Origin: Planctomycetota bacterium
GTDB taxonomy: Bacteria; Planctomycetota; Phycisphaerae; UBA1845
Direction: 5' to 3'
Assembly (NCBI GenBank): GCA_030616775.1
Contig: JAUWWQ010000030.1
Coordinates: forward strand, 1 to 52,977
Length of the DNA stretch: 52,977 nt
Below the pieces are notes generated by a model. It was not told where the DNA came from. It saw only the letters and a list, made by a program, of their open reading frames with translations, and searched no databases. This document shows, in pieces, positions 1-52,977 of the stretch. The stretch's first letter is position 1. The number at the start of each line of letters is the position of its first letter. Both the position numbers and the translations under genes were made by a program.

Positions 1-282
1 CCCGCTTGGATGGTTACGCGCCTGGCGCGGGTGGCAAGCGTTCCAATGGATTATGTTGGGCGCAAGCCTTCCACCGCCAGCCACCACCGCGAGATGTGGG
101 TAATAGCAAGGCTTTAGCCCGCGCGGAAATCCGCGTTCCGGCGGGCCGGGAAAGTCTGCGGCTCAGTAAGTCGCGAGACTTGTGAAACACGGTGCCAGCT
201 TATCGGATGTGGCCCATCAACTGCCGGGCTATTCAGAGCGGCGCGGGGCTGGTAACTTACAAAGCCGACCTTTGAAAACTCT
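1..282. other. Left-edge non-coding region with a decayed MITE-like relative
   Basis: I find no convincing gene here. Positions about 105-198 resemble one half of the inverted-repeat element at 43647-43854: both have a GCGCGGA..TCCGCG hairpin core. The stretch CTTGTGAAACACGGTGCCAG at 179-198 matches the right terminal repeat of that element at 17 of 20 positions. The rest is GC-rich sequence leading into the promoter of the first riboswitch unit. Confidence 0.4.
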
Positions 283-311
283 TTGCCAGTTGGGTGGTCC
301 AATCGTAGGTT
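283..311 (+). promoter_or_regulatory. Predicted sigma70-type promoter of the first riboswitch unit
   Basis: TTGCCA (283-288), a 17-nt spacer and TAGGTT (306-311). The expected start of transcription, about 7 nt downstream, falls on the first base of aptamer helix P1 (318). The paralogous unit has the same arrangement at 1891-1919, which raises confidence in both. The -10 box alone is weak. Confidence 0.5.
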
Positions 312-317
312 TGTTAC

Positions 318-430
318 GCATCCCGTAGGGGCAAACCAATCGAAAGATTGGGACGCAAAGCGTTGAGTCCGCATATGGAGCGGATTGTCGCGCTACCCAG
401 GATGCCGTCGGGTCGGCATCCTGGAGGGGG
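318..430 (+). promoter_or_regulatory. Cyclic-di-GMP-I (GEMM) riboswitch, copy 1
   Basis: The GEMM-I core is seen directly: GGCAAACC, a hairpin CCAATC-GAAA-GATTGG (336-351) with a GNRA tetraloop, then GGGACGCAAAGC, then a second hairpin with stem TCCGC/GCGGA (368-372/380-384). The base aligned with ligand-contacting G20 of the Vibrio Vc2 aptamer is G, which fits c-di-GMP rather than 3',3'-cGAMP. Helix P1 pairs GCATCC (318-323) with GGATGC (400-405). The same GGATGC is also the 5' arm of a perfect 10-bp hairpin (398-407/414-423) whose 3' arm again contains GCATCC (416-421), so the two structures exclude each other. No U-run follows the hairpin, so translational control or Rho-type attenuation is likelier than intrinsic termination. 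It precedes the TadG-like gene at 467. Confidence 0.92.
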
Positions 431-466
431 TTGAGGCAAAAAGAAAGCTCCGAAGGAGGGCGTCCC

Positions 467-1720
467 ATGAAGCGAATGGTCAACTCAAGCTCGCCTATGC
501 AGCGTCGTGGCGCGATTGCAGTCATTACGGCCATATCCCTGGTAACGGTGCTGATGTGTGCATCGCTTGCGGTAGACGTGGGCTATATCTGTCTCCTGAC
601 GACCGAGGCCCAAAACACGGCCGACGCGGGCGCTTTGGCCGGCGCCGACGCCCTGCGCGAGATCGAGTACGACTCGGTTCTCGATCGAGTGTCCGACATT
701 ATCGCCCGGAACCAATCATCGCAGGGCTTTAATTCTCTGGACGACCAGATTATCGAGATCGGACGGTGGGACACGAGCACGCGGGCGTTCACTGCCATGC
801 TCCCAGCGGAGGCCGGCAGTGCCAATGCCGTTCGTGTCGTCGCCGTGCGAAACGACGTGTCCCTGTTTTTCGCAGCCCTGGCGGGGAAAACGACGACCAA
901 CGTCTCGCGCGAGGCTGTTGCCATGTTCCTGCCGGCCTGCAGCGGGATCTGGGGCATCGACTCGGTCAAGGTCCCGGGCACGATCGAAATTGACAGCTAC
1001 GATTCCCCGGAAGGCCCGTATTCGTCAAGCTCAGCTCACCAAAACGGGGACCTGTGCAGCAACGGAACCATTACGGTATCAGGCAACGCCAATGTCGAGG
1101 GTGACATCAGAACCACTGAAGTGGTCCTGAACGGCGGCGCGATGGACATCACCGGTGTCGTCGAGGACGCCTTGGACCTGGCTACACCGCCGCCCATTGA
1201 TTTCGGCGACGCTGTCACCGACAACGACAACGCCACGATCGGCCTGACCGACGCAGGGAACAACCCCCTGGATAACAGCAGTGTCTCAACGCCCGGTTTC
1301 TATGACCTCCTGCTGTTTAACTCTGAGAATCTTACGCTTGCCCCCGGGACGTACATATTCGACGACATCGAAATGCACGGCACGTCCTCGTTGACACTGA
1401 CGGGCCCCACCACGATCTACCTGGACGATGATCTGGAGATGGAGGGTGGCACCGTGATCAATACCACACAGAATCCGGCGGACCTGACGATCATAGCCGA
1501 TGGAGACTTTGATGGAAGCAACATTAAGCTGACCGGCAACGCCGCGTTCTACGGAGCGATTCTGGCGCCGAACTCAGCGATTCAGCTCACCGGTAACGCC
1601 GACTATTACGGTGCAATAATTGGCCGCACCGTGGATTTCGGCGGAACGTTCAGTTTTCACCTGGACGAGTCGCTACCAATCGCCAGCCAGATGAAGGACC
1701 GGGTAGCCCTGGTCCGATAG
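467..1720 (+). CDS. TadG-like membrane-anchored protein with C-terminal beta-solenoid, paralog 1
   Basis: Predicted 417 aa. The start is ATG 467, behind AAGGAGGG (453-460). A longer in-frame reading from TTG 431 is not conserved in the paralogous leader, where a TAA interrupts it. Residues about 13-38 form one membrane segment, followed by VDVGY and QNTADAGALAGADAL, the hallmark N-terminus of Flp-pilus TadE/TadG-like proteins. The second half is rich in short beta-strand repeats (LTLAPGTYIF, LTGPTTIYL, FYGAILAP, YYGAIIG) and ends in FHLDESLP. This is the pattern of a beta-solenoid domain often attached to PilX/TadG-like N-termini (possibly DUF7305). Probably a surface or pilus-associated structural protein. 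Exact function is unknown. It is controlled by the c-di-GMP riboswitch just upstream, and no other tad genes are in the window. Confidence 0.85.
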   Translation: MKRMVNSSSPMQRRGAIAVITAISLVTVLMCASLAVDVGYICLLTTEAQNTADAGALAGADALREIEYDSVLDRVSDIIARNQSSQGFNSLDDQIIEIGRWDTSTRAFTAMLPAEAGSANAVRVVAVRNDVSLFFAALAGKTTTNVSREAVAMFLPACSGIWGIDSVKVPGTIEIDSYDSPEGPYSSSSAHQNGDLCSNGTITVSGNANVEGDIRTTEVVLNGGAMDITGVVEDALDLATPPPIDFGDAVTDNDNATIGLTDAGNNPLDNSSVSTPGFYDLLLFNSENLTLAPGTYIFDDIEMHGTSSLTLTGPTTIYLDDDLEMEGGTVINTTQNPADLTIIADGDFDGSNIKLTGNAAFYGAILAPNSAIQLTGNADYYGAIIGRTVDFGGTFSFHLDESLPIASQMKDRVALVR

Positions 1721-1890
1721 GGACCGCAGGGCCAACGCTGAATAACAACGTTCGGCCCGTAAATTGGGTAACCAGCGCGTTCCGCTTAAGTAGACTACCT
1801 ATCGGACAGAGTCGAACGCAAGCGTCGGTCCGGCAGACTTATCGCTCACCGGGCTGCGCTCTGCATACAAGAGTCTACCCAAACAGAGAG
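1721..1890. other. Spacer between the two riboswitch-TadG units
   Basis: About 170 bases with no gene that I can support. It separates the stop of paralog 1 from the promoter of paralog 2. I see no strong terminator hairpin, so some read-through is possible. Confidence 0.4.
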
Positions 1891-1919
1891 TTGCCTGCGG
1901 GTATTGTGAATCGTACTCT
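1891..1919 (+). promoter_or_regulatory. Predicted sigma70-type promoter of the second riboswitch unit
   Basis: TTGCCT (1891-1896), a 17-nt spacer and TACTCT (1914-1919). The predicted start of transcription (about 1925-1926) coincides with the 5' strand of aptamer P1. The -35 box and spacing are nearly the same as in copy 1. Confidence 0.5.
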
Positions 1920-1924
1920 TGGGA

Positions 1925-2040
1925 CGACATCCTACAAAAGGCAAACCAATCGAGAGATTGGGACGCAAAGCGTCGAGTCCGCATGTGGAGCGGATTGTCG
2001 CGCTGCCCAGGAGGTCGCAGGGCGCGACATCCTGGAGGGG
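1925..2040 (+). promoter_or_regulatory. Cyclic-di-GMP-I (GEMM) riboswitch, copy 2
   Basis: The aptamer core is nearly identical to copy 1: GGCAAACC, CCAATC-GAGA-GATTGG (1946-1961), GGGACGCAAAGC. The GNRA loop changes from GAAA to GAGA. P1 is CGACATCCT (1925-1933) with AGGAGGTCG (2009-2017), 8 of 9 pairs. The 9-mer CGACATCCT recurs exactly at 2025-2033 as the 3' arm of a competing hairpin (2007-2018/2024-2035, 11 pairs with one G-A mismatch). Copy 1 differs in these arms but keeps the pairing. The Vc2-G20-equivalent base is again G. It controls the TadG-like gene at 2075 and probably the PilZ gene behind it. Confidence 0.92.
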
Positions 2041-2074
2041 GTTGAAGCAAAGAGGCTCCTAAGGAGGGCGTCCC

Positions 2075-3307
2075 ATGAAGCGAATGGTTAACTTGGGTTC
2101 TTCTCCGCGGCGTCGTGGCGTGGTTGTCGTGCTCACGGCCATTTCCATTTTCACCTTGCTTATTTGCGCATCGCTGGCCATTGACGTCGGATACATCTGC
2201 GCGCTCACCGTCGAGCAACAGAACACTGCCGACGCCGGATCGCTTTCCGGGGCGATTGTTCTGCAAGAGGGTGACTCGATGTCGGCCCGTGAACGGGCTC
2301 TTGACATTATCGCACGCAATCAGAAGGCCCAGGGATTTCTTTCCCTGAGAGACCAGATTGTCGAGATCGGCATGTGGGATTCCGTCTTGCAAAGGTTCAC
2401 TCCGCTGGATCCGATGGACTGGGGCAGTGCGTTCGCCGTACGGGTGCGGGCCGCCCGGAACGACGCCCCGCTTTTCTTCGCCCGCCTGATGGGCCATCAC
2501 ACCACGGACGTCTGGCGAGAGGCCGTCGCCGTGGGCAGCCGAAGCTGCGAAGGCATCTGGGGGCTTAACGGTGTACGCGTCCCCGGTAACGTGGTGACCG
2601 ATAGCTATATTTCACCTGACGGTCCTTATGATGCGATTACGGCGCGCGAGAATGGCGATGTTTGCAGCGGCCGCGATATAAGGGTTATGGGGTCTTACGA
2701 CATCAACGGCAACGTGATGGCCGGGTTTGGATATTCCGTCGACGAAAGAGGCGGCGCCGGGAACACCACGGGCCTAACCACGTCGACCACTTCCGGCGTG
2801 GAGGCGCCGCCTGTTGACCTCGAGGACGCGAAGTACAACAACGATAACGGAACAATCGGGTTGACAGACGACGGCAACAGTCCGTTTTCATCGGGACTGA
2901 ACTTGGGGATCGGGTCGCATGACAACTTGACACTCGCCCCCGGAACGTATTTCTTCGAGTCGATGACCTTCCGTGCCGCAGCTTCGCTGACCGTGACCGG
3001 CCCCACCACGATATATTTGACCGGGGATATGGATATAACCGGCGAGGGGACCATCAATACGCCGAAAAACCCCGCGGATCTCACGATTATTTCCGCGGGA
3101 TCTGCCGTCGTGATGACCGGGAGTGTTGAATTCTACGGTTCGATTCTGGCGCCTTTTGCCGACGTTCGGTTGGGCGGAACCAGCGACTACTACGGAGCGA
3201 TCGTTGGCGGGACCGTGACCATGTTTGGCGATTTCCAGTTTCATGTGGATGAGTCGCTGCCGCTCACAAAACTGTTCGATCCGCCGCCGGTGATGTTGGT
3301 CAAGTAA
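2075..3307 (+). CDS. TadG-like membrane-anchored protein with C-terminal beta-solenoid, paralog 2
   Basis: Predicted 410 aa. ATG 2075 follows AAGGAGGG (2061-2068). It begins MKRMVN like paralog 1 and has the same layout: RRRG, one membrane segment (about residues 15-38), IDVGY, then QNTADAGSLSGA. The distal half repeats strand motifs such as LTLAPGTYFF, VTGPTTIYL, FYGSILAP and YYGAIVGG, and ends FHVDESLPL. The central part has diverged from paralog 1 and contains a Gly/Thr-rich stretch. The whole unit (promoter, riboswitch, gene) is a tandem duplication. Likely an exported, c-di-GMP-regulated surface structure. Role beyond that is not visible. The stop lies 89 nt before the PilZ gene, suggesting co-transcription. 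Confidence 0.85.
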   Translation: MKRMVNLGSSPRRRGVVVVLTAISIFTLLICASLAIDVGYICALTVEQQNTADAGSLSGAIVLQEGDSMSARERALDIIARNQKAQGFLSLRDQIVEIGMWDSVLQRFTPLDPMDWGSAFAVRVRAARNDAPLFFARLMGHHTTDVWREAVAVGSRSCEGIWGLNGVRVPGNVVTDSYISPDGPYDAITARENGDVCSGRDIRVMGSYDINGNVMAGFGYSVDERGGAGNTTGLTTSTTSGVEAPPVDLEDAKYNNDNGTIGLTDDGNSPFSSGLNLGIGSHDNLTLAPGTYFFESMTFRAAASLTVTGPTTIYLTGDMDITGEGTINTPKNPADLTIISAGSAVVMTGSVEFYGSILAPFADVRLGGTSDYYGAIVGGTVTMFGDFQFHVDESLPLTKLFDPPPVMLVK

Positions 3308-3396
3308 TGGGAATGGCAAATGCTGAGGAGTATGCGCCAGGCGGGGATCACAAAACGACAGCACTGACAAACACCGTGACTGAAGGACATGACACG

Positions 3397-3864
3397 ATGA
3401 CGACACCCAATGAGAATACAACTGGCGCCTACAAGCGGGAGATCGCTCGACTGATCGCCTTGGCTGTCCAATCTGGCGACACTGACGCATACTCGGGCAA
3501 GAGAGGGGTAACCCGCATCGCCAACGGATTGCAACTAGAAGTAACAACTGATCCCAACAACCCGTCGGCAGCCTGGGCGGTAATCATGCACGACGTGTCG
3601 GAGGGCGGCGTTGCCTTCTGGTCGAAACGAGACCTGTCCCCGAGAACCCTGATTTATATCCGCCAGTTCTCGCCGGACAAGACCCGGCCGTGGATCCCAG
3701 CCTCCGTCAAACATAAGACAGTCGGGCTTCGAGGAAATCTGGTTGGCGCCGAGTTTGACATCTCCCGCAGCGCAGGTTCGGCACCTGGACCCGGAACCTG
3801 TGGCCGTCCGTCCTCCCGACCACTACAGCCGGCCGGTCTCGCCCGACGCGGATTCCCGCGATAG
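3397..3864 (+). CDS. PilZ-domain protein, probable c-di-GMP receptor
   Basis: Predicted 155 aa from ATG 3397, which has GAAGGA just upstream. Reading further up to 3307 adds a low-complexity leader without a ribosome site. The PilZ ligand motifs are both present: R36-GVT-R40 (RxxxR) and D66-VSEGG-71 (D/NxSxxG), with GAEFD closing the barrel. PilZ domains bind c-di-GMP through these residues. The protein lies directly downstream of two c-di-GMP riboswitch-controlled genes, so one signal acts here at RNA and protein level. The last about 35 residues (Pro/Arg/Gly-rich) look unlike normal coding sequence. Another frame overlaps there, so a frameshift near 3770 is possible. No second domain is visible. 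Confidence 0.8.
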   Translation: MTTPNENTTGAYKREIARLIALAVQSGDTDAYSGKRGVTRIANGLQLEVTTDPNNPSAAWAVIMHDVSEGGVAFWSKRDLSPRTLIYIRQFSPDKTRPWIPASVKHKTVGLRGNLVGAEFDISRSAGSAPGPGTCGRPSSRPLQPAGLARRGFPR

Positions 3865-4197
3865 GCTTCAGCCCACCGTCACGCTGTCAGCCGGCGTGCG
3901 TGCTTCGTCGCTGTCGCATCCGCGTGGCCACGCCTACCCGACTCGCCTCTTCACCGATCGCCGTCAACCTGACACGCGAGATGAACTTACATTAGAGCAT
4001 TCTCGGTGGTTGTTATACAACGAACCCTGCACGCCGATCCGCAACATCCACGGGCCTGGATCGCCCTTGCGGGTGTCTATGTGTCTGGGGTGGAGGCTGG
4101 CAAAGGTGGGGCAGGGGGGGTATGCTGCCCGACTGTTTGAGCCGGGCCGGCTGAGTTGGGCTGGGGCGTTTCAACGAAGGCAAACAGGAGAGAATCG
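3865..4197. other. Spacer between the PilZ gene and a lipoprotein gene
   Basis: About 330 bases. An open frame runs through 3743-4237 in the frame next to PilZ, but it lacks a ribosome site and family signature, and I do not call it. TATACA at 4014-4019 could be a -10 box for the lipoprotein gene, but the -35 match is weak. Confidence 0.3.
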
Positions 4198-4761
4198 ATG
4201 CGTGGGAAGACATGGGCGACGGTGCTTGGTGTGGTGATTTTGGCGGTTTGGCAACTACCTGGTTGTGCCGGAGGTTTGGGCAGTCTGATTCCCCTGCAAA
4301 CGGTCGAGTTCGATCTCGGCTCCGGGCTCGGCGAGTTCGAGGTTCAAGCGGGGCAGCCGGCTCAAAAGACGGGCACCGGCGAGTTCGAGCTGCCGGACAT
4401 CACCCTCGGGCGCGGGACCATCGAGCTGGATCGCGACGTCATCACGGTGACCCCTGCCGATTCCGGTGGTGCAAAGGGCGCCGTCAACCTGCAGCAGACC
4501 AGCACGCTGGAGGTCACGGTGTGGATCACCCAGGCCGACGAGGTCGAGACGGTTTGTGAAACCGGTGAGCAGTACGGCCCCTACGAGGTCACGCTCGACG
4601 AAAACTACGTGCCGATTTCCATCGATCCGTCCAGCGATATGCTGACGCAAAGCACACTGGATTTGCTCAACGCCGGAGAGTTTGCCATCTGCATTCAGGT
4701 GGTCTCGCCGATCGACGGGACCGTCACCATCGAGAGCTTGACATTCAATCTCGGCCTGTAG
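4198..4761 (+). CDS. Small predicted lipoprotein, unknown function
   Basis: Predicted 187 aa. ATG 4198 is preceded by CAGGAGAG. The first 22 residues are a lipoprotein signal peptide (K4, hydrophobic core VLGVVILAV, lipobox LPGC with Cys23). The mature part is acidic and beta-rich, with repeated short GEFE motifs, and contains a single internal Cys pair (about residues 122 and 164). I recognise no domain. Its position after the PilZ gene may be incidental, because a 330-bp gap separates them. Expected location is a membrane-anchored periplasmic face. Confidence 0.7.
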   Translation: MRGKTWATVLGVVILAVWQLPGCAGGLGSLIPLQTVEFDLGSGLGEFEVQAGQPAQKTGTGEFELPDITLGRGTIELDRDVITVTPADSGGAKGAVNLQQTSTLEVTVWITQADEVETVCETGEQYGPYEVTLDENYVPISIDPSSDMLTQSTLDLLNAGEFAICIQVVSPIDGTVTIESLTFNLGL

Positions 4762-4890
4762 CAAGGCTTTCGCGAAGACCACCACCGCGTACCGACCGGT
4801 ACGCCATCGCTGTGTACTTCATATTCCGTAAGACGGTAGCGTGGGACAGCCCGCCGCTGTGCCGGTAGGTTAACGCGAAGTCACTCGCGA
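4762..4890. other. Spacer before the murD fragment
   Basis: No gene seen. The sequence contains a short imperfect palindrome near 4790-4805 (ACCGACCGGTACG) but no clear terminator. Confidence 0.3.
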
Positions 4891-4979
4891 GATCATGACA
4901 GAGCGTTGACAATATCAACGAAGTGACGGCCACGGTCTACAAAGTTGTTGTAGGCGTCGAAGCTCGGTGCTCCGGGCGG
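4891..4979 (-). pseudogene. Orphan 3' fragment of murD (direct repeat A)
   Basis: 89 nt match the 3' end of murD at 6009-6097 with four mismatches and no indels. Read on the minus strand it encodes PGAPSFDAYNN, FVDRGRHFVDIV and NALS then stop, identical to the MurD C-terminus. All four differences are synonymous, so this copy seems to derive from a murD allele that was under selection, not from a decayed duplication. There is no upstream coding sequence. With the intact copy it brackets the methyltransferase gene. Confidence 0.75.
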
Positions 4980-5102
4980 AATCCTTCACGCAAGATAGGC
5001 GGTCGAGCGGCCGGTTCCGGTACAATGGCGACGGCCCAGTCGGTATATGGGAAACCTCGGGTAAATGCGTCCAATCCCTGCAACGCTGAGAAGGGAGGCG
5101 AC

Positions 5103-5819
5103 ATGGAAGGAAATGAACTGCGAACAGGCAATAAATCGAGCAGCTTGCACTTGGCCCGCTTGTGTGTGGATTTTCTTTTTTCCCTGGGAGTATTTGGTGG
5201 TCTCCTGTTCTGGGCGGCTGGCACTCTCTCGTGGACGCGGGGGTGGACCCACGTCGGCCTTTGGATCGTGACGGTAGTAGCAAACGTTGTGATCCTCCGC
5301 CGGACGAATCCCGACGTTTTCGCCGTACGGCTGAAGAGACAACGGGTTGGCGAGAAGTTCGACAAGGTAGTCCTGTCCTTGGTGCTCCCCGCGGCGTTGG
5401 CGATCCCGGTGGTGGCCGGATTAGACGCCGTGCGGTACGAATGGACCTTCCTTCCATTGTGGGCAATCTGCCCTGGCATCGTGGTCCATGTGGCGGGAGA
5501 CGCCTTCGTGCTTTGGGCCATGATCGTCAATCCGTACGTCGAAAAGGAGGTCCGGATACAGACCGAACGGGGACACCGCGTAATTACGACCGGTCCGTAT
5601 GCTATCGTCCGTCATCCCATGTATGTAAGCTTCATCTTGATACTCGCCAGTATACCGCTCGTCCTGGGATCGTGGTGGACGTTTCTCCCAGCGGGTGTTG
5701 TCGGATTGGCGTTGATCATCCGGACGACTTTCGAAGATCGAATGCTACGGGAAGAATTGCCAGGATACGAGGATTACACGCTAAAGACGCGCTATCGCCT
5801 GATACCTGGAATCTGGTGA
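5103..5819 (+). CDS. Isoprenylcysteine carboxyl methyltransferase (ICMT/PEMT-like) family membrane protein
   Basis: Predicted 238 aa. ATG 5103 follows AGGGAGG (5092-5098). There are about five hydrophobic segments. The C-terminal half carries the family signature: GPYAIVRHPMYVSFI (about residues 165-180), then EDRMLREELPGYEDY and a basic end, RYRLIPGIW. In this family these residues bind S-adenosylmethionine, and the bacterial members methylate small or lipid-like substrates at the membrane. The substrate here cannot be told, and bacteria lack the prenylated proteins used by the eukaryotic enzyme. The gene lies between two copies of the murD 3' end, next to a MITE-like element, so it looks like an inserted cassette. 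Confidence 0.85.
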   Translation: MEGNELRTGNKSSSLHLARLCVDFLFSLGVFGGLLFWAAGTLSWTRGWTHVGLWIVTVVANVVILRRTNPDVFAVRLKRQRVGEKFDKVVLSLVLPAALAIPVVAGLDAVRYEWTFLPLWAICPGIVVHVAGDAFVLWAMIVNPYVEKEVRIQTERGHRVITTGPYAIVRHPMYVSFILILASIPLVLGSWWTFLPAGVVGLALIIRTTFEDRMLREELPGYEDYTLKTRYRLIPGIW

Positions 5820-5829
5820 TGCTTTGGGA

Positions 5830-6008
5830 GGAAAAAGGGGACATTGTACTTTTTCCGGCTCTTTCGCGGTCGTCCTCGAGGGCCAAGAGAGCCTCGACTG
5901 CCCTCTCTTTTCTCCCCGATCCAGGGAACCCCGCTGCAAGAACGCCGGAGCGTGGACAGCAGCGTGCCAAGAACGGCAGCGAAAAAAAGTAGAACGTCCC
6001 CTTTTTCC
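5830..6008. mobile_element. MITE-like element with 25-bp inverted ends
   Basis: The 25-bp ends at 5830-5854 and 5984-6008 are inverted repeats with two mismatches. Both carry GGAAAAAGGGGAC followed by TACTTTTT. The 179-bp interior has no ORF. Ends of this type resemble the short palindromic units mobilised by REP-associated Y1 transposases. That link is from memory of similar sequences and is an inference. The right end abuts the murD stop codon by 2 nt and may serve as part of its transcript end. Confidence 0.6.
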
Positions 6009-6010
6009 GA

Positions 6011-7408
6011 TCATGACAGAGCGTTGACAATGTCAACGAAGTGACGGCCGCGGTCTACAAAGTTGTTGTAGGCGTCGAAGCTCGGCGCCCCGGGCGAGAA
6101 CAGGATCGCGTCGCCGGGGCGGGCCTCGACACGGGCAAGTTCTACAGCTTCGTGGAGGCCTCTGACTTCGCAGGCGATGCTTCGATCTGTTTGCCGCTCG
6201 GCTGCGCGGATTGCCCGCGCGAATACCGGGCCCGATTCACCCGTGCAAATCACAAGCCGGCACTTGCCGGCTAAAGTGCTCGCCAACTTGGTCAACGAGG
6301 TGGGTTTGTCCTGACCGCCGACGACAGCTACTATCGGTTGCTGGAGCGCTTCGACGGCTGTGATGGTCGCAGCCGGTGACGTAGACTTCGAGTCATTGTA
6401 GTAATCCACACCATCGAGCTTCCGCACATGCTCGAGCCGGTGCGGCAATCCTTTGAACGACCGCAACGCCTCGCGCACGACGGCCTCATCCAAACCTAGC
6501 TGACGACAAACGGTCAGCACACAAGCGGCGTTGGCTTGATTGTGCCTCCCCGGCAAACGCAGCTCGATCGGCGGATCGGGTTGGACCACCCGCACCTGGC
6601 GCGTTGCATAATCCGCAACGGACCGTTGAAGGATCGCTTCTGCTTCGGGGTCCACATCGCCCACAATGACCTTACTTGTAAGCTCCGGGTCGCCAACGAT
6701 GTTGAGCTTTGCCGCTATGTATTCGGCGTAGGCGCCATGACGATCCAGGTGGTGCGGGGACAGGTTGGTGATTACGGCCAGCGACGACGCCCAGTCAGTA
6801 CGGTGAAGGTCCTCCAATTGGGCGTTGGACATCTCCAACACCACAAGATCGGTTGGGCGGATAGCGTTCAGCTCAGTCAGCAGCGAGCGGCCAATGTTAC
6901 CGCCCAGATGTACGCCGGTGAAATCGACGCTTCCAGCACGGCGACAGGATTCGAGTACCTCAGCCAGCATCGCACAGGTCGTGCTCTTGCCGTACGTGCC
7001 GGTTATACCGATAACCTTCCCGGGGCAGCGCTCGCAGAAAAGATTCATCTCCGTGGTCCACGGAAGGTTCCGACGGATAACAGCCTGAAACAACTTCGAG
7101 CGAGCTTTGCTGACGGCCGGGTTGATGACCACCAAGTCCGCCTCGTCGAGGTCGCCAAGATCGTGCCCGCCAAGGTGCAGGGCAATATCCAGGTCGGACA
7201 CGGCTTCGACCGACTCAGCCAGCGTTTCGGGATGTGCCTGATCGGTCACCGTTACGGCAGCTCCCTGGCTGGCAAGCCACCGGGTCACGCCGACCCCGCC
7301 CCCGAAACGACCAAGCCCGATCACCAGGATTCTAAGCCCCTCGAAAGATGCTGCTTGGTTCCCACACCGAAAGACAGACTCAAGCGTAGACCCTTCCTGC
7401 CGTTTCAC
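6011..7408 (-). CDS. murD: UDP-N-acetylmuramoyl-L-alanine:D-glutamate ligase MurD
   Basis: Predicted 465 aa, near the family norm of 440-460. It ligates D-glutamate to UDP-MurNAc-L-Ala in cytoplasmic peptidoglycan synthesis. The start is GTG 7408 with GGAGG 5 nt upstream (7414-7418). Visible motifs: an N-terminal Rossmann-like VIGLGRFGGGVG, the ATP-binding loop GITGTYGKSTT (about residues 135-145; the usual form is GTNGKTT, so Asn is replaced by Tyr), HLDRHG in the central domain, YYNDSKSTSPAAT in the ligand-binding domain, and the C-terminal SPGAPSFDAYNNF..RG. It stands alone here, without other mur genes. Its last 89 nt are duplicated at 4891-4979. Confidence 0.92.
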   Translation of the reverse strand: MKRQEGSTLESVFRCGNQAASFEGLRILVIGLGRFGGGVGVTRWLASQGAAVTVTDQAHPETLAESVEAVSDLDIALHLGGHDLGDLDEADLVVINPAVSKARSKLFQAVIRRNLPWTTEMNLFCERCPGKVIGITGTYGKSTTCAMLAEVLESCRRAGSVDFTGVHLGGNIGRSLLTELNAIRPTDLVVLEMSNAQLEDLHRTDWASSLAVITNLSPHHLDRHGAYAEYIAAKLNIVGDPELTSKVIVGDVDPEAEAILQRSVADYATRQVRVVQPDPPIELRLPGRHNQANAACVLTVCRQLGLDEAVVREALRSFKGLPHRLEHVRKLDGVDYYNDSKSTSPAATITAVEALQQPIVAVVGGQDKPTSLTKLASTLAGKCRLVICTGESGPVFARAIRAAERQTDRSIACEVRGLHEAVELARVEARPGDAILFSPGAPSFDAYNNFVDRGRHFVDIVNALS

Positions 7409-7703
7409 ATTTGCCTCCAGGCTCCAAACCGTGTTGCTGCGGAGGTAACGCTTCCCGATCGGTCATTACCCTCTACCGGAGCCCTCCAGGCCAATGATGG
7501 ACAAAACACCAGTGGCTACGGTGCGTCAAACGGTCGGGAGACCGGGTCACGATAAGCGCCGGGCCGATTATAGGTCTCCACGGCGTTGGTTTCCTCATAG
7601 CGTCGACAAGCGCCTTATGATGGTAACGCTTATAGCAGCAACGAGCACGGCCACACCAATATTATTGGAGCGCGCAAGCCCCAGCGGTGCATACCCCTCT
7701 TTG
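7409..7703. other. Divergent intergenic region between murD and the FG-GAP gene
   Basis: About 300 bases, with no gene that I can support on either strand. It contains the murD ribosome site on the minus strand and leads to the strong plus-strand promoter at 7704. Confidence 0.4.
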
Positions 7704-7733
7704 TTGACAGGTCTCTTGGGGTGTTCGTATAAT
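7704..7733 (+). promoter_or_regulatory. Strong sigma70-consensus promoter
   Basis: Perfect TTGACA (7704-7709) and perfect TATAAT (7728-7733) with an 18-nt spacer. It would give a leader of about 135 nt for the FG-GAP lipoprotein gene. It is the best promoter match in the window. Confidence 0.75.
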
Positions 7734-7875
7734 GCTGCGGTAGCATCCCGATGGCGGACGGCGTCTTGCAACTGCACACGCGGAATCTAAGACGGCTTCG
7801 ATGCCCGAGCACGAGTGAGGGTCACTCTCGAAGGCTGGGTTCTGCATAGTGCATTACGAACTTCGGAGTATCTAG

Positions 7876-10800
7876 GTGATGGGATTGGCACTGACTGGGA
7901 CCAAAGTATATCGGTGGGGGGTACGGCTGGGCATGGCGTCCTGTGCTGCCTTGGCGGTTTTGGCGATAGGCTGTCCGAACGCTCTGGGGCCTGGATCCCC
8001 TAACGGTGATGGGGCCGACGACACCGGCGATTCGGGCGCCACACTGCCCGAAGACGGCGTGGGCGGCGAGATTATCAACGTCTCTGCCAACCTTGGCGTC
8101 TCTGCGCTAAGTCCGCCAATATCCATTCTCTACAGCACAACTGGTACCCCGGATTCGATCTCCGGATTCTACGTTCCCGTTGCTGACCTTAGCCCGGGTG
8201 CCGGACCGGTGGGCGACCGCATCGTCGTGGCCAAAAACCTCTCCGGAGGCAGCAACAAGGCTTTCAGCTTCGATCCTGGTGCGGCCGGCGTCGGCTTCTT
8301 TCGGGTAGGTGTCATTATGATGGTCGGCGGTGAGGAGATCACCGCCCAGAGCAAGGGCACGATCCAGGTTCAGGGCCCACCCAATCCGTTTTTCATCCGG
8401 CCCGCTGATGCGATCACGACGAAGTTTGTAGGCGAGGACGTGTTCATTTCCTTCGACGCAGGTGATCCCGAAGGCGACGTGCAGTGGCGTTTGTTTTACT
8501 TGACGGCAGCCGATTCGCTGGACAATCCGCTCGACCAGCTCGGCACGCTGATCTCGGTGGGAAGCGGCAACTTCGGCTCAGCCACCTTCTCCACAGCAGG
8601 TCTTTCTGCGGGCGACTATGAGCTGGGCCTTTCCGCCACTGATAGTGGGTTTTCGATTGCCACGACGGTTGCCAACGGCGACAGCAACCGGATCGTTACG
8701 ATACCAAACGAGTCGCAAGCCGGTCCGATCATCCGCGTGCTCGACGAGTCGGCTGTCGAGCCGCCCTCCATGACGTTTATAGCCCCGGGCTCAAGTGACG
8801 TTGTGCTCTTCAGGGACGCACCGTTCACCCTGGAGTTTGTTGTGACAATCTTTGAGCCCGGCGCGACTGGTGAGATCGAGCTCTTCTATGACAGCGATTT
8901 CCAAGCCAGCAACGGATTCCAGGGGACAATCCCTGGTGCGGAGGAACTCTCGGCGTCAGAGACCTCGTTTGCGTTGCCGACCGGCTTGCCGGAAGGCACA
9001 TGGTTTATCGGAGCGACAATTCGCACCGTCGGAGGCATCAGTCCCTCTGTGACGTATTACGCATCGGGGCGGATCATGATTGTGCGAGAACCGACGCTGA
9101 CAGTCACCGAGCCAGATAGTCCCCTGCCAGTCTCACCGTCGACGCCCGTCACAGTCGCTTGGACCACCAACGCCCCGCCCTCGTCCGGTACTGTTGATGT
9201 GTTTGCCAGAAGGGTCGGCTCTTCCGACGCGGCGTTCGGCGCCAAAATCGCGATCGAAACGGACGCCCCAATGGCCACCCGCTCGGCAACGTTCGTCAGC
9301 GATACCTCGGGTCTATTCGAGATTACGGTTCGGCTCGAGTTCAACGACAATACAATGAAGTCGGCGACGGCTCCGGCGAGTGTGCGTGTCTCGTCGATAC
9401 CGCCGATCCTCTGGCTGGGGTCTTTGACCGATGACCAGCCGCCGTTTGAAGGCGCCATCTTCGGCGGTGCCAATTTCGAAGACAATGCCGGTACCGCGTT
9501 GACAACGGCCGGTGACCTCGACGGGGACGAATTAGACGAGTTTGTGGTGGGTGCCCGCTACGGCAAGCCGTTTTTCGTGAACCCCTCCGGCGTGGGACCG
9601 GGTGAGGCGTACATCATCTATGGTGCGGCGGGCGGCGGTAAGTTGACCGGTGAATACAGCCTCAACTCGGTGGGAACGGACCTACTGCGCGGGGTGACGC
9701 TTACGGGCATACAAACCGCCAACGGCAGTGACGACACGGAGGGGCTCAGCAGCATTACGCTCATTCCCGATGCCGATGGTGACGGCAAGGGTGAACTGGC
9801 CTTTGGCTTCCCGTTTGTCGATTCGGCGGGAAGCACCGTTGGGGTTCTTGAGGCGGCCGGGCAGTTCCTAAACGGCGGCGTTGTGATCCTGAGCAGCAAC
9901 AACGGCATCCTGCTTGATCCGACGGCGGGGACGCCGGTCATCAACCTGGCCGGCGTCGGGCAGTCCTTCTCCGATATGACGATCGTACCCAGTGGCAACC
10001 CGAACGCATTTAATGACCAGCGGCGTTTCGAGCCGGGGGATCCGGGCTCAGGCACGCCTCCCGGGTGCGTGGACGGCCAGGACGGCGTGGTGGACAACAT
10101 CATCGGCCCTTCCGTGGGGTTCATATCGCTCTTAGCGCCGCCGCGGTGGGAGCAGATAGGCCTGGTGTTCGTCGACTCCACAGAAACAGAGGCCGAGTTA
10201 TGGTGTAGGACTCAGGTGGAGTTGACTGCGGTCTGCACGGAACGGAGCGACCTGAATCCTGAGGACGACGCCGGGTCGGGGTTTTATATTGCCGAGGCGA
10301 TCGCGCTCGAACCTCGAGGGGCGCGCATCATCGGTCCGAGCGAAGGCGACGGATTCGGCACTTCCATCACGGCCAGCAAGGCGCTGGACGATGACGGTCC
10401 CGGGGACCTGATCATCAGTGCTCCCAACCGCGATGCATTTGCCGCGTTCGTCGATGGCATCACGTCGGACATCTCCAACGCCGGTGTTGCATACCTGGCC
10501 GACAATCGGAATCTGTGGGGGCCGGATGAGTTCTTCCTGTCCGGTGAAACACCGCCTACACCTCATCAGTACATTATGGCTTTTGGGAGCCACTGCGGTG
10601 ACGGCCGGGCCCCGTCCCTCGGCGCCATTCGTATTCCCGGGGATGCCAACGACCGCATCGAGGTGATTGAAGGGATCGACGATTTTAACGGCGACAGTCG
10701 CAATGACTTTGCCGTCGGCGCTCCCACCGCCGATCGTGGGCACGGGCGCGTCTACATCGCCTATCGTCGTGAGGAAGCCATCGAGGGCGACTTCGTCCTC

Positions 10801-11748
10801 GACAAGTTGGAGCTCGCTTCCACAGACGCCGAGCGGCTTGACGGGATGCTGATCGTGACGAACTCGCCTGACGGTCTCGGCTCGAGCTTGGCGGGTGGTA
10901 TTGATTTCAACGGCGACGGGCTCTCGGACCTGGTGATCGGAAGCCCGAATGCTTCGGGCGGCGTAGGCGAGGTTCTTGTCGTCTTCGGTAACACGGGCAT
11001 CGTCAGTGGTGCGAATGGGATCAGCGTCAATGACCTTCTGACCACCAGTCGCACGACAGACGGTCGGCCTGTCGCCGTCCGTATCAAGGGCAATCCGCGC
11101 GACAGCAACAGCCAATTCGGTTTCAACGTTGCCAACGTCGGGGACGTGGATGGCGACCGACTTGATGACCTGCTGATCGCCGCGCCGAACGCCTCGCCCC
11201 GGTTTGACCGGGACCCTAATGACGCAGACGACCGCCTCACCGACCTGGGACTGGATCTTGACTTCAACGGTGTCCCGGATGACGTGAGCGGGCCAGCGGG
11301 CCGCCCGGACGGTTCTCTCGACACGTTCGATAACCTCAGCAATGCCGGCATCGTGTATGTAATCCTCAGCGGCAATCGGCTCGACAGGATCAGAACGTGC
11401 ACCGACAGCGGTCGGGTCTGCGAATCGGACGCCGATTGCGATCTGGGAGAACTGTGCGGTAGTGGCGACATGACCATTGATATCGATCAGCTTGGCACGA
11501 ACCAGCTTCGCGGGTTCATGATCGTCGGGCGAAGTGCGGGCGATCGACTGGGCGGCGGGGATGCCGGCGATTCCGACGCCGGCGGTATCGAGGCCAAGGC
11601 TGGACGTGGGCGATCGAAGGGGCTAGCCCCGGCGGGCGATGTCGACGGTGACGGTCGGGCAGACATCTTGATCGGCGCGATCCTGGCTGATCCGGATGGA
11701 CGCACCAACGCCGGCGAGGTCTACCTGATCTACGGGTCTTCCCAGTAA
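7876..11748 (+). CDS. Large FG-GAP (integrin alpha-like) repeat lipoprotein
   Basis: Predicted about 1290 aa. GTG 7876 or the adjacent ATG 7879 may be the start, both behind GGAG (7864-7867). The N-terminus is a lipoprotein signal peptide ending LAIGC. A 500-residue Ig-like/beta region follows. From about residue 530 there are at least five FG-GAP-type blades with calcium-loop sequences: GDLDGDELDEFVVGA, DDFNGDSRNDFAVGAP, DFNGDGLSDLVIGSP, GDVDGDRLDDLLIAAP and GDVDGDGRADILIGA, each followed by a VYLIYG-like strand. Such repeats form a beta-propeller used in adhesion or carbohydrate/protein binding outside the cell. A Cys cluster (CTDSGRVCESDADC..C, about residues 1175-1195) recurs in the next gene product. 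No enzyme motif is seen. Confidence 0.85.
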   Translation: MMGLALTGTKVYRWGVRLGMASCAALAVLAIGCPNALGPGSPNGDGADDTGDSGATLPEDGVGGEIINVSANLGVSALSPPISILYSTTGTPDSISGFYVPVADLSPGAGPVGDRIVVAKNLSGGSNKAFSFDPGAAGVGFFRVGVIMMVGGEEITAQSKGTIQVQGPPNPFFIRPADAITTKFVGEDVFISFDAGDPEGDVQWRLFYLTAADSLDNPLDQLGTLISVGSGNFGSATFSTAGLSAGDYELGLSATDSGFSIATTVANGDSNRIVTIPNESQAGPIIRVLDESAVEPPSMTFIAPGSSDVVLFRDAPFTLEFVVTIFEPGATGEIELFYDSDFQASNGFQGTIPGAEELSASETSFALPTGLPEGTWFIGATIRTVGGISPSVTYYASGRIMIVREPTLTVTEPDSPLPVSPSTPVTVAWTTNAPPSSGTVDVFARRVGSSDAAFGAKIAIETDAPMATRSATFVSDTSGLFEITVRLEFNDNTMKSATAPASVRVSSIPPILWLGSLTDDQPPFEGAIFGGANFEDNAGTALTTAGDLDGDELDEFVVGARYGKPFFVNPSGVGPGEAYIIYGAAGGGKLTGEYSLNSVGTDLLRGVTLTGIQTANGSDDTEGLSSITLIPDADGDGKGELAFGFPFVDSAGSTVGVLEAAGQFLNGGVVILSSNNGILLDPTAGTPVINLAGVGQSFSDMTIVPSGNPNAFNDQRRFEPGDPGSGTPPGCVDGQDGVVDNIIGPSVGFISLLAPPRWEQIGLVFVDSTETEAELWCRTQVELTAVCTERSDLNPEDDAGSGFYIAEAIALEPRGARIIGPSEGDGFGTSITASKALDDDGPGDLIISAPNRDAFAAFVDGITSDISNAGVAYLADNRNLWGPDEFFLSGETPPTPHQYIMAFGSHCGDGRAPSLGAIRIPGDANDRIEVIEGIDDFNGDSRNDFAVGAPTADRGHGRVYIAYRREEAIEGDFVLDKLELASTDAERLDGMLIVTNSPDGLGSSLAGGIDFNGDGLSDLVIGSPNASGGVGEVLVVFGNTGIVSGANGISVNDLLTTSRTTDGRPVAVRIKGNPRDSNSQFGFNVANVGDVDGDRLDDLLIAAPNASPRFDRDPNDADDRLTDLGLDLDFNGVPDDVSGPAGRPDGSLDTFDNLSNAGIVYVILSGNRLDRIRTCTDSGRVCESDADCDLGELCGSGDMTIDIDQLGTNQLRGFMIVGRSAGDRLGGGDAGDSDAGGIEAKAGRGRSKGLAPAGDVDGDGRADILIGAILADPDGRTNAGEVYLIYGSSQ

Positions 11749-12281
11749 ACGGGCGATAGCTAGCGCGTTTGCGGCGATCTGGACCATCCAACAGACCCTG
11801 TGGGCGGACCTTCAACTCGTTCAAGGGACAGACTAGAAAGCCTGTCCAACATTTGTGAGAGGCTCTTATCACTTGTACGGACGATGGGAGGTCGCAGAGC
11901 CGTTTGTTCCCGATAATCACAGCCCCCAGTGTGCTTGGAATCGCGGCGGGCGTGCTCAGTTGACAGACACTTATCACCAGCGATACCATTGCCGTCGGGA
12001 CGAGGTCTCGATGGTCGGTTCGCCTTCTTGCCACAGAGTGTTTTGAGGAGTTGGAGAAGGCGGGGGCTGGCGCTCGGTCGCTCGTGGCGAGCACCACGAC
12101 TTCGCCCGCTCGCCGACGGTGTGTAATCTCTTGCACGGCTCGTGCGTTGCATTGTCGCAGGACGACGAAACCGGGCCCACCTTCGCGCAAGCGTTTACCA
12201 GGGTTTGGCTGTTTGGATTCGAGCGCGCGTCGCATTCCGTACGAGGCGGCGTCGGCGAACACCCATGGGAGTCGCTACAAG
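11749..12281. other. Intergenic region with a possible promoter
   Basis: 530 bases between two giant genes. I see no gene; the open frames on both strands are short of family signatures. TTGACA (11960-11965), an 18-nt spacer and TACCAT (11984-11989) is a plausible promoter for the downstream protease gene, giving a leader of about 285 nt. No clear terminator after 11748. Confidence 0.4.
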
Positions 12282-15200
12282 ATGAAGTCAGGTAAGGCAC
12301 GAATTCGGACCACACGCTGGGTGGCGGTGGCGTGCTCAATGGGCGCTATCGCTTCCTTGCTCCTCACCGTGTCGGCGTTGGCGGGTGATCGCCAGTTTCT
12401 CGTCATCCTGGCGAACTCCTCCAAGGAGTTTCCCGGCGGGCAGCCTCCCGGCGGGCTTACAAACAAGCAGCTCATCCACAATCAGTACTTTGACACGACC
12501 AATCCGAGCATCCAGTCGTTCGCCGAGTACTGGGCGGAAATCAGCTACGGAAACGTCACGATCAGCGGCGAAACGCACGATTGGATCAATCTCCCGTGGC
12601 CGATTCGCCCGACCACCTCACCGGCGGATTTTACGGACCTGAACCAGAGCGAGTACTATGAGTATGGTGCCGGTGAGCTACTCAACCCCTTCCGGGCGAT
12701 GGTCATTGTCGACATCACGGGAGACCCGCGGGACAGCGACGATGGTCCATTCTCCTCGTTTGGAAACCCACCCTATGCCCGAGGCGGCCAGGATCTCACA
12801 TCGCTCGGCCTTCCGATCTGGATGCCTGGAGAACGTTTCATCGATATGGACGGTGATGGCCGGTGGGACGGGCTAGACGAAGCGACCAACTCCATGGACT
12901 GGAACGGTAACGGCCGGCCCGATCTTCTCGGCCCGTGGGTGGATCTTAACAGGAACGACGTCCCTGACAATCCGCAGGACTGCCTTTATCTGTGGGACGA
13001 GGACAACGATGGGTTCCCCAACTGCTGCCCAGACGGCCCGGGGATGCTGAAGTGCGAACCCTTCCCCGCAGAGAACGCCTGTCCCCCAACAAACTGGGAA
13101 GGGCCTGAGGGGGAGATTGAAGACTGCAATGGGAATCTGATCCCTGACGCATGTGATGTCAGCTGCATCTCCCGAGAATGCGAGGATACCGGCTGGCTGG
13201 ACGAGAATCCCGGGCTCTGTGGCGGGAGCGGGGATAGACTCCCCCTCTCTGCCGGGGATCGGGCATGCGACATGGAAGCACCCGACGATATCCCGGACGA
13301 ATGCCAGTTCCAGAACTACCTCATAGATTGCGTCGAACAGGCGGTATCGGACCCCGAGGACCCATGTTCCGGATTTTCCGAGTGTGGTGACATTGGAGAC
13401 TTTCGGACTGCTACACTTCCGCGGTGCGAGTTTTTTGACAGCAATAGCGACGGAACGCTCGACATCGTTGAACCATTCGAGAACTTCCTGCGGCATTGGA
13501 GCCTTCCTGGCGGCTGGGTCATCGTGGATGAACAGTACATCCGGGACAACTACCCCGGCGATGCCAGCAAGGTCGTCAAAAGAGGGGAAGTCCGTACGCT
13601 CTGGGTGGAGAGACCCGGCGAAAATGAGTGTCGGACGCGCGTCCCATGTGGGAGTAATGCGGACTGCGCCGGTGTGCTTGGCACAAACCCCACCTGCAAC
13701 ACTAGTACGCATACATGCGTTACTCAGATACAAAACGCACGGGCGCCGAACGGCAGCATTATCTTCAATGCGTGTCCCGTGGGTGAGCACGCCCAGTACG
13801 ACCCGCCTGATTGGTGGGAGGATATAGGGTCCACCAAGATGCAGCATCAGAACAAACTCCACTTCTCCCCGGAGTTTCTCGAGGAGCTCACGGTTGAACC
13901 GCCGTGGTACAAGCAGGCGTGGGTGGACCGCTACGGGACCGAGCCGCCCCCGTGGGATTGGCCTTTCACGCCCGTCATGATCCCTTCAAAGGACGCGGAG
14001 CGCCGGTGCTTCGTAGCCAACCACGGTGGTCTCAACGGCAACGGAACGGGTTGGTTGGGTTGCAGCGATTTAGATGCCAATATCATCTTCGCAACGGGAG
14101 ATCCGTGTGACGTAGATGAAAGTGCAATCCTGTTTTCGCAGGCCTGCAATAGCCCGATCTTGCCCGAAGAAATGAACGGAATTGGCAGTGTGCTTGTGGT
14201 GTATGATGGTCCTGTGGAGCACGACGACCTTCCCTCGTCGAAGTACCATCGGCACGGCGACCAGCGCCTCGGTGAGGTCACCTCACCTTTTAATGACGAC
14301 ATCTGGGGGCATGACCGCGGGCTTCACCGCCCCGATGTACCTATGATGCCGGACGGTGTCATCCCCCCCGCAGGGCCCTACGCCACGAGTATTCACGGCA
14401 ACTTTGGCCGGGACGGTGGGAATCTTCTCCACATGGAGTTGCTGACTATCCGGACCGAGCCACCCTTCAACACCGGAGACTCCTGGGAATACGACCGGTG
14501 GCTTACCGGTCGCTTCCCCTTCCACCCCTTCGCTGGCTCCCTTCTGGCCTTCCCTGACCTTCTTGGCGAGAACTTCGGCTTTCGCGACTACAACCTCGAC
14601 GGCCTGGTCGATCAGGGTGAGGTTCGCCCCGTCGGGTCGGAAAACTACCTTGTTGACTCCGACACATTCACACCGAACAACGGGACAAACAGTCTGTACC
14701 CGTTTAACCGGCGGCGCCTGCTCGAGGACTGTATTGAAGTCGTGGACGACGCATTCGATCTTGACGATTTCGTGGATACCGTGGCTTTGGAGCGGGTGAC
14801 CTGCGGGGGGCGGTCGGTATCCTGGCCCGTGCCGTCGCGACTTCTTGGCGGAGAGCCGGAAGGTAGTACGGTATTCGCCAGTGGACTCTTGTCCGGGATC
14901 GTACTGTTGCCGCCGGGGGCCCACGACAGCGGTGACTTCCCCTTCGCGCCGAGTTTCTACCCGATCCATAACGAGGACGGTCTGGGTGATCCACAGTATC
15001 TGGATGCCAACCTCCCGCGTTCTCCACGCGACCCGGCACTCGAACCGAACTTTAGTCCGCAGATCAGTTGGAATATTTTTGCACATGATCTGGTGATCGC
15101 TCTGGACACCAACTCGCAGAGTGAGACCATTCCCATAGGGGGGTCCCAGACGGCGTATTCCGCCCACGAGTACTTGCACACCTGGGAGGGCTTCCCCGAT

Positions 15201-18200
15201 CTCTATGATTACGATGTGTTCGAACCACCGGGACCGGTGATCAATTGTCCGGTTGGGGCGTGGGACATCATGGCCAACGGCGGATTGGTCCATCCCGTTC
15301 CCATTCTGAAGGAAAAGCCCTGTACGGAATGGGTCACACCGGTGGATCTCAAGACCGTACTGACGCCTGGTGTTGACACAGTTCTGACACTACCCCAGGC
15401 AGAGTTCATCCGCGATGACAGCTACTACTTCCTTGAAAATGACAACCGCTACGGCGAGCGCTATTACTTCTGGTCTGCCGGGAGCGGGTTCGATGCGCGC
15501 ATGCCCGGAGAAGGGCTGCTAATCCTGCACACCGACGTGGGCTCCAACCCGGACGCCCTACCGCCCCAACAGCGAAGCGGCACCCGCCCCACGTACCTGA
15601 TCGTCCAAGGGGATGGGTTCGGTGAACTCCAGGCCGGTACCGACTGTGGCGATGATGGTGACCCCTGGCCCGGCAGCGCCGACGCAACCCGGTTTAATCT
15701 CGATACCTTACCGCCAGCTACGTGGTACACGCAGAACAGTTGGACGGGGATCGACGTCCTAGATGTCCTGCCCGATGGGAGTGGTTCCGTGCAACTGAAG
15801 ATCAACTGGGTGCCAACAAGCATCCCCAGCTTGCGGTTCATCGATCCGCCCGGCGGGGAGTCGGTCGGCTCCACATACCAGGTGCGCTTCGAGGCAACCG
15901 ATGTATACGGTGGCACGACGATCCGCATGTATTACATGAACGACGAGAAAGTGTGTAGCGACAGCGGCGCATCGTGCGAGGACGACTACGATTGTCTAGA
16001 TGAATTCTGTGCCCACAAACCGACGATTCTTCCAGGCGGCGACAACTTGATCGGCCAAATGAGAAAGACCACCCCGGGCACTAACCAATTGAGTATGGAC
16101 TGGAACATCAGTGGTGTTCCGGACGGTCGCTACGTGCTCTTTGCGAAGCTGATTCCGGGCCAAGGCTCGGATGGAATCGAGCGTGACGCGACGGACCCGC
16201 GCCCAGGGCGCAACAACCTCGGTAATGGCTCGTTGGTCGTGGACAACGTCAACATCACCGGTAACTCAGCCCGCTCCGAGACCTGGACGGCCATTTGCCT
16301 TGATGCCGACGGCCAGCGGTGGCGGGTGAACAGCAGCTTGACTCAGCCGGTGCTCAATGAGGATGATCCGGATGCGGATCCCTACGACCGGGCCTTCACC
16401 GGGCAACCGTACACGTCGAGAAAAAGCGCAGTGCGGTTCACGATCAATGAGAGTACCAAGCCATTCGTGTTGGAAGACACATTAACGTTCACGACAACCG
16501 GAATCACAGCGGTTAGCCGGAGCGTGGCAATCATCAACGGGCAGATCAAGGAAGATCCAACGGCCGTCATAAGTGCGTCACCGCTTGCATGTCCAGCCCC
16601 GAGCGAAGACTTAGGGCCATGTCCGCCTTTGACGGTCACGTTCGACGGCCGCCGTTCGTACGATCCGAACGGGGAACCCCTCGAATACCGTTGGGACTTC
16701 GGCGACGGAAGTGAGCCGGTCAGCGGGTCACAGGTCCAGAACACCTTTGATGAGGCGGGAACCTTCACGGTAGTGCTCCGGGTCACCAATCCGAACAACG
16801 GGCGCTCCGATGAGGCCGCGGTGGACATCAAGGTGACCAACAACTCACCGCAGGCGGTCATCTCCGCTTCGCCGACAAACGGACCGACACCGGAAGAGTG
16901 CGACCCCGCGTGTTCGCTCGAGGTCCAGTTCAGTGGAGCACAGTCCAGTGATTCTGAGACGTCATCCAACCGGTTGGTCTATCACTGGGATTTCGGTGAC
17001 GGTGCCACCGCCAACAACGCGCTGACCCCGGGGACGGCCTTTCAGATGGTCGAGCACTTGTACCGGAATCGAGCGGATGGGACCGAGGATGGGACCGAAT
17101 GCACGGTCGCAGATCCGTGCACCTTCATCGCCACATTGACCGTGATTGACGAGGGTGGTAAGGAAGATACGGATACTGCAACAATCCGAGTAGGCAACAC
17201 CAATCCCGTGCCCCACATTACCCACACCGCTCTCGAAGGACCCGATCCGTGGTCCGTGGTCTTCAATGCCATCGGTTCATCTGACCCGGACGGCGACGAA
17301 TTGTGCGTCAAGTGGGAGTGGGGTGATGAGGGAGTCGATGTCTTCCCCGTCACCGGACAAGAAGGGGCGACCGACGGCAGCGTAGCCCACGAGTATAAGC
17401 TTCTGGCGGGGGACACTTTCGGATCGTTCTCCACCAAAGCGACCGTGTACGACGATCGCTGTCTGGGAGACGATGGTTGCGACTTGCTGAAGCAAAAGCT
17501 GCTTGAAGATCCTGACTGGGATGACCCTCGTTGCGGAAAGGCTGTACGGCTGTTTACAGTCACTGTGAGCGAGGCCACCGTCGGCGCTTCCGACCCGCGG
17601 GCAATCTTCACGATTGATCCGCCGCAGCCGCTATTGGATGAAGAGTTTACCGTGGACGCCTCGATGTCTTACGACCTGCCGCCGGGCCACGTGATCGTGT
17701 CGTATGGCTGGCGTTGGGGTGATGGTACAGCAACGGGCTTGGGCCGGACTGCTACGCATACCTACACGGCGCCTGGAACGTACACGATCACGCTGACGGT
17801 TGAGGACGACGAGGATCCACCGAACACGGGTAGTACCTCGCGGATTGTAGTCATAAGCGGTGACGGGGAGATCGAGCCGCCGGAGCCTGACAACCAGCCC
17901 CCGATCGCGCTGTTCACTGTGAATCCGCCGAGCGGATTCGCCGGCGTCACCCTATTCACGTTCAACGCGAGTGCCTCCTCCGACCCGGACGGGGATGACA
18001 CCAAGCTCTCGTATCGGTGGTCGTTCGGCGACGGCGACCCGTACGAGACCGGTGCAGTGGTGACGCACGTTTTTGACCAGCCGAACCTCAGCGGCTACGT
18101 AGTGCGGCTTACTGTTCGGGACGAGGGCAATGCCTCGACGGTGTTCACGCGTGAGGTGATCGTCAAGGAAAGCGTGGGCAACCAGTCCCCACACGCCTAC

Positions 18201-18638
18201 ATAGCCACCGGACCGCGAACGGGAACCGCACCGGTGACGTTGACCTTCGACGGACGCAACTCGTTCGATCCTGACGGCGATTTGCTTCAGTTCCGGTGGG
18301 AGTTTTCGTCCGGGGGCGTCTTGATCGACACGCTCATCGGACCTCAGGTCACCAGGCTCTTTAGCGAATCCGGCACGTACACGGTCGAGTTGGAGGTCTC
18401 GGACGGGCGCGGCCTGTCAGACCGTGCAGATCCGCAGACCATCGTGATCACGGCTCCGACCGAGCTCCCGCCACCACCGCCGGGACCAACCGAACCGGAA
18501 CCCGGGCAAGAGATACCGAACAGTGCCGATCAGCGCCCGCTCACGCAAATGTGTGGCTTCGGCATGATCGGCAGCCTGTTCGCCTCGCTGCTGGGTCTGA
18601 CCGCGATCCGGGCCACCCGTAGGTGGCGGAGACTCTAG
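12282..18638 (+). CDS. Secreted M6-like metalloprotease with six PKD domains and a C-terminal anchor
   Basis: Predicted 2118 aa. The start is ATG 12282: GGGAG lies about 10 nt upstream and a signal peptide follows (TTRWVAVACS...SALAG). The frame extends further up, but without signal-like sequence. Residues 962-966 are HEYLH followed by GFPDLYD, matching the zinc motif HExxH...G.PDLYD of M6 (immune inhibitor A-like) peptidases; Glu963 would be catalytic. The region before it has D/N-rich calcium-loop-like stretches (DMDGDGRWDG, DWNGNGRPD) and Cys clusters. Six PKD-type domains (WDFGDG, WRWGDG, WSFGDG variants) fill about residues 1430-2050. The end (CGFGMIGSLFASLLGL, then RATRRWRR) is a Cys-hydrophobic-Arg tail like the CTERM sorting signals of planctomycetes and myxobacteria. 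Likely an exported, surface-retained protease. Confidence 0.85.
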   Translation: MKSGKARIRTTRWVAVACSMGAIASLLLTVSALAGDRQFLVILANSSKEFPGGQPPGGLTNKQLIHNQYFDTTNPSIQSFAEYWAEISYGNVTISGETHDWINLPWPIRPTTSPADFTDLNQSEYYEYGAGELLNPFRAMVIVDITGDPRDSDDGPFSSFGNPPYARGGQDLTSLGLPIWMPGERFIDMDGDGRWDGLDEATNSMDWNGNGRPDLLGPWVDLNRNDVPDNPQDCLYLWDEDNDGFPNCCPDGPGMLKCEPFPAENACPPTNWEGPEGEIEDCNGNLIPDACDVSCISRECEDTGWLDENPGLCGGSGDRLPLSAGDRACDMEAPDDIPDECQFQNYLIDCVEQAVSDPEDPCSGFSECGDIGDFRTATLPRCEFFDSNSDGTLDIVEPFENFLRHWSLPGGWVIVDEQYIRDNYPGDASKVVKRGEVRTLWVERPGENECRTRVPCGSNADCAGVLGTNPTCNTSTHTCVTQIQNARAPNGSIIFNACPVGEHAQYDPPDWWEDIGSTKMQHQNKLHFSPEFLEELTVEPPWYKQAWVDRYGTEPPPWDWPFTPVMIPSKDAERRCFVANHGGLNGNGTGWLGCSDLDANIIFATGDPCDVDESAILFSQACNSPILPEEMNGIGSVLVVYDGPVEHDDLPSSKYHRHGDQRLGEVTSPFNDDIWGHDRGLHRPDVPMMPDGVIPPAGPYATSIHGNFGRDGGNLLHMELLTIRTEPPFNTGDSWEYDRWLTGRFPFHPFAGSLLAFPDLLGENFGFRDYNLDGLVDQGEVRPVGSENYLVDSDTFTPNNGTNSLYPFNRRRLLEDCIEVVDDAFDLDDFVDTVALERVTCGGRSVSWPVPSRLLGGEPEGSTVFASGLLSGIVLLPPGAHDSGDFPFAPSFYPIHNEDGLGDPQYLDANLPRSPRDPALEPNFSPQISWNIFAHDLVIALDTNSQSETIPIGGSQTAYSAHEYLHTWEGFPDLYDYDVFEPPGPVINCPVGAWDIMANGGLVHPVPILKEKPCTEWVTPVDLKTVLTPGVDTVLTLPQAEFIRDDSYYFLENDNRYGERYYFWSAGSGFDARMPGEGLLILHTDVGSNPDALPPQQRSGTRPTYLIVQGDGFGELQAGTDCGDDGDPWPGSADATRFNLDTLPPATWYTQNSWTGIDVLDVLPDGSGSVQLKINWVPTSIPSLRFIDPPGGESVGSTYQVRFEATDVYGGTTIRMYYMNDEKVCSDSGASCEDDYDCLDEFCAHKPTILPGGDNLIGQMRKTTPGTNQLSMDWNISGVPDGRYVLFAKLIPGQGSDGIERDATDPRPGRNNLGNGSLVVDNVNITGNSARSETWTAICLDADGQRWRVNSSLTQPVLNEDDPDADPYDRAFTGQPYTSRKSAVRFTINESTKPFVLEDTLTFTTTGITAVSRSVAIINGQIKEDPTAVISASPLACPAPSEDLGPCPPLTVTFDGRRSYDPNGEPLEYRWDFGDGSEPVSGSQVQNTFDEAGTFTVVLRVTNPNNGRSDEAAVDIKVTNNSPQAVISASPTNGPTPEECDPACSLEVQFSGAQSSDSETSSNRLVYHWDFGDGATANNALTPGTAFQMVEHLYRNRADGTEDGTECTVADPCTFIATLTVIDEGGKEDTDTATIRVGNTNPVPHITHTALEGPDPWSVVFNAIGSSDPDGDELCVKWEWGDEGVDVFPVTGQEGATDGSVAHEYKLLAGDTFGSFSTKATVYDDRCLGDDGCDLLKQKLLEDPDWDDPRCGKAVRLFTVTVSEATVGASDPRAIFTIDPPQPLLDEEFTVDASMSYDLPPGHVIVSYGWRWGDGTATGLGRTATHTYTAPGTYTITLTVEDDEDPPNTGSTSRIVVISGDGEIEPPEPDNQPPIALFTVNPPSGFAGVTLFTFNASASSDPDGDDTKLSYRWSFGDGDPYETGAVVTHVFDQPNLSGYVVRLTVRDEGNASTVFTREVIVKESVGNQSPHAYIATGPRTGTAPVTLTFDGRNSFDPDGDLLQFRWEFSSGGVLIDTLIGPQVTRLFSESGTYTVELEVSDGRGLSDRADPQTIVITAPTELPPPPPGPTEPEPGQEIPNSADQRPLTQMCGFGMIGSLFASLLGLTAIRATRRWRRL

Positions 18639-18670
18639 CGAGCACAGCACAAGGCGACGAATGAACCCTG

Positions 18671-18715
18671 CCCCGGTCGATTCCAATGGGAGTCGACCGG
18701 GGCATTTGCTTTTCC
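18671..18715 (+). terminator. Intrinsic terminator of the protease gene
   Basis: A perfect 10-bp stem, CCCCGGTCGA (18671-18680) with TCGACCGGGG (18693-18702), 12-nt loop, then CATTTGCTTTTCC. It lies 33 nt after the stop codon. Confidence 0.8.
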
Positions 18716-18731
18716 TCCGTCACCACCGTGG

Positions 18732-18737
18732 TATAAT
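18732..18737 (+). promoter_or_regulatory. Possible -10 box for a leaderless transcript
   Basis: A perfect TATAAT ends 7 nt before ATG 18745, so transcription would begin at or very near the start codon of the small ORF. No good -35 box is seen at 16-18 nt spacing. This is the only promoter-like site between the terminator and secA. Confidence 0.45.
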
Positions 18738-18744
18738 TCCTACG

Positions 18745-19080
18745 ATGGAACCTGATGAATCGACAGTGTTTCGGGGCGGCCTGCCGACCACGCGAATTAT
18801 GGGCCACGTCGGGCTCGCACTGTTGGCTTTGCTCGTTGTTATCACACACCGGACGAAGCCGCGCAAAGCGAAAGCAGCCGCCTTCTCCGCCCAGCACGCG
18901 GCCTGGGTGGTGGCTCCGGCCGCCTCCGCCGAGTATGCCGCCTCTCCGGATGCCGCGGCACCGAGGGCAAGTGTTGCAGGACTTAGCATCTGGCCGCTTC
19001 CGATCATTGCCTCTATTGCCCAGGTGTGCCGCCTACGCGAAGTCACGGTTTCGCGGATCGGCGGCCTGTACGGCCCGTAG
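18745..19080 (+). CDS. Small membrane ORF upstream of secA; possible secretion-monitor-like leader
   Basis: Predicted 111 aa, no recognisable family. It has one hydrophobic segment (about residues 19-36: [15 protein letters not shown]) followed by a basic patch (HRTKPRKAK), then an Ala/Pro-rich stretch, and ends RIGGLYGP directly before the stop. ATG 18745 sits 7 nt after TATAAT, so translation would be leaderless. The stop is 80 nt before the secA start. A membrane-targeted short ORF ending in Gly-Pro immediately before secA is the layout of E. coli secM, whose arrest peptide ends GIRAGP. The resemblance is in architecture only. It could also be a spurious ORF, as the opposite strand is open too. 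Confidence 0.4.
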
Positions 19081-19160
19081 CGACCCGTGGATCACCAAGG
19101 GCCTTTGCATTCTTTTCTGTTTTAGTAGCTAAATTATCCAAGCACACTGGGGAACTCACG

Positions 19161-23420
<4,260 letters not shown>

Positions 23421-23424
23421 TGAC

Positions 23425-23520
23425 GAATTACAAATTACAAGTTGCGAATTACAAAATGGCACACGCTTGTGGTGTCGTTTATTTCGTAATTTGTAATTTG
23501 TAATTCGTAATTCGTAATTC
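23425..23520. repeat. AT-rich short-repeat block between secA and the hydantoinase gene
   Basis: GAATTACAAATTACAA (23425-23440) and its exact reverse complement (23491-23506) form a 16-bp inverted repeat. The right arm continues as repeats of TAATTCG. It begins 4 nt after the secA stop and ends 9 nt before the next ATG, filling the whole gap. No ribosome site remains in front of the next gene. Confidence 0.75.
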
Positions 23521-23529
23521 TGTATCACA

Positions 23530-26500
23530 ATGCCCACTGCGAATTGGGAGTTCTTCATAGACGTCGGCGGGACGTTTACCGATGTCGTCGCCCGGCGGCC
23601 GGACGGTAAGCTGGTTACGCACAAACTTCTCAGTTCCAGCGCGGTCCGCGGCGTGGTCGAGCAGGGCTCGACACCCACATGCATTCGGGACAGCCGGCGG
23701 ATCGGAGACCCGGAGGACTTCTGGACCGGCTATCGAGTGACGCTGCTTGGTATGCATCCTGCATCCCCTCTTACGAACGGGGGGGCGGGAGCGTCAGCCC
23801 CAATCTCGTGCGTTACAGGGTTCGACTCCGATACCGGCCGACTTTTCCTGGAAACGCCGTTAGAACCATTCGGACCCGAGATCTGTGCCTACGAGCTGCG
23901 TAGCGAAGAGGAGGCACCGGTTCTGGCGATTCGTTACCTGATGGGGATCGGTCTCGATGAACCGATCGGTCCGGTCGAGGTCCGCCTGGGCACCACGCGG
24001 GCGACCAACGCCCTGCTCGAGCGCAAGGGTGCCAAGGTGGCCCTGGTGACCACCAAGGGCTTTGCCGACATCCTCAAGATCGGCAATCAGGACCGCCCCA
24101 AGCTGTTTGAGCTGAACATCCGCAAGCGCGACGAGCTGACCAGGTCTGTTGTCGAAATTGACGAGCGTCTCAGTGCAACCGGTGAAGTGCTGCGGTCGCC
24201 TGATGAAGGGGCAGTCCGGGCGCAGCTCGAGGTAATAAAGGCGTCGGGCATCGAGACCCTTGCGATCTGCCTGATGCATGCCCATGTGAATCCCGCTCAT
24301 GAGGAAATCGTGGCCGGCGTCGCGGAGTCGGTCGGCTTTACGCACCTGTCGGTTTCGTCCCGGGTGGCCCGGCTGGAGAAACTGGTGCCACGTGGTGACA
24401 CCACGGTGGTTGATGCATACCTGGCTCCCGTGATTCAGGACCATGTGGCCTCGCTGCGCCGATCGATGCCTGAAGCGAATATGAAGCTCATGAGCAGCAG
24501 CGGAGGACTCGTCCCGGCCGACGCAGCCGCCGGCAAGGACACGATACTCAGCGGGCCCGCCGGCGGGGTGGTCGGATGCCGGCATGTCGCACATGCGGCG
24601 GGTTTTGCCAAGACCATCGGGTTCGACATGGGCGGGACAAGCACGGACGTGTCACGCATCGATGAGCCGCCCAATGAATTCGAATACCAGCATGAGACGG
24701 TAAAGGCTGGTGTGCGGATCATGACACCGATGCTGGCGGTGGAAACCGTGGCGGCCGGCGGCGGGAGCATCTGTGCGTTTGACGGACAGAAGCTCACCGT
24801 GGGTCCGCAAAGCGCCGGTGCCGACCCAGGGCCCGCCTGCTACGGACGCAGCGGACCGCTTACCGTAACCGACATGAATGTATTCTTAGGCCGGGTCGTG
24901 CCCGAGCACTTCCCGTTTCGCCTCGACCGGGCAAGTGTCGAGCGCAAGCTCCGCACACTCTGCGAAGAGGTCAATGCCGCCACGGGATCAAAGCTGGAGC
25001 CGGTCGAGCTGGCTGAAGGGTTCATCAAGATCGCCAACGCCAACATGACGTCGGCCATAAAGCGCATCTCGATGGCCAAGGGTTACGATGTCCGTGAGTA
25101 CGCGCTGACCACGTTCGGCGGTGCCGGTGCCCAGCACGCCTGCGCGATGGCCCGGATGCTGGGGATGTCACGCGTGTTGTGCAGCCCGTTTGCCGGTGTA
25201 CTGAGCGCCGTGGGTATCGGCGTCGCGGATATCAAGCGGATCGGACAGCGAAGTGTCCATCAACCGCTCGACGCCAAGGCTGCGACCGCCTTGGAGCCTG
25301 TATTCCAGTCGATTACCGATAAGTTGCGGCACACAATGGTCGACGAAGGGATCGAACCGTCGAGCCTTTCGCCACCGGTTTGCACGACGGACATGTGTTA
25401 TGCGGGCCAGGCCACGCTCATCACCGTGCCCGCAGACGCGTTCAATCAAGCACGGGAGCGCTTCGAGGGGCTTCACCGTCAGCTCTACGGCTACTGCCAT
25501 GAGGGGCGGGCAATCGAGATTCGTGTGGTTCGCGTCGAGTTGACGGCCCGGTCGGCTCATCTGGCAACCGAAATATCGGGCCGGACTGCGCAACAGCCGG
25601 CGGCCCGTCGGACAACGGCGATGGTGGTCAACGGCCGGCAGCAGACGGTTCCTCTTTACTTGCGCAGTGAGCTGGGCACGGGCAAGTGCTTCACGGGTCC
25701 GGCCATTGTCATCGAAGATACAAGCACCATCGTTGTCGAGCCCGGCTGGGAAGCGGCGGTCGCCGATACCGGTGACATCGTTCTGACAGACATAGAGGCC
25801 GTCCCGACGCACGAGGCGGTTTCCGCGGAGGTGGACCCGATTCAGCTCGAACTGTTCAACAACCAGTTCGTTTCCGTGGCTGAGCAAATGGGAACGACGC
25901 TGCGGCGGACGGCGCTGTCGGTTAACGTCAAGGAACGGCTCGATTTTTCATGTGCCGTCTTTACGCCGGAGGGCGATCTGGTGGTTAACGCGCCGCATAT
26001 CCCCGTACACCTGGGCGGTATGAGTAAATGTGTCAAGGCGCTCATGGAGGACGTGGGCAGGTTCATGCCCGGTGACGTGTACATAACCAATGATCCTTAT
26101 CGGGAAGGTTCCCACTTGAACGATGTCACGGTGATAACACCCGTCCACGACGACGGCCGCAATCTGCTGTTCTTTGTAGCCAGCCGGGCCCATCACGCAG
26201 AGATAGGCGGCACGAGGCCCGGATCAATGCCACCGGACTCCACGTCGCTTGCCGAGGAGGGCGTGGTAATCCGGGCGTTTCCGTGGATTCAGAACGGGAA
26301 ACCTCAACACGAGCAGCTCTTGGCCATGCTAACTGAGCCCCCCTTCCCTTCTCGGGCACCCAACGAGAATCTGGCTGATATTACTGCCCAGGTGGCAGCC
26401 AATCAGACGGGGGTGCGCGAGCTCGAGGCCATGATCGGGCGATACGGTGTCGACGTGGTGCACGGCTATATGCGGCACATCCAGGTTGCGGCGGAGGAGA

Positions 26501-27411
26501 AGATGCGAAAGGCGCTCGCCAGGCTGCCCGACGGTGTGCGCCGGTTCGAAGACTGCCTGGATGACGGGTCGCCGATCCGTCTGGCTATCACTATCGAAGG
26601 TGATCAAGCGACGCTCGATTTCTCGGGGACTGGTCCGGTTCTTGTCGGGAACCTCAATGCCAACCGGGCTATCGTGACCAGCGCCATGCTCTACTGCCTG
26701 CGATGCCTGATAGAGGAAGATATTCCGCTCAACGCCGGTGTGTTGGCTCCGATCAAGCTCATATTGCCGGAGTGTCTTCTCAATCCACCGGGATCGGCCG
26801 ATCCACGTAACTGTCCGGCCGTAGTCGGAGGTAACGTCGAGACCTCCCAGCGGATCGTTGACTGTGTGTTTGGAGCGCTTTGCACCGTCGCTGCGAGCCA
26901 GGGCACGATGAACAATCTGCTGATGGGCAATGAGCGGTTCGGGTACTATGAAACGATCTGCGGCGGCGCGGGAGCCGGTCCCGGCTTCGACGGTGCCGAT
27001 GCGGTGCACACCAACATGACCAACACGCGTCTGACGGATCCGGAAGTGCTCGAAGCCCAAGTCCCCGTCCGCCTGGTCCGGTTCGCTATTCGCCGCGGCT
27101 CGGGCGGCAACGGCCGGTATCGCGGAGGGTGCGGTGTGGTTCGTGAGGTGGAGTTTCTCGAACCGCTGGATGTGTCGATCCTCAGTCAACGCCGCACGAT
27201 CGCACCCTACGGACTGAATGGCGGCGAGGCCGGCAAGGTCGGACGCAACCTGCTGCGCCGCGCCGGCTTGAAGGACGTGGAAGTCTTACCGCCCATCGCT
27301 CATGTCACAGTCCGCCCGGGTGACCGGTTGACCATTGAAACACCCGGCGGTGGGGGATGGGGGAAGAGAATAGCGAATGGCGAATGTCGAATGGTGAATG
27401 TCGAATTGTGA
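23530..27411 (+). CDS. Fused hydantoinase A/B protein, 5-oxoprolinase (ATP-hydrolysing) type
   Basis: Predicted 1293 aa, close to the about 1290 aa of eukaryotic-type 5-oxoprolinase, in which HyuA-like and HyuB-like halves are fused. The family opens cyclic amides, such as 5-oxoproline to glutamate, using ATP. The N-terminus [19 protein letters not shown] and the later [14 protein letters not shown] (about residue 360) are the actin-like ATP-binding loops of HyuA, with [11 protein letters not shown] after them. HyuB starts at about residue 770 ([16 protein letters not shown]) and includes [14 protein letters not shown] and [15 protein letters not shown]. The last about 15 residues come from a GAATGGCGAATG-type repeat, which also supplies the stop. 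No Shine-Dalgarno is visible because an AT-rich repeat abuts the start. Oxoprolinase versus other hydantoinase specificity cannot be settled here. Confidence 0.88.
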
Positions 27412-27420
27412 ACGGCGAAT
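27372..27420. repeat. Short tandem GAATGGC/GAATGTC repeat overlapping the hydantoinase 3' end
   Basis: Six or seven imperfect units of CGAATGG / CGAATGT run through the end of the coding region and its stop codon (27409-27411). A related inverted stretch (AAATTCGCTATTCC, AAATTCGCCATTG) lies at about 27543-27565. Confidence 0.65.
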
Positions 27421-27573
27421 CTACTGCCGTTTTCGGTTGGAGAGTCTCGCGCCCCGTGTAGCGGCCGGCCCCCGTGCCGGCCGTGGAGAGTATGCAGCGC
27501 TCTCTTGGGCAAAAACCTTCGACTGGACATGGCGTTAAATTCGCTATTCCAAATTCGCCATTGAGAATTCGAT

Positions 27574-28149
27574 CTATGAACCCGCGCAGCAGTCCGTGGG
27601 GCAGGTCGTGGGATCCTCGCCCCCGTTGCACGTGGCGTCGCCGCACAGGGGCAGGCCGAAGCAATGCGGGCAGTTCGCGGCGTACTCGCCCGTCGGCGGC
27701 TGACAGGGGTCCTCGGGAGATAGGCAACTGAGCGGGTAGGCGGGGCAATCCGCGGGGCAGCTATGGTGGTTCTCACCGTCGGAGAATACGCAGACCCCGT
27801 CGCCGCAGTTCGAGAGGGGGCAATCGGCGGGGCAGGAGGCGTTGTTCTCGAACCCCTCGCAGTATCCATCGCCACACGTTATCACGGCCGAGCAGTCGGA
27901 AATACACCAGAACAGCTCCAGCCGCTCGTGAGGATTGCACGGACCGGGAAGGATGCCGCACTCGCAGACCGCGTTATCGCAATCCGTCACGAAGTCGCAA
28001 TCAGGGCAGGTGCCCGGTGCCTCTCCGCCGGCCGGGTTGCAGTTGCCGTCGACGACGCAGGCGGCACGGGAAGAGCCGCTGCCCGCCGCGGGGGTGAGGA
28101 CGAGCATGGTCACGAACAAGAGCAGGTTCTTGTGAGCTGTGGCAAACAT
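27574..28149 (-). CDS. Cysteine-rich secreted protein with CGDGxC repeats
   Basis: Predicted 191 aa. ATG at 28149 has GGAG on the minus strand 7 nt upstream. A signal peptide (KNLLLFVTMLVLTPAAG) is followed by about 30 Cys. Three degenerate repeats of the form CGDGxC..E....CPxDC are seen (ITCGDGYC..CPADC, NCGDGVC..CPADC, LCGDATC..CPTDC). This motif is common in exported proteins of planctomycetes and myxobacteria and is often linked to metal or protein binding. The function is unknown. The protein ends abruptly after the third repeat (DCCAGS), so it may be a stand-alone repeat protein. A good promoter lies upstream. Confidence 0.78.
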   Translation of the reverse strand: MFATAHKNLLLFVTMLVLTPAAGSGSSRAACVVDGNCNPAGGEAPGTCPDCDFVTDCDNAVCECGILPGPCNPHERLELFWCISDCSAVITCGDGYCEGFENNASCPADCPLSNCGDGVCVFSDGENHHSCPADCPAYPLSCLSPEDPCQPPTGEYAANCPHCFGLPLCGDATCNGGEDPTTCPTDCCAGS

Positions 28150-28460
28150 GGTTTCTCTCCGCCTCCGGTGTCAGGGCGGTCCGTCGGCCCGGAACATCGG
28201 ACAGCTACAGGGCCAATAAGGTCAAGTCTTCATTGTAGCGACTGAGACCGGGGCGGTTCAAGGCAATCTCCGGTTTCGCGAAAGCCGGTCGCGGTGCCTA
28301 TCGCCCGGTCCCCTCACCTTCAAAGGCGCTTTTTAGCAGCGAAAAGTGCGGCCGTCGGAGAGTTCTTCTCTGCAACCGGTTCGTTCCGAATGCAGCGTAA
28401 TGCCCGGGCATCAGAGCCTAAACGGCCGACGCCAGGTGCAGCATACAGTGCCCCCTGGAG
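28150..28460. promoter_or_regulatory. Upstream region with a minus-strand promoter for the Cys-rich protein gene
   Basis: On the minus strand TTGAAC (28256-28261), an 18-nt spacer and TACAAT (28232-28237) would start transcription at about 28225, giving a leader of about 75 nt. No gene is seen in the rest of this interval. Confidence 0.6.
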
Positions 28461-28624
28461 GGGCCCGCTAGTTTCAAACTCACCAAGCGGCGTATTGTCG
28501 GACTGATAGCTCGGTCAAACGATAGCCGGCCCACGGACATGAATTATGACGCGTGGGCCGACTTCGTCACGGCGTGCCAGCCTGGTGCTTGTCTGAGTCC
28601 ATGAGCCCAACGCTGTGGCACCCT
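28461..28624. repeat. 164-bp direct repeat, left copy
   Basis: Matches 31521-31684 at a constant offset of 3060 with about 90% identity and no indels. Both copies hold an ORF of 21 codons (see separate entries), and both begin GGGCCCGCT. The two copies flank the RCC1/dockerin gene. Confidence 0.9.
28539..28604 (+). CDS. 21-aa ORF conserved between direct repeats, left copy
   Basis: ATG 28539 to TGA 28604. The peptide starts MNY, continues DAWADFVTAC and ends ACLSP. The right copy keeps the same length, start and stop with changes at three residues (Y3 to P, Q14 to Y, G16 to D). No Shine-Dalgarno is seen. It may be a real micro-peptide or a chance frame in a conserved repeat. Confidence 0.2.
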   Translation: MNYDAWADFVTACQPGACLSP

Positions 28625-28795
28625 ATCAGCCTGTTGAAGAATGTAACGCCGTCCCTTGTGGGCGGCGCAGCGGCGATTCGTTCGTCACCCACAAGGGGTG
28701 ACGCCACACGGAATTGCATTCTGACCCAGCCAGAAACCCGCACGTGCTGGAGCGCGCGGCTTGCTACGTGAACACCGAATCCAGCGCAACGCCAA
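28625..28795. other. Segment between the left repeat and the RCC1 gene 3' end
   Basis: About 170 bases without a gene. It contains a hairpin around 28685-28702 (TCACCC..AAGG..GGGTGA), which could end transcripts coming from either side, but no T-run accompanies it. Confidence 0.3.
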
Positions 28796-31237
28796 TCACT
28801 GGCACGGATCGATTGTCGGCGGGCCGGAAAACGGATACGCAGAGCCGCGGAACGCATCGAGAGCGCTGGTCACGTCGCTAATGTTGACCAGCAAGTCGGG
28901 CATACCCGGCTCCAGGTCGGTCCGCGACTTGGCCGGTGCCCCGGAAAGGTTCCTGAACTTGTCAAGCAACGCAGTCACGTCAGTGGGTATGCCCACTGTT
29001 CCATCCGGCGAACCACATGGGCTCGTTGCGCAGTTGTTGACCAGATCACCCCAGCGGCTGGTCTTAACCGGCAGTGGCGCGGAATAGTCGGCCTCTTCCG
29101 ACAGCGCACACAACGCGTCGATCATCTGGATCTCATATGCGCCGTCAGGAACGATGCTCTGGTCATATAAGTGAACGGCCTCATAGACGCTCCAGTCGGT
29201 GAAGTATGGATCGCACTGAAGCCGGGCAGCCCAGAACATCGGCCAGCCAGGTGCCTGCGAAGGTGCCACCTTGCCGGCATTCTCCGAGACCCCTTTCGGC
29301 TTGCCGACCCACATTATCCGACCGTTCGCGTACTCGAACGGTGACGGCAGGTCGTTCAACTTCACTCGGATCGCCTGATAGTGCCCTGCGGCCTCGAGAG
29401 GAGCCGCACAGGCCAGATACCGAACCCTGGTTCCGAAGCCGTCGTCCGGGACGGTCCGCTCTGCAACCGGTGGCTGAGCAGTGAAGCACGGGCCGGCCTT
29501 CAGGCCGAGACTGTAGTACGCGCCTGCCGCGACGGCCACGAAGTCGGCATTCGGTGCCGGCACGTTGCATTGGCCCTCGTAGCATCTTCCCCACGCCACG
29601 ATCGAGCCGTCGGCCTTCAGGCCGAGACTGTGGGAGTACCCTGCCGCCACGGCCACGAAGTCGGCATTCGGCGCCGGCACGTCGCATTGGCCGTAGTCGT
29701 AGTCGCCACCGCATCCCCACGCCATGATAGAGCCGTCGGCCTTCAGGCCGAGACTGTGGTCTCCGCCCGGCGCGACGGCAATGAAATCGCTATTCGGCGC
29801 CGGGACGTCGCATTGGCCGTAGTCGTTCGTTCCCCAGGCGGCGATCGAGTGGTCGGTCTTCAGAGCGAGATTGTAGGCACCACCCGCTGCGACGGCGACG
29901 AAACCACCATTGGGCGCTGGGACATCGCACTGGCCGTACTCGTTGTATCCCCACGCCACGATCGATCGGTCGGCCTTTAAGCCCAGACTGTAGTCGTGGC
30001 CCACGGCGATAGCGATAAAGTCGGCATTGGGCTCGGGGACGTCGCATTGCCCGCGGCTGTCCCTTCCCCACGCCGCGATCGAGCCATCGGACTTCAGACC
30101 CAGATTATGGCCATCGCTCGCCGCGACGGCAATGAAATCGCTATTCGGCGCTGGCACGTCGCATTTACCGGAGTAGTCCGATCCCCAGGCCACGATCGAG
30201 CCGTCGGACTTCAGGCCAAGCATGTGGTCGTAGCTCGCCGCGACGGCGCTGAAATCGGCGTTCGGCGCCGGCACGTTGCATTGGCTGTAGTAGTTCGATC
30301 CCCACGTCACGCTCGAGCCGTCGGCCTTGAGGCCGAGACTGTGCCCGTAGGCGCCCGCGGCGACGGCGATGAAGTCGGCATTCGACGTCGGGACGTCGCA
30401 TTGACCGGAGCCGTTGTATCCCCACGCCACGATCGAGCCATCGGTTTTCAAGCCGAGACTGTGGAGACCGCCCGCCGCGACGGCGACAAAATCACCATTC
30501 GGCGCCGGCACGTCGCATTGCTCGTAATAGTTGTTGCCCCAGGCTACGATCGAGCCGTCACTCTTAAGTCCGGCACTGTAACCGTGGTAACCGTATCTGT
30601 AAAAATCACCCGCCGCAAGTGCGATGAAATCGCCGTTCGGCACCGGGACATCGCACTGCCCGTCGTCGTTCAACCCCCACGCCACGATTGATCCGTCGGC
30701 CTTCAAGCCGAGACTGTGGACCTCGCTCGCCGCGACGGCGATGAAATCCGCGTTCGGCTCCGGGATATCGCACTGCCCGTCATCGTTCTTGCCCCACGCC
30801 ACGATTGATCCGTCGGCCTTCAGGCCGAGACTGTGGAACATCCCCGCTGCGATGCCGACAAAACCGGCATTCGGCTCCGGGACATCGGTTACTGGCAAAT
30901 GGCGGTGTCCCCACGCGACGATCGAGCCGTCGGCCTTCAAGCCGAGACTGAAGACTGCGCCCGCCGCGACGGCGATGAAATCCGCGTTCGGATCCGGGAC
31001 GTCGCATACGCCGTAACCGTTAAATCCCCACGCGACGATCGAGCCGTCGGCCTTCAGACCGAGATTGTGGCGACCGCCCGCGGCGACGGCAACCAAGTCC
31101 GTTAGATCCTCCTGGGCGACGACGACGTAACGGCCCCAGCCGACGATTGATCCACTCTCGCCGAAAGCCATCGGGCCCACGCCAAACAGGGTAGCAAGCG
31201 CCCCTACAAATGTCATGGTTGTGATTTGGTGTTGCAT
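28796..31237 (-). CDS. Secreted RCC1-like repeat protein with dockerin-like C-terminus
   Basis: Predicted 813 aa. The start is ATG 31237: GGAG precedes it and a signal peptide follows (TFVGALATLFGVGPMAFG). Further upstream the frame has no signal. Residues about 25-570 are 14 tandem repeats of about 39 aa with the core KADGSIVAWG..(G)QCDVPAPNADF.AVAAG..HSLGL, an RCC1-type propeller repeat. Fourteen units would make two seven-bladed propellers. A unique region with DDGFGTRVRYLAC follows. The last about 80 residues carry two loop-helix units, DVTALLDKFRN and DVTSALDAFRG, resembling the dockerin-like type common at the C-terminus of Phycisphaerae exported proteins. The same ending occurs in the partial gene at the right edge. 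Ligand unknown. Flanked by 164-bp direct repeats. Confidence 0.88.
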   Translation of the reverse strand: MQHQITTMTFVGALATLFGVGPMAFGESGSIVGWGRYVVVAQEDLTDLVAVAAGGRHNLGLKADGSIVAWGFNGYGVCDVPDPNADFIAVAAGAVFSLGLKADGSIVAWGHRHLPVTDVPEPNAGFVGIAAGMFHSLGLKADGSIVAWGKNDDGQCDIPEPNADFIAVAASEVHSLGLKADGSIVAWGLNDDGQCDVPVPNGDFIALAAGDFYRYGYHGYSAGLKSDGSIVAWGNNYYEQCDVPAPNGDFVAVAAGGLHSLGLKTDGSIVAWGYNGSGQCDVPTSNADFIAVAAGAYGHSLGLKADGSSVTWGSNYYSQCNVPAPNADFSAVAASYDHMLGLKSDGSIVAWGSDYSGKCDVPAPNSDFIAVAASDGHNLGLKSDGSIAAWGRDSRGQCDVPEPNADFIAIAVGHDYSLGLKADRSIVAWGYNEYGQCDVPAPNGGFVAVAAGGAYNLALKTDHSIAAWGTNDYGQCDVPAPNSDFIAVAPGGDHSLGLKADGSIMAWGCGGDYDYGQCDVPAPNADFVAVAAGYSHSLGLKADGSIVAWGRCYEGQCNVPAPNADFVAVAAGAYYSLGLKAGPCFTAQPPVAERTVPDDGFGTRVRYLACAAPLEAAGHYQAIRVKLNDLPSPFEYANGRIMWVGKPKGVSENAGKVAPSQAPGWPMFWAARLQCDPYFTDWSVYEAVHLYDQSIVPDGAYEIQMIDALCALSEEADYSAPLPVKTSRWGDLVNNCATSPCGSPDGTVGIPTDVTALLDKFRNLSGAPAKSRTDLEPGMPDLLVNISDVTSALDAFRGSAYPFSGPPTIDPCQ

Positions 31238-31324
31238 GTCACATCTCCGCAAAAGACAAGAAGAACAGATGTTGCCGTCCCGCACCCGCGCTGATTCCGC
31301 GACCGCGGTGTGAACTGGATAGGC

Positions 31325-31353
31325 ATTATACACGATGCCAATTCCCGTGGGAA
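31325..31353 (-). promoter_or_regulatory. Predicted promoter of the RCC1-like gene
   Basis: On the minus strand TTCCCA (31348-31353), a 17-nt spacer and a perfect TATAAT (31325-31330). Leader of about 80 nt. The rest of 31238-31520 has no gene. Confidence 0.6.
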
Positions 31354-31520
31354 GGGGGAAACACAGGGAATCTGAGATCGGCGGGAGTGCAAACCCAAAC
31401 CGGTGGTCAGCCCCCGGCCATGTCGACGCCCTCCAAAAGAACGAATGCCATGGGAAACGGAAGTCCAGTGTGACAAGTGGGCTTGTCGGGTTCAACGTAA
31501 TTAATCGTGCCTAGCTGGAC

Positions 31521-31684
31521 GGGCCCGCTGGTTTCAAACTCACCAAGCGGTGTATTGTCGCACTGATAGCTCGCTCAAACGATAGCCTGCCCATGGAAAT
31601 GAATCCTGACGCGTGGGCCGACTTCGTCACGGCGTGCTATCCTGATGCTTGTCTGAGTCCATGAGCCCAACGCTGTAGCGCCCC
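31521..31684. repeat. 164-bp direct repeat, right copy
   Basis: Right copy of the repeat at 28461-28624. Its end coincides with the stop codon of the UbiA-family gene on the minus strand (31684), so this copy occupies the 3' side of the ubiA cluster. Confidence 0.9.
31599..31664 (+). CDS. 21-aa ORF conserved between direct repeats, right copy
   Basis: ATG 31599 to TGA 31664. Starts MNP, continues DAWADFVTAC, ends ACLSP. Same length and stop as the left copy. No ribosome site is visible. Confidence 0.2.
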   Translation: MNPDAWADFVTACYPDACLSP

Positions 31685-32598
31685 TATGCGACGTTCGTTG
31701 GGAGAGTTAGCACCACATCGGCGACGGCCAGGACGCCTAGGACGACGCTTACGATGCCGTTGATGGTGAAGAAGGCCAGGTTCACTTTGTTGTAGTGGCC
31801 GGGCCGGACCAGACTGTTCTCGACGATCAGCAGGATCGCGGCGATGACGACACCGATCGCGTAAATGAAGCCTAGATCGGCAGCGAACCCCAGTGCCACC
31901 AGGCAGACAATGGCCAGCAAATGCGAACCGCGGGCGATCCACAGGGACGGAGCCGGTCCCAGCCGTGACGGCAGGCTATATAAGCCATCCCGCCGATCCA
32001 CATCGATATCCTGGCAGGCGTAGATGATGTCGAACCCGGCCACCCAGCAGGTTACCCCAACCATTAGGAAAATTACCGGCAGTCCTACAGTAGCAGGGTG
32101 AATAGCCAGCCAGGCCCCCAGAGGTGATAACGCTAGCGCCATGCCCAGATAGTAATGCGACCACTTTGTAAAGCGCTTCGTGTACGAATAGCCGCATAGA
32201 AACACCAGAACCGGCCCCGAAAGCAGAATCGGCCAGGTGTTGTGGAAGAAGACGTAGAAGCCGAGACAGCCGATTCCGAAGGTGACTGCGGATAGACCCA
32301 ACATCGCCCAGGCGACGGACCGGGTCAGCCGGCCTGCCGGTAGAGGTCTTTGAGCGGTGCGCGGGTTGCGGGCGTCGATCTCGGCATCGACGATCCGATT
32401 GAACGTCATGGCGACGCTGCGCGCCGACACCATGCAGATGACGATCAGGCCGAGCTGCCCCCAGTACGGCCAGCCGCGTCCCTCGATGTTCCGTCCAGCC
32501 AGAAACGCCGCTATAACGGCAAATGGGAGTGCGAAGATGGAGTGAGAGAGCTTGACCATCTCCGCCCAGACGCGTGCTGACGAGATGGCCGGATTCAT
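31684..32598 (-). CDS. ubiA: UbiA-family prenyltransferase, probably of menaquinone synthesis
   Basis: Predicted 304 aa, the normal size. ATG 32598 overlaps the ubiX stop as ATGA, so I prefer it to the longer frame from 32652. Eight or nine membrane helices. The first Asp-rich motif NRIVDAEIDARNPRTAQRPLP is split as NRIVDAEID and RNPRTAQRPLP (about residues 65-85). The second is DIIYACQDIDVDRRDGLYSLP (about residues 180-200), split as DIDVD and RRDGLYS. These bind Mg-diphosphate of the prenyl donor and the enzyme attaches the prenyl tail to an aromatic acid at the membrane. With UbiX and UbiE beside it and no shikimate-route men genes, it may be the MqnP of the futalosine pathway. That is inference. 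Confidence 0.88.
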   Translation of the reverse strand: MNPAISSARVWAEMVKLSHSIFALPFAVIAAFLAGRNIEGRGWPYWGQLGLIVICMVSARSVAMTFNRIVDAEIDARNPRTAQRPLPAGRLTRSVAWAMLGLSAVTFGIGCLGFYVFFHNTWPILLSGPVLVFLCGYSYTKRFTKWSHYYLGMALALSPLGAWLAIHPATVGLPVIFLMVGVTCWVAGFDIIYACQDIDVDRRDGLYSLPSRLGPAPSLWIARGSHLLAIVCLVALGFAADLGFIYAIGVVIAAILLIVENSLVRPGHYNKVNLAFFTINGIVSVVLGVLAVADVVLTLPTNVA

Positions 32599-33233
32599 GC
32601 CTTGGCTACGCCCTTGGAGAGCTGCCGGGAAGCGTCGAGCCGGCCAGCCCAACGGGTGTTGAGCTGATGAGGTATGTTCATAAGGTCAAGCAGCTTCCCG
32701 ACCACGAAGTCCACCAGGTCGCCAATGGTGGTCGGCATCATGTAGAAACCGGGTGAGGCCGGGCAGATGATCGCCCCGGCCTCGGCGAGTCGCAAAGCGT
32801 TGAGCAGGTCGATGCGGCTCATCGGCATCTCGCGCGGTACGACAATTAGGCGACGTGCTTCTTTCAGCGTGACGGCGGCTGCCCGCTGCAACAGATTGTC
32901 ACCGAGGCCCGCCGCAATCGCACCCAGGGTGTTGCTGCTGCAAGGGCAAATGATCATGCCGTCGGTTCTAAAGCTACCGCTGGCGGGCTTGGCACCGACG
33001 TCACGGTAATCGTACATGCTCAACCACTCGGATTTACGGCCTATAAGCGCAGTTGCGGTTACTTCCGCAATCCCCAGTTCGTCCGCGAAAAGGCGCTCGC
33101 CGTTCGGCGTGACGACAAGATGCACATGGGCACCGGTCTGGCAAAGGCATTCGATCAGCCTTCGCGCGTATGCAGCCCCGCTTGCCCCGGTGACACCAAC
33201 GACAATCTGCATGTTCTCGCGGTGTTCGGTCAT
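32595..33233 (-). CDS. ubiX: UbiX-family flavin prenyltransferase
   Basis: Predicted 212 aa. ATG 33233 overlaps the stop of the upstream gene (ATGA). MQIVVGVTG 7 residues on is an alternative start. UbiX makes prenylated FMN, the cofactor of UbiD-type decarboxylases. Motifs: GVTGASGAAYARRL (flavin-binding N-terminus), SSNTLGAIAAGLGDNLLQRA, LIVVPREMP and GAIICPASPGFY. It is translationally coupled on both sides. Its partner UbiD is not in the window. Confidence 0.93.
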   Translation of the reverse strand: MTEHRENMQIVVGVTGASGAAYARRLIECLCQTGAHVHLVVTPNGERLFADELGIAEVTATALIGRKSEWLSMYDYRDVGAKPASGSFRTDGMIICPCSSNTLGAIAAGLGDNLLQRAAAVTLKEARRLIVVPREMPMSRIDLLNALRLAEAGAIICPASPGFYMMPTTIGDLVDFVVGKLLDLMNIPHQLNTRWAGRLDASRQLSKGVAKA

Positions 33234-35188
33234 GGTCTGTTCTCGACCGCGGGCTTTGGCCTGAGCGGATGCGCGCGACCTACACGTATGGTTCGCCGCG
33301 GCGCGTACCGCGTCGCTTGCTCGGTCCAGATTGAGTGGGGATACTCGCGGAACAGACGGGCGAAGACCGCCTGGCTCTTCTCGGATTGGGCGTTGCTCTT
33401 ATACACGACTCCCAGACGGAAGAGGGTCTCCGGAACCGTGTCGCGATTGGGAAAATCGTTCAAGCAGGTCTCGAGCCGCTCGATTCTAAGTCCCACCGAT
33501 GCGGTTGCCTTGGCGATCTCCAGATCGATGTTGTCCTCGATCTGACAGTCGGGATATTGTCGCTTGAGTGTCTTTAGGTTCTCGATGTATCGCTCATGGC
33601 GCGGGTCGAGGTCCATTAATCCGAATGGGAAGGTGTCCGCGTGATGCCGCGTACCGCTGATCGGGTCGTACCCGTAAAGTGGATCGCGATTCGCGGCGAA
33701 CAGATTGTGGAAGCGGTATGCTTCGAAAACAACACGGTCCATTGGAATTCGCAGGCTGGCCTCGGGTATCCCGCGGGCCAATACCGCTTTCAGAGGTCCG
33801 GTAGGTGCCAATGTTGTGTCACCGGCTTCCGCCCGTGAATTGAACCGTGCCTGCAGCACTTCGAGCTTGGCGATGGCTCGCTCCAGGTCCCCGTCCCTGG
33901 CATCGAGCTGAGCCAATCTCAACAGAGCCACAGCGCCTAAGGCGGTTTCCGGACGGTTCTCAACGATCATCCGCCACGCCTGGCGCGAGGCCGGACTGGG
34001 GAAATCGTCGTAATACCTGACCCACCTGGCATGACGAAACTCGCCCGGATCGACCCTCATATCCAAGGCCCGGGCCTTGATGAACAGGGCGTTAAGGGCG
34101 TAGCGGCTGTCGGGGAAATACGTGAGAAACCAGTCGCACCGCTCGGCCAGTTCAGCTTGATGGCGCGACAAAACGGACTGGACGGGGCTGATCTCCGAGG
34201 CAAGCTCGAACAACCATCGCGTCTCCACCAGCTCGCGCACGCCTCTCATGCTGCGTCGTGCCGGTGGATGTCTGGCCCAGGACTCCATCACCGCCTGATC
34301 CAGCTCGACAGAGGCGTCAACGTCTGCGAAATGGGCCTGGTTCAGGGCCTCCAGCAGCCTGTAGTACAACTCGTCCCGGCCGACCCGGAACTCGAACAAT
34401 GCCACCGGCAGAGCGAACATGATGGCGAGGAGGGGCGCGATCGCACCGGGACGGTAGTCAACCACCCTGGCAATTGCCAGGACGACCGCAAAGACCAACG
34501 TGGCGGCCACAATCGCCAAAACCCACGGTGCGACAAACTTGATCCGATCCACCGGATCGATCTTGCCCGCAACAAGGTCCGACGTCCCGTACCAGGCCAG
34601 GATCAGGTACACCACCGCCGGGAGAAGTCCCAAAAGCGCTGACATAAACCGAAAGCGAGTTCGAACTGGCCGAACCGACGCGAGAACACAGGAACCCAGC
34701 AGTGTGACAGCCAACCACGGCATGACTGCCAGGAATCCCACAACGGCAATAAACGGCAGACTCGACCAGAACCGGTACAGAATGGCCACCAGAATTGGGA
34801 TTGAAATCAGCGCCGCCATCAACAGACCCAAAATCGGAATCTGCATGGGGACGTCTTGGACGCTGATCGGCTCGAGAAGCAGGGAGCCGAGCGAAACACC
34901 GTTGTGCCCGATGAAGCCAACGGACAAGAAAGTCTGCCCGAACTCATCCCAGTAGCCTTCATGGCCTGGGGCAAACCGCACCCCACTACGCAGCCAGAAC
35001 GCAAAGCTGCCCACTCCCGCAAACAGCAGTATGTTTACCACCAGAAGAACAATTGCCCGGATGCGATATTTGGAGCCCGAACGCGACCAGACGTCCTTCA
35101 TGACCGCCGGGGCGTCCTCGATCGCAAGAGGATCAAGGACCGAGTCGCGCGGTGACTCGGCGCTTTTCTTAGCGGCTATCTTGGCCAT
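33230..35188 (-). CDS. Polytopic membrane protein with C-terminal TPR-like repeats, unknown function
   Basis: Predicted 652 aa. ATG 35188 starts 2 nt after the ubiE stop. The first about 45 residues are cytoplasmic and charged. About seven membrane helices follow up to residue 270 (e.g. IRAIVLLVVNILLFAGVG, LGLLMAALISIPILVAI). The second half is soluble and helical, with TPR-like units (GAVALLRLAQLDARDGDLE, RDTVPETLFRLGVVYKSNA). I recognise no enzymatic motif. The gene is wedged between ubiE and ubiX with stop/start contacts at both ends, so it is co-translated with quinone genes. It could organise a membrane complex or be an unrelated passenger. Confidence 0.8.
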   Translation of the reverse strand: MAKIAAKKSAESPRDSVLDPLAIEDAPAVMKDVWSRSGSKYRIRAIVLLVVNILLFAGVGSFAFWLRSGVRFAPGHEGYWDEFGQTFLSVGFIGHNGVSLGSLLLEPISVQDVPMQIPILGLLMAALISIPILVAILYRFWSSLPFIAVVGFLAVMPWLAVTLLGSCVLASVRPVRTRFRFMSALLGLLPAVVYLILAWYGTSDLVAGKIDPVDRIKFVAPWVLAIVAATLVFAVVLAIARVVDYRPGAIAPLLAIMFALPVALFEFRVGRDELYYRLLEALNQAHFADVDASVELDQAVMESWARHPPARRSMRGVRELVETRWLFELASEISPVQSVLSRHQAELAERCDWFLTYFPDSRYALNALFIKARALDMRVDPGEFRHARWVRYYDDFPSPASRQAWRMIVENRPETALGAVALLRLAQLDARDGDLERAIAKLEVLQARFNSRAEAGDTTLAPTGPLKAVLARGIPEASLRIPMDRVVFEAYRFHNLFAANRDPLYGYDPISGTRHHADTFPFGLMDLDPRHERYIENLKTLKRQYPDCQIEDNIDLEIAKATASVGLRIERLETCLNDFPNRDTVPETLFRLGVVYKSNAQSEKSQAVFARLFREYPHSIWTEQATRYAPRRTIRVGRAHPLRPKPAVENRP

Positions 35189-35190
35189 TG

Positions 35191-35955
35191 TTAAGTCCGC
35201 GTGGCCACGTAAACAGTCACAATACCCATGGTCAGTGGGGTGGCCGTGACACGGCTAAACCCCGCACGACGCAGCCGGGTACACATCTGTCCGGCACCCA
35301 GGAACGATACCACTGAACGCGGCAGATAGCGATAGGCGCCGGACTTGTCATGGCTGATCAGGGTTGCGGCGAATGGCATGAGACGATTGGAATAGAACTC
35401 GTATAGCCTGCGGGCGATTCGCTTTCGAGGCCTGGTGAACTCGAGAATCACCGTCCGGCCGCCCGGTCTTAGAACGCGGAACATCTGTGCCAGGCCGGCA
35501 TCGAGATCCTCGAAGTTGCGGACGCCGAACGCGCACGAGGTGATCGAAAAGCTACCGGATCGGAACGGGAGGCGGAGGGCGTCAGCCTCGCACCAGAGCG
35601 AGACGCGGGCCTCAGGACGCGCAGTACGGCGCGGGTTTGGACCCGCGGCTCGAATCAGCATTTCATGGGCGAAATCGCAGCCCACCACCATCCGGGCACC
35701 GGCTGAGGCGAATGCCCGGGCGAAGTCACCGGTTCCGCAGGCGATGTCGAGGACCTTGTCATCCTTGCGAACGGATGCGAGCTCAACTGCTTTACAACGC
35801 CAGACCGCATCGCGCCCCACGCTGCACACCGAATTGATCAGTTCATAAGTCGGTGCGATACGATTGAACATACGCCGGACGCGGCCCGCCTTGTCCGGCG
35901 CGTCATGGGGGGCGTCCAAAAGCTCAGGTATCCAGGCTGGTTCCTCGGCGGGCAT
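35191..35955 (-). CDS. ubiE: Demethylmenaquinone/ubiquinone C-methyltransferase UbiE (MenG)
   Basis: Predicted 254 aa, the family length. It performs the SAM-dependent C-methylation that finishes menaquinone. Motifs: VRRMFNRIAPTYELINS near residue 26, SAM-binding VLDIACGTGDFA (about residues 68-79), FGVRNFEDLDAGLAQMFRVL and the following LRPGGRTVILEF. ATG 35955 has a weak ribosome site. An internal start at the MFNRIAP Met is conceivable but would remove conserved sequence. First quinone gene after the lipoprotein, with a 90-bp gap. Confidence 0.93.
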   Translation of the reverse strand: MPAEEPAWIPELLDAPHDAPDKAGRVRRMFNRIAPTYELINSVCSVGRDAVWRCKAVELASVRKDDKVLDIACGTGDFARAFASAGARMVVGCDFAHEMLIRAAGPNPRRTARPEARVSLWCEADALRLPFRSGSFSITSCAFGVRNFEDLDAGLAQMFRVLRPGGRTVILEFTRPRKRIARRLYEFYSNRLMPFAATLISHDKSGAYRYLPRSVVSFLGAGQMCTRLRRAGFSRVTATPLTMGIVTVYVATRT

Positions 35956-36045
35956 GTCAGGCGCAGATTATCCATTCGGCCGTGCTTGCCGGCCCAGGCC
36001 GGGGCCAGGGTTTGATTCATCAGGCGCGGTGCCAAAGACCGCGCG

Positions 36046-36750
36046 TCACCTGCCCGGTCTGGGCGGTTGGCGGCCGTTGTTGTCGTTTTCGTTGTCTGCC
36101 CCGTTGTCGTTATCGTTCGTGTTGTCGTTGCCGTTGCCATCAGGCGACGCGATGACGGAGACCGTGACCACGCTTGCCTCACTCTGGCGGTCCTCTTCTG
36201 TCGCCCCGACGCAGCTAAAGGTCAGCTCGCCGACTTCCTCCGGAGTGAACGTGGCCACACCTTCCGCAAGGGGACTCAGCGTGACCGTTGGACCATCGAC
36301 CAGCTCCAGGGTCCGCGTTACAGCCTCCGTCTCCCCGACACTGCTGCAGAAGAGAATCGCGGACTCGCCGAGCACAGCCGGATCCGGGTCTACCTGCAGG
36401 GATACCGCCACGTCCACCGACGGAACGACGGTCGTACGGCACTCAGCGATCATCTGATAAAGGCCGTCACTCGCTGTCAGCCGTATGACTACCTCCCCCT
36501 CCTTTTGAGCGAGAAAGCCGGTCTTCGGGGCGGTGGGATCGTCAAAGGTGCCGGCGTCCGCGGGGAACGCCTCCCAGAGGTAGGTCGGAATCTCGCCGGG
36601 ATTCTGCTCATTTGCCATAACCGTTCCCGACTGCCCGACCTCGAACTCGTCGGGACAGGACGGCTCGATGGAAATCGAGGTACACCCGCTGAAGATGCAC
36701 AGAATCGGGATCCACCATCCGGCCAAACGACTTGTCGCGGTCCGGGTCAA
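36046..36750 (-). CDS. Lipoprotein with Asn/Asp-rich low-complexity tail
   Basis: Predicted 234 aa. I choose TTG 36750: GGAGG lies 8 nt upstream (36759-36763), it overlaps the previous stop as TTGA, and it gives a compact lipoprotein signal peptide (RLAGWWIPILCIFSGC, Cys23). The ATG at 36777 would add 9 residues with a poor ribosome site. The mature part looks like two Ig/PKD-like beta domains (PTYLWEAFPADAGTF resembles a PKD strand pair). The tail is NGNDNTNDNDNGADNENDN, a flexible N/D repeat seen in many planctomycete lipoproteins. Function unknown. Confidence 0.75.
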   Translation of the reverse strand: MTRTATSRLAGWWIPILCIFSGCTSISIEPSCPDEFEVGQSGTVMANEQNPGEIPTYLWEAFPADAGTFDDPTAPKTGFLAQKEGEVVIRLTASDGLYQMIAECRTTVVPSVDVAVSLQVDPDPAVLGESAILFCSSVGETEAVTRTLELVDGPTVTLSPLAEGVATFTPEEVGELTFSCVGATEEDRQSEASVVTVSVIASPDGNGNDNTNDNDNGADNENDNNGRQPPRPGR

Positions 36751-37949
36751 ACTGGTAACCTCCGAAAATAGTGACATCGGCTCGCTTTCAGGAGATCGCT
36801 GCTTGCCTCGAAGACCATGTCCACCGTCACACCGTACATGCATTTCAGGTGACCCAGCGGGCAGACACGCTGCTGGCACGGGCCACAGTCAATGTTGATG
36901 CGGACGATCCGTTCGGCCTGGTAGCTGGTGGCGGTCCATTCCGGGTGCGTGGGGCCGAAGATCGTGACCACCGGCACGTTGAACGCTTTGGCGAAATGTC
37001 GCGGGCCGGCGTCGTTGCAGATCAACAGGTCACTGCGACACGCGAGAGATTTCAGTTGCCCCAGAGTGAGAGGGGGGGAATCGAAAATGAAACCTTTGCA
37101 CCGCATTGCGGAACCGATCTGCCGGGCGATGGGCTCCTCGCCCGGGCCGCAGGTGACGATGACGGCCGCATCTTCCGTTTCGATCAGCCGATCGGCTACC
37201 CCTGCGAAACGATCCGCGAACCAGCACTTGGCTGAGCCGTATCTCGCGCCGGGGCTGATGACGACAAGTGGCCGGTGGTCCACGATGCCCAGCGACTCCA
37301 GCCGCTCCTGCACGAAGTCGTCGCAGTCGGGAGTGGTGAACAACTCCAGCCGGTCGCCGGACCGATCGCAACCGATCGCCTCTGCCAGATCGGCATAGTA
37401 TTCGACCAGCGGCATCGGAACGAACCGCCCTGGGGGTACGGGTAAACGATTGCGGGGGCGGACAGGCGAGGGCTCGATTGGCGGCGGTGCGGAGGGACCC
37501 GGCTGCCTGCCGGACGGCTCATCCTCTCCCCGGCGGTTTCTAAGCGGCAGCCGATCGGTCAGCAGCAGCCCGCGCCCATCCCGATCGTAGCCAATCCGCC
37601 GCCCGGCTCCCGCGAGCCGGACGATTAGGGCGGACCGGAACGAGTTGGGGAGCAGCACGGCCCAATCGAATCGCCGGCGGCGAAGGTCCCAAACCAGGTC
37701 GCGGTATTCCCTGCAAAGCGGTGACCGTCGGTCCTTTGCCGGCCACTCGAAGCACTCGTTCATCCAGTCACCACCGCGAGTAAGGTCGCGCAGGTTGGAC
37801 TCGATGAGGAAAGTGATGTGCGCGTTGGCAAAGCGGTTGCGAATCGCCCGCAGCGTCGGTGTGGCCATTACGAAGTCGCCTACCCACGTGGGCAACACGA
37901 CCAAAATGGATCGGGGATCCGCGTCACCGGGATGATGGATTCGCTTCAT
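36747..37949 (-). CDS. Glycosyltransferase family 9 (heptosyltransferase-like)
   Basis: Predicted 400 aa. Resembles ADP-heptose:LPS heptosyltransferase II (WaaF/RfaF), which adds heptose to the LPS inner core at the cytoplasmic face. Motifs: ILVVLPTWVGDFVMATPTLR at the N-terminus, VVISPGARYGSAKCW (about residues 250-265), LLICNDAGPRHFAKAF and VVTIFGPTHPEWT (donor-binding site), then CGPCQQRVCP near the end. A Pro-rich insert (about residues 155-185) is unusual for the family. ATG 37949 starts MKRIHHPGD. The last codons overlap the lipoprotein start (TTGA). An LPS-type outer membrane is implied but not proven. Confidence 0.88.
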   Translation of the reverse strand: MKRIHHPGDADPRSILVVLPTWVGDFVMATPTLRAIRNRFANAHITFLIESNLRDLTRGGDWMNECFEWPAKDRRSPLCREYRDLVWDLRRRRFDWAVLLPNSFRSALIVRLAGAGRRIGYDRDGRGLLLTDRLPLRNRRGEDEPSGRQPGPSAPPPIEPSPVRPRNRLPVPPGRFVPMPLVEYYADLAEAIGCDRSGDRLELFTTPDCDDFVQERLESLGIVDHRPLVVISPGARYGSAKCWFADRFAGVADRLIETEDAAVIVTCGPGEEPIARQIGSAMRCKGFIFDSPPLTLGQLKSLACRSDLLICNDAGPRHFAKAFNVPVVTIFGPTHPEWTATSYQAERIVRINIDCGPCQQRVCPLGHLKCMYGVTVDMVFEASSDLLKASRCHYFRRLPV

Positions 37950-38035
37950 TTACGGGCATTCTACAGCGGCACGGCTCAGCGTGCATCTTGCCTGCAAGCG
38001 GATTACGCTCCGGATCGCCTGCTACCCGCCGTCTA

Positions 38036-39013
38036 TCAGCCCACCTCGCGTCTCTGAAACGCGACGATGGCAATGCTCAGTATGCCGATAATGAGCAGGA
38101 TCGCGTAACAGGTCACATACCCCACATAGGTGAACGGCACCATGGTCTTTTCCGTGCCTGCCTGCAGCCCGTCGATGATCCAAAAGAACCCGACGTTGGG
38201 GACCGCCCGGTAGGCGACAGCAGCCAGGAGGTGCGATTGCTCGTATTGCCCCAGGGCATAATCCGAAATGACCCCCAAGCCGAGGACGGCGGTACAGATG
38301 ACCAGGGTCATGAGCTGGCCGAAGCGGGTCGAGGCGGCCAGGGCAACGGCCGCAGTGATTGTCACCACCAGAAATACGAGATATGCGGCGATTAGAATCT
38401 GTCCCCCGATATAGTTGCTGCCAAAGGGGATCACCTCCCAATGCTCGTCGAACTTGCCGACCAGCAGCACTGACACGGTAAGCAATGGGGTCAAGACCGT
38501 GATCGTTGTGGTTGGGAAGTCCCTGCCATAAAAGTAGTTGCAAAAGGCGCCCGCGATCCCGGAGACGATCAGGCTCCCGAGGCCGAATGTCAGGACCGGC
38601 ATGTCCCACGGGTCGGAGGTGCTCTGCAGCACCCCGTGGCGGACCGATAGCACGAACACCAGTGTGCTCAGGTAAAAGGCTACCAGCAACGCCGCGAGAA
38701 GCCCGGCAAACTTCCCCAATATGAAAATCGGGCGGCCAACGGGCTTGGAGATGACCGTTAGCACGGTCTTGTTCTCGATTTCCCGGCTCAGGACACCGGC
38801 GGCGCTGAAGGCGGACAAGAACAAACCGCTCAGCAGCAGCGTAGAGAGTCCCAGATCGAGCAGTAATTTATCGTCGTCGTCGAGGGTGAACGCCGCGAGC
38901 GAGACGTTCAGAATCAACAGGACGGCGGTGACCAGAAGGATCACGCCGTAGAGCGGCTGGCGGATCGTTTCCACGAAGGTGTTGAGGGCGATGGTGTAAA
39001 GGCGTTGGACCAT
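38036..39013 (-). CDS. ABC-2 type transporter permease
   Basis: Predicted 325 aa. About six to seven membrane helices, starting MVQRLYTIALNTFVETIRQP, a typical N-terminal amphipathic lead. The motif SREIENKTVLTVISKPVGR then ILGKFAG (about residues 75-105) is shared with the permease at 45156 (VMTKPVSRWQYVLGKWLG), which is on the other strand. This family exports substrates or maintains envelope complexes together with an ABC ATPase. No ATPase is next to it, and the one at 43924 is the closest candidate. It is divergent from the SPFH operon with 223 bp between start codons, and 86 bp upstream of the glycosyltransferase. Confidence 0.85.
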   Translation of the reverse strand: MVQRLYTIALNTFVETIRQPLYGVILLVTAVLLILNVSLAAFTLDDDDKLLLDLGLSTLLLSGLFLSAFSAAGVLSREIENKTVLTVISKPVGRPIFILGKFAGLLAALLVAFYLSTLVFVLSVRHGVLQSTSDPWDMPVLTFGLGSLIVSGIAGAFCNYFYGRDFPTTTITVLTPLLTVSVLLVGKFDEHWEVIPFGSNYIGGQILIAAYLVFLVVTITAAVALAASTRFGQLMTLVICTAVLGLGVISDYALGQYEQSHLLAAVAYRAVPNVGFFWIIDGLQAGTEKTMVPFTYVGYVTCYAILLIIGILSIAIVAFQRREVG

Positions 39014-39236
39014 CGGGCCTATCGGCTGCCGGCGCGGCGCGACCTCTGAATCATGAGTGCCGGCGAGTCCCGCTTGCCGTTGACCACAGGATCGCCTATT
39101 GGCACTTTACTTTGATTATTGTAGGCTCTTAACTCGTTTCGGCAAGCGGCTCCGAGTATCGTTGTCTAACACCTGGTGCATACGCTTGCCGGTGCCCGCA
39201 AGTTCAGGCGGCGCGAAGGTTTGACGGGAATCGCCT

Positions 39237-41357
39237 ATGACAAAAGCCCAGGGGCCTAGCGATCGGCGTACCCAACACGTTGCACTTTTCGGGTTCGTGT
39301 TGCAGCTCGCGGCATTCAGTGCCATTCTCGGCGTGTCGCTCTGGTCTGAGTCGGATGTTCTGGCGGCCCTATCGCGCTTGGTCATGATCGGTATCCCGAT
39401 CTGGCTTGTTCTTTATTTGGTTCTGAATCAGATCCGGCGGGTCGGCGTTGAGGCGCTGGAGACTGAAGAGCTCCGGCGAGCCCAGGAGGCAGGTACGAGC
39501 CGGGCCATCTTCGAGTTCGATGAGGAAGCGCTCCTGTTGGAGCACAATCGTCTCAAATGGATGGTCGGCTGGTTGCTCCCGGCTTGTACGGTCGTGGTCT
39601 CGTTGCTGTTGCTTATCGGCCACTTTGCCCTTTGGAGCTGGTCACTTGATGAGACCTTCGACAAGAATGTCCTGCACCTGACCGAGCAACCGACCCTGAT
39701 GATGTGGTTTGTGGTGGGGGTTGGCTTCATCTGCTTCTTGTACGCCCGATACGTCTTGGCGCTTGCCTCGTTGCCGGGCTGGCAGTTGCTTAGAGCCGGT
39801 GCGGTGTGCATGGCCGGTAATGCCTGGGCGTGCGTCCTGGTCTGGCTGGCGCTTATGGCCAGCGGGACGATCGAGTGGACCGAACCGCTAATCGCTTATC
39901 TGCTCCGCGTTGCCCTGATCGTGTTGGGAGTGGAGTTCGCTGCGAACTTCATCCTGGACTTGTACCGACCTCGAGTTCCCGGCCAGGTCCCCAGGCCGTC
40001 GTTTGACAGCCGGCTGTTGGGAATGATTGCGGAGCCGGGTGGGATCGCCAAGTCGATCGCGGACGCGGCCAACTACCAGTTCGGCTTCCAGGTCAGTTCA
40101 ACGTGGTTCTACCAACTGCTACAGCGCTGGCTGTTTCCCATCACGGTTCTTGCGTTTATCACCGTGATTCTGCTGACCGGCGTTGTGATTGTGGATGCGG
40201 ATGAGCAGGTCGTCATTGAGCGCTTCGGTAAGCCGGTCACCGGGGCGTCTGCAGTGCTCTCCCCGGGCATTTATTTCAAGTGGCCATACCCGATTGACGC
40301 CGTGTACCGTGCACCGGTGAAGCGCATTAATGATCTGGTGATCGGTGAGGCCCACGAAGAAGAGGAAGATGCGGACCCGCGCAGGGCGATCGTCTGGACA
40401 GAGGCACACGAGTTTGTGCCGGAGCTGATGCTTCTGGTCGCGTCCCCCCAACGTTACAAGGTGTCGGCGGGGACTGACCTCTCAACGATCACGGACATCG
40501 GCTCAACGGCTACGGAGAGTGTGGCCGTTAGTTTGCTCATGGTCTCCGTACCCATCGAGTACCGCATCAAGAATCTGAGGAAGTATCTGTATAACTACGA
40601 GGACGCGGAGAGGCTGGTAGAGGTCGTAGCCTATAAGTACCTATCGGACTACGCCGCGGGCGTGGACATGGATGAGTTCATAGGGCCGGGGCGTCAGGCG
40701 GCAAACAGAGAATTGAAACGCCTCATTCAAGCTCGCCTCGACCAGCTTGATGCCGGAATCGAGCTTGTATTTGTTGGGATTCGTGGGGCTCACCCGCCGG
40801 CTGCAGATAAGGTCGCCGCGGCATTTGAGGGTGTGGTGTCGGCCGAAACGCAGATGTCCGCAACGGTCCACGCAGCACAAGGAGAGGCGCAGCGAATCCT
40901 GACATCGGCGGTTGGGAACGTGGCCCGTGCCACTGCTCTTGATGAGGCGATCCAAACGGTGAACGAGCTGGATCCTGATTCCCCGGAATTGGCAGAGACC
41001 CGGCAACGGATTGAGGATCTGCTCATGGGGAATCCGGCGAAAGGAACCGCCCCGGTCAGTGGGCGGGCAGCGGAGCTGATCGCCAGGGCGCGGGCCAGGG
41101 CCAGCAGACTGGTCAGTGACGCGGCGGCGAAAGCCCGCGTCTTCGGCACGCAGGTGGCTGCGTATCAGGCCGCCCCAGCTCTCTATATGCAGCGCAAGAG
41201 CCTGGAGGTGTATGAAGAGCTTGAATACGTTCGTAAGTACCTCATTGTGGGTGATCCCTCGAACGTAATCATCGAATACGAAACGTTTAGAGAGGCCGGA
41301 CTCGATCAGGTCCTGTCCGAAGGCGTCCAGAAAGGGCGCCAGCCGCCCGCGCCATAG
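39237..41357 (+). CDS. SPFH/band-7 protein, HflK-like, with N-terminal polytopic extension
   Basis: Predicted 706 aa. First gene of a three-SPFH operon. The N-terminal 310 residues hold about six membrane helices, which ordinary HflK (about 400 aa, one helix) lacks. After the last helix (LAFITVILLTGVVIV) comes the SPFH start DADEQVVIERFGKPV and LSPGIYFKWPYPIDAVYR (about residues 314-350). The distal part is an Ala/Glu/Gln-rich coiled coil (QMSATVHAAQGEAQRIL). HflK/HflC form membrane cages that in E. coli regulate the FtsH protease; no ftsH is present. The start is ATG 39237 with ACGGGA upstream. Probably part of a membrane scaffold with the next two products. Confidence 0.87.
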   Translation: MTKAQGPSDRRTQHVALFGFVLQLAAFSAILGVSLWSESDVLAALSRLVMIGIPIWLVLYLVLNQIRRVGVEALETEELRRAQEAGTSRAIFEFDEEALLLEHNRLKWMVGWLLPACTVVVSLLLLIGHFALWSWSLDETFDKNVLHLTEQPTLMMWFVVGVGFICFLYARYVLALASLPGWQLLRAGAVCMAGNAWACVLVWLALMASGTIEWTEPLIAYLLRVALIVLGVEFAANFILDLYRPRVPGQVPRPSFDSRLLGMIAEPGGIAKSIADAANYQFGFQVSSTWFYQLLQRWLFPITVLAFITVILLTGVVIVDADEQVVIERFGKPVTGASAVLSPGIYFKWPYPIDAVYRAPVKRINDLVIGEAHEEEEDADPRRAIVWTEAHEFVPELMLLVASPQRYKVSAGTDLSTITDIGSTATESVAVSLLMVSVPIEYRIKNLRKYLYNYEDAERLVEVVAYKYLSDYAAGVDMDEFIGPGRQAANRELKRLIQARLDQLDAGIELVFVGIRGAHPPAADKVAAAFEGVVSAETQMSATVHAAQGEAQRILTSAVGNVARATALDEAIQTVNELDPDSPELAETRQRIEDLLMGNPAKGTAPVSGRAAELIARARARASRLVSDAAAKARVFGTQVAAYQAAPALYMQRKSLEVYEELEYVRKYLIVGDPSNVIIEYETFREAGLDQVLSEGVQKGRQPPAP

Positions 41358-41379
41358 CGTCGGTAGGAGTGGTTCGCCC

Positions 41380-42351
41380 ATGAAGAATCTTGGCACGATT
41401 GCGGCTGCGGTGTTCGTCGCTGCCGTCTTACTTTTGTACATGTGCACGTTTCAGGTGCGATTCACTGAGCTGGCGGTCAAGAAGACCTGGGGCCGGATGC
41501 ACGAGGATCCGATCACCGAGCCCGGGTTGTATTTCAAGTGGCCCCGCCCCATTCAGAGCGTGGTGCGCTATGACAAGCGCATTCGCATTCTGGAAGATCG
41601 GACCGAGGAGACCCGCACGATCGACGGCAAGACGCTTCTGTTGACCACATTTACCCTCTGGCGGGTCAAGGATCCGGCCAGGTTCCACACCAACTTTCCG
41701 GGTGATGTTGAGGACGGCGAGAAGAAGTTGCGAACCACCGTGATTACCCACAAGCAGGCCGTCACCGGCAAGCGCCAGTTGGGCGATTTCGTTTCGACCG
41801 ATCCGGCCAGGCGCAAGATCCGTCAGATCGAGGAGGAAATGCTTGCGGCCGTAGCGGAGGATGTCACCGAAGAATACGGGATTGAGGTTATCGACTTCAG
41901 CATCAAGAAGCTGGGGCTGCCGGAATCGGTGACCACGGCTATTTTCGAGAGCATGAGGTCAGGTGAAGAGGCCAAAGCCGAGCGCTACATCGCCGAGGGA
42001 CAAGCTACGGCCGCCAAGATCCTGGCGGATGCCCGGGCGGTGGAACAGCGGATCATGGCGGAGGTCCAGGGCAAGGTTGCCGAGATCGAAACCGAGGCGG
42101 AGCGAGTCGTCAGTGAGTACTACAAGGAGTTCGACGAACACCCGGAACTGCGGATATTTCTGGACAAGCTGCGCACCGATAGGGCAGCCCTTCGAGAGCG
42201 AACCACGCTAATCATGGATACCGGAGAGTCCCCGTGGGACGTGTTCGACGAGCAGGCCCGGGCTCGCGTGCCTGTTGAAGGCGGCGTTGAGCGGCAAGGC
42301 ACCGGGAAGACTGAGGGGGCGGGTAGGACCCCTCCAGGAAAGCCGGATTAG
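41380..42351 (+). CDS. SPFH/band-7 protein, HflC-like
   Basis: Predicted 323 aa, normal HflC size. One N-terminal helix (residues 5-22), then FTELAVKKTWGRM, PGLYFKWPRPIQSVVRYD, RIRILEDRTEETRTIDGK, and IDFSIKKLGLPESVTTAIFE: the usual HflC order. The region EEAKAERYIAEGQATAAKIL starts the coiled coil. ATG 41380 has GTAGGAG 15 nt before. It lies 22 nt after the first SPFH gene and 6 nt before the third, so all three are co-transcribed. Confidence 0.92.
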   Translation: MKNLGTIAAAVFVAAVLLLYMCTFQVRFTELAVKKTWGRMHEDPITEPGLYFKWPRPIQSVVRYDKRIRILEDRTEETRTIDGKTLLLTTFTLWRVKDPARFHTNFPGDVEDGEKKLRTTVITHKQAVTGKRQLGDFVSTDPARRKIRQIEEEMLAAVAEDVTEEYGIEVIDFSIKKLGLPESVTTAIFESMRSGEEAKAERYIAEGQATAAKILADARAVEQRIMAEVQGKVAEIETEAERVVSEYYKEFDEHPELRIFLDKLRTDRAALRERTTLIMDTGESPWDVFDEQARARVPVEGGVERQGTGKTEGAGRTPPGKPD

Positions 42352-42357
42352 ACGAAC

Positions 42358-43650
42358 ATGGACCAGCAACGCGACGAACATCCGCATCGCACCCTTCAGA
42401 TGGTGGAAGAACCGCTGGATGCCGCGAGTCAGTCTCTGGCCGACGCCCTGCGAGCCAGCTTCAGCGTTCTTAAGGGCATCATGCTGGTTCTGCTGGTTCT
42501 GTATCTGTTTTCAAATGTTCGCAGCATCGAGAGCCACGAGGAGGCTCTGATGCTTCGGCTGGGCGGTCTGCGTCGTGTCGTGGAGAGGCCGGGGCTGGTC
42601 TGGGCTCTACCGTACCCGATTGATGAGATCGTCCCACTGCCCACCAAGAAGAGTAACGATTTGCTGATCGACAGCCACACGTTTCACCGCAGTGAGAACG
42701 AAATCGGCAAGCCGTTATCCTACCTTAGCCGGGGGTATGACCAGGGGCTCAACCCCTCATTGGACGGCGCGCTGCTGACCGCCGACACCGGGCTGGCGCA
42801 CGTCCAGTGGAAAGTGACATACAAGATAAATGACGTAAACAGTTACGTTACCGAGATACTGGGTGATAGCGTGGAGGCGGCGGATGGGCTTATCCGCGTG
42901 CTCGTCGAAACCGTGGCTGTCCAGCTCGCCAGTGAGTTAACCGCGGAACAGCTTATTCGTACCCGCATCGACTACGTGCAGCGCGAGATGAAGAGCCGGA
43001 TCAACGAGCGGCTGGCGGCCCTCAACAGTGGAGTAGATGTGACCCTCGTGGAGATGGACGAGCCGACGCCGCCGCTTCAGGTTCGCAACGTCTTTTACGC
43101 TACACAACGGGCCGAGAACAGGAAGGAGCAAAGGATCCGAGCTGCAGAGAAGGAGCGAACTAAGATTCTGAATGAGGCGGCCGGCGCCGCCTACCCCCGA
43201 CTGATACGCCTGTTTGAACAACTCGACCGCGGCGGAACGGAAGATAAATCGGTCAAAGAACTGCGCGAGGAGCTCGATCGATTGCTCGAGCAAGAGGTCG
43301 AAGGTGAAGCGGGTAAGAGGATCAAAGAGGCCAGCGCCTACCGTGCCAAAGTCGTGTCTCGGATGGAGAGTGACGTGGAGCTGTACCGGACGCTGCTGCC
43401 CGAATACACGCGTAATCCGATGATGCTGATCAATCGGTTGTGGGAGGAGACAAAGCAGCAGATTTTCGAGAGCCCGGGCGTCACCAAGATCTATCGCCCG
43501 CCGTGGCTGAAAGAGTTTCGCCTCAAGATACCCCTGGACCCGGAGCATACACGTATCGAGGAGGCGCAGCGGCTCCGCAAGCAAGAGTTTGAAGAAAGTA
43601 AGGTACGTCGTCGCGAAAGACTCGTTCCCCTTGGATGGGAATATGACTAG
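42358..43650 (+). CDS. SPFH/band-7 protein, second HflK-like
   Basis: Predicted 430 aa. One membrane helix (residues 38-58), then HEEALMLRLGGLRRVVERPG and LVWALPYPIDEIVPLPTK, the HflK-type SPFH entry. LARSELTAEQLIRTRIDYVQ-like sequence (residues about 195-215) and a coiled coil (QRIRAAEKERTKILNEAAGA) follow, then a C-terminal tail LREFRLKIPLDPE-like. The ATG is 6 nt after the HflC-like stop. The stop codon TAG (43648-43650) is part of the left inverted repeat of a MITE, so the element inserted exactly at the 3' end and may have altered the last codons. Confidence 0.88.
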   Translation: MDQQRDEHPHRTLQMVEEPLDAASQSLADALRASFSVLKGIMLVLLVLYLFSNVRSIESHEEALMLRLGGLRRVVERPGLVWALPYPIDEIVPLPTKKSNDLLIDSHTFHRSENEIGKPLSYLSRGYDQGLNPSLDGALLTADTGLAHVQWKVTYKINDVNSYVTEILGDSVEAADGLIRVLVETVAVQLASELTAEQLIRTRIDYVQREMKSRINERLAALNSGVDVTLVEMDEPTPPLQVRNVFYATQRAENRKEQRIRAAEKERTKILNEAAGAAYPRLIRLFEQLDRGGTEDKSVKELREELDRLLEQEVEGEAGKRIKEASAYRAKVVSRMESDVELYRTLLPEYTRNPMMLINRLWEETKQQIFESPGVTKIYRPPWLKEFRLKIPLDPEHTRIEEAQRLRKQEFEESKVRRRERLVPLGWEYD

Positions 43651-43854
43651 TACCGTGTTTCACAACTCTCGCAAGTATCTGAGCCGCAGGCTTGGGCCTG
43701 CGCGGACGTCCGCGCGGGCCCAAGCCCACGGCTCGGATCAGGATTCGCTGTACCGAGAATCCCTTCTCAGTCCTCTGGCAGGTGCCGAGAATCCCGATGC
43801 ACATCGGGACTCGGCACAGCGTGTAGTCGTATTACTTGTAAAACACGGTACTAG
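43647..43854. mobile_element. 208-bp MITE with 19-bp inverted ends and two internal hairpins
   Basis: Ends CTAGTACCGTGTTTCACAA (43647-43665) and its inverted copy (43836-43854) differ at one position. Inside are two strong hairpins. One spans about 43680-43736 (GAGCCG/CGGCTC, GGCTTGGGCC/GGGCCCAAGCC, CGCGGAC/GTCCGCG). The other spans about 43781-43818 (GTGCCGAG/CTCGGCAC, TCCCGATG/CATCGGGA). It has no ORF. It separates the SPFH genes from the ABC exporter genes and could weaken or block read-through. A decayed relative may sit at 105-198. Confidence 0.75.
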
Positions 43855-43923
43855 GTGAGGGGCACTAGTCCGTCCTCGATGCGATCGGACGGTGATCGTC
43901 TGAACATGCGATGAGTGAGGTTT

Positions 43924-45159
43924 ATGGCTGGGCAAATACAGCCCGTGGTGCAGACCGCGGGCCTGTGCAAGACCTTCAAGGATTTCTGGCGTCGGCCTCA
44001 CGTCGAGGCGGTCAAGGATCTTGATTTGGAGATCAAACCAGGCGAGGTGTTCGGCCTGCTTGGCCCCAACGGCTCGGGTAAGACGACGACCATCAAGATG
44101 CTGCTCGGCCTGCTCTACCCGACGAAGGGGCGCATCTCCGTGCTCGGCAAGCCTCCCACGGACGTCTCCGTGAAGGCCCGCATCGGCTTTCTACCGGAGG
44201 AATCCTATCTTTATCGCTTTCTCGTTGCCCACGAGACGCTCGATTACTACGGCCGCCTGTTCCGCCTGCCCGCGAGGATCCGGAGCGAGCGAAGCGATCG
44301 ACTACTGGACATGGTGGGCCTGCGGCAGGAGGCGAAGCGTCGTGTCGGTGAATACAGCAAGGGGATGGCCCGCCGCATCGGACTCGCCCAGGCACTGATC
44401 AACGACCCGGAGTTTCTGATTCTTGATGAGCCCACAACCGGTCTCGATCCCATTGGAGCGCGCCAGATCAAGGACGTGATCCGCGAGTTGGGAAAGAAGG
44501 GCAAGACCATCCTGCTGTCAAGCCACATCCTGGCCGATGTCGAGGATGTTTGCGACCGGGTCACGATTCTCTACGGCGGTCAGCAGCGGGCCGCTGGCGA
44601 TATCGGTGAGCTGCTGCGCAAGACAGACGCCACGCAGATTACGACCCCCTCACTGTCGGAGAAGACGATAGCACAGGTTCGCGACCTCATCTTCAGACTG
44701 GAGAAGAAAGACATCCTGGACATATCCAACCCCCGGGTACGCCTCGAGGATTTCTTCTTGCGCATCGTCGGAGAGGCCCAGGCCGCCAACATCCGCACGT
44801 CGGGAGCCCGGGGCGGCGGTGAAATACCGGATTTTCTGAAACAACCGACGGAATCAACGACGCAGGAGGTTGTTGACTCGCTGGTCTTTGCCGCGTCGCA
44901 AAAGGTCGATCCGGTTCCGATCCAAGCCCCTCTGCTTCCAGAGGCTACGGGCGAACCGTCGTCGGAAGTTATTCAGCAATTGATGGGGAGCGAATCGGCG
45001 AAGACGACGCCGGAGCCGGTAGAGGCCGCGACTGAACGACCGCGACCGGCTCGCCCTGACCGCCCACGTGAGAAGCCCAGCGCCGACGCCGGTGTGATCG
45101 ATGAGCTGCTCGGTCGGGCGAAACAGGAAACCGAGGGCCACAGCGAGGATAAGAGGTGA
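43924..45159 (+). CDS. ABC transporter ATP-binding protein with C-terminal extension
   Basis: Predicted 411 aa. ATG 43924 is preferred over GTG 43915; the GAGG nearby is close to the ATG, so the start is uncertain by a few codons. Walker A GLLGPNGSGKTTTIKM (about residues 42-57), Q-loop region IGFLPEESYLYR, signature YSKGMARRIGLAQAL, Walker B FLILDEPTTGLDP, switch His in LLSSHIL: all intact. About 200 residues follow the ATPase domain, a usual C-domain and then a Pro/Glu-rich unstructured tail. The stop overlaps the permease start (GTGA). Together they form an ABC-2 export system. The substrate is unknown. Confidence 0.92.
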   Translation: MAGQIQPVVQTAGLCKTFKDFWRRPHVEAVKDLDLEIKPGEVFGLLGPNGSGKTTTIKMLLGLLYPTKGRISVLGKPPTDVSVKARIGFLPEESYLYRFLVAHETLDYYGRLFRLPARIRSERSDRLLDMVGLRQEAKRRVGEYSKGMARRIGLAQALINDPEFLILDEPTTGLDPIGARQIKDVIRELGKKGKTILLSSHILADVEDVCDRVTILYGGQQRAAGDIGELLRKTDATQITTPSLSEKTIAQVRDLIFRLEKKDILDISNPRVRLEDFFLRIVGEAQAANIRTSGARGGGEIPDFLKQPTESTTQEVVDSLVFAASQKVDPVPIQAPLLPEATGEPSSEVIQQLMGSESAKTTPEPVEAATERPRPARPDRPREKPSADAGVIDELLGRAKQETEGHSEDKR

Positions 45160-46562
45160 CCACGGTCTGGGCCATCGCCCGTCACATGATCGCCGAAGGC
45201 ATCCGGATGAAGCTTGCCCTGGTTTTTCTGGTGCTGATCGGTCTGGTCGTCTTGGGGTTGCCGTTTTCGATTTCGGGTGACAGCTCGTTGACAGGCGCGG
45301 TCCAAAGCTTCATGTCCTACGGGCTCAGCGCTACCGGGGTTTTATTGGGCATGCTTACCATATTCATGTCGCGGTCGTTGGCCGACGAGCTGGTTGGGCA
45401 TCAGATCTTCCTGGTGATGACCAAACCGGTCTCGCGATGGCAATATGTGCTGGGCAAGTGGCTGGGGATGACAATTCTCAACGCCGCATTTTTGTTGTGT
45501 TCGGGAGTTACGATCTACGGGATGGTCCACTACATCAAGCGCACCCATCCGCCAATAGATGACCGCTATGACAAGGCCGAGCTGAACAATGAGGTACTGG
45601 TCGCCCGGCACGCGGTGAGATGCACCTTGCCCGACTTTACGAAACCGGCCGAGATGGAATTCGAGCAGAATCTCGAGGAAGGGCTCTACGATAGCGTGCC
45701 TGATTTCGATCCCGCGGTAGAAAAGGCGCGACTTGCAAGCAAATATGAGGCTCGTTGGCGGGTGGTCGGGCCGCTCCAGATGAGGGTTTTCGAGTTCGAA
45801 AACGTGTTGTGTGACCGGTCGCCCGACAACCACGTGCAAATCCGGTACAAGACCGACGTAAGTGATTATGCCTCAGACGAGATTTTTCGGGCCCTTTGGG
45901 TTTTCGGCGATCCGTTTATGGGTGCGCGCCAGGTCTCACGGCCCGTCCGGCAGGTGGTCGGGCGATATCACACCGTGCACGTGCCGGCTGACTCGGTCGC
46001 CGATGACCACACTCTGACGGCTTATTTCTATAACGAAAACCCCTACGAAGGGGAGCCGCAGTACCGCAATATCATCGAGTTCCGCAAGTCGAACGAGGTG
46101 GCGGTCCTGTTCATTGTTGGCTCGTTCGAGTGGAACCTCGTCCGTCTGCATATACTGATGCTGTGTAAGCTGATGTTTCTAGGGGCTGTGGCCTTGCTGA
46201 TGACCACGGTGTTCTCGTTCCCGGTCGCCTGCCTGGCGTCGTTTACGATCTACGTGCTGGCCGGTACGCGATCGTTCATTGAGGAGGCGCTGGATTTCAG
46301 CTCCGACGATTTCGCGACAATGTTTACGTCGATGAAGGAGTTCTTCGTGCAGTTGATGATGCAGGTCTACAACGTCATCTACTGGATCATTCCCGACTTT
46401 GCCAAGTTCGATGCCGTGGAGTCGTTGGTTAACGGACGTAATGTGAGCCTGGTATGGGTACTTCAGGCGGTCTTTGGCCTCGTTCTAGTGAAGACCGTCA
46501 TCGTACTGGGCTTGGCCATCCTGCTGTTCCACCGACGCGAGGTGGCGGAGGTTTCCGTCTGA
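45156..46562 (+). CDS. ABC-2 type permease with large extracytoplasmic domain
   Basis: Predicted 468 aa. GTG 45156 overlaps the ATPase stop by 4 nt (GTGA), giving translational coupling. Two N-terminal helices, then SLADELVGHQIFLVMTKPVS and LGKWLGMTILNAAFLL. Residues about 130-310 form a soluble loop rich in beta-strand sequence, unusually large for this family, after which four helices follow (LMLCKLMFLGAVALLMTTVF and beyond). It is a relative of the 38036 permease by its KPVxR..LGK motif. Probably exports an envelope component or supports assembly of a membrane complex. Confidence 0.87.
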   Translation: MTTVWAIARHMIAEGIRMKLALVFLVLIGLVVLGLPFSISGDSSLTGAVQSFMSYGLSATGVLLGMLTIFMSRSLADELVGHQIFLVMTKPVSRWQYVLGKWLGMTILNAAFLLCSGVTIYGMVHYIKRTHPPIDDRYDKAELNNEVLVARHAVRCTLPDFTKPAEMEFEQNLEEGLYDSVPDFDPAVEKARLASKYEARWRVVGPLQMRVFEFENVLCDRSPDNHVQIRYKTDVSDYASDEIFRALWVFGDPFMGARQVSRPVRQVVGRYHTVHVPADSVADDHTLTAYFYNENPYEGEPQYRNIIEFRKSNEVAVLFIVGSFEWNLVRLHILMLCKLMFLGAVALLMTTVFSFPVACLASFTIYVLAGTRSFIEEALDFSSDDFATMFTSMKEFFVQLMMQVYNVIYWIIPDFAKFDAVESLVNGRNVSLVWVLQAVFGLVLVKTVIVLGLAILLFHRREVAEVSV

Positions 46563-46599
46563 CCAGGATGACCTGCGCCAGCGGAGGATCGGGTGAGCG

Positions 46600-48579
46600 A
46601 TGTCGCAAGTATTAGACTATAGACTGCCGGAACACCTTGCCACGCGGCGGTCGGCCAAACGACGCGAGTGGATGATTCAGGCCGTCGCCGCGTCGCTGGC
46701 CGTGGTGTGTTTCATCGGGGCCGGGTGGTTCATCCGTCCTGTGAACGCGATCCGAAAGGATCGTCAACTGGTAATCGACCCTGACACCACCAAGGGGCTT
46801 CCGGCGGATCTTGCGCTGTTGGGTAAGCTCGGCACGTTCCGGGCGTTGGCGATTGACTGGGCCTCGATCCGGGCCGAGCGACTAAAGGAGGAGGGGAAGT
46901 ATTATGAGGCCCTGCAACTCCACGAGACGGTCTGCGCCCTGGCGCCGCGGTTTCAACATGTCTGGGTCAACGCCGCGTGGAACATGGCATACAACATCTC
47001 CGTATCTCAGTACACGCCCGAAGCGCGCTGGCAATGGGTTCAAAACGGGATCAAGATTCTTCGGGACAAGGGGATCCAGTACAACCCCAAGGCCGTGACT
47101 CTGTACAAGGAACTGGCCTGGATCTATTGGCACAAAATCGGGGATTTCCTGGACGACGAACATCTCAATTACAAGCGCGCTTTGGCAGTGGAGATGGAGC
47201 GCGTGCTGGGAGCACCGCCCGTGGTGCTTGCCGACGAGGAGTACTTCGACTGGTTCCGTAAGATCGTCAATGCCCCGCGCAGCCTCGATGAATTCGTCGA
47301 TAATGACGCGGGCGTGGCAGAATTGGCTGCGCGGCTGCGCCAGATCCGCCTGGAACCGGATGAGTCTTTACTGGACTTCGTGGCCCGTCACATTCGGCCG
47401 GAACTGCAAGTGTCCCAATTGCTCAAGAGCGGGTCGTATCCGGACCCGCTTATGACGCGTCGCTTAGTGCTCCTATCCGATCCGAATCACCAGGGGTCTC
47501 TGGACCGGCTGCTGGCCGCCGTCCGATCGAAGGTGCTTCGCGAACGTTATCACCTCGATCTTGACTGGATGCTCTCCTTGATGGCGGACAAATACGGTCC
47601 GCTCGATTGGCGCAATGCGTTCTCACACTCACTGTATTGGTCGAGTCTGGGTGACGAACTCAGCCGCAGCCACGAGAATATCAGTATATTCGACCAGCGC
47701 AACAACGCACGTTTCATCTTCTTCTCGCTGCAGAATCTGACCATGAAGGGCAGGATCACCCTCTGGCCCGACTTCGACGACCCATTCTCCTCATACATTG
47801 AGCTGACCCCCGACACGCGCTTCATACCCTATCTGTACCACGCGTATCTTCGCCTGGGGAAAGAACACTTCGGCGACGATCCGGACTTTATAGAGGGGAC
47901 GCCCGGGCGGGTGTATATGACGGGGTTTGTCACCAGCATGCAAGACTGGATTCAGTTGCTTTATCTGGAGGGCGGCGAGAGGAATATCGAGCTGGCCGAG
48001 AACTTCTACGCCTACCTGCGCGAGAACAACCCCCACCCGGACGGCTCCACACAGCCAAGGTATCTCAAAACTCTCGACGAGTTTGTAATGGGGGGCCTGC
48101 TGCATCGACTCGAGACTTACAAGGCGGCCAGTGGGTTTATCCGCAGTTTCATCCAACGGAGTCTGAAGCAGTTCGCGCTGGGATTGACGAGGGCGGGTGT
48201 GACCTCGCTGGTCCGGGCCCGCCAGTCTTATGACTTCTGGATGGCCGACACCAAGGGCGACATCACCGAGCGGCGACAGATGCAGGAGTTCCCGATCGTT
48301 CTTCGCGACGAGATCGAAGCGTACATGAAGCACCCGGCCATTGCCCCGTTATACAAGGCTCGGCTCTGGAAGCATCTGCCACTGCCGCAGCGCCAAATGA
48401 CGTACGATCATCTCCGCCCCTATTTTGGGCGGTTGTGTGAGGCGATGGATCCGCCCTGGGAGGTAAGGTTGGCATTCCCTGAGCCGCCCGGAATGAACGA
48501 GTTTCGCCAAAAGGATCTTGAGTATCGCGGCGCCCCCAGACGCGAGGATGTGGAACTAGGCGAGCGACACAAGCCGTAG
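46600..48579 (+). CDS. Membrane-anchored TPR-like protein, unknown function
   Basis: Predicted 659 aa. ATG 46600 has GGGTGAG upstream and lies 37 nt after the permease stop. One N-terminal helix (about residues 28-46: AVAASLAVVCFIGAGWFI), then an entirely helical soluble part with TPR-like units (ALQLHETVCALAPRFQHVWV, YNPKAVTLYKELAWIYWHKI). Expected outside the membrane next to the ABC exporter. No known domain beyond the TPR-like part. The product may be a periplasmic partner of the exporter or SPFH assembly. Last gene of the run. Confidence 0.82.
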   Translation: MSQVLDYRLPEHLATRRSAKRREWMIQAVAASLAVVCFIGAGWFIRPVNAIRKDRQLVIDPDTTKGLPADLALLGKLGTFRALAIDWASIRAERLKEEGKYYEALQLHETVCALAPRFQHVWVNAAWNMAYNISVSQYTPEARWQWVQNGIKILRDKGIQYNPKAVTLYKELAWIYWHKIGDFLDDEHLNYKRALAVEMERVLGAPPVVLADEEYFDWFRKIVNAPRSLDEFVDNDAGVAELAARLRQIRLEPDESLLDFVARHIRPELQVSQLLKSGSYPDPLMTRRLVLLSDPNHQGSLDRLLAAVRSKVLRERYHLDLDWMLSLMADKYGPLDWRNAFSHSLYWSSLGDELSRSHENISIFDQRNNARFIFFSLQNLTMKGRITLWPDFDDPFSSYIELTPDTRFIPYLYHAYLRLGKEHFGDDPDFIEGTPGRVYMTGFVTSMQDWIQLLYLEGGERNIELAENFYAYLRENNPHPDGSTQPRYLKTLDEFVMGGLLHRLETYKAASGFIRSFIQRSLKQFALGLTRAGVTSLVRARQSYDFWMADTKGDITERRQMQEFPIVLRDEIEAYMKHPAIAPLYKARLWKHLPLPQRQMTYDHLRPYFGRLCEAMDPPWEVRLAFPEPPGMNEFRQKDLEYRGAPRREDVELGERHKP

Positions 48580-48667
48580 GGACGTTCCGCCAGGATCGGT
48601 TCGTCTGGATAAGAGGATCGGTTCTGTCGTCGGCGCGGAGCTCCCGTAGCCGCGGAGCTCACGGCGG

Positions 48668-49195
48668 TCAGTGTCGCCGTATAGCCGTACGGAGCAACTG
48701 GGTCAGGCGCTCGCAGAGGAATTTGCGGAACTTCTCAGCGTTCAGACCCCGCAGCCGGACCATGGGCCCGCTAACCAGCTCGCCGTCCACGTCCGGTCTG
48801 TAACGGGTCTCGTGAAATGCGATGGCCTCCGTGGTGACCGTGCCATGAAGCTGCGATCGGTACTCTCCGAGGCCGAACTCGAACTTGATTTCTCGTCCCC
48901 CCTCCAAGAAATTGGAAGCGTCCATGTGCATGGATATGCCGGATTTCGAGTACTTCTCCATGAGTTCCACGAAGATGGGGACAAGCTTGTTGATGGTCAG
49001 CTCTCGCAGGATCTGGATCGGATCGGGAGCCAGGACAGCGGTCTGGTCGCCGGCTTCCTGCTGACGCTCTTTGATGAGGGCAACCAGTGAGTCCAACTCC
49101 TCCTCAGGGTCAGGGTTACGGTCCGGTTTGGCACTTGGCGGGTGTGCCTGCTGGACGAGTTCACGATAGCTGTTTCGTGCCCGTGGGGTCGTCAA
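48668..49195 (-). CDS. Conserved hypothetical protein
   Basis: Predicted 175 aa. The start is TTG 49195 with GGGAG 7 nt upstream on the minus strand (49203-49206). The N-terminal 40 residues are charged and disordered (AKPDRNPDPEEELDSL). The middle and end are amphipathic (LRELTINKLVPIFVELMEKY, then ISMHMDASNFLEGG), and the C-terminus is VRLRGLNAEKFRKFLCERL. No signal peptide. I recognise no family. Tail-to-tail with the TPR-like gene, 88 bp apart. Confidence 0.6.
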   Translation of the reverse strand: MTTPRARNSYRELVQQAHPPSAKPDRNPDPEEELDSLVALIKERQQEAGDQTAVLAPDPIQILRELTINKLVPIFVELMEKYSKSGISMHMDASNFLEGGREIKFEFGLGEYRSQLHGTVTTEAIAFHETRYRPDVDGELVSGPMVRLRGLNAEKFRKFLCERLTQLLRTAIRRH

Positions 49196-49419
49196 GGTTT
49201 AGCTCCCATGGTGGTCGACACCCGCGTCACCAGTTGGTGAGATCAAGCGGGGTCGGCGAAGAGCGAGAGCAGGGCGTGCTCGTTGCCCAGCATACTCACA
49301 GTGTCGGTGCGCTGGGTGCGGCCCTTGAGTGAACTGCCAGCCTACTGGGACGTGTCCTTAGTGTCCTTTCTAGACGTGACCGGGTGTGTGACGGCTGCGC
49401 ATCCGATAACATTCCCCAA
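49196..49419. other. Region before the IS remnant
   Basis: Mostly without a gene. On the minus strand a short open stretch ends ...MLGNEHALLSLFADPA and stop near 49241, which reads like the 3' end of a gene cut off by the IS insertion. There is no upstream continuation. Confidence 0.3.
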
Positions 49420-49844
49420 CAGGGCAATCGCATCTAAAATCCTTGGCTGAGGACTCGGAGTAGGTAATCTTCCTTCAGGCAGGCTTGCAGGCGTTTCCCC
49501 TTGATTCCGGCCTTGCAGGTCTTGTCACGTCGCAGGAGATTTAGGGCCAAGCGGCGGATACGCGAGAAGTTCTCCGCCGAGTGGCCGACTCGATTCCGGA
49601 GCGTATCTTCCCGGAAGGTCACGTCCAGCGATCAGTGCAGTCGGTTCTCGATGCTCCAGTGGCCCCGGACGTATTCGAGCATGGTCCGGGGGGCCACACC
49701 GCTCAGGTCGCTGATGTAGTACCCGCGATCGGTCGAGCTTTGACCATCGACCGTTCGCCCACCTCCAGCACAAAAAACTCAGACCTAACCGGGCAACGCC
49801 CCTCAGAGAGCCCCCGGCGACGCGAATAAGATGCGATTGCCCTG
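49420..49844 (-). mobile_element. Internally deleted ISAs1-family element
   Basis: Terminal repeats CAGGGCAATCGCATCT (49420-49435) and its exact inverted copy (49829-49844) flank 425 bp; a full element would be about 1.2-1.4 kb. No target duplication is recognisable. It contains the C-terminal end of a transposase only. Confidence 0.8.
49434..49760 (-). pseudogene. ISAs1-type transposase, C-terminal remnant with stop codon
   Basis: On the minus strand: YYISDLSGVAPRTMLEYV, then RGHWSIENRLH, an in-frame TGA where the family has Trp (LHW), then SLDVTFREDTLRNR, HSAENFSRIRRLALNLLRR and DKTCKAGIKGKRL. This is the end of the DDE domain of ISAs1 transposases. The TGA and a reading-frame change around 49740 leave it dead. 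The N-terminal two thirds are gone. Confidence 0.85.
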
Positions 49845-49942
49845 GCAAAAGCCCCCTGTCAGTGATGACAGAGGCAACACGTTGCCGGCACTCGGTGGTC
49901 AGACAGCGGTCTGCGAGCCGCCGAGAGCCGCAGTGGTATTGC

Positions 49943-50047
49943 CTACGCTACTGTACCGCCGAACAGCGCGCCGAGGATCATTTCTAGAATCAACGGAATA
50001 AGGCTGCCCAAAATTGTGCTGATAATGCTGCTAAAAAGCGTTGCCAT
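49943..50047 (-). CDS. 34-aa hydrophobic micro-protein downstream of 5S rRNA
   Basis: ATG 50047 to TAG 49943 on the minus strand, with AAAGGTG 6 nt before the start. The peptide starts MATLFSSIISTILGSL, continues IPLILEMILGALFGG and ends TVA. It has one possible membrane segment, a single acidic residue and no basic ones. It is the next feature after the 5S rRNA on the same strand, 123 bp beyond the 5S terminator. It could be a membrane peptide of type-I-toxin size or a helper protein. The clear ribosome site and hydrophobic pattern favour a real gene. Too short to be recognised by family. Confidence 0.5.
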   Translation of the reverse strand: MATLFSSIISTILGSLIPLILEMILGALFGGTVA

Positions 50048-50170
50048 TTCACACCTTTCACGACAAGAAGGTTCAATCGACCTACGAACAAAACAACCAA
50101 CCGGATCGGCCTGACCGACCTCTGTACCGCGCCAACCGCCGGCCGGTCCGACACAACCTGGCGCACGAAA

Positions 50171-50190
50171 ATACCCGCCAAAGCGGGTAC
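50171..50190 (-). terminator. Intrinsic terminator of the 5S rRNA gene
   Basis: On the minus strand TACCCGC-TTTG-GCGGGTA (50172-50189) followed by TTTTCG. It lies directly after the 3' end of 5S rRNA. Confidence 0.8.
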
Positions 50191-50200
50191 TTTCAAAAAA

Positions 50201-50308
50201 ACGCGGCGATCACCTACTCTCGCCTTTCGACTACCATCGGCCGGGTGGGCTTAACTACCGTGTTCGGAATGGGAACGGGTGTATCCCCACACGTATCATC
50301 ACCGCTGT
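50201..50308 (-). rRNA. rrf: 5S ribosomal RNA
   Basis: The minus strand shows the conserved 5S core CCCATTCCGAACACGG, then GTTAAGCCCACCCGGCCGATGGTAGT (split in the conserved GTTAAGC and CCGATGGTAGT), then GCGAGAGTAGGTGATCGCCGC. The ends GCGGTGAT (50298-50305) and ATCGCCGC (50203-50210) pair as helix I with one G-U. Exact ends are uncertain by a few bases. No 23S or 16S gene lies within 50 kb to the left or 2.6 kb to the right, so this 5S is unlinked. Confidence 0.93.
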
Positions 50309-50312
50309 GAAT

Positions 50313-50340
50313 ACCCTACCAGTCATTCGGCTCACGTCAA
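50313..50340 (-). promoter_or_regulatory. Promoter of the 5S rRNA gene
   Basis: On the minus strand TTGACG (50335-50340), a 16-nt spacer and TAGGGT (50313-50318), placed about 6-7 nt before the 5S 5' end. It supports independent transcription of the 5S gene. The remaining gap to cdaR (50341-50510) shows no gene. Confidence 0.55.
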
Positions 50341-50510
50341 GCCCAATTAACCGAAGAGTTCTGCCGGGTTCTGCCCTGCCTGTTTCAACCTCAACGAGCC
50401 AATTGCACGTCGCCGCGAAGGGATCGCCGGATGCGACCGCCGACATCTCGCACCGATTTGGTTGAAGGTTGCCTTCGTCACCTGGGGATGTATCTTCGGG
50501 GACTACGGCG

Positions 50511-51542
50511 TTACTCTCCGGTTTCAGTCGTGCTTACATTGGTCAGTCTGAACTCTATCGCCGGTGGCACTTCCGTCAGTTCAACGCCTGGTGGGAGGTG
50601 ATACTCGGGCGTCATCAGCTTCAAGACTTCTAACTGCTCGAGGTCATCCTCTTTCAGGTGGATGATCCCGTATACGCGGGTCGTCCCCCGGGCCAGGCGG
50701 CTCACCTCGTCGGCCGGGCCAGTAACCGAAATCGTTTGGGTCACCAACGACAGCGGACTGCCGTTCCGCGTGACAGCCCGGTATGGTTTGCCGAGATTGG
50801 CGAAGCTGACGGCCACCAGGATGGGGACGGTGGAAATGGATGCGGTGCCGCGCTGGGCCTTGACCGTCGCGGTTACTTCGACTGTTCCGGGCATGAGTCT
50901 GGCATCCCGTCCAAAGATCCGCTGGTCGGGGGTTATCGGGATCGTGACCGTCACACTCTGCCCTGCGGATTGATCTTTGAGCAAACGCTCCACCTCTCCC
51001 GATACGTCGATCTGCAATGGTTGCCCCTCGGGCAGCTCCTGCAAACGACTTTCGCGCATCCGAACCGTCGTGGAGGTCGGCTTGGACTGCGGCTCTACGT
51101 CATACGCCAGGCCCAGCCGTTTCAACACAATATTGACGTCCTTCGTGATCCAGTGATCAAGTATAATAGGCAGTGTATCCGGGATGACGGAGACGATCGT
51201 CAGCTCGCGAAACTCATTCCATTGCTCGGCCATCTCACGCTTGAGGAACTCGCGATCCAGCCGGATTGTGGCTGGTCCGGTGGTGCGATCCGAAATCCGC
51301 AGACGGGCATGTAACGGTGCTTGGCCCAGTACATCCTCCACAATCCGCCGGGGCCCCGAGATTTGCATCTCGAAAGGTTTATTGGGGGCGGCTACTTCTA
51401 CCAGCATGTCGGGCGCCGCAACTTCTGGAACCGCCTTGAAGGTCACACTCACTGAAACGGCTTCGTTGACCAGGCTGTCGGCACTCCACCAGATGAGCAC
51501 CGTGAGAATAACCGTCATGCTAAGCAGCTTGACCTGTTCCAT
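50511..51542 (-). CDS. cdaR: YbbR-domain protein CdaR, regulator of diadenylate cyclase
   Basis: Predicted 343 aa. ATG 51542 follows AAGGTGA and overlaps the cdaA 3' end by 23 nt. One N-terminal helix (LLSMTVILTVLIWWSADSLV), then several YbbR-like beta domains (SVSVTFKAVPEVA, VEVTATVKAQ, GPADEVSRLA). In Firmicutes CdaR is an extracytoplasmic protein that modulates CdaA activity. The gene order cdaA-cdaR is conserved there too. The assignment rests on position and domain pattern. Confidence 0.85.
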   Translation of the reverse strand: MEQVKLLSMTVILTVLIWWSADSLVNEAVSVSVTFKAVPEVAAPDMLVEVAAPNKPFEMQISGPRRIVEDVLGQAPLHARLRISDRTTGPATIRLDREFLKREMAEQWNEFRELTIVSVIPDTLPIILDHWITKDVNIVLKRLGLAYDVEPQSKPTSTTVRMRESRLQELPEGQPLQIDVSGEVERLLKDQSAGQSVTVTIPITPDQRIFGRDARLMPGTVEVTATVKAQRGTASISTVPILVAVSFANLGKPYRAVTRNGSPLSLVTQTISVTGPADEVSRLARGTTRVYGIIHLKEDDLEQLEVLKLMTPEYHLPPGVELTEVPPAIEFRLTNVSTTETGE

Positions 51543-52425
51543 CTCGCGTCACCTTTGCCATGGATGGGGCGGGGACTCGGCCCCGCTTGGTAGTCTGTCT
51601 GTCAGCCCGTTTGGTGGTCAGCTCCTTGGTGAGGGTCATGCGCAGCGCATCTGTGGTTAATGAGCGGCGTAGACGCCCGTTGATGGCCACAGAGACCGTA
51701 CCCGTCTCCTCACTGACGACGATTACCACCGCATCGGCTTCGTGGCTCACCCCAAGTGCGGCCCGGTGCCGACTGCCCAGTGAGCGGTCAGCATCGGTCG
51801 ACTCATCTAGCGGAAACTGACACCCGGCCGCCACGATCCGGCCCTGACGCACGATCATCCCTAGATCATGGAGTGCGGTCCCCGGCCAAAAGATGGTTTC
51901 GAGCAGCTCGGCCGTGACCACCGCGTCCAGGAGCACGCCCGTTTCGCTCACGGCACCCATTTCGGTTCCCCGTTCAATGGCGATCAGCGCGCCGATCTTC
52001 TTCTTCGAGAGCCGTTCGACGGCTGTGACGATCGGGTCAATCACCATGTCCGAACTCTTGAACCAGCGTTGTAGCCAGCCACCCTGGCCCAGGCGAAGCA
52101 GCATACGCCGCAGCTCCGTCTGAAACGCCAGGAGCGAGATCAGAAACACCCCCAGTATGAAATACGGGTATAGAACGTTGATTCGCTCGAACTGGAACTG
52201 CTCCGCAATCAGCCAGACGACCGCAAAGCTGACCGCAAGAATGATGAATACCGCCCGAACAAGTCGTGCACCGCGCGTGCCCTGCAGGAATCGGAGGATC
52301 GCAAAGACCACGCTGCCGATCAGCAGCAGCTCAATCAGAGCGACCCACGGACGCTCCGACACCCGTTCAAGGAAAGACTGCACCCCTCCAAAGTCGATCT
52401 GTGCGAGGTAAGCGTCATTAGTCAA
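51520..52425 (-). CDS. cdaA: Diadenylate cyclase CdaA (c-di-AMP synthase) with altered DGA motif
   Basis: Predicted 301 aa. The start is TTG 52425 with GAGGG about 11 nt upstream. Three N-terminal helices (ALIELLLIGSVVFAILRF, AVFIILAVSFAVVWLIA, YPYFILGVFLISLLAF), then the DAC domain with LIAIERGTEMG. The catalytic DGA motif reads D187-L188-G189 (LHDLGMIV), so Asp is kept but Gly-Ala is not. The second motif R219-H220-R221-AALG is intact, 32 residues later, the normal spacing. Whether the enzyme is active, or a lineage-specific variant, is open. A promoter lies about 75 nt upstream. c-di-AMP usually controls potassium and osmotic balance. Confidence 0.9.
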   Translation of the reverse strand: MTNDAYLAQIDFGGVQSFLERVSERPWVALIELLLIGSVVFAILRFLQGTRGARLVRAVFIILAVSFAVVWLIAEQFQFERINVLYPYFILGVFLISLLAFQTELRRMLLRLGQGGWLQRWFKSSDMVIDPIVTAVERLSKKKIGALIAIERGTEMGAVSETGVLLDAVVTAELLETIFWPGTALHDLGMIVRQGRIVAAGCQFPLDESTDADRSLGSRHRAALGVSHEADAVVIVVSEETGTVSVAINGRLRRSLTTDALRMTLTKELTTKRADRQTTKRGRVPAPSMAKVTRDGTGQAA

Positions 52426-52503
52426 TCGGGCGTATCCCTCGAATGGACCGTGACAGACCGCGCTTCCTTACCTTTTGGGCAGGTCGCACTGCCACACCCA
52501 CGC

Positions 52504-52532
52504 AGTATAATTCGCATGTCGACTTGTGGCAA
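52504..52532 (-). promoter_or_regulatory. Predicted promoter of cdaA-cdaR
   Basis: On the minus strand TTGCCA (52527-52532), a 17-nt spacer and TATACT (52504-52509). Leader of about 70 nt. The sequence from 52533 to 52820 shows no gene. Confidence 0.6.
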
Positions 52533-52825
52533 ATCAACGGCAAACGGTATACCCCGGCACGATAACCTAGTTTGCTGTCAATCTTGAGGCTGCGGGCAAG
52601 GGCTTGGGTGCTACGTGTCCCGATGTGCATTGGGATCCGCCCGTGCTGCCTGCGGAATGGCGGGCTCTCTCCCCCTGTCGCCTGTGGGCGACCCTGGTGT
52701 GATGGAACAAACGTACGCGTGGGTGCTCCATCTCTGATATACATCGGGGGCGGGGGACGGATGGGCGTCTCAGTCTCCCCCCTTCGCCAAAGGCGAAGAA
52801 CGGGGCACCGATCCTCAAGGATAAG

Positions 52826-52855
52826 AAGGGCGGGCTTGCGGCCAAGCCCGCCCTT
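52826..52855 (-). terminator. Terminator hairpin after the right-edge gene
   Basis: A perfect 13-bp stem, AAGGGCGGGCTTG (52826-52838) and CAAGCCCGCCCTT (52843-52855), loop of 4. On the minus strand it is followed by CTTATCCTT. It lies 33 bases beyond the stop of the partial gene. Confidence 0.7.
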
Positions 52856-52887
52856 CCTTCGGTATGTCTACCTCGAGCTACACCCGG

Positions 52888-52977
52888 TTACGGGCATCCG
52901 TCCGGTCCGGGCCAGCCAGTTGCCGGAGGCGTTTGCGCAGGCGGATAGGCGAACCCGCGGAACGCATCGAGCTCAAA
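52888..52977 (-). CDS. 3' end of a secreted protein with dockerin-like C-terminus (partial)
   Basis: Only the last 29 codons are in the window; the gene enters from the right edge. They read FELDAFRGFAYPPAQ..., ending PGPDGCP and TAA (52888-52890). The unit ELDAFRGFAYP matches ALDAFRGSAYPF at the end of the RCC1/dockerin protein, so this is very likely another exported protein of that type. Nothing else can be said about it. Confidence 0.7.
   Translation of the reverse strand, partial: FELDAFRGFAYPPAQTPPATGWPGPDGCP

Follow-up and report, generated by a model that had tools for sequence, protein, structure and literature searches.

Two c-di-GMP-I riboswitches of an uncultured planctomycete with a conserved hairpin directly after the aptamer and a core strand complementary to the start-codon spacer

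The window, a stretch of 52,977 nucleotides from a Planctomycetota contig (JAUWWQ010000030.1), holds two c-di-GMP-I (GEMM-I) riboswitch leaders, each with a hairpin, H1, directly after the aptamer and with an aptamer core strand whose exact complement lies between the Shine-Dalgarno (SD) sequence and the start codon of the following gene. Our best explanation, to which as a whole we give slightly less than an even chance, is a c-di-GMP-I design specific to the order, in which H1 stands in for the closing helix P1 and pairing between core and start region makes a translational ON switch. More tentatively, it may be a sub-architecture found throughout the order, in which a hairpin starting at nucleotide (nt) 93 replaced P1 and the SD-AUG spacer partners the core, masking the start codon until c-di-GMP is present. 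If this is true, the coupling of aptamer to translation differs in that P1 has been dropped in favour of a covarying hairpin and a start-codon spacer competes with the core, and Tad-like surface proteins of uncultured planctomycetes would be under c-di-GMP control.

Aptamers, target genes and relatives

A covariance-model search matched both elements to RF01051, with 60.4 bits for copy 1 and 65.6 bits for copy 2 (at 1930-2010) against a gathering cut-off of 35, so that the two paralogous c-di-GMP-I riboswitches proposed by the sequence-only reading were confirmed; a search of the genome gave these two matches as the only ones over the cut-off. G20, A47 and C92, which we take to be the ligand-contacting positions of this aptamer, are present in copy 1 (330, 357 and 396) and in copy 2 (1940, 1967 and 2006). 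Copy 2 also scored above the cut-off of the c-di-GMP-I-GGC family, RF03167 (61.8 versus 59 bits, 1931-2011), where "GGC", judging from the consensus, presumably names positions 20, 47 and 92. However, nt 47 is A in both copies (GACGCA) and G in the RF03167 consensus (GACGCG). Copy 2 is therefore no true GGC variant, and this assignment was rejected, RF01051 also giving it the higher score. Both elements are c-di-GMP-I aptamers, which would be expected to bind c-di-GMP.

The two neighbouring genes that follow the aptamers, one after each, have Tad-type N-terminal and DUF7305 domains and encode pilus-like surface proteins (Table 1). For gene 1, Tad (34.3 bits), Tad_C (36.2 bits) and DUF7305 (59.7 bits) are all above the Pfam cut-off; for gene 2, DUF7305 (55.9 bits) and Tad_C (28.7 bits) are above it and Tad, at 21.6 bits, falls just below its cut-off of 22.3. 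Directly 3' of gene 2, and overlapping its stop codon, lies a PilZ-like gene. PilZ domains can bind c-di-GMP, and therefore the signal may act on both RNA and protein at this locus. A few kb beyond the riboswitch genes lie two very large forward-strand ORFs, one with FG-GAP repeats (7876-11748, 1290 aa) and one with PKD domains (12051-18638, 2195 aa); their products are probably cell-surface proteins.

Table 1. Positions of leader elements and adjoining genes in the window
Feature	Positions	Strand	Remarks
AATCGTA promoter-like element, copy 1	301-307	+	common to relatives
5' segment GCATCC (proposed P1 5' strand), copy 1	318-323	+	present; no specific pairing in relatives
c-di-GMP-I aptamer, copy 1	320-400	+	RF01051 60.4 bits
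Aptamer core GGGACGC, copy 1	350-356	+	complementary to start-site spacer
H1, copy 1: 11-bp stem from nt 93	397-424	+	-21.7 kcal/mol, P ~1.0
H2, copy 1: GGGGTT (427-432) with AGCTCC (446-451)	427-451	+	predicted in optimal folds
Shine-Dalgarno AGGAGG, copy 1	454-459	+	
SD-AUG spacer GCGTCCC, copy 1	460-466	+	P(core:start) 0.96; 0.06 with spacer shuffled
Gene 1, Tad/TadG-like surface protein with DUF7305	467-1720	+	Pfam
AATCGTA promoter-like element, copy 2	1909-1915	+	
5' segment CGACATCCT (proposed P1 5' strand), copy 2	1925-1933	+	one A·G mismatch with 2009-2017
c-di-GMP-I aptamer, copy 2	1931-2011	+	RF01051 65.6 bits; RF03167 61.8 bits
Aptamer core GGGACGC, copy 2	1960-1966	+	complementary to start-site spacer
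H1, copy 2: 11 bp with one G·A mismatch, from nt 93	2007-2035	+	-18.2 kcal/mol, P 0.86
H2, copy 2: GGGGGTT (2037-2043) with GGCTCCT (2054-2060)	2037-2060	+	predicted in optimal folds
Shine-Dalgarno AGGAGG, copy 2	2062-2067	+	
SD-AUG spacer GCGTCCC, copy 2	2068-2074	+	P(core:start) 0.65; 0.04 with spacer shuffled
Gene 2, Tad/TadG-like surface protein with DUF7305	2075-3307	+	Pfam
PilZ-like gene, possible c-di-GMP receptor	3307-3864	+	Pfam PilZ 20.0 bits, below cut-off 22.5

Relatives were collected by RF01051 searches of the class (397 genomes drawn), the order (114), the family (51) and the phylum (392 drawn). The comparative set comprised 28 leaders of the window's order, both window copies included, and the control set 35 other Phycisphaerae leaders, among them L015, an order member with the canonical GAG junction. 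L028, which has an H1-like layout and a truncated 5' side, was left out, and L085 is cut by a contig end. The 28 order leaders have a common layout of aptamer, H1 and, usually, a Tad-like gene. For the other Phycisphaerae leaders, most of the targets that could be recognised, by sequence motif only, code for PilM-like proteins or type IV pilins. A DNA pattern of the aptamer also matched in metagenome assemblies of Phycisphaerae and other Planctomycetota. Upstream of the aptamer, 25 of the 28 leaders carry an [A]ATYGTA element, which lies at -38 to -28 relative to G21; a sigma-70 consensus match was sought at this element and none was found, and it is perhaps a lineage-specific promoter element.

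Hairpin H1 and the pairing of core and start-codon spacer

H1 is genuine, highly conserved and covarying in the order. Its 5' arm begins directly after C92 in 26 of the 28 leaders, at nt 93 in 23 and at nt 94 in three, in a search that allowed a start only within the first four nt. Permutation of partners among the 28 leaders gave z = -10.7 for pairing of the arms, with z = 10.9 for the best register, and H1 alone stood out clearly among 36 segment pairs tested in this way. The outer four pairs are standard in 26 of 26 leaders, each with several pair types and many of them compensatory (L063 and L082 were not counted, as their outermost pair is ambiguous), and all six outer pairs form in 71% of order members, as compared to 14% of other Phycisphaerae leaders and 8% of shuffles. 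The downstream hairpin of the sequence-only reading is thus real and, as had been proposed, uses the would-be P1 3' strand. The distance from the end of H1 to the start codon is 27-47 nt in 24 leaders. L041, L049 and L072 form a separate subtype in which nt 93 is A, H1 begins at nt 94 and the start codon follows H1 after 90-115 nt; given these features, they probably use a different expression platform.

The second feature had been overlooked by the sequence-only reading. The spacer GCGTCCC is the exact complement of the core strand GGGACGC, which in copy 1 comprises the end of the P2 3' strand, the junction and the P1b 3' strand just before A47; one more pair extends the duplex to TGGGACGC/GCGTCCCA, 8 bp including the A of AUG. 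This complementarity is exact and specific to the leaders. In 12 of the 28 leaders, from at least seven genera in three families, core and start region can form six or more uninterrupted Watson-Crick pairs. When cores were compared with 205 other SD-preceded starts, 1.05% of comparisons reached this length, and the match does not exceed 5 nt in the remaining Phycisphaerae leaders. The genome-wide spacer statistics were drawn from pattern searches and from fetched loci. Across the 51 genomes of the family, the exact GGAGGGCGTCCCATG occurred five times, always within one of these leaders, while sites with one mismatch comprised three more leaders and a background-like remainder. Matched changes are seen in L042 (core GGCGC, spacer GCGCC) and a G·U pair is tolerated in L073, whereas L063 is a counter-example with a changed core and an unchanged spacer. 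Since the core hardly varies, there is little covariation of core and spacer to be seen, and common descent of leader and gene start could have raised the number of matches. About 11 of the 28 leaders have no such match; it is therefore not universal, and those leaders must use another platform.

In the mechanism we propose, the strand that would close P1 folds on itself into H1 directly after C92. H1 would be constitutive, is predicted to persist in both states and may stack under the ligand site as a substitute for P1. Without ligand, GGGACGC and the flanking U would pair with GCGUCCCA, that is the SD-AUG spacer and the A of AUG, burying the start codon. Binding of c-di-GMP would fold the core (G21-C46, C22-G45, A47), so that the strand would be occupied by the aptamer and the start region therefore released, turning on the Tad-like surface protein. 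C-di-GMP is usually linked to attachment, and an ON switch of a surface protein would fit this link.

Folding predicted the core-start helix, with AUG buried in it, at the probabilities listed in Table 1, and these dropped to about 0.05 once the spacer was shuffled. Imposing the P1b pairs of the aptamer cost 5.4 kcal/mol in copy 1 and 0.5 kcal/mol in copy 2, plausibly in the range that ligand binding could supply. With the aptamer forced, in folding that did not include ligand, tertiary contacts or co-transcriptional order, exposure of the start rose from 0.19 to 0.39 in copy 1 and from 0.19 to 0.20 in copy 2; the corresponding changes were 0.10 to 0.45 in L044, 0.11 to 0.60 in L045b and 0.24 to 0.75 in L027. 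The start of copy 2 thus remains mostly paired, and only for copy 1 and several relatives do the folds clearly predict release. Exposure of the SD falls rather than rises in the aptamer-forced folds of both copies. We regard core-start pairing as a likelier switch than the three-strand exchange of the sequence-only reading and give it about an even chance.

The same data could be read differently, with H1 as a constitutive P1 substitute or insulator, control exerted elsewhere (H2, for example, might expose or cover the SD) and the core-spacer match inherited and functionless. H1 is indeed kept in all 28 leaders, including those about 11 where the match is missing, and complementarity between the segments after H1 and before the SD, which form H2, ranked next to H1 in the permutation tests (p = 0.006, uncorrected for the 36 tests), giving H2 weak comparative support. 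Against this, the spacer is GCGTCCC or nearly so in at least seven genera and three families while the adjacent H1 sequence has been replaced, its exact 15-mer context occurs only in these leaders, and the core strand that it matches is nearly invariant. We consider a functionless match rather unlikely and prefer core-start pairing.

The P1 helix

According to the sequence-only reading, the P1 3' strand is complementary both to the 5' end of the RNA and to the distal arm of the downstream hairpin, and this three-way complementarity covaries between the copies. All of the segments it quoted are in place. In copy 1, GCATCC at 318-323 and at 416-421 is perfectly complementary to GGATGC (400-405). 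In copy 2, CGACATCCT at 1925-1933 and at 2025-2033 faces AGGAGGTCG (2009-2017) with an A·G mismatch that had gone unmentioned, leaving 8 of 9 pairs either way.

The relatives support one part of this reading, as the downstream arm covaries with the P1 3' strand and the 5' strand does not. Pairing of the P1 5' and 3' strands in the 28 leaders had a mean of -6.21 kcal/mol, equal to that of swapped partners (p = 0.50), and no register gave a signal above chance. The same test detected P1 in the 35 other Phycisphaerae leaders (-10.26 native versus -7.36 kcal/mol swapped, p < 1e-4) and therefore has power. Swapped partners match or beat the native P1 complementarity in 15% (copy 1) and 19% (copy 2) of cases; taken alone, an identity of 9 nt as in copy 2 is uncommon, with 4 of 756 swapped pairs reaching it. 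L036, from another genus, has the identical CGACATCCT 5' end without the matching arm, and the 5' CATCC/ACCC motif also persists in leaders whose P1 3' strand is unable to pair with it, such as L023, L036 and L046. Within the genus (six leaders), P1 is possible only in the window copies and L022 and impossible in L044, L045 and L045b, so that three-way complementarity is restricted to the two window copies and one copy of the same genus. Complementarity within two paralogues is poor evidence of covariation, and the 26 added relatives removed one of its three legs: riboswitch identity and conserved hairpin stand, and three-way covariation fails. The earlier observation was thus real in part, and its interpretation is partly supported.

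P1 is a variable closing helix outside the Rfam model, and these leaders do not share it as a class feature. The lack of P1 covariation and the retention of the motif without pairing indicate, from the comparison of leaders, that P1 has been lost as a conserved element in the order and replaced by H1. We also considered, and set aside, pairing of the 5' CCC motif with the GGG that follows H1 as a P1-like helix; it showed only a weak trend (p = 0.08 to 0.13; z 3.2 for the best register of 280).

Taken as a switch, the three-strand exchange would have c-di-GMP stabilise P1, upon which H1 dissolves and the freed ATCCT pairs with the SD AGGAGG. Six P1 pairs in copy 1 and eight in copy 2 are possible, and exchange on P1 is established as a way in which GEMM-I riboswitches work (PMC9262584). 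When P1 was forced, the freed H1 3' arm paired with the SD and SD exposure fell from 0.95 to 0.20 (copy 1) and from 0.73 to 0.30 (copy 2); the model therefore amounts to translation being OFF with ligand. Complementarity of the H1 3' arm and the SD is weakly specific in the permutation test (p = 0.04), which is unconvincing alone. However, folding with and without the P1 constraint spoke against the exchange: the probability of P1 in unconstrained ensembles is about 0 in both copies, that of H1 being 1.00 and 0.86, and forcing P1 raises the energy over that of the optimal fold by about 11 kcal/mol in copy 1 and about 7.5 kcal/mol in copy 2. Three of the six same-genus leaders have no P1, and its covariation, detectable in other Phycisphaerae, is absent from the 28 leaders. 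Switching through P1 is possible in the two window copies, without comparative support, and we regard it as improbable.

Transcriptional control, with H1 as a pause site or Rho-related attenuator and ligand altering read-through, is very unlikely, since the strong hairpin adjoining the aptamer (-18 to -22 kcal/mol) has neither a U-run nor a terminator-like site and its distance to the start codon is translation-like. An intrinsic terminator or U-run was sought at both H1 hairpins and none was found; a transcription-terminating riboswitch was rejected on this basis, and the sequence-only reading was right to expect a non-terminator expression platform.

Known c-di-GMP-I systems and further leaders

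The window copies resemble other RF01051 members in the P2/P3 core, in G20, A47 and C92 and in having surface and pilus genes as targets; they differ in that P1 is not conserved, H1 starts from nt 93 and the start-site spacer is complementary to the core. Cd1 of Clostridioides difficile is a c-di-GMP-I aptamer without detectable P1, whose downstream hairpin can coexist with the folded aptamer and whose affinity improved from 1.9 to 0.25 uM on adding one nucleotide after the ligand-contacting C (PMC9262584). P1 is therefore not strictly defining for c-di-GMP-I, and a P1-less aptamer is plausible. Both features of Cd1 have their counterpart here, but Cd1 controls a terminator, whereas here there is none and the candidate platform is translational. 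In Vc2 of Vibrio cholerae, ligand is reported not to bind without P1, which is thus essential there (PMC9262584), and by analogy the P1-less aptamer may therefore bind ligand weakly.

P1 strand exchange is established for Vc2 and for the Geobacter pilM cGAMP riboswitch (PMC9262584). In pilM the P1 3' strand is common to P1 and a downstream hairpin, as the sequence-only reading had proposed for the window, but there P1 forms in the presence of ligand and the platform is a terminator, whereas here P1 is not conserved and a terminator is lacking. Vc2 exerts translational c-di-GMP-I control, as in our proposal, but it switches via P1 and is OFF with ligand, whereas here the core would be the switching strand and the direction ON. 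In both systems switching thus runs through P1, in contrast to the design proposed here (PMC9262584). A literature search that covered few subscription journals found no description of a c-di-GMP-I switch in these bacteria or of core-start pairing.

Several further loci were noted. The genome of L045, of the same genus, has four c-di-GMP-I leaders, of which L045b, on the reverse strand, apparently controls a Flp-pilin-like protein (Flp_Fap 19.3 bits, below the cut-off) that has a Gly/Lys-rich tail and adjoins a Tad-like gene with its own leader. In the phylum search, family f70 showed about 10 c-di-GMP-I aptamers per genome in many genomes, some in close tandem (for example G616:C1:2195100-2195293). 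The window itself also contains a 5S rRNA gene at 50201-50306 on the minus strand (75.3 bits).
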